The translations under genes were made by a program, and so were the position numbers. From an uncultured Planctomycetaceae bacterium (GTDB taxonomy: Bacteria > Planctomycetota > Planctomycetia > Planctomycetales > Planctomycetaceae), in the NCBI GenBank assembly GCA_903858815.1, contig CAIOKE010000311.1:20807-84806 (forward strand): a DNA stretch of 64,000 nt, read 5' to 3'. Position 1 is the first letter of the stretch. Every line of letters begins with the position of its first letter. The notes beneath the pieces are model-generated. The model was not told where the DNA came from, searched no databases, and saw only the letters and a program-made list of their open reading frames with translations. Positions 1 to 64,000 of this stretch are shown one piece after another.

Positions 1-324
1 ATAGCCATTATGGAAGCCGGTCGACTGGTGCTGCATGGAGATCTCAGCAACCTGCAGCAGGCTCACATTGGCCAACGTCGTATTGCTCGGATCAAAGTCG
101 CTGAAACGGACCAGGAACGTGCTCGTGAACTGCTGCTGACATTGCCTTTTGTGGTGGGCTGCAATCTGGTCGATCGGGGACTGACAGTCGTGTATGAGGC
201 GGAGGACAGCAGTCCCCTGCTGACCGTGCTGCTGCAGCACAGGATCCGAGTCAGTTACTTTTCGGAGAACGACGTTGATCTGGAACAGATTTTCATGAAC
301 ACGACAGCGGGGAAAGTGACATGA
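1..324 (+). CDS. ABC transporter ATP-binding protein, C-terminal fragment (gene starts before window)
   Basis: Frame is open to the left edge; begins IMEAGRL typical of the region after the ABC H-loop; ATGA overlap with a downstream permease. Confidence 0.75.
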   Translation: MAIMEAGRLVLHGDLSNLQQAHIGQRRIARIKVAETDQERARELLLTLPFVVGCNLVDRGLTVVYEAEDSSPLLTVLLQHRIRVSYFSENDVDLEQIFMNTTAGKVT

Positions 325-2123
325 GGGTCCTGCCGAGGCCACTGGAATTCATTCGCTCCAGTCCGACATGGATTCGTGATCGGTCTGGTCTGCTTTCCGG
401 ACAGATGATCGGGTTTACTGCTCTGATTCTGAATGCCGGCATGCTGGCAATGATCGCTGTGCTGTTCGATAGTCCCACCAGCTTTCGGCGACTCCTGCAG
501 ACACTCGACTTCGGTAGTCTGCTGGGGCTTCTGCTGTGTGGTGGTGCCATGGCGGCTGTCACATTGCTTGTCCCACTTCGGCAGACGGGGCTGTTTCTGG
601 CTCCACGAATCGGACGTTATTTTGACCAGATTGTTCTCAGCGGCATCTCGCCACTGCGTTACATGGCGGGCACGATTGCCGCCCAGAATCTTTTTTTTGC
701 TCTGATGCTGTTTCTGATGCTGCCATGGATCGTGCTGGTAGTCGCCATCGGCGGGATGCACTTTGAGACGTTTCTGGGAAATCTCGTCGTGATCTGGCTG
801 TTCAGTGTGCTGCTGGCAGTTTCCACGGCGGCAATCTCACTGTACGTCACCGAACCTCTGGCTCTGGCGGTGGTGCTGATCACAGCGCTGGTATTGTCAC
901 TCATCAGTTTCCTGCCCATCTCGATTCAGCCGGGCCTGTTGACTCCAGTGCCATTGTTGCTTGCCAGTGTTCCTCAACTGATGATCCTCGGCCCCATGAC
1001 AGCAGCCATGGCTGGGTATGGCGCGATTTTTTACATGAGCGTGTTGATGATGTCCGCCTGCATTTTCGTGGGACTGATTCAACTGCATTTCGGCCCGCTG
1101 TACGGCCTGATTCGTGATAACTCAGCATTCGGAGAAGTCGTGCACTCGGGCGATACAAGACAGCGTCGCCGATTCAGCTTTCGCCTGCATATTCAGCGTC
1201 CGTCAGAGATCGCGTTTTTCTATCAGAATCGCAGCCTGCTGCTGACTCGCTGGGAAGGCCTGATCCGCTGGGGAGGCGGTCTGCTGTTACTGGGCAGCTT
1301 TGTCGCCGCGGGTTGTCTGCTGCTGGCTTTTGCCGGCACATCACTATTCGGTTCAATGACACCAGCCGTTGCGGGCAACGCAGCGTATGTCTCTGAGATG
1401 GTACAGATGCTGTATGTCGCCGGGCAACTTGGGACTGCCGTGACAGCTGTTCTGGCGATCCTGCTGTTCTCGCGAAATCGAAGTACGGACAGCATGCCTG
1501 TTCGCGTTATACCCGGGATTCTTCTGCGCGCCGGAACACTGGACTGGCTGGCATTTCTTATGAGCGTCGTGGGTACAGCCATTGTCGTGTCGCAGATCCT
1601 GTACAGCTTTGCCCCACGGGCTGAGCAGCTGCTGCAGGTGGCGGCAAACGCCTCGACGGACTACCTGTCTCAATTCAGTCAGGTCAATGCCACTCGATGG
1701 GCCGTGGAAACTCAAATCATCGTCGTTGTTTCAGCCATCACAGTTTATCTGCTGCAACGCAATTTTTGCCTGTATTTCTGGTCTCGTCTGATGGCCGCCG
1801 GCCTGACTGGATTCCTGTGGTTCTTTGGTCTGGTCGTGCTCCCGATGATCCTTGGGCTCATGCTGAATGAGCGAGCATTTCGCATTGAATTGCTTGATAA
1901 AAATGCGGCTCTTGGAATGCCACTGGCATTGCTGTCCCCGCTGTTCGCTTCAATTGCACGTATGGGCGAAGCGCCGGGGAGGCTGCCGTGGGACGTTCCA
2001 CTGACCGGCTTTTATGTTCTGAATGCTGTTCTCTGGCTGACTCTGGGTATGACGCTGTTGATCAGAACGCGTCGGTTCCGAAGGGTGGATGACGCATGGC
2101 GTGCAGGCAGGAGAAACGTCTGA
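321..2123 (+). CDS. ABC transporter permease-like multi-TM membrane protein
   Basis: 600 aa, many hydrophobic segments, start overlaps stop of upstream ATPase (ATGA). Confidence 0.8.
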   Translation: MRVLPRPLEFIRSSPTWIRDRSGLLSGQMIGFTALILNAGMLAMIAVLFDSPTSFRRLLQTLDFGSLLGLLLCGGAMAAVTLLVPLRQTGLFLAPRIGRYFDQIVLSGISPLRYMAGTIAAQNLFFALMLFLMLPWIVLVVAIGGMHFETFLGNLVVIWLFSVLLAVSTAAISLYVTEPLALAVVLITALVLSLISFLPISIQPGLLTPVPLLLASVPQLMILGPMTAAMAGYGAIFYMSVLMMSACIFVGLIQLHFGPLYGLIRDNSAFGEVVHSGDTRQRRRFSFRLHIQRPSEIAFFYQNRSLLLTRWEGLIRWGGGLLLLGSFVAAGCLLLAFAGTSLFGSMTPAVAGNAAYVSEMVQMLYVAGQLGTAVTAVLAILLFSRNRSTDSMPVRVIPGILLRAGTLDWLAFLMSVVGTAIVVSQILYSFAPRAEQLLQVAANASTDYLSQFSQVNATRWAVETQIIVVVSAITVYLLQRNFCLYFWSRLMAAGLTGFLWFFGLVVLPMILGLMLNERAFRIELLDKNAALGMPLALLSPLFASIARMGEAPGRLPWDVPLTGFYVLNAVLWLTLGMTLLIRTRRFRRVDDAWRAGRRNV

Positions 2124-4063
2124 TGCTGCGAATCCTGCAAATGCTGCGACTAATGCTGATCCTGCTGCTGCCACTCCCCGTCAGTTCAGCGCAGGTACTG
2201 CCCCTATCCAGTGGAACTGATTATCCTGGACTGGATATCCAGGCGGAATATGGCTGGGATGGTTTCGTCGACTACCAGACTCCGACGGCAATTTCCTTTC
2301 TGATCTCCAACAACAGCTCAGAAGTCCTTGAGGGCAATCTGGTACTGCGTGAACCCAACGGGTTTCGCAGCCTCGTCCTCGACCGCATCACTGTCGCTCC
2401 AGGAAGTAAGCGGCAGTTTGGATCGGTCCTGCAGTTGCAGGGCTGGGATCAGTGTGAAGCTGCGTGGGAAGGACCACAGGGTATTCTCTGGCAACGTCCG
2501 CTGACAGTCTTTGGGCTTCGCCAGTACGCGTCCGGAAAGGCAGCACTGCTGTACGTGGAAGACGGTGGACGATCCCTGAAGTTTCCCGGAGTTGCCACGG
2601 CCTCCGGCGGCACACTCCCGGGTGACTACGTGCCCGCCAATGGCATCGGCTCACAGGTCATCCCCATTTCCATCGCCCCGTGGCAGATGCCCGTCCATCC
2701 CGGGCCTCTGACCGCACTTCGCGCCGTCCTGCTGGCGAAGAATCTTCGCCCGGAATCTCTGAATGACACCCAATGGGATGCGCTGGGCCGCTGGGTCTGC
2801 ATGGGTGGCCTTGTCTTCATCTCCCAGCAGAACGACAAGTTAATCAATCGGCTGCTGGAAGCGTGCCCTCTGCGCTCACATGGTCCGCCTGACGAGTCAG
2901 CTTCGGTGGACCTCGGATCCGGAAGCCTGTATCGACTGCCACCAACAACCGAGGGGGCAGCCGACGAGCAACAGCAACTCAAAATTGCCGAAATCGTCTC
3001 CCTGCAACCGCCCCGCATTCTGCCCGGATTGTTTCGGAACCTTGAACAAACGGAATGGTCCACACCCAGCTCAGAGCAGACACTTGTCAGAGTCATGGCG
3101 GTACTGTTGATCTATGCCGTCACCTCGACACTGACCCTGTTGATGTTTCGCAGTAATCGCCGCAGGATCCTGATCTGGACCTGCAGCGTCGTTCTGCTGG
3201 GGTGCCTTGGTGCGGCCGTCGCCGGGATTTCCGTGCGCATGAGCCGCGGTGACATGAACTGGAGCATTATTACTGAGCCGGCTGCCGGAGGAATTGTGCA
3301 GCATGGCATGATTCGGCTGAATTCAGCAGGTGGCAGCAGCTTTCGAGTTGCGGTACGGGGGCACAATCCGGATGTTCAGATCAATTACCGGGAGCCTGAC
3401 CGTCGAGGATCATGGTACTATTACAACGGCCGATCAGAACAGACTGAAAGCTGGCCAGCCTTCAGCCTCAGTTCGGATCTCTCCCTGAAAACGCCGGAAA
3501 CATACGAGATTCTGGTACCCATTTCCCCATGGGGAGAGCGGCATCTGCGAGCCATCGATGTTCAACCGCAGGACACAACTCCTGTGATTCAGCTGAGTTA
3601 CCAGCCCGACGCAGATGGCAATCCACTGAACGGCAGATGGAATGCGCGGATCGAAGGGCAGGCCGGATTGCGACCGGAAAACCTGAGTCTGAAACTTCGT
3701 ATCCTGCACACCACAACGCAGGAGCAGCAGACGTTACAACAACTTCAGGAAACCAGTCGTGCTTTGCTCCCTCACCACAGTTCCGGCGACGACTCATGGG
3801 TTGCAGAATTTGTCAGCGCTCCGTTGTCCTGGCAGCCTCAACCCTACGATTTTTGGCGCGACTCTGAATCCGGCCCGGATCTCGCTCCGGGTATGGCTCA
3901 GATCTGGCTGGAGGGTACATTACCTGTGGAGTCGCTGCTGCAGATCGACGAGACTCGTACCGAGTTCCGCGCGGCAGATGAACCAAGTCACCAGTTTTTA
4001 TACCAGCTGCCACAATCCGCGATCCCTGCTGAGTGGCTGCAGTTGCTGCGAACCGCTCGCTGA
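2123..4063 (+). CDS. Membrane protein with N-terminal signal, beta-sandwich/GATase-like region and C-terminal TM segments
   Basis: Start at MLRILQMLRLMLILLLPLPVSSAQ overlaps permease stop (ATGA); architecture resembles 25734-27671. Confidence 0.7.
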   Translation: MLRILQMLRLMLILLLPLPVSSAQVLPLSSGTDYPGLDIQAEYGWDGFVDYQTPTAISFLISNNSSEVLEGNLVLREPNGFRSLVLDRITVAPGSKRQFGSVLQLQGWDQCEAAWEGPQGILWQRPLTVFGLRQYASGKAALLYVEDGGRSLKFPGVATASGGTLPGDYVPANGIGSQVIPISIAPWQMPVHPGPLTALRAVLLAKNLRPESLNDTQWDALGRWVCMGGLVFISQQNDKLINRLLEACPLRSHGPPDESASVDLGSGSLYRLPPTTEGAADEQQQLKIAEIVSLQPPRILPGLFRNLEQTEWSTPSSEQTLVRVMAVLLIYAVTSTLTLLMFRSNRRRILIWTCSVVLLGCLGAAVAGISVRMSRGDMNWSIITEPAAGGIVQHGMIRLNSAGGSSFRVAVRGHNPDVQINYREPDRRGSWYYYNGRSEQTESWPAFSLSSDLSLKTPETYEILVPISPWGERHLRAIDVQPQDTTPVIQLSYQPDADGNPLNGRWNARIEGQAGLRPENLSLKLRILHTTTQEQQTLQQLQETSRALLPHHSSGDDSWVAEFVSAPLSWQPQPYDFWRDSESGPDLAPGMAQIWLEGTLPVESLLQIDETRTEFRAADEPSHQFLYQLPQSAIPAEWLQLLRTAR

Positions 4064-4064
4064 T

Positions 4065-5261
4065 TCACCCTTCCCGATCCTGGCCGCGGGCTGGATTCTT
4101 CCATGCCCACGTATCATCCTCTCGCAGCCGCAGGTAACTCTGATAACGAATCGCGGGAATTAAGCCTTCGCCCACCGCTGCTTTCACCCCACAATGCTCT
4201 TCATGCATATGAGAACAATCGGGGAATCGGCACCACGGAATGAATGGGCGAAATTCCACGTAATAGCCATCAACCTCTTCCAGTGCCAGATCCCAGAGTT
4301 CAAATTGCCTGATGCCGGGAGTATCACACACCCAGCCACCAGCCGTCAGCGGGACAAGCCTTGCTCGGCGAGTCGTATGTGTCCCTTTGTGACTCCAGTC
4401 ACTGACGTCCGACGTCGCCAGTCCAAGGGCAGGGTCGACAGCGTTCAACAATGACGACTTTCCCACACCACTTTGACCACTGACAGCCGTCTGCCTGCCG
4501 GCCAGCAGGGACTGCAGCTGAGCAATTCCCTCACCGGTACGAATACTGGCCAGTACAACCGCATAACCGGCCCGTCCGTACGCTCGCACATGAGGCAGCA
4601 GCGTACGAGTATCCACGAGGTCGCTTTTGCTGATGCAGATAATCGGCATGATGCCGCGTTCCTCAGCACACACAAGATAACGATCGACCAGCTGCGGCCG
4701 GAACTCGGGATCAGCTGCGGCATTGACTATCAGCACCTGATCAATGTTGGCCACGAGGATGTGTTCGCGACCATGACTGCCACGGGATAACACTCCATAA
4801 CGCGGTTCAACCCGCTCGATCACTCCCTGGTCAGCATCCCCCTCCTGCCGGAACAGTACGCGATCACCCGTGACCACGACATTTCGGGCATCGCGAGCCA
4901 GTGACCGAAGAATCCCCCGCACCGAACACGAATACTCACGCCCAGTCTCATCGCACCGCACCAGAATATGCAGACCGATGAAGCTGACAACTCGTCCGCG
5001 CTGACACGTCGCCTCGTCCACCACTCGCAGCAGCTGATCACCTTCAGCCCGTACACCTACCATGGTGCGTCGCCGAAACAGATCGCCCCGTGCCGTGACA
5101 CGTTCCTGACGCGATATATCCTCCGCTGCTTCCTGATCACTGAGCAGTTCATGGGTCAGATTCTGCTGACGTGCTCGCGATTGTTTATTGCGACGCAGGT
5201 CAACACGAACCTTGTCCCCGTAGTTCTTCGGACGATGATGCTTGCGTCCCTTGTCCGCCAT
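4065..5261 (-). CDS. rsgA: Ribosome small subunit-dependent GTPase RsgA
   Basis: OB-fold then circularly permuted GTPase motifs (SGQSGVGKSSLLN, DTPGIRQFELWD) and C-terminal Cys/His zinc site (CRFPDCSHMHEEHCGV). Confidence 0.95.
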   Translation of the reverse strand: MADKGRKHHRPKNYGDKVRVDLRRNKQSRARQQNLTHELLSDQEAAEDISRQERVTARGDLFRRRTMVGVRAEGDQLLRVVDEATCQRGRVVSFIGLHILVRCDETGREYSCSVRGILRSLARDARNVVVTGDRVLFRQEGDADQGVIERVEPRYGVLSRGSHGREHILVANIDQVLIVNAAADPEFRPQLVDRYLVCAEERGIMPIICISKSDLVDTRTLLPHVRAYGRAGYAVVLASIRTGEGIAQLQSLLAGRQTAVSGQSGVGKSSLLNAVDPALGLATSDVSDWSHKGTHTTRRARLVPLTAGGWVCDTPGIRQFELWDLALEEVDGYYVEFRPFIPWCRFPDCSHMHEEHCGVKAAVGEGLIPAIRYQSYLRLREDDTWAWKNPARGQDREG

Positions 5262-5293
5262 GCCCCACGCCTCTCGCAGTCAGATCTTACAGC

Positions 5294-6460
5294 CTACAGA
5301 ATCGCAGCGCCCTTGACCTGAATGCCCTTCAGCTGCATCTTCAACTCTTCCACGTTGGGCGAAATCTCAAACGCAGCCTCTCGACTGATGATTTCACGCA
5401 TGACGAAGTCATACAGACTGTCATTGAACAGCTGCATGCCCTCTGTCTTGCCAATGCGGATCGCCGCCCACAACTTCTCATCCTGCTCTTCCATCACCAG
5501 TTTGCGCACCGTCGGATTGAAACTCATGATTTCCACAATCGGTACTCGCGGCGGCACATCAACGATCGTCTTCAGCAGCTTTTGTCCCACAATACATTTC
5601 ATATTCATCGCCATACTGGCGCGAATTGCCTTGTGCATATCGAAGGGAAACAGGTCCAGAATACGCGAGATCGTACCGGGGGCACCCGGAGCGTGAATGG
5701 TTCCGAAAACAAGGTGCCCTGTTTCAGCCGCGTGAATCGCCGTCTCAAACGTTTCGCGGTCTCGCATCTCACCCACCAGCATGATATCGGGATCCTCTCG
5801 CACCGCATGCTTCATCGCGATATGAAAGTCAACCACGTCCTGTCCGATTTCACGCTGATTGATCAGACATTTATCTGACGTGTAGATAAACTCAATCGGG
5901 TCCTCAATCGTCAGAATGTGCTTGTTCATATTGCGATTGATCCAGTCCAGCATGGATGCAATCGTCGTACTTTTTCCGGAACCCGTCACACCCGCCAGCA
6001 GTACCATCCCCTGGTCATATTTGCAGTGTTCCACCATGCAGGCAGGCAGGAACAGTTTTTCAAATGGCGGGATCGATCGTTCGATCTTTCGAGCCACCAT
6101 ACCGACTTTGCCCAGCTGAGTCAGCAGGTTGACACGAAAACGCCACGGATCGTTGTCCGCTGACACCACCTTGGAAAAGTCGGCCCCGCCGTTCTTATGA
6201 AAAATGTCCAGGTTACGCTGGTCCATCATCGGAAAGGTCAGCTCAATCATCTGACTTTCACTGATCGGCCCCATCTCAAGCTCACGCAGACCACCGCGGA
6301 TTCGGAAGATCGGAGGCCGACCAACCTGCAGATGGATGTCCGAACATTTGTGCTTAATCGCCAGTCGAAAGATCTTGTCAATCTCCAGCTCAGCGCGAGG
6401 ATCAAACGTTGATTTTTTCCAGTCAGAAATCAGCACCATCGATGTTAGCCCCGAAATCAC
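5294..6460 (-). CDS. pilT: Type IV pilus twitching ATPase PilT-like
   Basis: Walker A GVTGSGKSTT, IEDPIEF, REDPDIMLVGEMRDRET, AAETGHLVFGTIHA. Confidence 0.92.
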   Translation of the reverse strand: MISGLTSMVLISDWKKSTFDPRAELEIDKIFRLAIKHKCSDIHLQVGRPPIFRIRGGLRELEMGPISESQMIELTFPMMDQRNLDIFHKNGGADFSKVVSADNDPWRFRVNLLTQLGKVGMVARKIERSIPPFEKLFLPACMVEHCKYDQGMVLLAGVTGSGKSTTIASMLDWINRNMNKHILTIEDPIEFIYTSDKCLINQREIGQDVVDFHIAMKHAVREDPDIMLVGEMRDRETFETAIHAAETGHLVFGTIHAPGAPGTISRILDLFPFDMHKAIRASMAMNMKCIVGQKLLKTIVDVPPRVPIVEIMSFNPTVRKLVMEEQDEKLWAAIRIGKTEGMQLFNDSLYDFVMREIISREAAFEISPNVEELKMQLKGIQVKGAAIL

Positions 6461-6717
6461 GCCTGCTTGTGGAATCTACGGCACCGCACACGTCGGCAAG
6501 CCCCACAGTGTTATACCAGGTTCGGCAGCTTCCTGCAGCTTCCCAGCCCGGGAAATTCACAGCCCCAGCCCAGCCACAGACCTTTCATCGGTCAGTTGAC
6601 ACCCGCAAAAACGGCTCACCAACCTGATTTCTTCTGCCAATACCATATCCAGCAACCTGAATTCCCATCGAATCCATGGGTTTCGGCAGAATATCACCCA
6701 CAAGATCACCGGCAGCC

Positions 6718-7452
6718 TCAACCACCGCCAATCGGCAGCGAAATCGAAAATCGAGTCCCCCGCCCCAGCTCGCTCTCACACAGAATCTGCCCTCGATGAG
6801 CCTCCACAATACGCCGGACCGTGGGCAAGCCAAGCCCACTGCCACCCGAACGCGTCGAAAAAAAGGCCTGAAACATGCGGCTGCGAGTCTTCTCGTCCAT
6901 CCCCCGACCCGTGTCAATCACCTCCAGCAACACACTGCCCGCTTTCACCCGAGTCAACAGCTCAATCGCTCCACCCCCAGGCATGGCCTCCAGCGCATTC
7001 CTGCACAGATTCGCCAGCGCCAGCCGCATCAATGCCTGATCCAGCAGGACCGGCGGCAGATCACTGTCCAGATGCGTCCGCAACTCCACATCCGCAGCAG
7101 CCGCCTGAGGCTCCAGAAACTCTACATACTCAGCCACAACCTCATTCAACTGCCCCTCTTCCAGATGCAGCTCACCCGCTCGCGCGAACTGCAGGAAGGC
7201 ATTCAGAATCTCCTCCAGATTCCGACACTCCCCACGTAAACTGCCGATCCGCCGCAACATTCGACGCGCACGCGGTGAATCGTCCTCACCAAGATCCTCC
7301 GCCAGCAACTCCAGATTCATCCCGATCGTCGAAAGCGGATTGCGGATCTCATGCGCTAACCCCCCAGCCAGCGTCGCCAGCTCAGTGTTCTGCGCCCGCA
7401 ACAGCTCACGCTCACGGGATTCATCCATCTCCAGCACTCCTGATCGCTGCAC
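6718..7452 (-). CDS. Sensor histidine kinase (HisKA + HATPase, no evident sensor/TM domain)
   Basis: GLAHEIRNPLSTI H-box, NLCRNALEAM N-box, DTGRGMD, GGSGLGLPTVRRIVEAHRG. Confidence 0.93.
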   Translation of the reverse strand: MQRSGVLEMDESRERELLRAQNTELATLAGGLAHEIRNPLSTIGMNLELLAEDLGEDDSPRARRMLRRIGSLRGECRNLEEILNAFLQFARAGELHLEEGQLNEVVAEYVEFLEPQAAAADVELRTHLDSDLPPVLLDQALMRLALANLCRNALEAMPGGGAIELLTRVKAGSVLLEVIDTGRGMDEKTRSRMFQAFFSTRSGGSGLGLPTVRRIVEAHRGQILCESELGRGTRFSISLPIGGG

Positions 7453-7473
7453 CGGATTTCAGGTCCGACCGAT

Positions 7474-7509
7474 AAAAAAAGAGCCCGACAGAATGTCTCT
7501 GCCGGGCTC
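7474..7509 (-). terminator. Intrinsic terminator downstream of pnp
   Basis: On minus strand GAGCCCGGCAGAGACATTCTGTCGGGCTC followed by TTTTTTT. Confidence 0.85.
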
Positions 7510-7527
7510 CCGAAAATCCATCAGCTA

Positions 7528-9648
7528 TCACTCGTCATCACTGCCGGCATCAGCCTTCTTGCCCAGCAGTACAGCCTTACGCGACAACCGCACACGATTC
7601 TGATCGTCAACGGAAATCACCTTCACTTCAATCACGTCACCCACCTTCACGACTTCAGACGGATGCTTCACAAAGCCGTCCGACAGTTCACTGACATGGC
7701 ACATGCCGTCCTTGCCCGGAGCAATCTCGATGAAGGCACCGAAATCCTTGATTGAAGTCACTTTGCCCGTGTACACCCGACCCGGCTGAATCTCTTCACA
7801 AAGAGCTTCAACTCGAGCCAATGCAGCATCGGCCGACTGCGAATTGGCGGCAGAAATCGTCACCGTGCCGTCTTCCGCAATGTCAATCAACGCCCCGGAC
7901 TCTTCCTGAATCGCACGAATCGTCTTGCCACCAGGGCCAATCAACAGACCAATCTTCTCGGGATTGATCGATGTCTGCACCAGCTTTGGAGCCGTTGCTG
8001 AGACGTCGTTACGCGGACGACGAATCGTCGTCAGCATCTGCCGCAGCAGTTCCTTGCGAGCCTTCAGAGCCTGCTCCAGAGTGTCACGGATGATGGCTTC
8101 ACTGATGCCCGCGATCTTCAGGTCCAGCTGAATGCCAGTCACTCCGCGACCAGTTCCAGCCACCTTGAAGTCCATGTCACCAAAGTGATCCTCGTCACCC
8201 ATGATGTCAGTCAGCAAAGTGTACTTGTCACCTTCACTCACCAGACCAATGCTGATGCCCGCCACCGGCTGCACAATCGGCACACCAGCGTCCATCAGCG
8301 ACAGCGTGGCACTGCAGACAGATGCCATGGAACTGCTGCCGTTGGACTCCAGAATGTCTGAAATCACGCGAATCGTGTACGGGAACTTCTCAGAGACCGG
8401 GATGACCGGAGCAACCGAACGCTCGGCCAGACAGCCATGCCCGATCTCTCGACGACCCGGTCCTCGCACCGGCTTGCACTCACCCACCGAGAACGGAGGG
8501 AAGTAGTAGTGCAGCATAAAACGAGACGCCTCTTCGCCAAACAGACCATCAGATTTCTGCTGATCCCGAGTGGTGCCGAGAGTCACCGTGGCCAGTGACT
8601 GAGTCTCACCACGAGTGAACAGCGCTGAACCATGCACTCGCGGAAGTGTACCAACCGCCGTGCTGATCGCTCGCAGATCCGTTGTTGCTCGACCATCAAT
8701 TCGACGCCCAGCCAGAATCTGATCACGCACCACACGCTCCTCCAGATCATGGAAAGCGCTGGCAAACTGAGCCTTCGTCAGGCCTTCAGCAGTCGTGTCA
8801 GTCTCATTGGGGAAGTACTTTTCAACCAGCGATTTCTTCAGTGCTTTGACTCGCTCTGCACGCTCCTGCTTCTTCGGAGCCGTCTTGGCTTCCGTCAACG
8901 CTGCATATGCGTCAGCCTTCAATGTCGCATAGAACGGGTTCTCAGCCGGTTCGGTGATCACAGGCAACTCAATGCCCGCCTCTGCCACCAGCTTCAACTG
9001 CAGCTGACACAGGGACTGAATGTGACGATGAGCAAACATGATCGCATCGCCCATCTCCTTCTCTGGAATCTGCTGACCAAATCCCTCAATCATCAGGACC
9101 GCATCACGAGACCCGGCAACGACCAGATCCAGCTTGCTCGTCTTCATCTGCTCGACCGTTGGCATCAAAACCAGCGTCTCGCCTTCCATGCCCACCCGCA
9201 CCGCCGCAATCGGTCCACGGAACGGCAGACCCGAAACCATCAGCGCCGCACTGGCCGCCGTAATGCTGAGCACGTCCGGATCGTTCACACCATCACACGA
9301 CATCACGTTCGACATCACCTGGACTTCATCCACGAAGCCCTTCGGAAACAACGGACGAATCGGTCGGTCCGTCAAACGGCTGGTGAGGATTTCACGAGTC
9401 GTCGGACGACCTTCTCGCTTCAAATATCCACCAGCAAACCGGCCCGCTGCCGCCAGACGCTCACGGTAATCCACCGTCAATGGAAAAAAGTCCGTGCCCG
9501 GTCGCGATGGACCACTCTGAGATGCACAGAACACACTCGTCTCGCCAAACTGCAACAGCACCGCTCCGGATGCCTGTTTGGCCATCTCACCCGTCGTAAT
9601 ACTGAACTTCTGACCCGCAAATTCCGCTTCAACCGTGACTTTCTTCAC
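7528..9648 (-). CDS. pnp: Polyribonucleotide nucleotidyltransferase
   Basis: Two RNase PH-type domains, KH motif LIGPGGKTIRAI, S1 domain GKVTSIKDFGAFIEI. Confidence 0.97.
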   Translation of the reverse strand: MKKVTVEAEFAGQKFSITTGEMAKQASGAVLLQFGETSVFCASQSGPSRPGTDFFPLTVDYRERLAAAGRFAGGYLKREGRPTTREILTSRLTDRPIRPLFPKGFVDEVQVMSNVMSCDGVNDPDVLSITAASAALMVSGLPFRGPIAAVRVGMEGETLVLMPTVEQMKTSKLDLVVAGSRDAVLMIEGFGQQIPEKEMGDAIMFAHRHIQSLCQLQLKLVAEAGIELPVITEPAENPFYATLKADAYAALTEAKTAPKKQERAERVKALKKSLVEKYFPNETDTTAEGLTKAQFASAFHDLEERVVRDQILAGRRIDGRATTDLRAISTAVGTLPRVHGSALFTRGETQSLATVTLGTTRDQQKSDGLFGEEASRFMLHYYFPPFSVGECKPVRGPGRREIGHGCLAERSVAPVIPVSEKFPYTIRVISDILESNGSSSMASVCSATLSLMDAGVPIVQPVAGISIGLVSEGDKYTLLTDIMGDEDHFGDMDFKVAGTGRGVTGIQLDLKIAGISEAIIRDTLEQALKARKELLRQMLTTIRRPRNDVSATAPKLVQTSINPEKIGLLIGPGGKTIRAIQEESGALIDIAEDGTVTISAANSQSADAALARVEALCEEIQPGRVYTGKVTSIKDFGAFIEIAPGKDGMCHVSELSDGFVKHPSEVVKVGDVIEVKVISVDDQNRVRLSRKAVLLGKKADAGSDDE

Positions 9649-10083
9649 AACTCTTCCTCACCCGGACCAGCCGGCATACCGACCAGAACCAAGCCAGGCT
9701 CCACTCCCGATTCCCTCTACCACTCCAGCAACTTCACGACATCAGATTCGCATGCGGCCGCTGACAGGCTTCCATCCTGCTACCGCGGTCAAACTTACTG
9801 CAATCACTGACAACTCAAAGTCACCGACAGGAAGCGGCAATCCGCTACGAGCCTGCGGCCCCGATCAAAACTGACAAAACCCAAAACAACCAACCTGATA
9901 CGCATCAGATCTGTTCGTCAAACACCGCTTACAACCATCTACTCCAACTCACAAAACACTACCACCGCTGCTGTCAACTTCCACTGCAGACTACGAACAC
10001 AACAAACTGCACTGACAGCACAGCCCAGCACAACACAACACTCTACATCGCAACACAACACAGCGCGACACCCGAAACACTCA

Positions 10084-10113
10084 GGGCGTTACCAGCTTCC
10101 GCCAGCAACGCCC
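10084..10113 (-). other. Strong RNA hairpin just downstream of rpsO (GGAA tetraloop), no U-tract
   Basis: Minus strand GGGCGTTGCTGGCGGAAGCTGGTAACGCCC: 13-bp stem including G-U pairs, GNRA loop. Confidence 0.6.
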
Positions 10114-10122
10114 CGCAAGTCT

Positions 10123-10392
10123 TCACTTTCGGATGTTCAGCCGACCAATGATCGACTGATACCTCGCCACATCCTGACGCTTCAGATAATCCAGCAGCTG
10201 CCGGCGACGGCTGACCTTACTGAGCAGACCACGACGGCCCGCATAGTCCTTCGGATGAGTCTGCAAGTGCTCGGTCACAGCCTGAATCTCGGCCGTCAAC
10301 ACCGCAATCTGTACTTCCGGAGATCCCGTGTCGCCCGCCTGCAACGCATACTGAGCAATCACGGCCGCCTTGTGCTCTGGACTAATCGACAT
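10123..10392 (-). CDS. rpsO: 30S ribosomal protein S15
   Basis: 89 aa MSISPEHKAAVIAQYALQAGDTGSPEVQIAVLTAEI...GLLSKVSRRRQLLDYLK. Confidence 0.97.
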   Translation of the reverse strand: MSISPEHKAAVIAQYALQAGDTGSPEVQIAVLTAEIQAVTEHLQTHPKDYAGRRGLLSKVSRRRQLLDYLKRQDVARYQSIIGRLNIRK

Positions 10393-10699
10393 CGACTTCA
10401 CTTTCACAAAAAACAACGCCTGTCCGCCGGGTACGAATCCGCCAGCGCTAAGCCAGCAAGCACACGACCTGAAACGGCAAACAAACCTGACAACGCCCCA
10501 AATCGCCGCGAAAAAAAAATCCCGCAGCACCCCAGAGCAACATTTTCGGACCGGTCACCTTGCCAGCCCCACCCACACATTATGCCCGGAATCGACCCAC
10601 GTTTCAATCCAGATCCCTCCCTTCGACCATTCACACTCCCCGCTCAAGTCAAAAGACCGCTGTTTCCCGCCTTTTTTCTCGATTCTCCCAATCCCGAAC

Positions 10700-13600
10700 T
10701 TAGTTGTGATGACCATGCACACCAAACAATGCATGCCCACGATCGCCACCAGCCAGCACCCACGCCAATAAATCCAGAATCTCCTCTCGTGTCAACTTGT
10801 TCAGTACCCCCCTCGGCATGATGCTGACGTCACTCTGAGTACGCTCGTCAATCTCCGACTTCCGCACCACCACCAATTTGTCCGGTGCCGCTGGGTTGTC
10901 CAGAACTTTCAGGACCTCACCTGCATCCTCCACCACCAACCCGGTAATAACCTGTCCGGACTTCAGCACCAGCACGCTGGATTGATACTTCGGCTCAATT
11001 TTCTTCGACGGATTCAGAATGTGGTCCAGCACATCAACCCGCGAATACTCCACAGGCAACTTCGCAAGATCCGGACCGACGGCATTGCCCTGCCCGGAGA
11101 CTCGATGACACCCCGCACAGGCGGCCGCCCTGAACAACTGCTGGCCCACCGCAAAATTGCTGGCACGATGCGTCAGATGCATCACATCTCCCGCCAGATC
11201 GTCCAACTGCCATTCCGTGTTTCGCCCCAGATACTTCAGCAAATCGTCCCGCTGCTGCAGCTTCACTTTCGACAGATACGCTGCAGGGTCTGCTTCGTAC
11301 GCTCGCAGATCAGATACGATATACAGAGCCCCGTACATCCGCCGCCAATGGCCCGGATAGGTACACACATAAGGATAAATGCCAGGCTCCCGCGGAGTTT
11401 CAAAGTAGACGGAAGCCACTTCGCCGGGCTGGACCAGTGTGCTGGCCGCCAGGACATCCTCTGACCGCGGCACAAATCCCCGTTCGGCCGCGTCAGCATC
11501 TCGACCGGTCGACTCCGCCAGTTCACCCACTGCCGCCAGCGTGCCGGGTTTCACAATCGCCACGTTGTGCGGCATGTTGTCAGAATTTGTCAGACGAAAC
11601 TCCACCGGACGCCCCGCCTGCACCGCCACGATTTCGCGATCATAAATCATTCGCTCAGGCACCGTGCCCAGTGCAATCAACGGCACCACAACGTCCCGCA
11701 ACTGTCCCTCCAGACTGTCCGCTGCCGCACCAGTTAAAACCCTTAAAGCCGCCTCTGCCAGCGAGACAGCAAGGGCAGCAGCATCCGTATTGCGCTGCTG
11801 CGGTTCCAGTCCAGACAGGTATTTGACAGCAGCTGTTCCCACCTGAGTCGCCAGCATCGCCGGCCACTTGTCCTCTGGTATTGCCGCCAGTGCTGTCAGC
11901 ACACTACCCGTGGATGTCCCAGTCTCCAGTAACCCAGCAAACACGGCCGTCTTCTCTGACTCAAAACCAGCAATTCCCGACAATGCCACAACCGCCAGAT
12001 CCTGAGGGGTCTGATCCGCTGCTGACACCAGCACATCCGCCGGAATCTCCTGCCGACTGAAGCCCGGCCCCGACCAGCTGACACTCAGACCGTCACCACC
12101 ACCATTATCAAAATACGTCGCCACAATCGCATGCAGGCCCGCCTCCAGACGAATCGCCTGCCCCTTTTCTACCATGCCGTGCAGACCATCATTATCAATC
12201 AGCAATTCACCATCCAGATAAAACCGTGACCCGTCATCCGAACTGATGAAGAATTCATACTGTCCGGACCGTTCAATACGAATGTGTCCCCGGAACATCA
12301 GAGCAAAGCTGTCGCGAGTCTGCAGCACCGGCTGCTCCATCACAATTCTTTCCGCCACACCCGTCGCATTCGCAGTCAGAGCCTGCAGAGTTTCCTGAGC
12401 CACATTCGCGGGATTCGGAGCATAAAAATCCACACGTAATCCGGGCCGCACCAGCGGAGCCCCTGCGCTGCTGCCCGGCAGCGTCGGTACCAACACAGCC
12501 AGCTGCGGAAACAGCGATTCCAAAGCCGGCCTCGAAGTCACCAGTGGCAAGGCACGCAACACATCCTCCTGCAACAACTGCTCCTGCCGCATCGCGGCAA
12601 AGACCGCTTCCGGCCCGCCATCTGCATTGATCCACGCAGCCAGCGCGACGCGGCGAGTTTCAGCCGAATGTGCGGACTGCGCCAACTTCACAATCCGCTC
12701 GCGAACCCGCACCAACTGCTCGACCGGCTGACCAGCCAGAAGTCGACTGAGGCTGTTCACCACATTCTCGCTGGCTTTCGCATTCAACTCCTCGATCAGC
12801 AAAAACAGCTGCTCTGCCTCCGGCACACCTCGCAGGGCTGCCAGCCCGGCCAGAGCCTTCCGCAAAGTCTGCTCGGAAACGCTGCCCCTCGTCAGAATCG
12901 CTCGGTAGACGACTTCGGATGACTCCATCTTCAGCAGATCTTCAACGCTGGCATGCGACAAAGCATAAGCCTCTGCACCTCGAGACAGCTTTCCTCCGGC
13001 AGCAAGCAAATTTCGCACTGCCCCATCAAGGTCGATGGCTCCCCGAGCCTGCCGAATCACAAAACTCAACTGTGCATCCTGCTCCGTCTGCATGGCCGCA
13101 AACAGGATCTCGGCCGCCAGCGGTCCGCGAGTAAACGAAGCGGCCACAACCGCTTCTGCTCGCACCTGTGGTGACGGATCCCCAGCCCGCTTCAACAACA
13201 ATCGTTCCCATGCCAGCACTCTGTCTGCACTCGCTCCCTCATCCAGCACTGCAGGAATCGCGAGTCCGGCAGAGTTCCGCAATTGCGCCGTCTTCGTCGA
13301 CACTGCCGGACGCAGCGAGACATCACGAGCAACATCACGAAGTACACGCACTGCTGCTGCGCGAGCATCCTCCACCGGGCTCTCCAGCAACTGCTCAAGT
13401 AACTCAAAATCCGTCCGTCGCGCCCGCTGCGTTGTCCAAAGCACCTCCACCAGCGAACGCGCATCGGCTGCAGCATCCAATCGCAGCCCCTGACGCCATG
13501 CCTGTACCGCAGTCAACACCTCTGACTGATCCCGCCCCGTCAGTTCCAGACGAGCCCGGTAACGGTCGGCCAGCACCGGTGACGACAGCACCTGCACAAC

Positions 13601-16045
13601 CGCCTCAGTCTCTGCCCCTCGCAATCGCGGCGGTCGCTGGACCCCACGCCCCGTAGCCGTCACACGATAAATTCGACCATGCTGATGATCCCGACTGGGG
13701 TCCCGCAGATTATGCTGCATATGGCCGATGATCGGATTCTGCCAGTCCAGCACATACAACGCCCCGTCACCACCAATCTCCATGTCGCTGGGGCGGAAGT
13801 TCTGATCAGACGAATACAGAATCGGTTCCACTTCCCGAGCAAAAAAGCCGGCACCACGCTTCTCAAAACGATATTGAGTCACCCCCTGAAAGCCAATCAC
13901 ATTGGCGATCAACAGATTCCCGCGGTTCTGCTCGGCAAAATGCTGACTATCCAGAATACAGATCGCTGGAACCGGACGAACTCGCTTTTCATACAACTGC
14001 TCAGGAGCCCCCTGTCCTGGCATCCCGATGTAATTCCCAGTGCCACCAGTCCCGTCAGTGACAAACTGATTGCCCCACTGATCAAACACATCGCCATGCG
14101 GATTTGGACCGATGGGAAAATGGAAATTGATGTCGAAGGTGACGGGATCCCACTCATAGACCCCAGCGGCACCCGTACCAAATCGCTTTACAGGCCCCCA
14201 CGGTGTTTCAAAATTCTCAGCATGAAAGATTCCGCGTGAAAAGTAAAAACGCCCCCCGGGACTCATCACAAACGCATTCGCCGTATGGTGAGTGTCGGCC
14301 GAATCAAGCCCGTGAAAAATTCGCTCCCGAAGATCGGCACGATCGTCCCCGTCTGTGTCCTTCAGGAACCAGATATCAGGGGCCATCGCTACCAGCACTC
14401 CCCCATTCCAGAATTCAAATCCCGTGGGATTATGCAGACCATCGGCAAACGTAATGCAGCGATCAGCCACCCCATCGAAATCGTCGTCCGGGAAAATCAA
14501 CAGCTTATCATTCATCGCCTCCAGCGGATTCCAGTGTGGGTATGTGGGCCATGCTGCCACCCACAGTCGACCATCAGGATCCACAGCACTCTGTACCGGA
14601 TTCACCAGATCAGAGAACATCTCCTCAGAGGCAAACAGGTTGACCTGCATTCCGCTGTGCACCGTCATCTTCTCGATCGCCTCAGTACCACCATAAAATC
14701 GATGTCGCCCACCCTCCAGTTGACCGGGCTTGTTGGTCCGCACCTCCAGCGGCTGCGGCAGTGCCGTGTCATCAGGCTCCACGGCCCGCCCCTCAGCCGC
14801 CGCCCAGATCACAGCGTCCCGACGTGCGGTCATCTCTGTCAGAATCTCAAGTTCACGCTGCATGACCTCAAAATTGGTCTGCCCCGCCACAAATTGCAGC
14901 CCGGAACGACCACCAAACACGCTGTATCCATCAGTCGCGCGATAAACATTGTGCCAAGACAGGTTCTTCGCCAGCACTGCCCGACGAATCAGTGCCAGCT
15001 GATCATCCGTCGCCCGCCCCAATCCGACTGCGAACACCGTACTGACAATCGTCTCCGCAACAATGCGATTGCCTCGATCATTCAGATGCACACCGTTCAG
15101 CGTCAACTCGCCAAAAGCCGCACGTTCTGCCGCATCCTGTGGCACAGTGCGGCCGAAACGATCGCGACGGACTCCCGCCGAATTCCGCACCAGACTGGTA
15201 TCCCACGACACGGTCGATGCGACCTGCTTCGTCGCCGCAAACAGATTGACAAACGGCACCTGCAACTCGGACGCCACACGACCCATTTCGGCCGTATACA
15301 GTTCCAGACGACTATTCACACTGCTGCCATCGGGCAGTTCCGATAACTGCAGATTCTCAAACCACGTCGGTGAACACAGCACCACCTGCGGAGCCGTCCG
15401 ACCGTTATACCGCTGTGCCACGGTGTGGTTCACAAAGGCAGTCAGGTCCCCCCGAAACTTCTCCAGCCCAGCCTGACCACCCCACGACTCATTGTAACCA
15501 AAACAGGCGATCACAACATCAGCACGCACCTTCGTCAGCCAGTCATCCGGACTGCCGAAGTTGTCGGATCGCGGACGTTCTGTCAGCGTGTCACCGCTGA
15601 ATCCCAGATCACGCACCACCAGCCGATGCTGTGGATACGCCGATTGCAGCAGCGTCTCCAGCCAGCCCGCATGCTGCATACGATCAGCCAGAGTATTCCC
15701 GATCACGGCAATCCGCATTTCCGGCTGCAGAACAATCGCGTGCTGCGCCTGGACTGCAGCAGCAGGACTCAATAAACAGCCAATGCTGACGATCAGACTT
15801 TGAACGAGACGCAGACAGGCGGCAGACGGCGCACAGATCGTTTGAACATGGCAGGTGGTAGACAGCAAGTATCGCATGAGCTGATCCGAGGGCGGGCAGG
15901 GCAGATTCAGAACTGATTTCCACCCCAGCATCTCAGGTTCCTCAATGCAGTCAAGCGCAGCACTCGTCGCGGGCTGAATGAAAACACGCCGCATGGCCTC
16001 CCCCCGGAACCACGCAGCGTGCCTCAGATTCAGGTGGTCAACCAC
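10700..16045 (-). CDS. Giant secreted multidomain redox protein: SGNH/GDSL-like hydrolase + PVC dehydrogenase-type beta-propeller + HEAT repeats + PA14 + plastocyanin/azurin-like Cu domain + C-terminal cytochrome c
   Basis: Single 1781-aa ORF; motifs VNLFASEEMFSDLVNPVQSAVDPDGRLWVAAWPTYPHWNP, PA14-like YEFFISSDDGSRFYLDGELLIDNDG, Cu ligands MPHN...YVCTYPGHWRRM, heme CAGCH. True start may be 15877 (MRYLLSTTCHVQT, signal-like). Confidence 0.88.
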   Translation of the reverse strand: MVDHLNLRHAAWFRGEAMRRVFIQPATSAALDCIEEPEMLGWKSVLNLPCPPSDQLMRYLLSTTCHVQTICAPSAACLRLVQSLIVSIGCLLSPAAAVQAQHAIVLQPEMRIAVIGNTLADRMQHAGWLETLLQSAYPQHRLVVRDLGFSGDTLTERPRSDNFGSPDDWLTKVRADVVIACFGYNESWGGQAGLEKFRGDLTAFVNHTVAQRYNGRTAPQVVLCSPTWFENLQLSELPDGSSVNSRLELYTAEMGRVASELQVPFVNLFAATKQVASTVSWDTSLVRNSAGVRRDRFGRTVPQDAAERAAFGELTLNGVHLNDRGNRIVAETIVSTVFAVGLGRATDDQLALIRRAVLAKNLSWHNVYRATDGYSVFGGRSGLQFVAGQTNFEVMQRELEILTEMTARRDAVIWAAAEGRAVEPDDTALPQPLEVRTNKPGQLEGGRHRFYGGTEAIEKMTVHSGMQVNLFASEEMFSDLVNPVQSAVDPDGRLWVAAWPTYPHWNPLEAMNDKLLIFPDDDFDGVADRCITFADGLHNPTGFEFWNGGVLVAMAPDIWFLKDTDGDDRADLRERIFHGLDSADTHHTANAFVMSPGGRFYFSRGIFHAENFETPWGPVKRFGTGAAGVYEWDPVTFDINFHFPIGPNPHGDVFDQWGNQFVTDGTGGTGNYIGMPGQGAPEQLYEKRVRPVPAICILDSQHFAEQNRGNLLIANVIGFQGVTQYRFEKRGAGFFAREVEPILYSSDQNFRPSDMEIGGDGALYVLDWQNPIIGHMQHNLRDPSRDHQHGRIYRVTATGRGVQRPPRLRGAETEAVVQVLSSPVLADRYRARLELTGRDQSEVLTAVQAWRQGLRLDAAADARSLVEVLWTTQRARRTDFELLEQLLESPVEDARAAAVRVLRDVARDVSLRPAVSTKTAQLRNSAGLAIPAVLDEGASADRVLAWERLLLKRAGDPSPQVRAEAVVAASFTRGPLAAEILFAAMQTEQDAQLSFVIRQARGAIDLDGAVRNLLAAGGKLSRGAEAYALSHASVEDLLKMESSEVVYRAILTRGSVSEQTLRKALAGLAALRGVPEAEQLFLLIEELNAKASENVVNSLSRLLAGQPVEQLVRVRERIVKLAQSAHSAETRRVALAAWINADGGPEAVFAAMRQEQLLQEDVLRALPLVTSRPALESLFPQLAVLVPTLPGSSAGAPLVRPGLRVDFYAPNPANVAQETLQALTANATGVAERIVMEQPVLQTRDSFALMFRGHIRIERSGQYEFFISSDDGSRFYLDGELLIDNDGLHGMVEKGQAIRLEAGLHAIVATYFDNGGGDGLSVSWSGPGFSRQEIPADVLVSAADQTPQDLAVVALSGIAGFESEKTAVFAGLLETGTSTGSVLTALAAIPEDKWPAMLATQVGTAAVKYLSGLEPQQRNTDAAALAVSLAEAALRVLTGAAADSLEGQLRDVVVPLIALGTVPERMIYDREIVAVQAGRPVEFRLTNSDNMPHNVAIVKPGTLAAVGELAESTGRDADAAERGFVPRSEDVLAASTLVQPGEVASVYFETPREPGIYPYVCTYPGHWRRMYGALYIVSDLRAYEADPAAYLSKVKLQQRDDLLKYLGRNTEWQLDDLAGDVMHLTHRASNFAVGQQLFRAAACAGCHRVSGQGNAVGPDLAKLPVEYSRVDVLDHILNPSKKIEPKYQSSVLVLKSGQVITGLVVEDAGEVLKVLDNPAAPDKLVVVRKSEIDERTQSDVSIMPRGVLNKLTREEILDLLAWVLAGGDRGHALFGVHGHHN

Positions 16046-16091
16046 AGTCGGACAGGCTCAGGGAGTCGTCGACTGCAGTGACACCGTTCGC

Positions 16092-18041
16092 TCAGTCACC
16101 ATAGCCACTGCCTGCGCCGTAACCATAACCGGTTTTCACCGGCTTCGGCTCGTAGTTGTGCATGCCGCGACGATGATCATAATCCACACTGGAACAGTGC
16201 GCGGTGTAGGAACCGCTGAAAGTGCGGAAGTGCTTCAGAATCTCTACTTCTTCGCCACCATACACTGTGGCCACGTCTGCCTTGCAGGCATCCGTACGAT
16301 ATGGAGCCTGACCGTTGATCCGACAGATCTGGTACGAACCCCCGGGAATGTGAATCGGGCAGGCATCCGCCGAGCGATTGCGGTACACCCAGCGTTCGAC
16401 ACAGCCAACCTTCGGCGATTCATAGCAGGATTTGCTGTCGTACTGCCGTTTGTTGACCTGATAGCCATTCCCCGCAGATTCGATCTCGAAATATCGAGTC
16501 GTCTCGCAGTCTGATGGCTTCAGAATCCGATGTGGTCGCAGACAGTCGCCCGGGCGGACTGTTGCACAATCCTTCTTCTTCGAACCCTCCACCACAAACT
16601 TCAGCCATGGAGTGCAACCACGACCATAACGATCGTCATCGCACTTCTCATCATCCCGGCCGTAGCCACTCTTCGAATCCGAATAGCCCTGACCATACGA
16701 GCTTCGACGGTTGTAGTCGCTGTCACCACTGCGACCGTAGCCGCTGCCGGACTTTGAGTCCCGGTCACCATAGCTGTCGCCCGAAGACCCATAGCGACGA
16801 TCATCGTCGTCATCGCAGTCATTCTTTCGGTCGTTACCCGCCCCATGCCCGTTGCCGCAGCGTGGCTTCCCGGATGGACGGCATCCATACGACTGTTCCA
16901 GCGAGTTGCACAGGTAAATCTCATTATCGCAGTCGCTGAAGTCAATCACTACGTCTGCTCGCTCGCCCGGACACAACACCACACAGTCCTCTTCCACGGC
17001 GTTGTTGTACAGCCATGAATCCTTTCCAAGGCGGATCAGTTTCATGCCGTTATTCAGCTTCAGCGTCAGGAATCGTGTGTTGCAGGCATTCAGCAGACGG
17101 AAACGATACTTGCGTCGCTCTACATTCAGAACTGGCTGCACCTTGCCATTCACAACATACAGGTCACCAAGATTGCCTTCATCCTGCTGTGATTTATAAC
17201 AGAGCGAACCATCAGAATTCAGGCTGCGATCCTGCAGACACAGAGGTATGTCATACCGAGCGGCCGGCAGGACATTCCGCTGCACCAGATCATATTCCGT
17301 CTCATCCATACTGAGACAGAAACCGGAAAGACCGTAATAATTGCTGGCCCCGGCAACCCCCTGAGCCCGATCATGATACCACGCCGTCGATGGACTTTCG
17401 GAATAGTCCGGACGACCACCCAGCATGGGCACTGTGTTCGGCAGGAAATAGTCCCGCGCCCGGCCCGGAAGAACGTACTGATTGGGAGCACCAGCGGAAT
17501 GTGATGGCAGATCCAGCCCATGAAAATGACAGGCCATCTCAAGATCAATATCATTCCAGAGACGCAGCACACATGGCTGTCCAACCACTGTGCGAATCGT
17601 CGGACCCGGAACTGATCCACCATAACCATACACAGGAGTCTTCACGCCCGGAACATACTCGTTCACAGACTTCTTCGCTCGCAACTCATAAAACGCCGGC
17701 TGGTACTTCTCATACCACGTGGTTTCAGGTGACTCGGCACAACGACGATCGCGATACTCCGGCGCTACCCCGTGATATGCAGAACCCACACGGTACGGAT
17801 CCTGACCAACAGCCTTCGGACGCAGCACTGGAGGTATCGGACACTTCTGCGTAAATGGTCGATATCCAAAGACGTCCACACCCTTCTTACCACCCGACTT
17901 CCTGACACCTGACAGCGAATATCCACCGCCACCCTTACCTGACTTCCCCTTGCTGTCAGCTGTCACCACACCTGCTGAAACCGCCGCAATTGCCCCCGCA
18001 GCCTGCTGCAAAAGTGCACGTCGTGATACGGAACTGGACAT
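16092..18041 (-). CDS. Degenerate, cysteine-rich multicopper-oxidase-fold protein, Tat-like signal (SRRALLQQAAG), with D/S/G/Y-rich insertion
   Basis: Aligns along its length with the split MCO at 18847-21916 (for example RLGKDSWLYNNAVEEDCVVLCPGERADVVIDFSD) but 5 of 10 expected Cu-ligand His are replaced; ORF-track start 18092 moved to MSSSVSRRALL at 18041. Confidence 0.85.
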   Translation of the reverse strand: MSSSVSRRALLQQAAGAIAAVSAGVVTADSKGKSGKGGGGYSLSGVRKSGGKKGVDVFGYRPFTQKCPIPPVLRPKAVGQDPYRVGSAYHGVAPEYRDRRCAESPETTWYEKYQPAFYELRAKKSVNEYVPGVKTPVYGYGGSVPGPTIRTVVGQPCVLRLWNDIDLEMACHFHGLDLPSHSAGAPNQYVLPGRARDYFLPNTVPMLGGRPDYSESPSTAWYHDRAQGVAGASNYYGLSGFCLSMDETEYDLVQRNVLPAARYDIPLCLQDRSLNSDGSLCYKSQQDEGNLGDLYVVNGKVQPVLNVERRKYRFRLLNACNTRFLTLKLNNGMKLIRLGKDSWLYNNAVEEDCVVLCPGERADVVIDFSDCDNEIYLCNSLEQSYGCRPSGKPRCGNGHGAGNDRKNDCDDDDDRRYGSSGDSYGDRDSKSGSGYGRSGDSDYNRRSSYGQGYSDSKSGYGRDDEKCDDDRYGRGCTPWLKFVVEGSKKKDCATVRPGDCLRPHRILKPSDCETTRYFEIESAGNGYQVNKRQYDSKSCYESPKVGCVERWVYRNRSADACPIHIPGGSYQICRINGQAPYRTDACKADVATVYGGEEVEILKHFRTFSGSYTAHCSSVDYDHRRGMHNYEPKPVKTGYGYGAGSGYGD

Positions 18042-18252
18042 GATTGTAACTCCCCCCCCGAGGACCATTGTCCCTGAACGACAGACGAGCAATCCTCGCC
18101 AGATCGAACCACCGGGCTGACACAGCCACTGCAGTCAGGACTCCACTCCCCAAAGCAAACCCCAGACCAGTCGTTTTTTTTCATGCCACAAAAATTCAGA
18201 TTTCCCCGAACTCGAACTTTTCACAATGCTGAACATCGAAAATTCCAATCCT

Positions 18253-18265
18253 TAACACAGTGTTA
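18253..18265. promoter_or_regulatory. Perfect dyad TAACAC-A-GTGTTA upstream of the degenerate MCO; candidate operator
   Basis: 13-nt palindrome with 6-bp arms about 210 bp upstream of the 18041 start. Confidence 0.3.
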
Positions 18266-18661
18266 CAGACTTTGAATAACAATCCGTTGAATCTACTCAA
18301 CAGAATCATGCAGGCCACTGTTGGAGAATCACAACAAAGCATCAGATAGCTGCAGCCAGCCAATGATGCCCGATGATCAAAAAAACAACGATCTGTTGAC
18401 CACAGTGTTGCTTAGTCGCATCGTAGACAGGAAGCACGCTGGTAACGCTCCACAACACGCGATGTGATCTGCCAACACTCGTGGAAAAAACACTGGACTT
18501 ATTCGATGTTGCTGTAAGGCAACACAAGTTTCCGGAACGCAACGGTAGTGCCGCCACGCATCATGTGAACCCGAATCTGTCGATCACACAGTGGCCGTCA
18601 GCCCTGAGCGCTCTGCAACTCCGTGCGCAGAGTACCACTCAGCAAACGGGAGCCTCGCTGT

Positions 18662-18692
18662 CGTCACCGAACTGGTGCTCGATCGCCCCGGG
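18662..18692. repeat. Single diverged, inverted relative of the tandem repeat at 63.79-64.0 kb
   Basis: Reverse complement CCGGGGCGATCGAGCACCAGTTCGGTGACG matches CCGGGACCACCGAGCACCAGCTCGGTAACG at 25 of 30 positions by eye. Confidence 0.55.
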
Positions 18693-19545
18693 AAAGGTGC
18701 CCCTCGGGAGGGCGAGACTCCTGCCGAGCCGAAGTCAATTGCCAACGTTCAGTTGACTTCGTTCGCCCACAACCGTAGCCCGAGCATTCCTGCTCGGCCC
18801 CCCTTCACCCATCTGTTAATCACCCGAGGAATGCTGCTGGAGCAACTCAGGGAAAGGCCGCCTGAATTGGCCGAGGGGACTGCACCGGATTCACGTGCGG
18901 ATCGACCGTCATCATCATTCGCAGATCCTCGTGCTCAATCGTGTGACAGTGAAACACAAAAGGCCCCCGAAACGAACGGAAGTCCAGCAGCGATTCGGCC
19001 TCTCCACCGCCGTCAAGGATCACGACATCACTTTTGAATCGATCAGCCAGTGGGGGCGGAGCACCATTCAGACGAATGATCTGTTGCCCTGTCAGATGGA
19101 CATGTACGGGATGCCACCAGCCGGCTGTACTGTTACGGAAGATCCAGCGTTCAACAGTCCCCAATGTCGGAGTCGCTGTGGCAATCGCGGGATCGAAATA
19201 CTGCTTGTTGATCTGCCACGCTCCATTCCGCCGCTGGAAATCAAAGACTCGAGTCGCCACAGCATCAGCAGGGTTCAGTTCCAGATGCGGCCGAAGCAGA
19301 GTTCCAGGAACAACGGAAGCGCTGTCGGGCTGGCGAGCCCCATCCACGACAAACTTCAGCCACTGCTGCGGTTGCTGCATGTGCACCGGCTTGGCAAGGC
19401 TGCCCGCTGGCTTGCGACCGTCAATCTGATACAGAATGTTCTCCAGAAACACCTCGTTCGGGGCATCACTTAAGTCTACCACCACGTCCGCTCGCTGCCC
19501 CGGCGCAAGCAGTATCGTCTGCTGCTCAATCGCTGCCGGATACAG

Positions 19546-19555
19546 CCAGGAATCC
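19546..19555. repeat. Target site duplication, left copy (CCAGGAATCC)
   Basis: Identical 10-mer at 20846-20855 flanking the IS. Confidence 0.93.
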
Positions 19556-20845
19556 CACGGCCAGCGCACACTAAGTTCCTTTGATGCCAAGGACTTGCAA
19601 CATGAAGTTCCAGTTCCAGCCGCATGATTTGCGCTTCATGACCAGGCTCATCTTGCCGGGATGCTGCTTGAGCAATGACAAAGTGAAGCGTCTGAGCCAT
19701 GCCATGTTCTCGGTTGCCTGTCGTTTTCGGGTCTTCAATCCGTCCTCATTGTAGGTGACATCCAGACTCCAGTGACAAGTATTCTCGATCCCCCAGTGAC
19801 TGCGAACACACCGCGCAAAAAGGGCCACATCAAGGGGCAGGCTGCTGAGGTAGTATCGAATCTCTGTATGCTCCTTGCCGCCCTTCACAAACGTGTAAAC
19901 GACTAATCCGATCGTTGCCAATCCCGCCCATAGACTACGATCCGGAAACTCCTTTGGCACCTCAAATTGAATATAGATGCGTGATTCATTTCTTCCGTGA
20001 CTGGGCTTCTTTGGCGTATCTTCAAGTTGCTGATGCCGGGTCTCGGAAAAGTCCCTGCTAACCTGCTCTTCGACGTAATTGATGACCGCTGCATTCGTCT
20101 TTTCGTGATTTGCTTTCAGCGCCAGAATGTAGTCACCTTTGCCATCCACAATCTGCTGGGCAATCTTCTTCTGCGTCCCCATGGCGTCGATCGTGATGAT
20201 CACCTTCTTTAAGTCGATCAGTCGCAAAAGCTGTGGAATTGCAGTGATCTCGTTCGATTTTTGATCCGTGGGCACCTGAGCCAGTGTGAGTCCTTTCTCC
20301 GAGGCCCATGCACTCACCAAATGCAGAGGACCGATTCCCCGGTTCGAATCACTGCTCCCCCGCAGCGTCTTTCCGTCAATGGCAACATGCCGCTGTGAAC
20401 CATCGTCGGTGCCTCCGATGAGTCGACTGATCCAGTCGGTAAAGCATTCCTGAAAGGCCTCCGGTTTAAGAGCACATAAGACTCTGCGAATCACATCACG
20501 TGACGGAATGCCATTCGGCAGGTCGAGCACAGACGGCAAATTTTCTTCAAGGCTCTTCGCCCAACGATGAATCGACGTCGGACCATCAGCTCCGGCAAGG
20601 ACGGCCATCAAGCTTATAGCAACGACACTCGCGAGCGGGTGCTTGCGATTGATCTCGGATCGCGGATCTTCGAGTTCATCAAAACACGCGACCAGTTCTT
20701 CAAGAGTTGCCAACACTGCCTGACTCACCACGACCAAGCCTCCCTGTTGAATCTGAGTTCTCAAAGAGGATGTCATAGCAGATCAACGGTCAATGCGCAA
20801 CATTACCAACTCAACTCATGTTACCCAGAGTGCGCGCTGGCCGTG
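19556..20845 (-). mobile_element. ISAs1-family insertion sequence, 1290 bp
   Basis: Terminal inverted repeats CACGGCCAGCGCACACT / CACGGCCAGCGCGCACT (16 of 17), single transposase ORF, 10-bp direct repeats. Confidence 0.93.
19571..20776 (-). CDS. ISAs1-family DDE transposase
   Basis: HVAIDGKTLRGS, VIITIDAMGTQKKIAQQI, SHWGIENTCHWSLDVTYNED motifs. Confidence 0.93.
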   Translation of the reverse strand: MTSSLRTQIQQGGLVVVSQAVLATLEELVACFDELEDPRSEINRKHPLASVVAISLMAVLAGADGPTSIHRWAKSLEENLPSVLDLPNGIPSRDVIRRVLCALKPEAFQECFTDWISRLIGGTDDGSQRHVAIDGKTLRGSSDSNRGIGPLHLVSAWASEKGLTLAQVPTDQKSNEITAIPQLLRLIDLKKVIITIDAMGTQKKIAQQIVDGKGDYILALKANHEKTNAAVINYVEEQVSRDFSETRHQQLEDTPKKPSHGRNESRIYIQFEVPKEFPDRSLWAGLATIGLVVYTFVKGGKEHTEIRYYLSSLPLDVALFARCVRSHWGIENTCHWSLDVTYNEDGLKTRKRQATENMAWLRRFTLSLLKQHPGKMSLVMKRKSCGWNWNFMLQVLGIKGT

Positions 20846-20855
20846 CCAGGAATCC
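20846..20855. repeat. Target site duplication, right copy (CCAGGAATCC)
   Basis: Identical to 19546-19555. Confidence 0.93.
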
Positions 20856-22127
20856 TTGCCCAGCTTTGTGAACGGCTGCCCCGTACTGAGTCGTAACTCA
20901 AGAAAGCGAGCGTTGCAGCCATTCAAAAGTCGCAGTCGGTACTTCCGCCGCTGCATCGTCATGAATGGCTGCACCCGTCCATTCGCCAGCCAGACATCGC
21001 CCAGCTGCCCATTGTGATCCAGCAGGTTGTAAAACAGAGTCCCATCCGGATTGAACTTCCGATCCTGCAGCACCAGTGGAATATCATAAGCTGTGGCTGG
21101 CAGCACATTGCTGCGAATCAAATCGTCCTCCAGTTGATCCGTCACAAGGTAGAAACCCGCCAGGCCATACCAAACGTTGGGCCCTGCTACGTCCATCGCA
21201 TGATCATGAAACCACATCGTCGAAGGACTCTCGGAAAAGTCATACTGAGCATTCCGCAAGGGCACAGTATTCGGATAGAAATAATCGCGAGCTCGGCCGG
21301 GCAGCACATAAAAATTCGGGTAACCATCGGAATGGGCCGGACTGTGACCACCGTGCAGATGCGTTGAGAGCTCCACATCCAGCTCATTATACGTACGCAC
21401 CACCACCGGCTGACCCACTCGAGCCCGTATCGTGGGCCCCGGGATTCTGCCCCCATAGCCATAACCCGGCGTCCGCACCCCCGGCACATACTCATGCACC
21501 ACACGCTGCACACGCAGATCGTAATACTGAGTCGGATAGAGCTCCAAAAAGGACTGGTCGGGAAACTCAGCGTAACGACGGTCGAAAAACTCAGGAGCAA
21601 TCCCGTGAAAGACGGCACCCGGTTGCCACGGAGCAACCCCGACTGATGTCGGCTGCAGATCCAACGGAACTGAACAAGGCTGCGTGAATGGCTGATAGCC
21701 TCCTGGTATGACCGCCACTGCTGCACCGCCTGCAGGGCCACGCCGCCGGTTTACAGCACGTGACTGGCTTACTGAACCTGCCGGCTTTCTGTCGTTTGAA
21801 CCGTCCCCGGAAGACGCGATGCCTCCCAACGAGACACCCACTCCGGCACCAACGCCACGAACCAGCACACCACGCCGATCAACTGTGTTTCGCATTGCCA
21901 GACCCGCCTCTGCCACTGGAAAACAATCAAAGTCACCAGAAGCAAACGTTCAGCAGTTCAGGTGCCGAAAAATTTATTTCCCCTGACTTAAAAAAGAACT
22001 TCTGAAATCCCGGTAAAAACACAGGCTTGTCAGGGAATGCAAAAGAACGCAGTAAACAAAAACTTACCAAAGGTGCTGACCACTGTACCAACACCGGAAC
22101 GACACAAACCTGATCACTTGACCAGAG

Positions 22128-22140
22128 CCCCCCCCCCCCC
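22128..22140. repeat. Homopolymer C13 tract
   Basis: Direct reading of sequence between the divergent MCO pseudogene and the 22335 ORF. Confidence 0.9.
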
Positions 22141-22334
22141 GTCATCTGATAACCCGCATTACACGGCACATCTGACAGTTCCGGCGCAATCGTAGAATTG
22201 CATACTGGCTCAGACCCAATTCTCTCCAAATCCGAACTACCACTAAACTCAAGTTGCCCATCTCCGGGTGTCAAGGCATGATTGACAGAGTGTAAATGGG
22301 TAAATTCCCGGCCTTCAGGTATTCAGGTTGCAAC

Positions 22335-22577
22335 ATGTCGGACACCAATCTGCTGAAATCATCAGTTCCTGGCTTCATCGATCGCCGTTCACGCAGCAAT
22401 GACAACGCGCCGGAAGGTGTCGAACGACGGCAATTCCGTGACGGTGATCGCTCGCTGCGACCAGAAGTAGCAGAACTGGCAGACGCTATCGATGACTACA
22501 AAATCAGCCATCGACGTCGCTTCATCACCTTCGAAGAACTCTACGAAGTGATGATGTCACTCGGTTACCACCGCTGA
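22335..22577 (+). CDS. Small hypothetical protein (80 aa)
   Basis: MSDTNLLKSSVPGFIDRRSRSNDNAPEGVERRQF...FITFEELYEVMMSLGYHR; non-low-complexity, followed by hairpin. Confidence 0.65.
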   Translation: MSDTNLLKSSVPGFIDRRSRSNDNAPEGVERRQFRDGDRSLRPEVAELADAIDDYKISHRRRFITFEELYEVMMSLGYHR

Positions 22578-22607
22578 AACCCAGAGTTTTAAATCGCACA
22601 CCACACG

Positions 22608-22630
22608 GCCCGCCGACCCCGTCGGTGGGC
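22608..22630 (+). terminator. Hairpin after the 80-aa ORF, possible terminator without U-tract
   Basis: GCCCGCCGAC CCC GTCGGTGGGC, 10-bp stem with one G-U. Confidence 0.4.
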
Positions 22631-22958
22631 TGGTCCCGTTTACTGTCGCCCTTCTGCCCCCCCCCGCCTGCAACCCACCCCCCGCTCCCGCCATCACACA
22701 AAGCCACCAGGTGGCGAGAGTAGACGACCCATTTCCGGACGCTGGCTGCCATCGCTCAAGCTAATCAGTCTCCGCCGCAGCAGTCCCTGCGGCAGCCCGC
22801 CTGCCTTTACAAGTCCCGTCGGGAGAGCCCATTCCACGCCACGCCAAATCGCGGCCACGCCCTCCGGAATAGAACGTCAACTGCAGACACATCCGAGACG
22901 CTCGTCGTTATCACTTCTCTCACGCCACAGCCGTATGCTGTCATGCAGACCGATGCAT

Positions 22959-23876
22959 TTACCGCGTTGGCCTGTAAAGATCAACACGGTCATGCGTCGT
23001 ATACAGGCGCCAGCCTGAGTCATCATGCAGCAGCATCCCGCTCGAACGATTCTCAGACACCGGCCGCAAAGGCTCTTTCGCTCTCGTCCAGTGCAGCAGA
23101 TCATCAGACTCAGCCACAAATGGACACCATCGTCGAGGCTTCTCAGGATCACCTGTGCCATGCAGAACTGCCACGTAACGATTACCCACTCGCTGGATCT
23201 GATTCAACGCAATCATCCGTGAACTCCACGGCTCCGGACCCGGCACCATCACCGGTTCGTCACGAACATTTGTCCAGACCCGCAGATCATCGGAAACAGC
23301 CAGCCAAACCCCCAGATCGCGACGCTCATACAACAGATACCATCGACCATCACGCACCAGTCCATTCGGAGTTCCAAAAGGACCAGCAGGTATCGGGCTG
23401 CCATCTCGCAGTCTCACATCCAGAGTCCCCACACGCTGCCACGCAATTCCATCGTCAGAAGTCATCAGCTGGGCCTGATCATTCACACCCTCAGAAAACA
23501 TGTAGTAACGGTCCGCATGCCGTACCACCATCATGTCCTCTACCCAATAGTCTGCAACCAGCGGCTCCGTGCCATACCGCTGCCATTGCACACCGTCTCG
23601 CGATGTTGCATAACCCAGCTTCATCTGCAGCGGCTGACGCTCAGGGTCATACCCTGTATACCACATCCTCCACTGCTCACCCTCCCGCATGATCCAGCCC
23701 CGTTCTCGTATCTTTGCGTCCCACTCTCCTGGACGCCCGGTCAGAAGGGGTGTCTCATGAACCGCTTCAAAGGCCCTCGGTAATTCCTGCCCCTCCACAC
23801 CCCCGCACACGCCACTCAACGTCCCCACAAGACAGATAACCTGCAATGCCCTGCGACACCACACTCCAGTGATCAT
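22959..23876 (-). CDS. Secreted five-bladed beta-propeller glycosidase-like protein (GH43/GH32-like)
   Basis: Repeats of W-MWYTGYD, LGYATSRDGVQW, YYMFSEG, TSDDGIAW; signal peptide at MITGVWCRRALQVICLVGTLSG. Confidence 0.7.
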   Translation of the reverse strand: MITGVWCRRALQVICLVGTLSGVCGGVEGQELPRAFEAVHETPLLTGRPGEWDAKIRERGWIMREGEQWRMWYTGYDPERQPLQMKLGYATSRDGVQWQRYGTEPLVADYWVEDMMVVRHADRYYMFSEGVNDQAQLMTSDDGIAWQRVGTLDVRLRDGSPIPAGPFGTPNGLVRDGRWYLLYERRDLGVWLAVSDDLRVWTNVRDEPVMVPGPEPWSSRMIALNQIQRVGNRYVAVLHGTGDPEKPRRWCPFVAESDDLLHWTRAKEPLRPVSENRSSGMLLHDDSGWRLYTTHDRVDLYRPTR

Positions 23877-24160
23877 GCCCAACTCCCTCAGCACAAAAAA
23901 TTCAATGCAAAATCCGTTGCGCACCTGACCTGTACATCGCCAACGGAAAAACAATCCGGGCAGGGGCGAGAAGGAAGTCCTTTTCGTGCCTTCGACACCG
24001 TTTGTGATTCAAATACGCCCCACCCGCTCCCACCCGTCGGCTGCCACTGAACTAAACGCGTGCTCGGCGGCCATACCCGCCGGTTCGGCCGTGGCCCCAC
24101 ACTCCCAATGGATACTTCACCTGCTTTGAACACTGGCTACTGATCAACGAAAAGCCTACG

Positions 24161-24188
24161 AAAAGAGCCCGGCAGGACCGCCGGGCTC
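24161..24188 (-). terminator. Intrinsic terminator downstream of DUF1080 gene
   Basis: Minus strand GAGCCCGGCGGTCCTGCCGGGCTCTTTT. Confidence 0.8.
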
Positions 24189-24226
24189 AGAAGCTGCTGA
24201 CTTCAGCCTGTCACTTGCCGACATCC

Positions 24227-25540
24227 TCAATCCGGCAAACGACGGATGCTGATGTTCCGGAAACTGACGGCGTCGCCGTGACCAGCGAAACCGAAATACC
24301 CGGTCTTACGTTCTTTCCCGGGATGCGGACGACCACCCATGTACTCAGTGACCTTCGCCAGATCTGCATTCAGAATCACATTTCCGTTCAATTCCACGCG
24401 AATCGAACTGCCGTTCACTGTAACTTCCTGGAAGTTCCACTGCCCAGCCGGACGCAGAAAGCCTCGCTCCGCCGCAACCATGCCATAGGCCGAGCCATGG
24501 TACTGGCGAGCATCAAGTTTTGCATAGTTGGCATGCTCTGAATCCAGAACCTGCAACTCACACATAGCATCGTAAGCAGGATCACCCTTGCCATCCGTGC
24601 GAATCGCCAGACCATTGTTGCCGGACGGTGGAGTACTGAACTGAAGCCGAACCACGAAGTTCGCATACTCATCGGCAGTGTGCAGGATTCCGCCCTTGCC
24701 TTCGCGACAGCGAATTGCACCATCCACCACTTCATAGTTATCAACTGCCCCGGACCAGCCCTTCAGATCACTGCCGCTGAACACGGAAACAAATCCGTCT
24801 GAGTCTCGCTCGCCCAGAATCTTCGCAGACTCTTCGGCACTGATCTCTCGCAGGAAAATATTCTTCCAGCGAATTTCACCGCCATGCGTCTGCAGACAGA
24901 TCGGACCACTGGCGAACAATGGCTTCTGACGATCCCAGAAGTTCTCCATGATTGCATTATCAACAACCATCTTTCCGTTCAGCCAGACTGACGTGCGAGC
25001 ACCAATCTGACGAATCCGGAAACTGTTCCATTCACCGAACGCCTTGTCAGCCAGCACAGCAGGATCCTTGCCCGGAGCCCCCGCGCTGTTGTTCCACAGA
25101 CCGCCACTGCCCTTGTCAGCACCCAGTTTGAACTTGGCCTCTTCAGTGAAGTCCCAGATCTGAACCTGCGGATTGGCTTTCAGATAGATCCCCGAATCCG
25201 CCTTCGGCACCGTCCGATAGTCAATCAGCAGTTCGTAATCCGTGTACTCCCTGTCAGTTACCAGATACGCACCCTGACCATCATTCACAAGGTCACCGTT
25301 CTGCACTGACCAGTGCTGCTTCGCGTCAGCAGTCCACTCCTCAATCTGCTTTTTTCGCATCTCTTCGGGCATGCGAGCCAGATCGCGGGGATCGAAATGC
25401 GGCATCCCGTGCCAGCCTTCCAGATCTTTTCCGTTGAAAATGGCATGGAAACCTTCTGGTGGTTCGGCAGCGCCTGCAACTGCAGACACCACTGTCAGGA
25501 ACGCGGTGGCAAGGACTGCCAGGAATGGCGTTCGAAGCAT
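24227..25540 (-). CDS. Secreted protein with two DUF1080 (3-keto-disaccharide hydrolase-like) domains
   Basis: FHAIFNGKDLEGWHG and FVSVFSGSDLKGWSG starts; GEWNSFRI/GQWNFQEVTV; signal peptide. Confidence 0.88.
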   Translation of the reverse strand: MLRTPFLAVLATAFLTVVSAVAGAAEPPEGFHAIFNGKDLEGWHGMPHFDPRDLARMPEEMRKKQIEEWTADAKQHWSVQNGDLVNDGQGAYLVTDREYTDYELLIDYRTVPKADSGIYLKANPQVQIWDFTEEAKFKLGADKGSGGLWNNSAGAPGKDPAVLADKAFGEWNSFRIRQIGARTSVWLNGKMVVDNAIMENFWDRQKPLFASGPICLQTHGGEIRWKNIFLREISAEESAKILGERDSDGFVSVFSGSDLKGWSGAVDNYEVVDGAIRCREGKGGILHTADEYANFVVRLQFSTPPSGNNGLAIRTDGKGDPAYDAMCELQVLDSEHANYAKLDARQYHGSAYGMVAAERGFLRPAGQWNFQEVTVNGSSIRVELNGNVILNADLAKVTEYMGGRPHPGKERKTGYFGFAGHGDAVSFRNISIRRLPD

Positions 25541-25733
25541 AAGTACAATCTCCGGTAGGCGGGATCAGAATGTCAAAGCCCCCGTTTGAGCCCATAAGCG
25601 CACTGCAGCACACCGCAGCATGCCTTAAACACTGCCTCAAACAGGATTTGGCCCGGCAGAATAGTCGAAATCTGACGCTCGTCCAACACCGAGAACGGTT
25701 TGTGATGGAATTTTCATCACGGTTTCCTGCGAT

Positions 25734-27671
25734 TCACCCGCGTGGCTCTGCATCGTCTGCACCCGAATGCAACTCCCGAACAAACAGGACGCGCCCCGTC
25801 TGCTCAAGCTCCGGCTCCAACTGCAGACGAAACTCGCCAGGCAAATCCATCTCCAGCAGCAACAAAACGCGATCCTCAGGGATTCGCACATCACCAATCC
25901 GCGTCCGCCCCGGCCTGACAAGGGCTCGTCGCAGCAGTCCCTGAGTCCTCTCGCGACGCTTCAATGCCTCCTCAGTCAATTCCTCTGCCGCGCCCCCGAA
26001 TGCACCTGAGCTGATCCCGCCGGCACCAGCAGCCGGTGTCAGCAGCGGCATCGCAAAATTCTCATACTGCGGCCTCAGGAAATCCCCCAGAGAAACTCGG
26101 CCCGACAGACGCAGTCGAAACTGACGATTTGACGCAGACCACTCCAGGGGCCAGATCTCCGATCGATACATCACCCACGCCGCATCGCCCTCCCGCCACG
26201 GTAACTGCACCCCACTGGAAATCACCAGCCCCGTCAGATTTCCCGCCGTCACTGAAAACTGACTCAGCCCCAGTCCCCAGTCTGCCAGCTGGACACGCGA
26301 ACGCGACACAACCAGTTCACGACTGTAAGGAGGAATACGACAGCTGTACTCCGCCTCCGTTCCCACCGATGCCGTTGCCGTGACGCGTTCATCCTGCACA
26401 CCGGAGGCCAGCAGCGTCTGTCGCTGCGACTCACGCATCGTGTAGTCCGCCCCCTCAGTTACAAACAATTGCCGAAATGCCAGCACATCCCAGTGCCGCG
26501 AATCCTCAGCCACCGCCACCATGTCCGCACGACACGAACGCACCTCCTGATAACCTCGCCGGCCAACCCAGAGGAACAGAGCACTGAACAGTACCACCGC
26601 TCCGCCAATCGCCACCAACGGCCACGGAAATCGAATATCCCGCTGATTCGAAAACCACCACGCACCTGGGTACAACGCCAGCACATAGAACAATGCGAGG
26701 CAGGCAATCAGCACACTGTTATGCTTCGGCTCAGATGTCGCCCGTAAACGTTCCAGAATCCCTTCGTCGTCACGCAGACGCTGATCTCCCGGCTGCAGCT
26801 GGACCCGCGCAACCTGCGACGTTTCATCCCCACGCTCCAGTGTCAGCACCGAGCTCACCAGCGATTCTGTCAGACCAGCACGCTGCAACTCATGTCGCAC
26901 CACCTGACCAGCACCCACTGCAAATGTTTCAAAAGGCTCGTTCAAACCCGACAGAATTCCCGAAAACCGCAGCCGTTGACCATTCGCATCCAGCAGCAGA
27001 TGCAGCTCACCACCCCGCTGTAACCAGCTCAGCATAGCCGCCTGCCTCGGCTCCTCCCAGTCAGGTACATGATCAAGAAATACCGCATGCAGACCATGCG
27101 TCGCTGTTGACCACGGAGGAAATACTTCCTCAGACAAATGCTTCACTGTCGTCGGTACCCGCTCAAGACTGCCCGCACGATCCAGCAGCACTCCTGGCAG
27201 GATGCGTGCCTCACCCGGTTGCAGCCGATTGTCCTCCTCAATCAGTCGCGGCTGATCCAGCGGATCAAATGGAATCACTCCCTCCGACGTACGCAACTCC
27301 AGCTGCCATGTCGCATTCGGATCCGAAATCCACGGATAAAACTGCACCCAACGACGCCCGGCAGGCCCAAGAAATATCGACTGCGTATAGACAGCCCCCG
27401 ATGCTCGCAGACTACCGCTGACCATCTGCAGCGTCAGGACTCCCTCCACAGGATCACCAGCCAGATTGTCCAGCAACAGCGAAAGTGGCTGAAATTCGCC
27501 AGCCATCACCCGACCGTCAAATCCCCACACCTTCTCCGCCACCCGGACACGCCCGGCCAGTGCCATCTGCCCACATGCATCCGTCGCTGTCAGCAACAGA
27601 CACAACACCACTCCAAACAGTGCACCAAACCACCGCAGGTGAACGGTGCTCGGACGCCCAGTGGCCGTCAT
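25734..27671 (-). CDS. Membrane protein, beta-sandwich + GATase-like + TM segments
   Basis: Start MTATGRPSTVHLRW overlaps permease stop (ATGA); resembles 2123-4063 in architecture. Confidence 0.7.
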   Translation of the reverse strand: MTATGRPSTVHLRWFGALFGVVLCLLLTATDACGQMALAGRVRVAEKVWGFDGRVMAGEFQPLSLLLDNLAGDPVEGVLTLQMVSGSLRASGAVYTQSIFLGPAGRRWVQFYPWISDPNATWQLELRTSEGVIPFDPLDQPRLIEEDNRLQPGEARILPGVLLDRAGSLERVPTTVKHLSEEVFPPWSTATHGLHAVFLDHVPDWEEPRQAAMLSWLQRGGELHLLLDANGQRLRFSGILSGLNEPFETFAVGAGQVVRHELQRAGLTESLVSSVLTLERGDETSQVARVQLQPGDQRLRDDEGILERLRATSEPKHNSVLIACLALFYVLALYPGAWWFSNQRDIRFPWPLVAIGGAVVLFSALFLWVGRRGYQEVRSCRADMVAVAEDSRHWDVLAFRQLFVTEGADYTMRESQRQTLLASGVQDERVTATASVGTEAEYSCRIPPYSRELVVSRSRVQLADWGLGLSQFSVTAGNLTGLVISSGVQLPWREGDAAWVMYRSEIWPLEWSASNRQFRLRLSGRVSLGDFLRPQYENFAMPLLTPAAGAGGISSGAFGGAAEELTEEALKRRERTQGLLRRALVRPGRTRIGDVRIPEDRVLLLLEMDLPGEFRLQLEPELEQTGRVLFVRELHSGADDAEPRG

Positions 27672-29614
27672 CGACCGACTCCCGAAAACAAACTCTTCAC
27701 TGCCCCGGATTCCCACTCGGATTCATCCACCCGCCCCAGCAGCCACTGCGAACGTCGTAATACCAGCGCACGCAGTGTCCGCAGCAGTATCCAATGCCAC
27801 GCGACCACCCCCAGACACAGGAACAGCCTGAGCAAAGGAAAGTTTATGCCATACAGACCCTCGAGCGATTCTGTGGAATAACCATACGGCCGAGGCTCCA
27901 TCGACCACAACAGCGACTGTGTCGCCTGCAGCGACCCATCAATCCGAAATAACTGGCGAACTGCATTACCCACCGTGACCTCCAGCGGGCCCCGCAGTTC
28001 CGACTGACCTGCAAAGATCCGCTCCTGACCCACCACAAACCATGAAACACCGGCAAGCCCGAGGGCCACGGTTACAGCCGCAAAAACCGATCGCGCCTGC
28101 GCACGCGCTCGACTTCCCACCAGCGCCGCCAGCCATGCCAGCAACTGCAGCGTGGTCCACGTCGAGAACACCGACAACACAGCATACGTCAGCAGCCACA
28201 ACAGCTGATTCAGATTGGCCAGACTGACCCCCAGTCCCGACTGCACAGTCATCATCACTAATGTCAGGTTCACCGTCAGAATCGGAGTCGCCAGCACCAG
28301 CAACAGCCGTCGCATACCCGCCACCTTCTGCAGCAGAATGTCGCGCCCGCTCAGCGGCGTCGACAACAGTGCGTCCAGAGTCTCACGAGTACGCTCAGAA
28401 CTGATCAGAGTTGATCCCTTCACAGTCACAATCATCAGTGCCAGCAACCACGCCAGCAGCCACAGCGGCGTCAACCCACTGGACGTGTTCGAATTCACCG
28501 AATACATCACCGACATCAGACACACAAACAGTGTCGGAAACTCCAGTACCACCAGAATTCGGATCAGATACCGCGCTCGCCCCATCGACTTCTTCTCACG
28601 CTCTCGCCACGTCACCGGATCCTCGTCCGGATACGATTCACGATCCGCAATAATCTGCACACCACCCGCCCGATCATTCAATCGCTGGAAAAAACCGTCC
28701 AGCATTCGAAATGCACGCAGCAACAGAGATGACTGACTGACAAACGCTCGCCGATACAACAGAAACCGCGTCGTCATCACACAAAACACCACCGTCAGCA
28801 TCGCAGGAATCGTCAGAACAAACGTCACCCGGATCGGCTCCTGACCAGCCCGGGCAACAAAACTGGTCACAGCAGCCCCTGCCATGATTGACCCACTCTG
28901 CCAGCCAAATGGGCCAGCTAACGCCCCCATCAGCAATTGCCAGATCACGTATGGCGTCGGGACCAGCACGGGATTCAGCCGAATCAACGTAAAGATCACC
29001 GCCGACAGCACGTACGATGCGACAAACGCTCCCACCGTCGTCGTATACCACGCACTGCACATCAGACCAATCGACGCATACAGCAGACACTCCCACAAAA
29101 TCAGCCAGATCGTCGCCAGCAACACACGCTGATCCACACCACCCAGAGAATACACAAATGCCAGCATCGGAAATGTCAGCAGCAGAAAAGTCAGCATCGG
29201 TACCAGACGACTGAGCAGCTTCTCAAACACTATCGTCAGAGGTGTCAGCCGAGTCACAAACAGGGTGCCCAGCGTATTCCGCTCCTTCTCGATCGTAATC
29301 GAACCGCAAACCATCGATGGCATCAGCAACTGCACCGCCAGAAACAACAGCGGCACCAGTCGCGGAAACAACACTTCACCAGCACCCATCAGACTGGCCG
29401 CAGGAACTCCCAATGCCCCACCGAAAGCCCACATGCCTCGTTGCTGCTGCTGCTGCTGCCAGGCACTCAGAACGTTCTGCGACACCCATAACACCCACGC
29501 CAGCAGCACCATGGCCCCCAGACTGCGCACAACATAAGTGCGTTTTCGAGCACTCAGCTCGGTCAACTCACGACGCAGCAGCGGCAGCTCTGGAACCAGT
29601 CGTGGGATCCTCAC
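27668..29614 (-). CDS. ABC-2 type transporter permease
   Basis: SITIEKERNTLGTLFVTRLTPL and ISSERTRETLDALLSTPLSGRDILLQKV motifs of ABC-2 permeases; multi-TM; ATGA overlap. Confidence 0.88.
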   Translation of the reverse strand: MRIPRLVPELPLLRRELTELSARKRTYVVRSLGAMVLLAWVLWVSQNVLSAWQQQQQQRGMWAFGGALGVPAASLMGAGEVLFPRLVPLLFLAVQLLMPSMVCGSITIEKERNTLGTLFVTRLTPLTIVFEKLLSRLVPMLTFLLLTFPMLAFVYSLGGVDQRVLLATIWLILWECLLYASIGLMCSAWYTTTVGAFVASYVLSAVIFTLIRLNPVLVPTPYVIWQLLMGALAGPFGWQSGSIMAGAAVTSFVARAGQEPIRVTFVLTIPAMLTVVFCVMTTRFLLYRRAFVSQSSLLLRAFRMLDGFFQRLNDRAGGVQIIADRESYPDEDPVTWREREKKSMGRARYLIRILVVLEFPTLFVCLMSVMYSVNSNTSSGLTPLWLLAWLLALMIVTVKGSTLISSERTRETLDALLSTPLSGRDILLQKVAGMRRLLLVLATPILTVNLTLVMMTVQSGLGVSLANLNQLLWLLTYAVLSVFSTWTTLQLLAWLAALVGSRARAQARSVFAAVTVALGLAGVSWFVVGQERIFAGQSELRGPLEVTVGNAVRQLFRIDGSLQATQSLLWSMEPRPYGYSTESLEGLYGINFPLLRLFLCLGVVAWHWILLRTLRALVLRRSQWLLGRVDESEWESGAVKSLFSGVGR

Positions 29615-30594
29615 GCTGTCTTCCCCTCGGTCAGCTTCATAAACGCCGTCTCCATATCCATCGCCTCCGGCTGCAGCATCGTCAGACGCGCACCCGCCGC
29701 CACCAGACCCGCATGCAGATCCGCAATCGATAAATCCTCCTCACGCAACCGCAATGCCCAGCGATCCACCTGCTGCTCAACCGATTCCACACCCGCAATC
29801 GCTCGCACCTTCTCCAGCAGCTCAGGCCCCGCATTGTCCGCCCGAATATGAACCACTCGCATCAACTGCAGCTGACGATAAATCTCATTCAGCGAACCCT
29901 CGGCAACCATTCGCCCCAGTTCGATAATCCCAATCCGAGTACATAACTGCGCTAACTCACTCAGAATATGACTGCTGATCAGAATCGTCTTCCCCATTTC
30001 ACGCAAAGCCTTCAACAACTCCCGCATCTCAATTCGCGCTCGAGGATCCAGACCACTCGACGGTTCGTCCAGCAGCAGCACCTTCGGATCATGCAGCAGC
30101 ACACGCGCCAGTGCCAGACGCTGCTTCATCCCCCGGGACAAACCATCCACCGGCGAATGGGCCTTGTGAGTCATGTCGGTCAACGTCAGCACATCATCAA
30201 TCGTGCCCTTTCGCTTCGCACTCGGAATTCGATAGGCCGCAGCAAAAAAATGCAGATACTCCAGACTCGTCAGATCCTCATAAACACCAAAAAAGTCAGG
30301 CACAAACCCCATCACATCCCGGACCTTCTGCGGCTGCCTCAAGACATCCAGACCACACACATACGCCTGCCCCTGAAACTTAGGCTGCAGTGTCGCCAAC
30401 ACCCGAAACGTCGAAGATTTCCCGGCCCCGTTCGGACCGATAAACCCAAACACCTCCCCCTCCGGAATATCCAGAGAAATCCCCTTCACCGCCTCGAACC
30501 GGCCGTAAGTCACTCGCAGATTCCTCAGACTTATCGCCGCCGGACGCACACCCGACAACTGCACACCCGCATCAGCCGCCTGCTCACCCTGCAT
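29611..30594 (-). CDS. ABC transporter ATP-binding protein
   Basis: GPNGAGKSSTFRVL, LSRGMKQRLALARVLLHDPKVLLLDEPSSGLDP. Confidence 0.95.
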   Translation of the reverse strand: MQGEQAADAGVQLSGVRPAAISLRNLRVTYGRFEAVKGISLDIPEGEVFGFIGPNGAGKSSTFRVLATLQPKFQGQAYVCGLDVLRQPQKVRDVMGFVPDFFGVYEDLTSLEYLHFFAAAYRIPSAKRKGTIDDVLTLTDMTHKAHSPVDGLSRGMKQRLALARVLLHDPKVLLLDEPSSGLDPRARIEMRELLKALREMGKTILISSHILSELAQLCTRIGIIELGRMVAEGSLNEIYRQLQLMRVVHIRADNAGPELLEKVRAIAGVESVEQQVDRWALRLREEDLSIADLHAGLVAAGARLTMLQPEAMDMETAFMKLTEGKTA

Positions 30595-30660
30595 GACTCA
30601 CCTCCGCCACAACCGCACTCACAACCGCACTCACACTCAACCCGCCGTCTACCGCCGGTT

Positions 30661-32952
30661 TCACCCCGCAGCGGGAACACCACTCCCCACAACACGATAC
30701 AATCGACGAAATACCTCCACACGCTCGCCGCGAGTCCGCACCACAACAAGCACATACTCCTCCGGATCATCCCCCGCAGACATCGCCAGATCCTCCAGAA
30801 AATCCGAGCCCTGTGGTGAGACCTGACTGAGTAAACTGAAAATCCCGTCCGCCACCTGCTGCTGACCTCCCAGCATCGACAGCAGTTGCCGAAACAGATC
30901 ACGACCATCAGCACCCAGACTGCTGGTCACCGCATGGACCTGCCCACCATGCATGACGATCGCCTGCAGATCACCCGCTGAACCGGACGACAACTGCTGC
31001 AGCGCTGCGCTCAATCGAACCCGGCCGGCATCATCAATCACCAACTGCTCGTCATCCCAGTCGATCGCCGGCAACTCCACACCCTCCGGTTCCAGACTCA
31101 GACTCCGCAGACTCACCGGAGACCACTGCTGCACACCCTGCCGCAGCACGTAATTCTGTGGAAACAGACCCTCATATCGAGGTGGCTCGTCCGCCGGCAA
31201 CGGCGTTTCACCGTACATCCCGTCTCCCAGAAACTGATCGCGAGACTGCACCAGCAGCGTTTTCCGCCGCTCTGCCTCAACCTCCCGACGTCCCCCAAAA
31301 AACAATGTCTCCAGTGTCGTCTGGCGAACCACACGCCCCTCGTCATCCATGTCCGTGATCATCATGACACCCCCGGTATCGTCGCTGCTCATATACGCGT
31401 GAGCCACAGCGATCGTCAACAGCGTAAACACAGCTGTGACCACCGGAAACAACACCCACGTAAACCGCCGCATGCGTAACCAGCCCAGCACGAAATAATC
31501 GACCGGCCCAACTACCAGCACGTACCCAATCAGAATCACCGCAATCACTGGCACCGGCACAATCTGAATATCCGAAGGTAACAGCAACGCCTCAGACAAC
31601 TTCAAAACATCCGAATTCTGCAATCGCAGACTCTGCAGCTTCAGATCATGAGATCGCCGCCAGCGACCGATCTGCTGCTCCTCGACATAATAACGTGGCT
31701 GTGGTATCTCCGGTCGAGACATCTGACGCAGAAAAACATATCCCTCAGGCGTCGATACGTACTGGTCGTCACAGTAAATCCCGAACTCATCGCGATCAGC
31801 CTCTGGAATATAGAAACGCACAATCTCCAGATCACTCAGCTGCCGACGAATCTGCCCCTGCGCTACATCACTGCTCTCGCGCACCTTCCACAAAAAACAG
31901 ACGGCACGTCGCCAGACCTCACGGTCCCTCGCCACAACACTCAGATCTTCCACAAGTGGCAGCAGAATCACTCGCCCCAGACCAGCATGACTCAGTACCG
32001 GAATCCCCGCTCGATCGGCCACAATCAGCAAACGCCCGTCCGCATCCAGAGTCAGATCACTCTCCGCACCCAGACCCTGCTTCAGCAACTCCCTCAAAAA
32101 ACCCAGATGCTGCGGCTGCAATCGCTCCCGACACTCAATCGCCAGACTGCCACCTGCTCGCACCCACGTCAACAGGGCTTTCTGGCAGGCCTCAGACAGC
32201 CTCCCCAGTCCACCATCACTCAATAACACCACGTCAAATGCACAATACCCAAGCGGATCCTCCGGCAGAGCACGCACATCCCATTCTGCCGCATGATGGA
32301 TCACCCCCGGTGACTGATCAGAATTGTCGCCCGTCGGTACATCACCCCGCAGATCCACCACCTCACCTTCCAACTCCTCACCCGAAACCGTGACTGCACT
32401 CTGCATCACATCCCGCAACAGCAACTGCTCCTGCAGCAGTTGACGATTCACCGAGGCTTCACGGTTTCTGGGATCATCACTGGCACTGCACATCACAAAC
32501 GAACGCTCAAGCGAACTTGTCATCAGCAGATCAAAAGGCTCCGCCGGCCCCTTCCGCCCCGGAGCTGACGTCAGCTCAATCCGCTCGTCTTCCGTGACAA
32601 ACCACGCTCGCACTGCCCAGTTGCGAGTATCCGAAGTATGCAGTGCCGGCAACAACAGGCTGAATTCATAATCCTGCCCGGCCAGCACAATCCCCTCCCG
32701 CACCACCGTCGCCAGTCGATCACTCTCCGAGGTCAGTTCCAGTGCATCAAAAATGTGCAACTCAAGCTGACCCTCCAGAAACTGTGGATCGTTGTACTCA
32801 AGACGCACGTTCACATGTATCGGCGACCCCGTGCGACCACGAATACTGGCCAGCTCCAGCTTCATCCCCACACGAGGCGGGGCTGCCACAGAAACAGCTG
32901 CACACTGCAACAACAGCAGCAGCAGAGTACACACACCAGCACAGCGTCTCAT
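30661..32952 (-). CDS. Large membrane protein, beta-sandwich + GATase-like + TM segments
   Basis: Signal peptide MRRCAGVCTLLLLLLQCAAVSVAAPP; start overlaps VWA gene stop (ATGA); QKALLTWVRAGGSLAIEC. Confidence 0.7.
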   Translation of the reverse strand: MRRCAGVCTLLLLLLQCAAVSVAAPPRVGMKLELASIRGRTGSPIHVNVRLEYNDPQFLEGQLELHIFDALELTSESDRLATVVREGIVLAGQDYEFSLLLPALHTSDTRNWAVRAWFVTEDERIELTSAPGRKGPAEPFDLLMTSSLERSFVMCSASDDPRNREASVNRQLLQEQLLLRDVMQSAVTVSGEELEGEVVDLRGDVPTGDNSDQSPGVIHHAAEWDVRALPEDPLGYCAFDVVLLSDGGLGRLSEACQKALLTWVRAGGSLAIECRERLQPQHLGFLRELLKQGLGAESDLTLDADGRLLIVADRAGIPVLSHAGLGRVILLPLVEDLSVVARDREVWRRAVCFLWKVRESSDVAQGQIRRQLSDLEIVRFYIPEADRDEFGIYCDDQYVSTPEGYVFLRQMSRPEIPQPRYYVEEQQIGRWRRSHDLKLQSLRLQNSDVLKLSEALLLPSDIQIVPVPVIAVILIGYVLVVGPVDYFVLGWLRMRRFTWVLFPVVTAVFTLLTIAVAHAYMSSDDTGGVMMITDMDDEGRVVRQTTLETLFFGGRREVEAERRKTLLVQSRDQFLGDGMYGETPLPADEPPRYEGLFPQNYVLRQGVQQWSPVSLRSLSLEPEGVELPAIDWDDEQLVIDDAGRVRLSAALQQLSSGSAGDLQAIVMHGGQVHAVTSSLGADGRDLFRQLLSMLGGQQQVADGIFSLLSQVSPQGSDFLEDLAMSAGDDPEEYVLVVVRTRGERVEVFRRLYRVVGSGVPAAG

Positions 32953-34844
32953 TCCAACACTCCTCGAGCACGCTGAAAGTACCACCACTCAAACAACATC
33001 ATCCCGAACGCCAGCAATGCCAGACCCCACCAGTACGGTCGATCAGCTTCAAGACCGTCAGCCGCACCCGTCGCCACCTTCATCTCAGCAAACTTCAACT
33101 CCTCCACAGCAGCAAGCGACGTCTCTGAGACACTCAATAGACCCGTTCCCACCACCGCCACTGTGTCACTGCCCTCCAGCACGTCATACCGACCCACCGT
33201 CGCCGCCGGGATCCCGGTCAGCATACCCGTCGCCGTCGTACGACCCGGAATCTGCTGGCCATCCGGTGTCTTCACCAGATACTCCCGATCCGCCTCAAGC
33301 AGAATCCCCGGTAACACACCCGTCGGAGCCGCTGAAACCTCAGACAACGCCGATTGCTTCATCGCAGATTCCACCGCATTCGCAGCCAGAATCGGAAAGC
33401 CCACACGAAATGGCAACGTCGAACGATCCGTATGAAACGTCAACCACCACGACGTCCGCAAACCCTCACGCTTCTGCAGCAACAATGGACCCGCATTGCC
33501 GTCCACCAGCACCTCATAACCCCGCTCTTCCAGCTCCTTCACACCCACACCCGCGGCGTACTTCGGCTGTTCGCCAATCTGCACGTCCGACAACTGCACA
33601 TGCTGCAGCAAAGGAGCCGTTCGGTTCCAGTCCACAACCACACTGGCGGACTCCTCAAGCCCCACCAGACCGCGCACGTCCTCAGGGATCACACCAATGT
33701 GCAGCACCACAGAAGCCCCCGAATCACCCGCCACCGCAGCGCCGACCGGATCACCATCCGTCACAACAAGGTCATAGTCACTCCCCGCAGGGGCTGCACC
33801 CTCGCTCAGCTCCACCTGCACATTCGGCAGAACTGCCATCGCACGCGCCCAGCCGGGCAAACCCGCAGCTACCCAGATCCGTAACGGTCGAGTCGCCGGC
33901 AATGACAGCCAGCACACATTGTCGGTTGCCAGCGAGTCCTCCGCCGCCGGAACCAGCCGAGCCTCAACAAGCACCGGACCAGTCGCTCGCACCGGTATCA
34001 TCAGCCGCTCCGCGTCCCCCCGACCGACCTCCAGCTGCTCCGTGTAAGTCTGCTGGCCGTTCTCAAAAATCTGCAGCTCCGCCCCCCGCAGCTCATCCTC
34101 GGACCCTGAAACACGCACAAACACTTCCCACTCATCAACACCGCTGCGGCGAGCACTTAATTCGGTAATCCCCAGATTCGCACCACCTGCATCCACCCGC
34201 CGCACGTCCAGCGAAAATGGCAGTTCAAAATCCACCCGATCCGGCAGATTCCCATCCGTCAGCACCGTCACCTTCTCAATCGGAAACGAACCCGTGTACG
34301 CCGCTGCCATCCGCAGTACATCATCCAGATTCGCCGGCAGATCCGTAGGCCGGACACGCTCCAGCGCCCGCAGCAGCTCCCGACGATCGTCCGTAAACTC
34401 GGTCAGTCGCCTGCCCGTTGCTGCAAACGTAAATAACGCCAGCTTCTGACCACCACGCAGATTCTCAATCTGCTCACGGACCTGCTCACGAACAACATCC
34501 AGACGACTCTGGCCTCCAGCTTCGTCCCGCGCCGCCATGCTGGCCGAACAGTCAATCAACAACGGAGTATACTCAGCCACGTCGGCCTGCGATGGCACAA
34601 AAGGCTGCATCAATGCCAGTACCAGCAAGCACAGCAACAGCACCTGCAGCAACAACAGCAGATTCCGACGAAAACGCTGGAACGGCGAATTCACCCGCTG
34701 ATCGTTCAGAACACTCTGCCACAACACCAGCGATGGAACATCCACACGCGGACGACGCAGCTTCAGAAAATACAGAATCACCAGCGGAATCAACGCCAGA
34801 AAAAACCACGCACCGTACAGATTGACGAAGCTCAGAAACCTCAT
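32949..34844 (-). CDS. BatA-like VWA-domain membrane protein
   Basis: N-terminal double TM (MRFLSFVNLYGAWFFLALIPLVILYFLKLRRPRVDVPSLVLW), VWA TPLLIDCSASM; ATGA overlap. Confidence 0.88.
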   Translation of the reverse strand: MRFLSFVNLYGAWFFLALIPLVILYFLKLRRPRVDVPSLVLWQSVLNDQRVNSPFQRFRRNLLLLLQVLLLCLLVLALMQPFVPSQADVAEYTPLLIDCSASMAARDEAGGQSRLDVVREQVREQIENLRGGQKLALFTFAATGRRLTEFTDDRRELLRALERVRPTDLPANLDDVLRMAAAYTGSFPIEKVTVLTDGNLPDRVDFELPFSLDVRRVDAGGANLGITELSARRSGVDEWEVFVRVSGSEDELRGAELQIFENGQQTYTEQLEVGRGDAERLMIPVRATGPVLVEARLVPAAEDSLATDNVCWLSLPATRPLRIWVAAGLPGWARAMAVLPNVQVELSEGAAPAGSDYDLVVTDGDPVGAAVAGDSGASVVLHIGVIPEDVRGLVGLEESASVVVDWNRTAPLLQHVQLSDVQIGEQPKYAAGVGVKELEERGYEVLVDGNAGPLLLQKREGLRTSWWLTFHTDRSTLPFRVGFPILAANAVESAMKQSALSEVSAAPTGVLPGILLEADREYLVKTPDGQQIPGRTTATGMLTGIPAATVGRYDVLEGSDTVAVVGTGLLSVSETSLAAVEELKFAEMKVATGAADGLEADRPYWWGLALLAFGMMLFEWWYFQRARGVLE

Positions 34845-35746
34845 CGCTGCACCCACCCCTGACGACACATCCGGTCAAACAGAAAGGCTGCAAACGGCTC
34901 GCCGGCACTCACCGACACAAACTTCCCCTGCCGACTGCGACACAAACCATCCAGAGTCTCCTCCAGACGTAACCGCTGATCATGATACACATGCAGCAGC
35001 TCACTGGCGTTGGTGATATCCAGAGTCTCCCCGGTCTCACTGTCCACAAATCGCAGATCACCCTGCACGTCCGGATGAATCTCAGCCTCACTCAGAATCT
35101 GCAGCCCCCACACTTCCAGCCCCGCACTGAACAACAGATTCAAGGGCCGAGTCAGGCTGCCAAAAGTCAGAAAATCACTCAAAACCACCGCCACTCCCCG
35201 CCCCCGATGGAATCTCAGCATCTTCTCAATCGCCTGCTCCACCGGAATGCTGCCACCACCTTCAACACCCTCCAGAAACTGCAGCAGATGACGAATCCGA
35301 GTCCTGCCGGTACCAGGTGGCAGCATCCAGCGATTCTCTGACTGCCCCTGCACCGCATACGCACTCACTCGCTCGCCATTCAACAACCCCATAATCCCGA
35401 ACGCAGCTGCCGCCTGCAGCGCACGGTCCAGTTTGCCCCCACCCAGCATCGAAGCCGAAGCATCTACCAGCAACACCACATGCAGCTCCTCCTCGTGCTG
35501 AAACTGCTTGATGTACGGACGCTGCAACCGCGCAAAAATATTCCAGTCCACATACCGCAGGTCATCACCCGCCGCATAATCACGGAAATCCGCGAAGTCC
35601 GTACTGCTGCCACCCTTGCCCGATAAATGCTCCCCACGCGCACGGTTCGTCAGACGACGCTGCGGCCGCAGACGCATTCGCTCAATCTGATGCAGCACAG
35701 AATTATCGAACAGCTTCGTGAAAGCTGACTGAGTTCCCTCAAGCAC
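34841..35746 (-). CDS. DUF58 domain protein
   Basis: RGEHLSGKGGSSTDFADFRDYAAGDDLRYVDWNIFAR signature. Confidence 0.93.
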   Translation of the reverse strand: MLEGTQSAFTKLFDNSVLHQIERMRLRPQRRLTNRARGEHLSGKGGSSTDFADFRDYAAGDDLRYVDWNIFARLQRPYIKQFQHEEELHVVLLVDASASMLGGGKLDRALQAAAAFGIMGLLNGERVSAYAVQGQSENRWMLPPGTGRTRIRHLLQFLEGVEGGGSIPVEQAIEKMLRFHRGRGVAVVLSDFLTFGSLTRPLNLLFSAGLEVWGLQILSEAEIHPDVQGDLRFVDSETGETLDITNASELLHVYHDQRLRLEETLDGLCRSRQGKFVSVSAGEPFAAFLFDRMCRQGWVQR

Positions 35747-35750
35747 AGCC

Positions 35751-36758
35751 TCAACCCTCCGTCGGTAGCTTCGCTATCAATTCATCAATCAACTCACGCA
35801 GTGAGATATTCTCGGCCTGCCCGTCATAATTCAGCAACGCACGGTGCTGCAGCACCTCCGCAGCAAAATAACGCACGTCCTGAAAAGACACATGAGCACG
35901 CCCCTGACTGAGCGCCCGCACTCGCGCTGCACGGATCAACGCCTGAGCCGCTCGAGGACTGGCACCGAATCGCAGAAACTTCTTCACCCGCTCTGTCGCA
36001 TACGCGGAATCCGGATGCGTCGCCAGTACCAGACGACACGCATAGTCACGCATCGGATCACTCACCACCACATGCTCAAGAATGACACGCAACTGCAGAA
36101 TGCGAGCCCCATCAAGCACCGGTACAGCCTCATGACGCTGCTTCAAAATCGTCCGATTCACAACCTCATTCAACTCTTCCCGATTCAGAAACGGAACCAC
36201 TACCTTAAACATAAATCGGTCCAGCTGCGCCTCAGGCAGCGGAAATGTTCCCTCCTGCTCAATCGGATTCTGAGTTGCCAGAACGAAAAATGGCTGCTCC
36301 AGACGATACGTCGTACCGCCCGTTGTCACCGTACCCTCCTGCATCGTCTCCAGTAATGCCGACTGCGTCTTCGGAGTCGCACGGTTGATCTCGTCCGCCA
36401 GCAGCAACTGCGTGAAAATCGGCCCCTGACGAAATTCAAAACGATACTTGCCCAGATCATCCGTCGTCATGATGCTCGTGCCAATCACGTCCGCAGGCAT
36501 CAGGTCCGGAGTAAACTGGATGCGACGAAACTGCAGCTTCAACGCTCCCGCAAGCGCCTTCACCAACTCCGTCTTGCCCAGCCCCGGCACTCCCTCCAGC
36601 AACACATTCCCCCCACACAGCATCGCCGTCAACACCGACTCCACAACTCGCTGCTGACCCACAATCACCTGCCCCACAGCCTCACGCACACGCTCGTACT
36701 CCGCACGAAACGCATTCGCCTCCGACTGCAACTCCGCCAACGCACCGTCACTGCTCAT
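35751..36758 (-). CDS. MoxR-family AAA ATPase
   Basis: EGVPGLGKTELVKALA, RIQFTPDLMPADVIGT, LLADEINRATPKTQSALLEAM-like, ATQNPIEQEGTFPLPEAQLDRF. Confidence 0.95.
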   Translation of the reverse strand: MSSDGALAELQSEANAFRAEYERVREAVGQVIVGQQRVVESVLTAMLCGGNVLLEGVPGLGKTELVKALAGALKLQFRRIQFTPDLMPADVIGTSIMTTDDLGKYRFEFRQGPIFTQLLLADEINRATPKTQSALLETMQEGTVTTGGTTYRLEQPFFVLATQNPIEQEGTFPLPEAQLDRFMFKVVVPFLNREELNEVVNRTILKQRHEAVPVLDGARILQLRVILEHVVVSDPMRDYACRLVLATHPDSAYATERVKKFLRFGASPRAAQALIRAARVRALSQGRAHVSFQDVRYFAAEVLQHRALLNYDGQAENISLRELIDELIAKLPTEG

Positions 36759-36805
36759 CGACAACCCTCCCCCTCTCCACATTGGATTTGTGAAGCTATC
36801 AGTTT

Positions 36806-39800
36806 TCAGTTTTCAGTTCGATCCTGATCGCGCTTTCGCTTCAAAGCCAGTAATCGCGATGTCGTGCCATCCTCAACACTGCCCGCATCCGACACCGCAT
36901 CGCCACCAGATGACGACCCCGGGCCAGTACCAGCAGACTTCCCCGTCTCGGATTCGACAGACACACTCCCCACTCCGCGAACGGAACCCGCCGCAGCAGC
37001 CCCCGATCGCACTGTCCCGGAACCACGCACCACAAGCGGCCGCGCCTGCCCGGAATCGACGCCGGATTCACCACGGTTGCCCAACTGAGTTCGGACCTGA
37101 GTCGTACGCTCAAGCAGAGTCCCCAGAGTCGCCGTAGACTCACGCTTGTCACGACGCCACAACCGCTTCAACCAGCCGGCATCCAACTGCACTCGACGCA
37201 CCGCCACGTCCAGCGGTAACAAACAGGCAGCCAGAATCAAATACCACTCGAAAATCGGTCGACTGCTGCGCTTCTGCGGACGCTCACCGTATAACCTGCG
37301 AGCCGTCTCAAGGGGATCACCGTCAATCTCCAGCTCCTGCCCCCCAGTGGCCTCCGCAATCTCACGTAACACCGCCGGATTCGCTCGAAATCGCAGATAC
37401 TCAGGCGAATACGAGACAATGAAACCAGCGTAGGCGGTTTCATTACGAGTCCCGTCAGAGGCTCCTACCAACACCTGATATCGCCCCTCACCCTTCAATG
37501 GCATCGTCGTCTGGTAACGCCGCGGAGCAATCTGACGAACCGGCTGCGACTGCTCAAAACCATTCGGACCCGTCACCGACACATTCACATCCAGCAACGT
37601 CTCTTCCGGATGAAAGTCCTCGACAACAACAACACCCTCATTTCCATTAACATAGGTATACACTCGCAGTGACTGCTCCCGCTTCGTACGGCTGATCCGA
37701 GTCATCGTCTGAGATACCAGCTGCTGAAACTGATCCCACTTCACCCAGTCTCTGCCCCAGCGATCCGTGTAGTCCGACGTCCACGCTGCCGTGACCCCCA
37801 GACCATAACGCCACACCGCCAGGATCGGATCCAGCTCCTCTTCACCCGCCGCCTTCTCGCTCTCCGTCTGCGGAGCCGACAACACGACGACCGCGCGAGG
37901 ATCCTCCTTACGCGACGCCAGCACATAACCATGCAGCTCAGGCGAATCCGAAATGTCCCGCAGAATCGGATCCACTCCGGTCACAACCGGCACAAAATCC
38001 CGAGCCTGAATCTGGGTGCGCCTGAGCGTCTTGGCTTCCTTCACAAAAATAGAAGGCAACTCGTTCGGATCACTCGGGAAATAAAAGCGACCACCAGTCG
38101 CACCCGCGATATCCTGCAACGTCGATGCGTCACCGTTGTGAGGAAATACTGCGACCGTCGAAACCGATACCTGATTCTCAACAAACTTCGCCACCAGTTC
38201 CGGAGTTGGCGCCTGAGCATCCCCGTCAGAGATAATGATCATATGGCGAGATGCTGCGTCGGACTGCAACAGAGACGACAGACCCATCTGCATCGTCGTT
38301 CCAAATGTCCCCATGTCGCCAATCTCAGCGTTGTTGATCTGCGTCGCAAGCGATTCATATTCGCTGGCCGGAGTCAAATCGAAGATCCACGCGTCCCCCG
38401 TCATGGTCTGGGCCAGCACACCCACCTCGTCCTGCGAATTCAAGACCTGAATCGCTCGCTTCGTAATCCGCTTTGCCCACGAATTCCCCTGCGGAAATTC
38501 ACAGGTATGCAGAATAATGGCCAGAGCCCCCTTCGGCAGCACTTTCTTGTTCGTGATCTCCATCGAGATCGGTAACGCATCCTCAATCAGTGATCCCTGC
38601 CAGCCACCCGGACCAAAACTGTTGGGGCCACCCACCATCAAAAATCCAATCCCCAGATCCCGAATCGCATCATGCATCGCCTGAATCTGAGTCCCCACCA
38701 GAGCATCCGCCGGGACGTCCGCAAAGATCACTGCGTCATACGGCATCAGACTCAGAGGATCCTGGGGAAATTCCAGAGCTGTGATCACCTCAAGCTGCCG
38801 CTCGCCCTGCCGCAGAGCCTGCTCAAGAAATCGAATCTCCTCCGGCCGCCCCGCCACGTCACGCACCAGCAAAACCTTGCCCGGACCATCCAGATACAGG
38901 TAGTTGCGAACCTCGTTGTTCTCTTGACGACTGTCCGCATCAGGTGCCACTTCAATCCGCGCCGAATACTCGTAATACCCCGGCTCATCCACCCGAATCG
39001 GCACGGAATAGCGAGTCTTGCCGGCCGGAAACTCAATTTCTCGCCGCGAAATCTCACGGCCAGCCTCGGATAACACCAGCGTCCCGCGAGCAGCCCGCAG
39101 GGAATTCAAGACCACCGATGCCTCATAGGTCTCACCCTGCCGCACAAATCGCGGCAAATCAAGACGCTCCAGCAGCACCTCCGAGTCATACACGTAGTTC
39201 ATCGGCACAACACTGACCGAGACACCTCGCGCCTGCAGATCGTCAACGACATCCTTCAACTGCCCAACCGTCTCCGTGCCATCACTCACCAGCACGATCC
39301 GCCCAACATTCTCCTCGGGCAGCATCGCCGCACTCAATGCCAGAGACTGCTCAAGATTCGTGGCGTCCTGACCCACCTGTGAATTCACGAAACGCTCAAA
39401 CGGAAATACGACCCGCGGAGGATACTCAACTGCCGGCGTTCGACCGAAAACCACCAGACCAGCCTCGTCCGTCCCAGGCTTTTCCGCAGCGGTCGCCGCC
39501 ACAAAATTCAACGCCTCAGAACGCCACGGACTGACAGAGTCTGACACATCCACATTGTAAACCACCGACACCGTGTCGCTGGTACGAACCGCGCGAGGCT
39601 CAGCCAGAACAAAAATCAACAGCCCACACAGCACCAGACGAATCAAACCAGCCCACACCGCTCGACGCGATGGCAGACCCGCATGACCAGCCGCCTGCAG
39701 CCACCAGAGCCATGGCACAAACAATAACAGCAAAAATGACCACGGACGCGAAAACTCCAGCTCACGCACCAACTCAAACTGAGGATAAGCAACGCCCCAG

Positions 39801-40003
39801 CGATACAGGAAACTGAGATCCAGCCAGCCACGCTCAGTCCACTTCAATGGACTGCCACCACTGATCACCACCGTCGGAAGAATCGACAGATAAACCAGCA
39901 GAAACAAAACAGAGAACACCAGCAACGACAGGCCAGAAGTCCACACCACCGGCCGATGCGGCGGCGGAAAAATGCGGAGTACCACGTTGCGGAGGAAAGT
40001 CAC
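36806..40003 (-). CDS. Large membrane protein with two VWA-like regions and GATase1-like domain
   Basis: NVDVSDSVSPW, GIGFLMVGGPNSFGPGGWQGSLIEDALPI, HMIIISDGDAQAPTPELVAKF; N-terminal TM segments. Confidence 0.85.
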   Translation of the reverse strand: MTFLRNVVLRIFPPPHRPVVWTSGLSLLVFSVLFLLVYLSILPTVVISGGSPLKWTERGWLDLSFLYRWGVAYPQFELVRELEFSRPWSFLLLLFVPWLWWLQAAGHAGLPSRRAVWAGLIRLVLCGLLIFVLAEPRAVRTSDTVSVVYNVDVSDSVSPWRSEALNFVAATAAEKPGTDEAGLVVFGRTPAVEYPPRVVFPFERFVNSQVGQDATNLEQSLALSAAMLPEENVGRIVLVSDGTETVGQLKDVVDDLQARGVSVSVVPMNYVYDSEVLLERLDLPRFVRQGETYEASVVLNSLRAARGTLVLSEAGREISRREIEFPAGKTRYSVPIRVDEPGYYEYSARIEVAPDADSRQENNEVRNYLYLDGPGKVLLVRDVAGRPEEIRFLEQALRQGERQLEVITALEFPQDPLSLMPYDAVIFADVPADALVGTQIQAMHDAIRDLGIGFLMVGGPNSFGPGGWQGSLIEDALPISMEITNKKVLPKGALAIILHTCEFPQGNSWAKRITKRAIQVLNSQDEVGVLAQTMTGDAWIFDLTPASEYESLATQINNAEIGDMGTFGTTMQMGLSSLLQSDAASRHMIIISDGDAQAPTPELVAKFVENQVSVSTVAVFPHNGDASTLQDIAGATGGRFYFPSDPNELPSIFVKEAKTLRRTQIQARDFVPVVTGVDPILRDISDSPELHGYVLASRKEDPRAVVVLSAPQTESEKAAGEEELDPILAVWRYGLGVTAAWTSDYTDRWGRDWVKWDQFQQLVSQTMTRISRTKREQSLRVYTYVNGNEGVVVVEDFHPEETLLDVNVSVTGPNGFEQSQPVRQIAPRRYQTTMPLKGEGRYQVLVGASDGTRNETAYAGFIVSYSPEYLRFRANPAVLREIAEATGGQELEIDGDPLETARRLYGERPQKRSSRPIFEWYLILAACLLPLDVAVRRVQLDAGWLKRLWRRDKRESTATLGTLLERTTQVRTQLGNRGESGVDSGQARPLVVRGSGTVRSGAAAAGSVRGVGSVSVESETGKSAGTGPGSSSGGDAVSDAGSVEDGTTSRLLALKRKRDQDRTEN

Positions 40004-40965
40004 GGCGTCAGCTCCACGAGTCGATGATTTCCGGTGTCGGCCACAAGTATACGCCCATCGGTCAGTACTGTCAGGTCCCAGGGCTGGTAGAATTGCTGGG
40101 AATTCCGACCGGGGGTGCCATAACGTCCCACTAAATTCCCCTCCAGATCCATCACCGTCAAACGAGCCGCTCGATTTTCAATCACATACACCAGCCCCTC
40201 CGCCGTCACCCGCAGATCATAGGGATACGCAAGCGACTCAAATTTGTCCGATAACTTCAGAATTCGCCGGAATTCCCCCGCCTCACTGAACACCTGAATG
40301 CGATCGTTAAACGCATCCACCACAAACACCTCGCCACCACGCAACGCCAATCCACTCGGTCGCTGAAACTCACCCGGTCCCGATCCATGACGCCCGAATT
40401 GCAGCAGAAAATGACCGCGACCATCAAATTTCTGCACCCGCTGATGATCCCCATACTCACCCACATACAAATTGCCAGCACCATCCTCCAGCACCGCAAC
40501 CGGAAACACAAACTGTCCAGCCTCCCGCCCCTCACTGCCAAACATCAGATCCACCTCGCCGTCCGCTCGAAATATCACCACCCGGTGATAATGAGTATCC
40601 GCAACAGCTACACGACCGTCCCGCAGCTTCCAGATCCCCTCCGGATTCCCAATCCTGCTGTCAGGCATCTTCCACTGCCGTTGCAACACTCCCGCACCAT
40701 CATACACCAGCACACGCCCCGCATCGTCCAGCACGTACACATCATCCCGCTCGTCTGAATACAAACCGCGAGGTGCCGGTAGAAATCGGTCGGCTGCCGG
40801 GATCCGCCACGTCCGCTCACCGGAAATCGACAGCAACGCCTCTCCCCCCGCCTCACCCCGCGGACCACACCCCACGCACACCATTCCCACACCAAACACC
40901 AACAACAACACCAGACAACGCCCCACACCCGCAAACCATAAACCTGGTACTGCGTTCATCAGCAC
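40000..40965 (-). CDS. NHL-repeat lipoprotein
   Basis: Lipobox-like GMVCVGCG; repeated GxLYVGEYGDHQRVQKFD / GEVFVVDAFNDRIQVF / GRILVADTGNHRLV. Confidence 0.88.
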   Translation of the reverse strand: MLMNAVPGLWFAGVGRCLVLLLVFGVGMVCVGCGPRGEAGGEALLSISGERTWRIPAADRFLPAPRGLYSDERDDVYVLDDAGRVLVYDGAGVLQRQWKMPDSRIGNPEGIWKLRDGRVAVADTHYHRVVIFRADGEVDLMFGSEGREAGQFVFPVAVLEDGAGNLYVGEYGDHQRVQKFDGRGHFLLQFGRHGSGPGEFQRPSGLALRGGEVFVVDAFNDRIQVFSEAGEFRRILKLSDKFESLAYPYDLRVTAEGLVYVIENRAARLTVMDLEGNLVGRYGTPGRNSQQFYQPWDLTVLTDGRILVADTGNHRLVELTP

Positions 40966-42077
40966 ACCCCCGACACTTCAACCGGATAGTACTCCACACG
41001 CACCCATTCACCGGCTGATAATCCCCAGCCACCACCCGAACCATGACCCGCACCAACAGCGCCCCAGTCCAGCCCATGCAGCAGGCGACATACGCCACCA
41101 TCTGTTCCAGTCCCGCTGCCACTGCCGCACAAAGACACACCCACAACCGTCTCCGCCACTCCGCCAATCACCCGCGAATGCCGAACCTGCACCACACCAC
41201 CCACCACAACACGACCAGACGCAGAACCCCCGACTCCCTCAACAGACTCAGAGACCCGCACCAGTCGCAAACGCTCCGGACGCACGCAAACCCCACACCC
41301 ACCACCCACGCCTGCTCCGGATCCATCCGCCAACTCCAGACCCAGGGCCTTCGCCAGAACACCGTCCAGCCAGTTCACCGGACCCAGCAACTCACCCAAT
41401 TCACGACACGGCGCCCGCTCATACAAATCCCCAACCACTGATTCATGCCAGACCACACCGTCACGCAGACACACCACGCGCTCCGCCGTCCGCAACACAA
41501 CCGCAGGTTCATGAGTCGAAAAGATGAGGGAGGCTCCGCTGGCACGCACCAGACGCTCCAACTGCTGCCAATATCGAGGCTTACGTACCGGATCCACGTG
41601 CGCCAGCGGTTCGTCCATCAACAGCACTCGCGCCCCCGAGGCCAGAGCCCGCACAACCGACAATCGCGAACGCTCACCCTGCGACAATTCACCAGGCAGC
41701 GCCGCACGCCGCTCCCAAAGATCAAACACCTGCAGGATTTCGTCTGCATTCCTGGCACCCACCAGCTCCACATGCCGCTGCACCGACAAATGAGCCCACA
41801 AGCCACAGCTCTGCGGCACCCAGAAACAGGGCAGGGCCCCCCCACGCAACTGCACTCCCCGCTCAATACTGCCCGAGGTCGGCTCCTCATAACCCGCAAG
41901 GACACTCAGCAGCGAACTCTTCCCCGCACCGGAATACCCCAGCACTGCAGTCAACCCGTCAGCAATCTTCAGACTGACGCCAGCCAGTCGCGGACGCACC
42001 ACCGCAGCACCGGATCCCGAACCAGACATTCCCAACACACTGCCGGCTAATGACACATCCCGCAACTCAAATAACAC
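40959..42077 (-). CDS. ABC transporter ATP-binding protein with extended C-terminal domain
   Basis: GYSGAGKSSLLSVLAG, LSQGERSRLSVVRALASGARVLLMDEPLAHVDP. Confidence 0.9.
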   Translation of the reverse strand: MLFELRDVSLAGSVLGMSGSGSGAAVVRPRLAGVSLKIADGLTAVLGYSGAGKSSLLSVLAGYEEPTSGSIERGVQLRGGALPCFWVPQSCGLWAHLSVQRHVELVGARNADEILQVFDLWERRAALPGELSQGERSRLSVVRALASGARVLLMDEPLAHVDPVRKPRYWQQLERLVRASGASLIFSTHEPAVVLRTAERVVCLRDGVVWHESVVGDLYERAPCRELGELLGPVNWLDGVLAKALGLELADGSGAGVGGGCGVCVRPERLRLVRVSESVEGVGGSASGRVVVGGVVQVRHSRVIGGVAETVVGVSLCGSGSGTGTDGGVCRLLHGLDWGAVGAGHGSGGGWGLSAGEWVRVEYYPVEVSGVC

Positions 42078-42101
42078 ACCTCCACCCTCCCACTCAACAC
42101 C

Positions 42102-42740
42102 TCACCCACCACGGCGGTCCAGCACCAGCAGCCGATACTGCAGCGGCTGCGGATCAGCCAACGGTCGCAGTTCCTGATCATAATGACTCACTCGCCAGCC
42201 ACGCTGGCGAGCCGTCTCAACAAATGTCGCCGCATGCTGCCGACCAGCATCCCCAATCCAGACGACGCCCCCCGGTGCCAGCAACTGCCCCAACGCGCCC
42301 AGCAACGCCACATGGCCACTTCGCTCATACAACACGTCACTGGCAAACACAAATTCATACGGCGCTACCGCCGGAACATCCTGCCAGCCAAACACCAGCC
42401 CCTGACCACCCGACAACCCGTTCCGCTCCGCATTCCGCACAGCCATCGACACGGCCGCAGCAGACTGATCCGAAAACGTGACCGATAACCCCGCTGCTAA
42501 CCCCGCCAGACCCGCCAGACCCACACCACAACCCAACTCAATGGAACGCTGCACACGAGGCGCTGCAGTCAGCAGCAGCCGAGCCGTCACAGGGGCCGCG
42601 GCCCACAATAATCCCCAATACGGATCCCACCCCGCCACACCCGAACGCTCCCCTGCAACCGCCTCCTCCAGCAACTCCGTCGGCTCCGGAAGCTCCAGCT
42701 CAAACTCCCGCCCACAGATCTGCACTCGCTCCAGTGGCAC
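42102..42740 (-). CDS. METTL21-like SAM-dependent methyltransferase
   Basis: IELGCGVGLAGLAGLAAG, FVFASDVLYE. Confidence 0.82.
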   Translation of the reverse strand: MPLERVQICGREFELELPEPTELLEEAVAGERSGVAGWDPYWGLLWAAAPVTARLLLTAAPRVQRSIELGCGVGLAGLAGLAAGLSVTFSDQSAAAVSMAVRNAERNGLSGGQGLVFGWQDVPAVAPYEFVFASDVLYERSGHVALLGALGQLLAPGGVVWIGDAGRQHAATFVETARQRGWRVSHYDQELRPLADPQPLQYRLLVLDRRGG

Positions 42741-42884
42741 GCCCTCACTCCCTCATACCACGGACCATGCACACAAATCACACCAGAAACCAAACCGCAC
42801 AGCCGGTGACCGCACACCCGACCAATCCCCACCACACCCCAAAACAACTCGAACTTCCAGAATTGCCCGAACCCGTCCGCTACA

Positions 42885-43904
42885 TCAGAACTGAGCCAGA
42901 AATCGCAGATCGTTCTCGTAAAACCGACGGATGTCGTCCACCCCGAAATGCTTCATACAAAACCGCTCAATCCCCAGCCCAAAGGCAAACCCCGAATACT
43001 GCTCCGGATCATAACCCACCGCAGCAAACACCGCCGGATCCACCATCCCCGCACCACCAATCTCCATCCACGAATTCCCCCACTTCATATCCACCTCCAC
43101 CGATGGCTCGGTGAACGGGAAAAACGATGGACGAAAACGGATCTCCACCTCTGGTCCCAGAAAACTGCGAGCAAACTGGCTGAGCACTGTCTTCAGCTGA
43201 GCCATCGTCACATGGCGATCCACCAGCAATCCCTCCATCTGGTGAAACATGCACGAATGAGTCGCATCAATGGTGTCCGGACGATACACACGCCCAAGTG
43301 ACACGATTCTGACCGGTGGCTGCACCGTCTCCATCGTACGGATCTGCACCGTCGATGTCTGACTTCGCAGCAACATCGGACCGCCAGCGGCAGTCTGAGC
43401 ACACGCGAGATAAAAATTGTCCAGCGGATCCCGCGCCGGATGATCTTCCGGAATATTCAGCGCTTCAAAATTATGACGCTCATCCTCAATCTCAGGACCA
43501 TCCACAACCGTAAAACCAAAACGCCCCATCAATTCACGGAATTCGGACATCACCTGAGTAATCGGATGCAGACGCCCAACCTTCGGACGATCCCCCGGCA
43601 ACGTGACATCAAAATCCGAAACCGCCCGCACCGCCGCCGCCTTCTGCAAGGCCTCCTGACGCTCCTCCAGCGCGACCGTGACCGCCGTACGCACCTCATT
43701 GAAACGCCGACCCACCGCCGGCTTCTGCTCGACCGTCGCTGTCCCCACCAGCTTCTGCAAATCCCGGATCCGGCCGTTCTTCTGACCCATGTACTCCACA
43801 CGGACCCGCTCCAGACCCGCAGCATCACTCGCCGCACGCACGGCCGCCAATGCTCCCGACTCAAACTCATCAAATGCAGCCAGAATGTCCATCACCAGCC
43901 CCAT
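42885..43904 (-). CDS. pheS: Phenylalanine--tRNA ligase alpha subunit
   Basis: [68 protein letters not shown]. Confidence 0.96.
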
Positions 43905-43908
43905 AGTG

Positions 43909-43942
43909 AAAAAAAAACGAGCCAACCCGCGGGCTGGCTCGT
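43909..43942 (-). terminator. Intrinsic terminator between rplT and pheS
   Basis: Minus strand ACGAGCCAGCCCGCGGGTTGGCTCGT followed by a T9 run overlapping its last base. Confidence 0.88.
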
Positions 43943-43995
43943 CTGTCGACCGTTCGGCCTGTTGCCCGACCGGACCTGTCCACCTGTCAATAGAC

Positions 43996-44355
43996 TCAGG
44001 CCGCTGACTTCGCTGCCTTCGCAGCAGCCACTATCTCAGCAAACACCTCCGGATTACGCACAGCCAATTCCGACAGCTGCTTGCGATTCAGGCCAATCTG
44101 AGCCAATGCCAAACCATGCATGAAGTACGAATAGCTGATGCCCAGCGCTCGCACTGCTGCCGTGATTCGAGTGATCCACAGGGCACGGAACTCACGCTTC
44201 CGCATGCGACGGTCGCGAGTCGCATAGGCGCGGGAACGAACCAGAGTTTCCTTGACGGTTCGCAGCAGCTTGCTGCGACCACCAAAATTGCCACGCGCTT
44301 CCTTGAACAAACGCTTCTTCGCGCGATGACGCGCCTTGCCGTAACGAACTCGCAT
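43996..44355 (-). CDS. rplT: 50S ribosomal protein L20
   Basis: [50 protein letters not shown]...; ORF-track start trimmed to 44355. Confidence 0.96.
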
Positions 44356-44711
44356 CGAACCAGATCTTTCAATTCTAACAGGATCGGAAATTTTTCTCGG
44401 CCAGGCCCAAAGACCCGGTGCAGCATCCCCACGCTGCCCTCTGAGTTCACCGCCCAGTCCCACGACATCGGCAACGACAACAGCAGTCGACACGCACGCG
44501 ACGGACTAAACGCCACACATGCTGCCAACCACTCACCCTTTGCACCCCCCAAAGCGTCGGTTACACGAAAATATCACCGCAGCAGGCCGCAGGACACACT
44601 CGAGCCATCAGCAGGAAAGCACAGCAACGCGCGACAGTGCAGAGGACACCCGCGCGTCAGAGTCTTCTTGTGTTCAATACAAACCGCCCCAGACGCCACG
44701 CCCCGCCACGC

Positions 44712-44912
44712 TCACATGCAGGGACGCAGAGCCTCTACGATCTTCTTCGCCTCAGCACCGTCAACCACGCCGTCCTGACGCAGACCACGCTTACGCTTCG
44801 GGCTCTTGTGACTCAGCAAATGCCCGCGATACGCAGAACGATGCTTCGCCTTGCCCGACGCCGTAACCTTGAAACGACGCTTCATTCCCTTATGAGTCTT
44901 CTGCTTGGGCAT
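44712..44912 (-). CDS. rpmI: 50S ribosomal protein L35
   Basis: [45 protein letters not shown]. Confidence 0.95.
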
Positions 44913-45274
44913 CTCATTCTCCGCGGCCTAAAAGCCGCCGTCACACGAGTAGAACAGTCTTCAAATCAGCACGAAAACACAAAAACTACCACGACAAAGT
45001 ACAGCACACCCGATTCGGTGCAACTGATCCACTTTGCCACAACTTCATCGCCACAACTTCATCGCCACTCAACCGCAGCGCTAGCCAACCACACAGCACC
45101 TACAGAAACACTACGGTGTACTTCTGCGCAGTGGCAGGGACCGCAGAGCCCACGAGTATAAGTCAGGAAGCCCCCAATTGTAAAGCACCGAAATTCTGTC
45201 GAATCCGGAAATTCCCAGAGGACGCTCTATCGACCAACACCCACGCCACCGCCCAACTTTTCAATCCAATCCAC

Positions 45275-45311
45275 AAAAAAACAAAAACAGCCCCCGGATT
45301 TCCAGAGGCTG
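45275..45311 (-). terminator. Intrinsic terminator downstream of the reductase gene
   Basis: Minus strand CAGCCTCTGGA AA TCCGGGGGCTG (11-bp stem with G-U) then TTTTTG TTTTTTT. Confidence 0.8.
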
Positions 45312-45342
45312 CTCAGGTCCCAATCCATCGCAGGTTCCACAA

Positions 45343-46818
45343 TCAAACGCCGACCGTCTGATCATCTCCCACGCTGCTCAAGGCCAAAATCAACCGCTCC
45401 GTCAGTTCGTCCTGACCCGCCTCACCACTGTCCCAACCCGCCGACAACAACGCCACAGGACGACTTCCCGACAGAACTTCCAGCAGATCCACAGCCGCAG
45501 CCGTCAACACAGGAGCCCCCTCAACCGGCAATCCACGCTCGACGGAGACCACACCCCCTTCACACAACCGCACCGTCGCCTGACAACCACCAGGCCCCGT
45601 CAGATTGAGTCCCACCACGGCCGTCTCTGCACCAGTGCCAGTCGCCCGGACTCGCAGCAGATCCAGCAGCCAGCAACTGACCGCCTGAACATCCGGCTTG
45701 CGCTTGCCCCAGCGGTCCTCGTTGCCGTAATCAATAAACCGATGAATGACAGTGCGATCAAGATCCGGGCAGACGATGTCCCCCGCAAATCGCTTCGTGT
45801 TGGTCATATCAAAGGTGTTGTCCGTGCTTTCGTATGCCGCGTACGTTTCCGCATTGTCCTGAAACAAACGCTCAAACATCTTCTGGTCTTCGCTGAGCAC
45901 CGCTTCATCAGCCTGTGGCTCAGGATCGCCCTCGTAAATCACACCAGTCGAATTGAAATACTCGCTGCACAAGTCAATCACCTGACGGGAAGTGATGGGG
46001 TTGTCCGGAGCCAAATGGTATGTCAGACCACGAGCTTCCGGAGTCTCAAACAGGCGACACATCACCGCCGATACCCAGTCGACCGGTATCAGATTCCGCG
46101 GCTCGCGGCCTGTGAAACGCACGCGAATCGGAGTCTTTCGGCGACCATCCTCACCCAGCGGCAGCGATGGAATCAGCATCGCCATCAGACGCAGGTACAC
46201 AAACAGCCCATGATAGGTGTTGGTGTAACCCGTGCGCGAATCCCCCACAATCACTGCCGGGCGGTAGACAGTCACGTGCTCAGCGAAATCCGCCTCGCGT
46301 ACCAGCTGCTCCGCCTCAAATTTGCTCTCTTCATAGTCGTTGCGGAAGGTCTGGCCGGCCACCAGACTACCCTCCAGAACACGCCCCGCCTGCATCCCCG
46401 CAACGTAGGCCGTCGACACATAATGGATGTCCCGAATGCCCAACTCTCGACACAGCTGCAGCATGTGACGAGTTCCATCGAGATTGGTGCGCCACGGCTC
46501 TCCAGAGCGGTCCTTCCCGAAGAATTCCAGAATTGCCGCACTGTGGATAATGCTGTGACAGTGCTTCCGTAACCATTCCCGGTCTTCGTCCGACAGGCCA
46601 AAGCCCGGCTGCGAGATATCCCCGGTCAGGACAACCGGGCGCGGGAATGTGCGCTGATGCTCTTTCTCCCAGTACTGCAACACCTGCTCGATTCTGTCCC
46701 GAGCATCGTTGCGGCGCGACCCACGCACCACCACCGCCAGCTGATGACCGTTTAATAACAGGTCTCTCAGCAAATAACGACCAACAAGTCCAGTAGCTCC
46801 GGTGATCAACGTATACAT
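45343..46818 (-). CDS. NAD(P)-dependent thioester-reductase/SDR-type protein with C-terminal extension
   Basis: MYTLITGATGLVGRYLLRDLL, HSAAILEFFGK, YVSTAYVAG, DYEESKFEAEQLV. Confidence 0.85.
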   Translation of the reverse strand: MYTLITGATGLVGRYLLRDLLLNGHQLAVVVRGSRRNDARDRIEQVLQYWEKEHQRTFPRPVVLTGDISQPGFGLSDEDREWLRKHCHSIIHSAAILEFFGKDRSGEPWRTNLDGTRHMLQLCRELGIRDIHYVSTAYVAGMQAGRVLEGSLVAGQTFRNDYEESKFEAEQLVREADFAEHVTVYRPAVIVGDSRTGYTNTYHGLFVYLRLMAMLIPSLPLGEDGRRKTPIRVRFTGREPRNLIPVDWVSAVMCRLFETPEARGLTYHLAPDNPITSRQVIDLCSEYFNSTGVIYEGDPEPQADEAVLSEDQKMFERLFQDNAETYAAYESTDNTFDMTNTKRFAGDIVCPDLDRTVIHRFIDYGNEDRWGKRKPDVQAVSCWLLDLLRVRATGTGAETAVVGLNLTGPGGCQATVRLCEGGVVSVERGLPVEGAPVLTAAAVDLLEVLSGSRPVALLSAGWDSGEAGQDELTERLILALSSVGDDQTVGV

Positions 46819-47430
46819 AGCACTCCCAGTCCCATCCTGAATACCGGAGATCTGATGCGGTTCCGTCAGACCTGCCCCTGCCGGAAAAACACCTGCAGAT
46901 CCCAGCATCCGTCACGCCACGTTTCACTGCCCATGCTGTCATGAGCCCCCAGAATTGCGACACTATTCAACCTGGGACGCGATTTCGCAACGGTTTTCAA
47001 TCACCAATTCTTAATCCCGCCGGCAACGCCGAACTGGCGTTGACAGAAAGCCCCCAGCTTACAGAAACACCCCAGCACCCGCAAACACATCACCCGTCGA
47101 ATCCCGCTCAGCTCGGAAATTCCCAGGGGAAAGCGAGGCAAACTTAAGCAGGTCTTCAGATTTCAAGCCCACACGATGAATCTCCCCTCAACCAGCCGCT
47201 TTTGGCCGACATCGCCCGCATTTCTGGCCCGATCGTCAAGCTCCGCACCGGCCGTCCAGACTCCCCTCATGCCGCAGGAATCAACTTCCGCACGGTTTTC
47301 CCCGTCGAAAATCCCTGGCATCGCCCCCCATCCCGCGCATACTGTCCCCCGTCGGCCTCCACAGGCCTCCACAAACACCCCAAAAGACCGGCCGCACACC
47401 CCACGCGGCACTGCCTCGAAGGACCACCCG

Positions 47431-48363
47431 ATGATCTCGTTCTCCGGTGTGATTCCGCCCATCGTGACCCCACTCGTCGCTCACGATCAGCTTGACCCGC
47501 ACGCCGTCGACCGCATCGTCCGCCACCTCATCGATGGAAATGTTGCCGGCATCTTCACGCTCGGTACCACCGGCGAAGGCCCCTCTCTGCAGTACCGCGT
47601 TCGCTACGAAATGGTCGAACGCACCTGCGAAGCCGCTCGCGGACAGGTTCCTGTCCTCGTAGGCGTCACCGATACATCTCTCGCCGAATCTCTCGCGCTG
47701 GCCGAACACGCCCGGTCCAGCGGCGCTGCAGCCATTGTTGCTGCAGCGCCTTTTTACTTCGACGCCTCGCAACAGGCACTCCAGGACTGGTTTACCCGGC
47801 TGGCCGACGAATCGCCACTGCCGCTGATGCTCTACAATATGCCCTCCTGTGTCGGCACCACTCTGTCCATTGATCTTGTCGCCGCCCTTGCCAATCATCC
47901 CAATGTGGCCGGTATCAAGGACAGCGGAGGTGATCTCAGGTACTTCCGACAGTTGTGCGTCGAATTCCGCAAACCCGGTCGATTCTCCGTCTTCATGGGG
48001 CCGGAAGAACTGCTCGCAGATGCCGTCAGCTTCGGGGCTGATGGCGGCGTCTGCGGAGGTGCCAACCTGCTGCCACTCGTCTACACCGATCTCTACACCG
48101 CCGCCGTCAACGGCGACTCCCTCGAAATCCCCAGACTCCACGGCATCATCCACGACCTGTTCGCCTCAGTCTATCGCGATGAAAATGGACGCATGAAACT
48201 GATCCCCGGCCTCAAACATGCCATGGCCCAGGCCGGACTCTGCTCAGCCGTCACCGCACCGCCGCTGCAGGCACTCAGCGTCGAACATGCCACTCGCATC
48301 GAAGTCGCCTTCGAACGACTGGCCGCTGCCGGAAAACTGCTGCAACAAACCACTGCCAACTAA
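47431..48363 (+). CDS. Dihydrodipicolinate synthase/N-acetylneuraminate lyase family protein
   Basis: GVIPPIVTPL, GTTGEGPSL, LMLYNMPSCVGTTLS, VAGIKDSGGDL. Confidence 0.93.
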   Translation: MISFSGVIPPIVTPLVAHDQLDPHAVDRIVRHLIDGNVAGIFTLGTTGEGPSLQYRVRYEMVERTCEAARGQVPVLVGVTDTSLAESLALAEHARSSGAAAIVAAAPFYFDASQQALQDWFTRLADESPLPLMLYNMPSCVGTTLSIDLVAALANHPNVAGIKDSGGDLRYFRQLCVEFRKPGRFSVFMGPEELLADAVSFGADGGVCGGANLLPLVYTDLYTAAVNGDSLEIPRLHGIIHDLFASVYRDENGRMKLIPGLKHAMAQAGLCSAVTAPPLQALSVEHATRIEVAFERLAAAGKLLQQTTAN

Positions 48364-48368
48364 TCCCC

Positions 48369-50561
48369 TCAGTCAAACACCCCGTGCAGGTACCAGCGTC
48401 CCGTCTGCAGATCACGATACAACCATAACCGGCTGCCCCCGCGAACCAGCACGACATAATAATCCCGCTGACACGGCCGGTCAGTCCACCAGCCGGTCTG
48501 CAACCGCTCCGCTGCAGACCAGCCCTCCACCTCCCACACCTGACCCTCCGCACGCACCTGCGGATACCGGCGTAACTGCTGCTCCGCAGCCACAAAAGAC
48601 TGCCCCGCCAACGGCTCCACACCCTCCAGTAACAGCCCAGCCGTCACGTCCACCGGCACCTCCAGCAGCCGCAACGGACGCGGCACAACACTCGTTGCAT
48701 CCGGATTTCCAGCACCCACACGCCCGGCAATCACACTCCCGGAAGACTGTTGTTCAGCCACACCATGCGCCCCCCGACGGACAGGCGATTTTGAGCCCTC
48801 AAGGGACTCTGTCAGACCCGCCAGACGCTCCAGCGCACGCTCCGCAGCCCCCGCACCTCCCGCCTGCATGGCATCCGGAACCGGCTCGCAACGCAGCGAA
48901 AACTCCGGTCGCACATCCGCCCGCTCACTCACCCGCAAGACCCGCTCACCACCCAGACGACCCGTCAAACGACTGACCAGCGCCGCCAGATGCTCAACCG
49001 GCTCCTCCGCCGTTAATGACTCCCCAAACAGACTGCGCTGCCGAGCCGGCGGAAGTTGCGCCGCCAATGCCCGCAATCGCACCAGGACCACCGGCTCCAC
49101 AGCCAGACGCAGATAACCCGCCGGTACCACCTCACCACCTGCAGCACCACTCACACCCCGCCGGTGCTCATCCGCCACCAGATACTCCAGTCGCAGGCCA
49201 CTCACCTCACTCAGCAACTCCGCATCCTGAGTCGGACGAACCAGTCCCGCTGCAAACTGCAGATACTCCCCACTCCCCAGCCGAAACTCACACTCCACAC
49301 CTCCACACATCTGACGCCGACGCACCAGCTCACCCGCCACCACCACCGACAGACGACTCAGAACCCACATCAGATCACGTAACCCCTGCGCCGGCTGCTC
49401 CTCACTCCAGTCCGCCACGATCGGATCCCGCTCCGGTAAATTCACCAGATACTCCGGCAACACTCCGCTCAACTGCTGCACCCGCTGCACCGCCTCCACA
49501 CTCAGACGAGACGGCAGATCCTGCACAGGAAGCCGCAACAGACGGCCCACATCGCCCACACCCAGATCCCGCAGCACCAATACGTCCGCCTGCGGCAGAC
49601 GCGCAGCCGTAATCGGCAACCGATCAATCCCCGGCCGATCACAACCCACCGGCAAACATCGCACACGCCAACTGCCACTCAACACACGCGAATGAACCCC
49701 GGACTCCAACCCACTGCCCCCGCCCGCCAATGCACGCCACTCAGACTCAGATGGATCCCAGTGAGCTATCGCCCACGCCGCACTCACTCGCCCACCCACA
49801 CCCACCACCGCCTCCAACCCCGCATCCGAAATCTCTCGTAATAACTCCTCCGCTAACTCAAGCTCGCCACCAAACAAATGCTCACAACCCGTAATATCCA
49901 GCAATAAACTGTCCGGCAAGGGCAACTCGTCCAAAGCCACTACGGGAGCAAACCGGCGAGCAACTTCGCCCAGCAACTCCAGCTCACGACGATCCTCCTC
50001 CGGATTCCACTCCACAAATTGCACCGATAACTGCGACGCACCCCCACTACCTGTTGCACTACCTGTTGCACTACCCTGGCGCCCAGCAGCGGCTGACCCG
50101 GCAGCACCCGGTTTCTCACGAGCCCCCCGGTTGACACCACGCACAGGACGCACCTGCGCTAAACTGCGAGCCTCAGCCAGAGGCAGACCCGGACGCACCC
50201 CACGCTCCCACGCACCCCGGTCAACCGCCACAACCGCAGGCCCCGTTCGAGCCGCCGGAAATAACTCCCGCACCAGCCGCCAATCCCCCAGTAAGACACC
50301 CGTCAAACCCGCCACATTCCCAGACACACCACCCCGGCCAACACCAACTGTACCCACACCCGCATCCGTCCACTCCGCCCGAGTTCTCAGAGCCAACGGT
50401 GCTGCAGCCTCGCCACGATTCCGCAGACGCCGCGCAGCAACCTGCACCGGCCAGTTCGGAAATCGCAGACACAGAATCCTCGCGACCACAACTAACACCC
50501 TCACAACCGCAAACTCACAACCATAAACAAACACGCGGCAAATCCGTCCTGACCCCAACAC
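48369..50561 (-). CDS. imuB: Y-family DNA polymerase-like protein, ImuB-type
   Basis: LCLRFPNWPVQVA start instead of catalytic DxD, ALDELPLPDSLLLDITGCEHLFGGE, IDRLPITAARLPQADVLVLRDLGVGDVGRLLRLP. Confidence 0.82.
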   Translation of the reverse strand: MLGSGRICRVFVYGCEFAVVRVLVVVARILCLRFPNWPVQVAARRLRNRGEAAAPLALRTRAEWTDAGVGTVGVGRGGVSGNVAGLTGVLLGDWRLVRELFPAARTGPAVVAVDRGAWERGVRPGLPLAEARSLAQVRPVRGVNRGAREKPGAAGSAAAGRQGSATGSATGSGGASQLSVQFVEWNPEEDRRELELLGEVARRFAPVVALDELPLPDSLLLDITGCEHLFGGELELAEELLREISDAGLEAVVGVGGRVSAAWAIAHWDPSESEWRALAGGGSGLESGVHSRVLSGSWRVRCLPVGCDRPGIDRLPITAARLPQADVLVLRDLGVGDVGRLLRLPVQDLPSRLSVEAVQRVQQLSGVLPEYLVNLPERDPIVADWSEEQPAQGLRDLMWVLSRLSVVVAGELVRRRQMCGGVECEFRLGSGEYLQFAAGLVRPTQDAELLSEVSGLRLEYLVADEHRRGVSGAAGGEVVPAGYLRLAVEPVVLVRLRALAAQLPPARQRSLFGESLTAEEPVEHLAALVSRLTGRLGGERVLRVSERADVRPEFSLRCEPVPDAMQAGGAGAAERALERLAGLTESLEGSKSPVRRGAHGVAEQQSSGSVIAGRVGAGNPDATSVVPRPLRLLEVPVDVTAGLLLEGVEPLAGQSFVAAEQQLRRYPQVRAEGQVWEVEGWSAAERLQTGWWTDRPCQRDYYVVLVRGGSRLWLYRDLQTGRWYLHGVFD

Positions 50562-50718
50562 CTACGCTCGATCACTCAGGAACAGCCTCCACGTCCACCC
50601 ATATCCTAGAGCGTTGCCGGTTCCAATTCGATACCCACCCCAACTTCATTCCCCATTCTCCTGTGACACTCTAACATTCCTGCTGCCCGACACCACCACC
50701 CAACCGCCAGCGAGCATC

Positions 50719-53700
50719 ATGCTGAACATCCACATCCAGCCCACACTCCAACTGCTGCTGCAGGCCATCCTGATCCTCACGGCTCAGGATGCACCCACAA
50801 CAATCTCAGGCTCCGGTCCGCTCGAACCACCGGCCGCACTGCAGTCCTTTCAACTGCAACAGGGCTTCACCCTCCAACTCGTCGCAGCCGAACCACTCAC
50901 CACTGATCCCGTCGCTGCTGCCTTCGACGAAGATGGACGACTCTTCGTCGTCGAAATGAATGACTACCCCTACACCGACAAATCCACCGATCTCCCCAAT
51001 CAGGAACGCACGACCGATCTGCCCATCGGAAAAATCCGACTGCTGATCGACGACAATGATGACGGCCTGTTCGATCGCAGCAGCATCTTCGCCCGCGACC
51101 TGTCATGGCCCACAGGCATCGCCATCTGGCGGGACGGCATCTTCGTCGCCGCCACGCCCGACCTGTGGTGGCTGCAGGATGCTGACCACGATGGCGTCGC
51201 CGAAAAACGCGAACGCATCCTCACTGGCTTCCGCAAACTCAACGTACAGGCTGTCGCCAATAACCTGCTCTGGACTTTCGATCATCGCATCTGCGGCGCC
51301 GGTGGCACCAACGGAGGACTACTGGCCGGGGCCGCACTGCCCAACGGCAGCCCCACGCCCCTCAACATGTCCCGCCATGACTTCAGCTTCACACCCACGG
51401 GCCCCCCACACGACTTTCAACTGCTGTCAGGTGGAGCACGCTTTGGTAATACCATCGATGATTTCGGAATTCGCTTCATCTGCAATATCCGCAATCCGGT
51501 CCAGCACGTCGTACTGCCACTCGACGCACTCACTCGCAACCCCAACTTTACGCCCACCAGCCCACTGCACGACGTGGCCGCCAGCGGTGATCAGCTGCCC
51601 GTCTACCGCACCAGCCCGCCGGAACCATGGCGCATCATCAACGCCGCTCGACTGACAGGGCAGGGCGACCCACGCATGCCACGCAGCGAAAAAAATGCCA
51701 TCGGATTCCTCACATCGGCCTGCGGAGTCACTGTGTACCGCGGTGATGCATGGCCTGCCACATTCCGCTCACAGGTCCTGCTCTCAGACGTCGCCGCCAA
51801 TCTCGTACACAGACAACAGCTGACACCCGCCGGATCCACCTTCTCCTCACAACGCATCGATCAGAACTGCGAATTCATCACCTCCACCGACAACTGGTTT
51901 CGCCCCGTCAATTTCGTACATGCACCCGACGGCACCCTCTACCTGCTGGATATGTATCGCGAAACCATCGAACACCCATGGTCCATGCCCCCTGACCTCA
52001 AGGCACTGCTCGATCTGGAACGAGGCCGTGATCGCGGTCGCATCTACCGCATCACACCACCCAACTTCCGCCGTCGCCCCACACCCACGCTCTCACAAGC
52101 CACAACGAACGAACTTGTCACACTCCTCGAACACCCCAATGCATGGCACCGCGAATCCGCCGCACGACTGCTGTTTCAGCAGCAACACCCATCCACTGCC
52201 TCGCTGCTGCACAAACTCCTGCTCGATTCCCCCGCCCCACACGCCCGACTGCAGGCCCTCTGCAGCCTCAGTGCACTGGCTCGCACCGATTCCGCCACCC
52301 GCAACCTGCTCGACAACAGCGTCCCCAGACTGCTGCAGGACGCTGCCCCCGCAATCCGCCGACAAACGCTGCTGATCGCCACCGAACTCAACCTGCATGC
52401 TCTGCCCACAGCCATCACCGCCGGGGCCAGCGATGCCGCTCCCGAAGTTCGACTGCAGGCAGCGCTCAGCCTGCACACACTGCCACACCCGGAACAACTC
52501 ACACTCGTCACAAAACTGCTCAGCGAAAACTCACTCGACCCCTGGATCTGCACCGCAACCCTCACAGCCGCTCAGGACCATGAAATCCTGCAACTGCTGT
52601 TGGCCATCCGGAATCCTGCATTCCCCACGGAGGCCGCAAAGATGCCCCTGCTGCTGCAACTGGCCGGCATCGTGGGACTCCGCAATCAACCGGCCGAACT
52701 GCGGACCCTCGCACAGGCACTCAACCGCCTGCCCACAACCGCTCGAACCAACCCACAAACCGGCGAACTGCTCGTCGCACTCGATGATGGTCTCCGCCAC
52801 ACTCAGTCCAGCCTGATCGCCGCATGGCACGATCAACCTGACGCAATCGCATTCACCGAACAACAGGTCACCGCAGCTGCCCTGCACGCCACAGATCCGC
52901 AATTGCCGGCTGAACAACGAGTCGCAGCGATTCGACTGCTCGCACTCAGCCAGCAGCCCACACTGCTGACTCAACTCCTCGATCTCGCTGACCCGCTGCA
53001 GCCCGACCCCGTGCGACTTGCCGCCCTCAAACTGCTGCCCACCCGCCTCGATGCCGCCGCCGCCGAACGTCTGGCCAGCCATTGCCCACGTTCAACCACC
53101 AGCCTGCAACACGAAATCATCGAATGCCTCTGCAGCTCCACTGTCGGAACGACAACACTGCTCGAATCCATCGCCAGCGGACTCATTCCGCCCAGCCGTA
53201 TCACTCCCATTCGCAGATCGCTGCTGCTGAAAAATACTCGCCCGGAAATCCGTCAGCAGGCTGAAAAACTGCTGGCTCCGGATCGCACTACACCCCGCTC
53301 ACAAGTCCTCGCCGCATGGCAGGATACACTGACACTCACCGGCAACAGCCAGCAGGGACGCACCATCTTCCAGCAGGAATGCGGCACCTGCCATCGCATG
53401 GGAAACCTCGGCACCGATATCGGACCCAGCCTGCTCACTGTCAAACACCGCACGCCAGCAGAACTCCTCACACAGATCCTCGACCCCAATCGCGAAGTCG
53501 GTCCGGACTTCCTGCAGTTCGTCGCCGTCACTCACAATGGTCAGACCGTTGCCGGTATCCTCAGCACAGAAACACCCGATGCCATCACGCTCACCCGCAG
53601 CGGTAAACAGCAGACCACACTCAACCGAACCGACATCGCCGAACTCCAGGCCACCGGCATCAGCCTCATGCCCGAAGGCTTCGAACAGAAACTCTCCCGC

Positions 53701-53745
53701 CAGGACCTCGCTGACCTCATCCAGTTCATCCGCACCGGCCCCTGA
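50719..53745 (+). CDS. Secreted PVC-type dehydrogenase beta-propeller + HEAT + cytochrome c protein
   Basis: GFTLQLVAAEPLTTDPVAAAFDEDGRLFVVEMNDYP, HEAT-like helical repeats, CGTCHRMGNLGTDIGPSL heme region; start chosen at MLNIHIQPTLQLLL. Confidence 0.92.
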   Translation: MLNIHIQPTLQLLLQAILILTAQDAPTTISGSGPLEPPAALQSFQLQQGFTLQLVAAEPLTTDPVAAAFDEDGRLFVVEMNDYPYTDKSTDLPNQERTTDLPIGKIRLLIDDNDDGLFDRSSIFARDLSWPTGIAIWRDGIFVAATPDLWWLQDADHDGVAEKRERILTGFRKLNVQAVANNLLWTFDHRICGAGGTNGGLLAGAALPNGSPTPLNMSRHDFSFTPTGPPHDFQLLSGGARFGNTIDDFGIRFICNIRNPVQHVVLPLDALTRNPNFTPTSPLHDVAASGDQLPVYRTSPPEPWRIINAARLTGQGDPRMPRSEKNAIGFLTSACGVTVYRGDAWPATFRSQVLLSDVAANLVHRQQLTPAGSTFSSQRIDQNCEFITSTDNWFRPVNFVHAPDGTLYLLDMYRETIEHPWSMPPDLKALLDLERGRDRGRIYRITPPNFRRRPTPTLSQATTNELVTLLEHPNAWHRESAARLLFQQQHPSTASLLHKLLLDSPAPHARLQALCSLSALARTDSATRNLLDNSVPRLLQDAAPAIRRQTLLIATELNLHALPTAITAGASDAAPEVRLQAALSLHTLPHPEQLTLVTKLLSENSLDPWICTATLTAAQDHEILQLLLAIRNPAFPTEAAKMPLLLQLAGIVGLRNQPAELRTLAQALNRLPTTARTNPQTGELLVALDDGLRHTQSSLIAAWHDQPDAIAFTEQQVTAAALHATDPQLPAEQRVAAIRLLALSQQPTLLTQLLDLADPLQPDPVRLAALKLLPTRLDAAAAERLASHCPRSTTSLQHEIIECLCSSTVGTTTLLESIASGLIPPSRITPIRRSLLLKNTRPEIRQQAEKLLAPDRTTPRSQVLAAWQDTLTLTGNSQQGRTIFQQECGTCHRMGNLGTDIGPSLLTVKHRTPAELLTQILDPNREVGPDFLQFVAVTHNGQTVAGILSTETPDAITLTRSGKQQTTLNRTDIAELQATGISLMPEGFEQKLSRQDLADLIQFIRTGP

Positions 53746-54172
53746 TCCCCCCCAACCCACCCCACCGAAACACACCCCACCCGCAGCCTCGACTTCAGCC
53801 CGAGACCCAACCCCTGCACACCACCCGTAACCTGAGTTTCAGCACTTGTCACTGCCCACGAAACCCGGCGTTCCCCCGGAACGAGCGTTTGGTTCTGGTT
53901 CTACCCGCATTTGCGATTCAGCCCTGAACCGCCGATTTCCGGCAGCCCACGGCGCAGCCCTCGATGACGTTGCGTCCCCACCCTGCACTTTGGTCAACGG
54001 CCATAGTCAGCACAGCCCTCGTCAACGCCCACAGTCATGCACAGCCGAAATCCATGGCTTTCCTGTTCCGCAGCAGCGGAGCGGCATGACACACATTCCA
54101 CTTTTATGAGGAACGACAAGTTCTGCCCGAGACACCCACTCCCACTCGAAACACAACACAGCCAACAAAACC

Positions 54173-55759
54173 TCACGCCGGTCCCGCAGCCACCACACTC
54201 GCATCCACCTCCCCGGCATACTTCTCAAAATTCGTCCGGAAACGCTGGGCTAACCTGCGAGCCGCCAGCTCGTAAGCGTCCCGATCACGCCACGACAACG
54301 CCGGCTGAAGCATCTCACCAGGCACCCCCGTGCAGCTGGTCACCACATCCAGACCCATAATCGAATCACGCACAATTGCCGCGCCCCGCAATTCCCCGGT
54401 ATGAATTCCATCGATAATCGCGCGAGTAAACCGGAGCGGCATCCGACTGCCGGTCCCATACGATCCGCCCGACCAACCCGTATTCACCAGCCACACCGCC
54501 GCACCATGCCGACGTATCTTCTCGGCCAGCAGACGCGCATACACACTGGGATGCCACACCAGAAATGGACCACCAAAACACGGTGAGAATGTCGCCTCTG
54601 GCTCAGTCACACCCATTTCCGTACCAGCCACCTTCGCCGTGTAACCACTGATGAAATAATACATCGCCTGCTCTGCGGTCAGCCGCGAAACCGGTGGCAA
54701 CACACCAAACGCATCACACGTCAGAAAAATCACGTCCGACGGGTGGCCCGCCACACACGGGATCCGCGCATTCCGCATGTGCTCGATCGGATAGGCACCA
54801 CGAGTATTCTGGGTGATCGACGTGTCGTTGAAATCCACGTGGCGATGCGCTCTGTCATACACCACATTCTCCAGCACCGCGCCAAACCGCAATGCCTCGA
54901 AAATGTCCGGCTCTGACTCCCGAGTCAGATACACAGCCTTCGCATAACAACCCCCCTCAATATTGAAGATCCCATCATCCGACCAGCCATGCTCATCATC
55001 ACCAATCAGATACCGCTGCGGATCCGCTGACAATGTCGTCTTGCCCGTACCCGACAGACCAAACAGCACCGAACTCTGACCTGTCTTCCGGTCACACGTC
55101 GCCGAACAGTGCATCGACAGGATGCCACGGTCCGGCAACAGATAATTCATAAACGTAAAGACCGCCTTCTTCATCTCACCCGCATACTCCGTCCCCAGCA
55201 ACACCACCTCCCGACGCTCAATACTCAGATCCACACTCGTACGACTGGTCATCCCCGTCGTATAACGATTCGCCGGAAACGCACCCGCATTGAAGATCAC
55301 AAAATCCGGCTCACCAAATGTCTCCAGTTCCTGATCCGTCGGACGAATCAGCATGTTGTGCATAAACAAAGCATGATACGGACGCGCACAGATCACCCGC
55401 ACCTTCAGACGCTGCGACGCATCCCAGCCCGCATAGGCGTCCACACAGTAAACTCGCGATCGAGTATTCAGATAGTCAATCGCCCGCTCACGATTGATAC
55501 TGAACGTCGTCTCATCCAATGGAAAATTCACCGGCCCCCACCACACCTTCCCCTCAGACTCCGGATGACGAACCACCCGCTTGTCCTTCGGAGATCGCCC
55601 GGTCTTCTCCCCGGAATACGCTATCAAGCACCCCGTGTCCGAAATACTCGTCCCCGGCTCGTGACGAATCGCCTCCTCGTAAAGACCACTCGGAGACATA
55701 TTTCGGAAAACTTCCCGCACAGTGATCCCATGCCCCTGCAGCGAAAACTGACCATCCAT
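54173..55759 (-). CDS. pckA: ATP-dependent phosphoenolpyruvate carboxykinase
   Basis: AYSGEKTGRSPKDKR, FGLSGTGKTTLSADP, IGDDEHGWSDDGIFNIEGGCYAK. Confidence 0.97.
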   Translation of the reverse strand: MDGQFSLQGHGITVREVFRNMSPSGLYEEAIRHEPGTSISDTGCLIAYSGEKTGRSPKDKRVVRHPESEGKVWWGPVNFPLDETTFSINRERAIDYLNTRSRVYCVDAYAGWDASQRLKVRVICARPYHALFMHNMLIRPTDQELETFGEPDFVIFNAGAFPANRYTTGMTSRTSVDLSIERREVVLLGTEYAGEMKKAVFTFMNYLLPDRGILSMHCSATCDRKTGQSSVLFGLSGTGKTTLSADPQRYLIGDDEHGWSDDGIFNIEGGCYAKAVYLTRESEPDIFEALRFGAVLENVVYDRAHRHVDFNDTSITQNTRGAYPIEHMRNARIPCVAGHPSDVIFLTCDAFGVLPPVSRLTAEQAMYYFISGYTAKVAGTEMGVTEPEATFSPCFGGPFLVWHPSVYARLLAEKIRRHGAAVWLVNTGWSGGSYGTGSRMPLRFTRAIIDGIHTGELRGAAIVRDSIMGLDVVTSCTGVPGEMLQPALSWRDRDAYELAARRLAQRFRTNFEKYAGEVDASVVAAGPA

Positions 55760-55845
55760 CACAACCTCCCCACTGGACAAAAAGTGCGCCCCAGCTGCAC
55801 ACCAAACGCTCAACTCTGAGCACGGATCACACAGACAACCGGTTT

Positions 55846-58071
55846 TCAGTCCACAAACACAAACTCGTTCGAATTCAACAACGCACGACACAGTTCCGCA
55901 ACCGCATGCCGTCGCTCAGATTCACCACGAGCCTCCAGAACTCTCTGCAGCAAGAGTCGTGCCGCTTCCCACTCATCCGCCGCCGGTTCTCGCAGAAGAA
56001 TTCGACGAAACGCACTCAAAATGACCGGGCCCTGCCACTCCGGAACTTCCGATTCCCCCGCCAGCAGCTCGCCCGATAACGCCTCCACACACGAGATCGT
56101 CTCCGGACTATTCAACAGCATAATCGCCTGCGGAGCCACTATGGTTTCGTCCCGACGAGCACACGAGGCCGCAGAATCCGGCAGATCAAACACCTGCAGA
56201 AATGGAATCGGCAGACAACGCTTCCGCACCAGATACACACTGCGCACTCGAGTTTCCCCGCCACGCTCCGCATACCAACCCTGCATCCGACCGTCGTCCT
56301 TACCCTCCTCAGCCTCCAGAATCGCCGGCTGAGCATGCCGCAGGTCCTCGGCAACTTCCGGCCACCGCGGAGCCCCCCCGGATGCAGCCTGCAACTGACC
56401 AGTCGCCTGCAACAGACAATCCCTCAACGTCTCCGCATCCATCCGCCGCAGTGTCTGACGCCCCCACAACACATTCTCCGCATCCGCAACTCCAGTACCC
56501 GCCACGTCCACCACACGCCGATACGCCAATGATGTCAACATCAATCGATGCATCCGCTTCACAGACCAGCCACCACGCACAAAATCCTGCGCCAACCAGT
56601 CCAGCAAATCCTGCTGCTCAGGACGAGCTCCCGTGTGGCCGAAATCATTGGCCGTTGAGACCAGCCCCACACCAAAATGCTGCTGCCACAGTCGATTCAC
56701 CAGCACCCGCGCTGTCCAGGGATTCTCCGCCGAAACGATCCACTCAGCCAATGCCAGACGACGACCACTGCCGCCGGCTGCCGATCGCCCAATCACCGCA
56801 TCTCCCGGCCAGTACAGCGCCGGAAATCCCGGCTGGACCTCGGCCCCCGGAGCACCCACATCTCCCTGACTCAGTACACACGTCGCAGGAATCGAATCCA
56901 CACTGTCCCGTACGCCCAGCGCCCGATCATACGATCGCAACCGACCTCGCAACGTCGAAACTTGCCCCTCCAACTCCCCCCGCTCCGACTCCGACAGTCC
57001 ATCAGACTTCAGTCGCGTCTCAAGCGCATTGATTTCAGTAGCCACAGGAGCATTCGCAGAATCAATCTCCTGCCGCTCAGCCATCGTCGAAACCGTCAGC
57101 TGATCCGCATACTTCAACGATGCAAAAAATGCCCGCAGACGATAATGATCCGCCTGAGTCAACGGGTCATACTTGTGGTCATGACACTGACAACACGACA
57201 TCGTAAGTCCCAGAAATGCGGCCGCCGTCGTGTTCGTCAGATCCGCCTGCAACTCAGCCTGCAGACGAGCCTCCTCCTGAAAAATCGCTGCCGTACTGTC
57301 CCACTGCCCCAGACGCAGATATCCCGTCGCCAGCAACGCATCCCGATCCTGCTCAGTCTGCGGATCTCCAGCGACCAACTCATCACCCGCCAGCTGCTCA
57401 CGCACAAACTGATCAAACGGCTTATCCGCATTGAACGCGCGAATCACATAGTCCCGATACTTCCACATCGTCGGACGGAACTCGTCCCGCTCATAACCGT
57501 TTGTGTCAGCATATCGCACCACATCCAGCCACAGCCGAGCCTGACGCTCGCCGTAAGCCGGCGATGCCAGCAGACGATCCACCTGCCGCTCCCACGCACC
57601 GGGCTGAGTATCCCCAACAAATACATCCAGCTCAGCTGACGTCGGCAACAGACCCGTCAAATCCAGAGTCACCCGCCGCAACAGAACCCGACGGTCCGCC
57701 TCTCCCGATGCCACCACCCCCGCCGCCTCCAGTTTCCGCTGCAGAAATGCGTCAATCGCATTCCCATCAGCAGGTATCGACGAAGGTACGTCCACTGCAC
57801 GAGGCACTTGCAGTGACCACAATGCCAGACGCTCATCCCCAAAGGCCACACGCACCGGATTACGCGAGTCCTCCCACGCACTCCCGATCGGCCTCGCGTC
57901 ACTCTCTGCAGATCCCACTCGCTCGTCATCCGCGAAGCCCGGAACCACGGCAGAACACACGACCACAGTACCTGCCCACAGCAGCAGCCCACAAGGCCAC
58001 TGCCGACACAGCTGCACGACACAACTCGGCACGCACTGCTGGAATCGTCGCAACATCGCCACCTCACACAA
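55846..58071 (-). CDS. DUF1549/DUF1553 domain protein
   Basis: LRRVTLDLTGLLPT, RLWLDVVRYADTNGYERDE, MSCCQCHDHKYDPLTQADHYRL, RVLVNRLWQQHFG; start may be 58056 (MLRRFQQC). Confidence 0.93.
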   Translation of the reverse strand: MCEVAMLRRFQQCVPSCVVQLCRQWPCGLLLWAGTVVVCSAVVPGFADDERVGSAESDARPIGSAWEDSRNPVRVAFGDERLALWSLQVPRAVDVPSSIPADGNAIDAFLQRKLEAAGVVASGEADRRVLLRRVTLDLTGLLPTSAELDVFVGDTQPGAWERQVDRLLASPAYGERQARLWLDVVRYADTNGYERDEFRPTMWKYRDYVIRAFNADKPFDQFVREQLAGDELVAGDPQTEQDRDALLATGYLRLGQWDSTAAIFQEEARLQAELQADLTNTTAAAFLGLTMSCCQCHDHKYDPLTQADHYRLRAFFASLKYADQLTVSTMAERQEIDSANAPVATEINALETRLKSDGLSESERGELEGQVSTLRGRLRSYDRALGVRDSVDSIPATCVLSQGDVGAPGAEVQPGFPALYWPGDAVIGRSAAGGSGRRLALAEWIVSAENPWTARVLVNRLWQQHFGVGLVSTANDFGHTGARPEQQDLLDWLAQDFVRGGWSVKRMHRLMLTSLAYRRVVDVAGTGVADAENVLWGRQTLRRMDAETLRDCLLQATGQLQAASGGAPRWPEVAEDLRHAQPAILEAEEGKDDGRMQGWYAERGGETRVRSVYLVRKRCLPIPFLQVFDLPDSAASCARRDETIVAPQAIMLLNSPETISCVEALSGELLAGESEVPEWQGPVILSAFRRILLREPAADEWEAARLLLQRVLEARGESERRHAVAELCRALLNSNEFVFVD

Positions 58072-59029
58072 AGAAGAAAGTGGTTTCAGCTGTCGTACGC
58101 ATCAGCTTCACCCGGTCAGCTTCCTTCACGAAGTCCAGCCGATCACGCACCAGCGCCACCGAAGCTTCATAGGAATTCGGCTCCGTCAGCTGATACGGTG
58201 AATCACTCGCCCACATCAGACGATCCGGTCCATACGCCTCAAACAAGCGACGAATCATCGGACGCAGCTCGTCATGCGGCGGTTGCTTCTTTCCCAGAGC
58301 ATAATACGCCGAAATCTTCACCCGCACACGCGGATGCTTCGCCAGACTGCACAACGCCGAAACCTCCGCGTCCTGAATCTCACCCGTCATGCCCACTCGA
58401 GCAAAATGGTCAATCACAACGGGCGTCTGAGCATACTTGTGACACCAACGACCGACGGACTCAAGATCCCCGGGATTGATCAGACAACACATGTTCTGAC
58501 CAGTCTCGGCACCCGTCTTCCACATTAACTCCATTCCCGCACCCTGCAGCCAGTCCGGACGGTCCGGCCTCGGACCAATGCGGAATCCCGTGACGCCCGT
58601 CTGCAGCATCGACTTCATCAGCACATCCACGTGCGGTCGATGCTCATCAATCTGACCAACGATCCGAAACAACTTCGGACGACGCTTCCACGCATCCACC
58701 AGATACGAATTGTCAAACCCGTGATAAGGATGATGCTGAATCAACACCACTCGACCAACACCGTGTGGCCGAGCTGTCGCCAGCAACTCATCATCCGTGA
58801 AACTGCGCGGTGCCAGAACATCCACCTGCTGGCCGTCCCGCAGCGGATACTTCGCCAGATCCGTCGTCCAGATGTGCGAATGTGCGTCAATCCACGGAGT
58901 CTTCTGCAGGTCAACCTCGTCTGCCGCCTCGACAACACCCGTCGACAGACCAGCAATCATCGCTCCCGCAACCGCTCCCGCTCCCATCGACAGCAACTCC
59001 CTCCGCCCCATCATCGATTCACTGCGCAT
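58064..59029 (-). CDS. Amidohydrolase_2-family metal-dependent hydrolase, Tat-like signal
   Basis: GRRELLSMGAGAVAGAMIAG signal; WIDAHSHIW; LIQHHPYHGFDNSYL; LMWASDSPYQLT. Confidence 0.9.
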   Translation of the reverse strand: MRSESMMGRRELLSMGAGAVAGAMIAGLSTGVVEAADEVDLQKTPWIDAHSHIWTTDLAKYPLRDGQQVDVLAPRSFTDDELLATARPHGVGRVVLIQHHPYHGFDNSYLVDAWKRRPKLFRIVGQIDEHRPHVDVLMKSMLQTGVTGFRIGPRPDRPDWLQGAGMELMWKTGAETGQNMCCLINPGDLESVGRWCHKYAQTPVVIDHFARVGMTGEIQDAEVSALCSLAKHPRVRVKISAYYALGKKQPPHDELRPMIRRLFEAYGPDRLMWASDSPYQLTEPNSYEASVALVRDRLDFVKEADRVKLMRTTAETTFFFV

Positions 59030-59036
59030 CACTCCG

Positions 59037-59047
59037 CCCCCCCCCCC
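59037..59047. repeat. Homopolymer C11 (G11 on coding strand) at the ribosome-binding position of the amidohydrolase gene
   Basis: Minus strand GGGGGGGGGGGCGGAGTGATG. Confidence 0.85.
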
Positions 59048-59281
59048 TCAAAGACACGACCCAACCCGGCCCGGGACCAACCACCCACCCACACTCTAAG
59101 CAATCCTGCATTGAACCTCCAGTCGATTCCCAATCCGCAGTTAACGAAATGCTCGACAATCCAGTTCCCCCCCGATAACGTGCCGCTTGAGCCACCAACC
59201 TCCTCAACCACAGCACACATATCTCAGCCGCCCTCTCCACCTCCACCCACCCTCCAGCATCACTCTTCTCAGGCCAACCTG

Positions 59282-60607
59282 ATGAGCATCCTGTCTCGCC
59301 AGTCCACCGTGGCCGGACCCGCTTTTAACCGCTGGCTCGTACCACCCGCCGCCATCTCCGTACACATGTGCATCGGCCAGGTCTACGGGTTCAGCGTCTT
59401 CAACGTCCCGCTCACCCAATCCCCGGCCGGCTGGACCATCCCTCAGGTTGGTTGGGTCTACTCCATCGCACTCGCCATGCTGGGACTGTCCGCCGCCATC
59501 TTCGGCAAGTGGGTCGAACGCAGCGGTCCCCGTAAAACCATGGTCACCAGCTGCCTCTGCTTCTGCGGTGGACTCCTCATCTCCGCCGTCGCTGTCAAAC
59601 TGCAGAACCTCTGGCTGCTGTATCTGGGCTACGGAGTCATCGGTGGAATCGGACTTGGACTCGGCTACATCTCGCCCGTCTCCACACTGATGAAATGGTT
59701 CCCCGATCGACCTGGCATGGCTTCCGGTATGGCCATCATGGGGTTCGGTGGCGGTGCGCTGATCGGTGCTCCCCTCGGAGTCCGTCTGATGGAACTGTTT
59801 CGCACACCAGCTTCCACCGGAGTCGCTCCGGCATTTGCCGCAATGGCCGGCCTCTACGCCGTCTGCATGCTGTTCGGAGCCGCACTTATCCGAGTCCCGG
59901 CAGACGACTGGAAACCGCCGGCACACTCGCTCAATCCCACCAGCACTCAATCCACTCACACCTCGTATGTCACAGCAGACCAGGCGTGGAAAACACCCCA
60001 GTTCTGGTACCTCTGGATCGTCCTCTGCATGAACGTCAGTGCCGGCATCGGAATCCTCGGGCAGGCCTCCAAAATGTGCTCGGATATGTTCGGAGTCAGC
60101 GCGGCTGTCGGTGGAGGCTTTGCGGGACTGCTCAGTATCTTCAATATGGGTGGACGCTTCTTCTGGTCGTCCATCTCAGACCGAACCGGTCGCCGCACCG
60201 TCTACTGCATCTACTTCCTGCTCGCTGCTGTCCTCTACAGCCTTGTCCCATACACGCAGCACATCCAGAATCGCACTCTGTTCGTGGCTGTCACAGCCGT
60301 CATCATCTCAATGTACGGCGGGGGCTTCGCCACCATTCCAGCCTATCTACGCGACCTCTTCGGAACAGGGCAGGTCGGCGCCATCCACGGGCGGTTGATC
60401 ACATCCTGGTCCGTCGCCGCAATCGTCGGCCCCAGCCTCGTCAACTACATCTCCACCGCACAGATCGCAGCCGGTACCCCCAAAGCCGAAGCCTGGAATT
60501 CCACCATGTACCTCATGTCCGGACTACTGCTGGTCGGTCTCGTCGCCAACCTGCTGATACGCCCCGTCGCTCACCGCCACTTCCTCAGCACAACTGACAG
60601 CAAATGA
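59282..60607 (+). CDS. OFA-type MFS transporter
   Basis: HMCIGQVYGFSVFNVPLTQ, 12-TM pattern, KWFPDRPGMASGMAIMGFGGGALIGAPL; start chosen at 59282. Confidence 0.92.
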   Translation: MSILSRQSTVAGPAFNRWLVPPAAISVHMCIGQVYGFSVFNVPLTQSPAGWTIPQVGWVYSIALAMLGLSAAIFGKWVERSGPRKTMVTSCLCFCGGLLISAVAVKLQNLWLLYLGYGVIGGIGLGLGYISPVSTLMKWFPDRPGMASGMAIMGFGGGALIGAPLGVRLMELFRTPASTGVAPAFAAMAGLYAVCMLFGAALIRVPADDWKPPAHSLNPTSTQSTHTSYVTADQAWKTPQFWYLWIVLCMNVSAGIGILGQASKMCSDMFGVSAAVGGGFAGLLSIFNMGGRFFWSSISDRTGRRTVYCIYFLLAAVLYSLVPYTQHIQNRTLFVAVTAVIISMYGGGFATIPAYLRDLFGTGQVGAIHGRLITSWSVAAIVGPSLVNYISTAQIAAGTPKAEAWNSTMYLMSGLLLVGLVANLLIRPVAHRHFLSTTDSK

Positions 60608-60765
60608 ACACAACTCGACAGAACTGCCTGCTGATCCTGGCGTGGACCATCGTAATTGTGCCACTCAGCTGGGGAGTCTGGCAGTCCATCCAGAAATCCC
60701 TGCCACTGCTCAGTCAGTCCGAACCCGGCAGGCCTGACAACACCTCCACCCGGAATTCGCCGTAA
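60604..60765 (+). CDS. 53-aa single-TM protein, candidate MFS transporter small subunit
   Basis: ATGA overlap with the MFS gene; MNTTRQNCLLILAWTIVIVPLSWGVWQSIQKSLPLL; absent from supplied ORF track because shorter than 60 aa. Confidence 0.65.
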   Translation: MNTTRQNCLLILAWTIVIVPLSWGVWQSIQKSLPLLSQSEPGRPDNTSTRNSP

Positions 60766-60804
60766 GCAGAAACGGCAATCGCCCACAGCCTGCAGATCCT
60801 GATA

Positions 60805-61209
60805 CTAAACACCGAACGCAGCCACCATCTCCGGGGGCACACGAGCAATCTGGTGAGTCGCGAAGATCACGAAGGCCCACTGAGTTTCTGCGCGTATCAG
60901 AGGACTGCTGTCACCCACACGGAATACTTCGTACCGGCGACCGGATGTGACACGCTTCATCTCTGAAACCCACGTCCGCACCACCAGCCGATCACCGGCA
61001 AATGCCGGCGCCAGATACTCGATAAAGTGCGAACGCACCACCCAGCCACGACCCAGTGCTCGATAGGCGTCAGGACTCCAGCCCACAGCCGTTGAATGCG
61101 CCACCGCAGCGTCCAGCAGCCAGCGCAGATAGACCAGATTGTTGACGTGCCCCACACTGTCAAGATCGTCGGGCAGCACCTGCAGCTCATACTCAAACAC
61201 TGCTGCCAC
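60805..61209 (-). CDS. 4HBT-type acyl-CoA thioesterase
   Basis: FEYELQVLPDDLDSVGHVNNLVYLRWLLDAAVAHS; likely GTG start at 61200 or 61209 overlapping the DedA gene. Confidence 0.85.
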   Translation of the reverse strand: MAAVFEYELQVLPDDLDSVGHVNNLVYLRWLLDAAVAHSTAVGWSPDAYRALGRGWVVRSHFIEYLAPAFAGDRLVVRTWVSEMKRVTSGRRYEVFRVGDSSPLIRAETQWAFVIFATHQIARVPPEMVAAFGV

Positions 61210-61915
61210 TGTCCGTCCCCTGATTTCCCTGAGCCAACTCGGACTGCTGCCGTTCCAGACGCCCCTCACGCACCGCTGACACCCACTCAAACACCACCGG
61301 CAGCAATGACACCACCACAATCCCCACAATCACATACTCAAAGTTCTTCTTCACAAATTCCAGATGACCAAAGTAAAAACCAGCCAGCAGAAAACCACCC
61401 ACCCAGCACAACCCACCCGTCAGATTAAACATCCAGAATCGCCACAGATTCATCTGCCCCACACCAGCAACAAACGGAGCAAAAGTGCGCAGGATCGGAG
61501 CAAACCGAGCGAGAAAAATGGCCTTCCCACCATGCTTCACATAAAACCGCTGCGCCTTCAGCAGATGATCCCGATTCAATAACCACGAATCCTCACGCGA
61601 AAACACCTTCGGACCAATCCAGCGACCAATCCCGTAATTCACCGCATCACCCACCACACCCGCCACAAACAGCAACACAAACATCAGCCACGGATTCAGC
61701 CCGGAATCCTCGTTCGCCATCAATGCGCCAACCGCAAACAACAGCGAATCACCAGGCAGAAACGGCAGAATAATCAGACCCGTTTCTGCAAAAATAATCC
61801 CGAACAGCAGCGCGTACATCCACAGCCCCCACTCGGCTGCCAGCCGCGCAAGGTGCTCGTCCATGTGCCGCACCGTATCCAGCACCGTCCACAAAAACTG
61901 CACCATGTGTACCAC
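61193..61915 (-). CDS. DedA-family membrane protein
   Basis: FAETGLIILPFLPGDSLLFAVGAL, GDAVNYGIGRWIG, FARFAPILRTFAPFVAGVGQM. Confidence 0.93.
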   Translation of the reverse strand: MVHMVQFLWTVLDTVRHMDEHLARLAAEWGLWMYALLFGIIFAETGLIILPFLPGDSLLFAVGALMANEDSGLNPWLMFVLLFVAGVVGDAVNYGIGRWIGPKVFSREDSWLLNRDHLLKAQRFYVKHGGKAIFLARFAPILRTFAPFVAGVGQMNLWRFWMFNLTGGLCWVGGFLLAGFYFGHLEFVKKNFEYVIVGIVVVSLLPVVFEWVSAVREGRLERQQSELAQGNQGTDSGSSV

Positions 61916-62030
61916 CTCTCCTGCTTCCGCACCCCGATCGCCAGACGCCCTGCATTGAACTGCCGAATTCCAGTTGAAGGAAGAGCATTCCAGCGGAAAT
62001 CCTCAGTTTCCAATGCAGACTCCAAATGCG

Positions 62031-62055
62031 AAACGGCCGGGATCCCTCCCGGCCG
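62031..62055 (-). terminator. Hairpin downstream of the 62168-63112 gene, probable terminator
   Basis: CGGCCGGG ATCCCT CCCGGCCG with short T-rich tail on minus strand. Confidence 0.5.
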
Positions 62056-62167
62056 CTTCCTCGTCTCAACTTCTGTCCGTGGCGTGTCCGAACATCTGCG
62101 TCCCTGCAGGCACGCGTCCCTGCCGCGTCAGCGGCGTCCCCCCGGCAGATGCCGGACCCTTCCTGAT

Positions 62168-63112
62168 TCAGTGCGTCGTGTAAATCGACGGATCATCGAT
62201 GATGATCGGAGTCGACCACGTCTGACCGTCGTTCGTATTGCAGGAATTAAAGAAATGAGTCGCGAAGTGCTCGGCCACGTAACCATACGGAGTCCCCGAA
62301 TGCAGCAGGTCCGATGCAGTCAGATTCCCCACGCCCTGTCGACCATAGAAGTGCACCCGACCGTCACCGCTCACCGACATCCCCAAAGTCCACCAGCCCG
62401 GTGACAACCTGATGCTCCGCATCTCATGTCCCAGATTGTTGCCGCGAATAATCAGGTACGCCTCGTCCTCCTTGTAGCGACCGTCGTGAGCACTGTGGAA
62501 CTCAATGAAATACCCTGGCCAGTAGTCTTCCTGCTTCTGCACGGTCTTCGTGAAAAAGAACTTCTTCTCCTTCTCACTGATCGTTGTCTTCAGGTCAATC
62601 CGGTAACCGAAATGTGAACCCGACCGATCCTCCCAGCGATCAAAAGGCGGCAGGTAAACGCGAGTCACACAGCTGGGATTGCGACTGACCGATATCATCC
62701 CGATCCGGGACGAACAGGCCATAATCAGGTCGTCCTGCTCCATCTGAAAACTATTCAGACCAGGCACGCCGGAATTCAACGTCTGGATCTTCAGAGCACC
62801 CTTGCTGCCAGCCAGTCCGCCAGCCGGAGTCTCCACGCGAACGATATGGTCCGGCATCCCCCGCTTCGGACTCTCAAACCAACGACGATTCGTCGAAACC
62901 CCCAGCGGAGATCGCACCTGCTCGTCCTGCTCACGACTGGCCTTGGCACCGTTCTGCACCCACTTCCACTTCTCATCCTCGAAGTCGTCGCCCACCTGAC
63001 TCAGCTTCACGCCGGTCCCAGGAACCACCTGAGCTTCCACCGTCGAATAAAACAGAGGAATCGCCAGTACAAAACACAGACCCTGCCATCCTGATCCAAA
63101 CAGCGACTTCAT
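62168..63112 (-). CDS. Secreted hypothetical protein
   Basis: Signal peptide MKSLFGSGWQGLCFVLAIPLFYSTVEAQ, 314 aa non-repetitive ORF. Confidence 0.8.
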   Translation of the reverse strand: MKSLFGSGWQGLCFVLAIPLFYSTVEAQVVPGTGVKLSQVGDDFEDEKWKWVQNGAKASREQDEQVRSPLGVSTNRRWFESPKRGMPDHIVRVETPAGGLAGSKGALKIQTLNSGVPGLNSFQMEQDDLIMACSSRIGMISVSRNPSCVTRVYLPPFDRWEDRSGSHFGYRIDLKTTISEKEKKFFFTKTVQKQEDYWPGYFIEFHSAHDGRYKEDEAYLIIRGNNLGHEMRSIRLSPGWWTLGMSVSGDGRVHFYGRQGVGNLTASDLLHSGTPYGYVAEHFATHFFNSCNTNDGQTWSTPIIIDDPSIYTTH

Positions 63113-63412
63113 GTCGTTGCCGCTCCCTCGGAAACTGCAGTGGAATACCCCACCACCGATTCCTGCTGCCTTGCTTCAATTCCAAAACCAACCCACATCC
63201 TTCTATCGGCCAGCCGTTTTTCCCCCGTCAAGCAGATTCCCACACCCACCACACCGAATTGCCCGAATCCCGGCCACAACAAACAGAATCCCGCAGATCC
63301 CGCACAAATCCCCCACTTTCCGGCCCGTCACCGCTCCCAGTCTCAGTCCAGAAAATCCCTGCAGTTCGGTTGCCGCAACGCCGATCCCCGGTTATATTCC
63401 TTCGCTCGCAAC

Positions 63413-63498
63413 GCGCAAGTGGCGAAATTGGCAGACGCGCTAGCTTCAGGAGCTAGTGGGAGTTATATCCCATGCAGGTTCAAGTCCTGTCTTGCGCA
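63413..63498 (+). tRNA. tRNA-Leu (anticodon CAG), 3' CCA not encoded
   Basis: GCGCAAG/CTTGCGC acceptor stem, CTAGC-TTCAGGA-GCTAG anticodon arm, long variable arm, GGTTCAAGTCC T-arm. Confidence 0.94.
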
Positions 63499-63592
63499 AT
63501 CAGGGTAGTGTCGTAGAGAATGATGCGAACAACGGCGTCAAACGCTTGAAACGCTATCTGGACACGGCTCATGCCGTCTACCTGTGATGTTC

Positions 63593-63623
63593 AAAAAACC
63601 ACACCATACGGTGTGGTTTTTTT
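63593..63623 (+). terminator. Bidirectional-looking intrinsic terminator
   Basis: AAAAAACCACACC ATAC GGTGTGGTTTTTTT. Confidence 0.88.
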
Positions 63624-63791
63624 ATGCCCAAAGCGAAATCCGGTCAGTACCCGCAAACTGCATGGCCACAGCAGTTTACAAAGATTCCCGCACGCAAAAC
63701 CAGGATAGCCGGAACGAATTGTCCGCAAGCGTTCAGCGTCCGCGGCCGCACCTCGTGTGGCTCAAGGATCGCCTGCCACCCACGGCCCCCA

Positions 63792-64000
63792 CCCCGGGAC
63801 CACCGAGCACCAGCTCGGTAACGCTTCCCCAACGACCTTCGACTCCGCACGCCCCGAACCCCGGGACCACCGAGCACCAGCTCGGTAACACTTCCCCACC
63901 CACCTTCGACTCGGCACGCCCGAACCCAGGGACCACCGAGCACCAGCTCGGTAACACTTCCCCAACTACCTTCGGTTCGGCACGCACCGAACCCCGGGAC
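63792..64000. repeat. About 67-bp tandem repeat, more than three copies, continuing beyond window
   Basis: CCCCGGGACCACCGAGCACCAGCTCGGTAACRCTTCCCC... with GGG landmarks at 63796, 63863, 63929 and 63996 (periods 67, 66, 67). Confidence 0.93.

Follow-up and report, generated by a model that had tools for sequence, protein, structure and literature searches.

The window analysed here is a stretch of 64,000 nucleotides from an uncultured Planctomycetaceae bacterium. On its minus strand, positions 10700-16045 contain one open reading frame, which starts with GTG at 16045 and is free of frameshifts and stops. In a search of the whole genome, this 1781-codon ORF was found at a single place, again without internal stop. 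Its features, all on the minus strand, are the following:

10700-16045, minus strand: complete reading frame of 1781 codons, listed with a GTG start (ORF listing and genome search)
15749-15877, minus strand: likely true start, ATG (residue 57), and putative signal peptide with cleavage near residue 99 (predicted from hydropathy and a comparison with relatives in the genus)
15041-15718, minus strand: SGNH-fold domain, residues 110-335, catalytically degenerate (Pfam, Foldseek, residue census)
15692-15700, minus strand: block I, GNT replacing GDS, nucleophile Ser absent (residue census)
15086-15097, minus strand: block V, NGVH replacing DxxH, Asp absent and His kept (residue census)
13646-14683, minus strand: PVC-type six-bladed beta-propeller, residues 455-800, with invariant His 504, 586, 587, 650 and 778 (Pfam, NCBIfam, AlphaFold2, Foldseek, residue census)
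12581-13645, minus strand: alpha-helical, HEAT-like repeat region, residues 801-1155 (secondary structure of the model; HEAT_2 in homologues)
12011-12373, minus strand: PA14 domain with Asp-Asp motif, residues 1270-1271 (Pfam, Foldseek, residue census)
11681-12010, minus strand: helical linker from PA14 to cupredoxin (secondary structure of the model)
11291-11680, minus strand: auracyanin-like type-1 copper domain, residues 1456-1585 (Pfam, alignment, Foldseek)
11567-11569, minus strand: copper ligand His1493 (residue census)
11336-11365, minus strand: copper ligands Cys1561, His1566 and Met1570 in CTYPGHWRRM (residue census)
10712-11188, minus strand: PVC-type c-heme domain with Hfq-like insert, homologous to Kustd1711 (NCBIfam, alignment)
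11105-11119, minus strand: heme attachment site CAGCH, residues 1643-1647 (motif, residue census)
10817-10819, minus strand: axial heme ligand Met1743 in SIMP (residue census, alignment)

A preliminary description, made from the sequence alone, had proposed a single extracellular polypeptide. Two separate genes, or one broken by a frameshift, are ruled out by the uninterrupted frame and by full-length homologues in many species. The GTG at 16045 is probably too early, and translation probably begins at the ATG at 15877, directly before a stretch resembling a signal peptide, which would give a protein of about 1725 aa. Similar hydrophobic segments lie directly ahead of the conserved SGNH motif in genus relatives. 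From this putative signal peptide, which supports the extracellular location, we infer that the multi-domain protein is secreted.

The domains listed in that description (SGNH hydrolase-like, PVC propeller, helical repeats, PA14, type-1 copper and c-heme) were all supported by database and structure searches. On the one 1781-aa chain, Pfam recognized Lipase_GDSL_2 at residues 126-328 (E = 9e-10), DUF7133 at 455-672 (E = 7e-59), PA14 at 1242-1336 (E = 1e-14), Copper-bind at 1464-1575 (E = 4e-8) and Cytochrom_C at 1633-1669 (E = 2e-8). The HEAT match is weak in this protein (0.006, under the cut-off) and clear in homologues. Both TIGR02604 (174.4 bits against a curated cut-off of 122.2) and TIGR02603 (89.9 against 68.15) of NCBIfam were recovered. 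AlphaFold2 modelled the N half with pLDDT 89.6 and pTM 0.90, and the C half with pLDDT 90.4 and pTM 0.69; at the latter pTM any proximity of copper and heme would be tentative, which counts against the relay. With these models, Foldseek found matches among SGNH esterases and auracyanins, PA14 domains with bound sugar and a quinoprotein propeller of six blades, so that the SGNH and cupredoxin assignments are each supported by both Pfam and Foldseek.

Across the loci of homologues, no gene neighbour was conserved: genes for sulfatases, DUF1501 and DUF1553 proteins recur beside relatives, never in more than 18 of some 80 loci (raw counts). In the window, positions 16092-18092 (minus strand) encode a multicopper-oxidase-like protein with a long insert rich in Gly, Asp, Ser, Tyr and Arg. 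Its C-terminal copper-ligand motif reads HCSSVDYDH, as against HCHTIEHED in the neighbouring paralogue, so the ligands of its trinuclear copper site seem degenerate. Another multicopper oxidase gene, at 18847-21916 (minus strand), is broken by a DDE transposase insertion (19571-20776). Such neighbours were considered as partners and rejected: the closest relative (L013) is the only one that shares them, and the context therefore gives no support. Judged by eye, the minus-strand genes at 55846-58071 and 24227-25540 encode, respectively, a planctomycete protein of DUF1549/DUF1553 type and one resembling DUF1080 (3-keto-disaccharide hydrolase).

The fold of the SGNH domain is well supported (Pfam 39.8 bits against a cut-off of 32.9; Foldseek match to Axe2, E = 2e-8). 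The nearest folds are acetylxylan esterases, and the domain shares with the SGNH/GDSL enzymes Axe2 and AlAXEase and with BT4096 the fold, the Gly and Asn of the oxyanion region and the block V His. Unlike them, it lacks the catalytic Ser and the catalytic Asp. Across 84 aligned long homologues, the nucleophile site holds Thr in 71, Ala in 4, Asn in 3, Gly in 3 and Val in 2, with Ser in 0 of 83, while the Asp of the block V DxxH is replaced by Asn in 82/84 and its His is kept in 83/84. Block II carries Gly in 72 and Ala in 12, and the block III oxyanion Asn is kept in 80/84. An active esterase was rejected because both Ser and Asp are absent. The deacylating module joined to a redox relay, as first described, could draw on the confirmed fold and on the retained His and oxyanion Asn, but the Thr at the nucleophile site is itself exchanged for Ala, Asn, Gly or Val in 12 sequences, and we give this reading almost no credence. 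Since Q124, R145, D152, R159, E186, E230 and N244 are invariant within the domain, we read it as a conserved polar pocket without hydrolytic triad, predicted to bind a ligand rather than to act as an esterase. The organism's own genome also encodes a 1169-aa paralogue (L003; C276) of the order SGNH-propeller-heme without copper, which has Ser at the nucleophile site and Asn in place of Asp. A Ser-His dyad, and hence an active relative, is possible there.

The propeller aligns with other PVC propellers (hhalign probability 99.5). Its best fold match is 6jt5, the AA12 domain of the sugar-oxidising quinohemoprotein CcPDH (E = 4e-8), and the fungal pyranose dehydrogenase resembles the present protein in joining a six-bladed propeller, a heme and a carbohydrate-binding module on one secreted chain (cytochrome, PQQ propeller and CBM in CcPDH). 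One reading to consider is therefore a bacterial equivalent of the AA12 enzyme, acting as a PQQ-dependent sugar dehydrogenase. All 55 sequences compared retain two quinoprotein-site residues, the catalytic His (H587) and its neighbouring Asn (N648), as judged from a profile alignment with weak support beyond the motifs. However, at the position of the PQQ-binding Arg, R430 in CcPDH and R228 in sGDH (PMC6881789), Ala occurs in 29 and Pro in 26 of the 55 sequences and Arg in none. The alignment with the GSDH quinoprotein family is likewise weak (hhalign probability 2.8), with a plausible motif register. PqqE had no match at E 1e-30 in 21 genomes. Searches for PqqC and, across the phylum, for the TrAA12 family gave no match, and their controls were equally silent. 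Uptake of PQQ from outside instead of own synthesis is possible. With the Arg lost and no PqqE seen, a PQQ enzyme is disfavoured and appears distinctly improbable. The two proteins differ further in their redox centres, heme c and copper here against heme b in CcPDH, and sugar oxidation would be a predicted activity here. Separately, the same genome encodes GSDH-family propellers (L148-L152), some of them fused to heme c motifs; PqqE was not found there, and PQQ scavenging or a non-PQQ use of the GSDH fold is possible for these proteins.

The propeller is also marked by histidines. His 504, 650 and 778 are invariant in the subfamily and H702 is nearly so; these residues are absent from the compared PVC propellers outside the SGNH-fused group. 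H586 and H587 form a consecutive pair of invariant residues, and His 702, 775 and 789 are near-invariant in SGNH-fused propellers. It is conceivable, although rather unlikely, that His 504, 586, 587, 650 and 778 together with 702, 775 and 789 build a subfamily-specific multi-His metal centre, and that the proteins form a new class of secreted metallo-oxidoreductases in which interchangeable copper or heme mediators feed a Ca-tuned c-heme. Elsewhere in the window, 50614-53745 (plus strand) encodes a PVC propeller-HEAT-cytochrome protein without SGNH, PA14 or copper domains, in which nearly all the invariant propeller histidines are missing.

The model of the PA14 domain matches sugar-bound PA14 structures, and its Asp-Asp Ca/sugar motif is conserved (Asp in 47/48 and 48/48). 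The glycan-binding module proposed earlier is thus upheld as a PA14 domain of glycan-binding type, with binding predicted. In freshwater Verrucomicrobia, PSCyt-type genes joined to CBMs, including PA14, have been reported with no function assigned (PMC5615132). The position is exchangeable: F5/8C, a fold that is likewise frequent among sugar-binding modules, takes the place of PA14 in 25 of 129 homologues, all of them complete proteins. A related PVC propeller-HEAT-cytochrome protein, Lac161_ORF7, reportedly hydrolysed lactose when purified, and no similarity to known GHs was found in that study (PMC5342196). Because this activity is non-redox, it counts against an electron-transfer role and would favour a glycoside hydrolase or lyase whose propeller cleaves a glycosidic bond and carries a redox tail. 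Such an enzyme would leave the copper and the heme unexplained, and Lac161_ORF7 is unlike known GHs; we regard it as very unlikely.

The copper domain has a cupredoxin fold close to that of auracyanins (TM 0.85-0.89 by target length), and it shares with them (2aan, 6kol) the His/Cys/His/Met ligands. Wherever the copper domain is complete (72 rows), all four ligands are intact. An azurin is ruled out (29 bits against a cut-off of 105), the fold being nearer to auracyanin. Auracyanins are free-standing carriers, whereas the domain here lies inside a large fusion. In one survey, azurin was judged to be essentially absent from Planctomycetes (PMC8779525), which fits an auracyanin-like cupredoxin hidden in a fusion.

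From CxxCH over the inserted beta domain to the axial Met of SIMP, the heme domain can be aligned to the second half of Kustd1711, the diheme cytochrome of Kuenenia (7zs0). Cys, Cys, His and Met are present in 77/77 heme domains. The present protein differs in having a single heme fused to many domains. Auracyanins have potentials near +200 to +240 mV. In Kustd1711, the hemes are tuned to about +350 mV by Ca, which backbone carbonyls and a propionate of the heme coordinate (PMC11791136). By analogy with these potentials, transfer from copper to heme would be downhill.

In four homologues (L032, L107, L128 and L121, the last from Alienimonas chondri), a second heme motif follows the PA14 linker, ahead of the heme domain. 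The three that were scanned (L107, L121 and L128) contain Pfam Cytochrom_C (E = 1e-17 to 4e-19) and no copper domain, and L032 is of the same sequence type. The replacement module was found in 13/393 genomes of the phylum, and 8 of these matches reached E 1e-100 or lower. In the propeller tree the four homologues lie apart, which could indicate repeated independent swaps, but in C-terminal trees their modules form one clade (SH-aLRT 97 and 100), and such swaps were rejected. The scatter possibly reflects weak resolution of the propeller tree. We read the change from copper to cytochrome as one probable replacement event, with recombination perhaps spreading the module. That a class I cytochrome c can stand where other members have a mononuclear copper carrier is the best evidence for single-electron transfer from this slot to the terminal heme. 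The relay from copper to heme that had been proposed is thereby strengthened: an intact type-1 copper site stands beside an intact His/Met c-heme, and such a relay appears plausible from the conserved ligands and the exchange of carriers.

The family is widespread in the phylum. Matches at 1e-100 were obtained in 55 of 59 relatives from the genus, family and class (paralogues counted too), and at 1e-120 in 75 of 393 genomes sampled evenly over the phylum. A scan of GTDB contigs yielded 80 loci. Almost all carry a Planctomycetota label, those of Singulisphaera acidiphila and Alienimonas chondri among them; isolated MAG assignments, for instance to Kuenenia or Verrucomicrobia, are unreliable. 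Architectures of 129 proteins were sorted with domain models built in this analysis, many of the remaining proteins being clipped by contig or locus ends. At least 42 of the 129 have the identical five-domain order SGNH-propeller-PA14-cupredoxin-heme, 4 carry the cytochrome c at the cupredoxin position, and in 5 the propeller and helical repeats are followed directly by the heme domain. Conservation in dozens of species excludes a chance fusion, and by these comparisons the architecture is an old, modular planctomycete family common in the phylum. Two split arrangements were also observed. A tandem pair (L104:7977-16557) encodes SGNH-propeller-PA14 without copper or heme, then SGNH-propeller-Cu-heme without PA14. 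At L145:2624-7397, a 956-aa SGNH-propeller gene is followed after about 90 bases by a 606-aa gene with a PVC heme domain.

Relatives of about 900 aa keep the SGNH domain and the propeller without copper or heme nearby. The propeller's job is thus not always dependent on the relay, and the "self-contained" relay of the preliminary description does not hold generally. Nearly all the subfamily-specific propeller residues (His 504, 650, 778 and 702) are kept in these short forms. Such forms, the conserved pocket residues around an absent triad and the fact that no cofactor site was identified would suit a non-enzymatic binding protein or scaffold. Glycan binding would then fall to the SGNH-like pocket, the propeller and PA14, and the Cu/heme tail would have a separate use in metal handling, sensing or general electron buffering. 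The invariant His and Arg of the propeller, and two redox sites that are strictly conserved, speak for chemistry instead, and we consider a scaffold unlikely.

Taken together, these features tentatively suggest, at somewhat less than an even chance, a secreted, glycan-tethered electron-transfer protein that passes electrons from copper to a high-potential heme. The propeller would take electrons from a saccharide-type substrate, probably by means of a metal or another cofactor bound to it; the SGNH-like pocket may help it, and PA14 would hold the substrate close. Electrons would go to copper and on to the c-heme, a downhill step if the heme is like that of the nearest studied homologue (about +350 mV), and the c-heme would reduce a soluble periplasmic acceptor. 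Here we infer the direction of electron flow, the saccharide substrate and the propeller cofactor. The relay could also run in reverse, from a periplasmic donor through heme and copper to a His-rich metal site of the propeller that reduces a substrate. The cytochrome-fused nitrous-oxide reductase of Epsilonproteobacteria has the same domain order, propeller, cupredoxin and heme c, and the invariant propeller histidines, with the H586-H587 pair, would be in line with such a site. N2O reductase is nevertheless outside the Foldseek top 50, the copper is mononuclear type 1 and not CuA, and the heme potential expected by homology would be high for a donor. A reversed relay is therefore quite unlikely, and transfer from copper to heme is the reading preferred here.

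By its domain content, the protein belongs to the known planctomycete and verrucomicrobial family of PVC-type heme-binding CxxCH proteins (TIGR02604 plus TIGR02603), itself functionally orphan. The propeller, the C-terminal heme domain and the helical repeats between them are shared. Added here are the degenerate N-terminal SGNH domain, the slot for PA14 or F5/8C, the slot for copper or cytochrome, and extra invariant propeller histidines. No description of the SGNH-propeller-PA14-Cu-heme architecture was found in the open-access literature. PVC-type propeller/heme domains occur in many copies per planctomycete genome, and 70 stretches of the organism's own genome match them. The subfamily offers a natural experiment, in which one scaffold occurs with copper, with cytochrome replacing it or lacking both carriers, and in which the glycan-binding module is of two exchangeable types. 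These variants open the electron-transfer hypothesis to direct tests, and the invariant histidines are the residues to probe for the function of the propeller.
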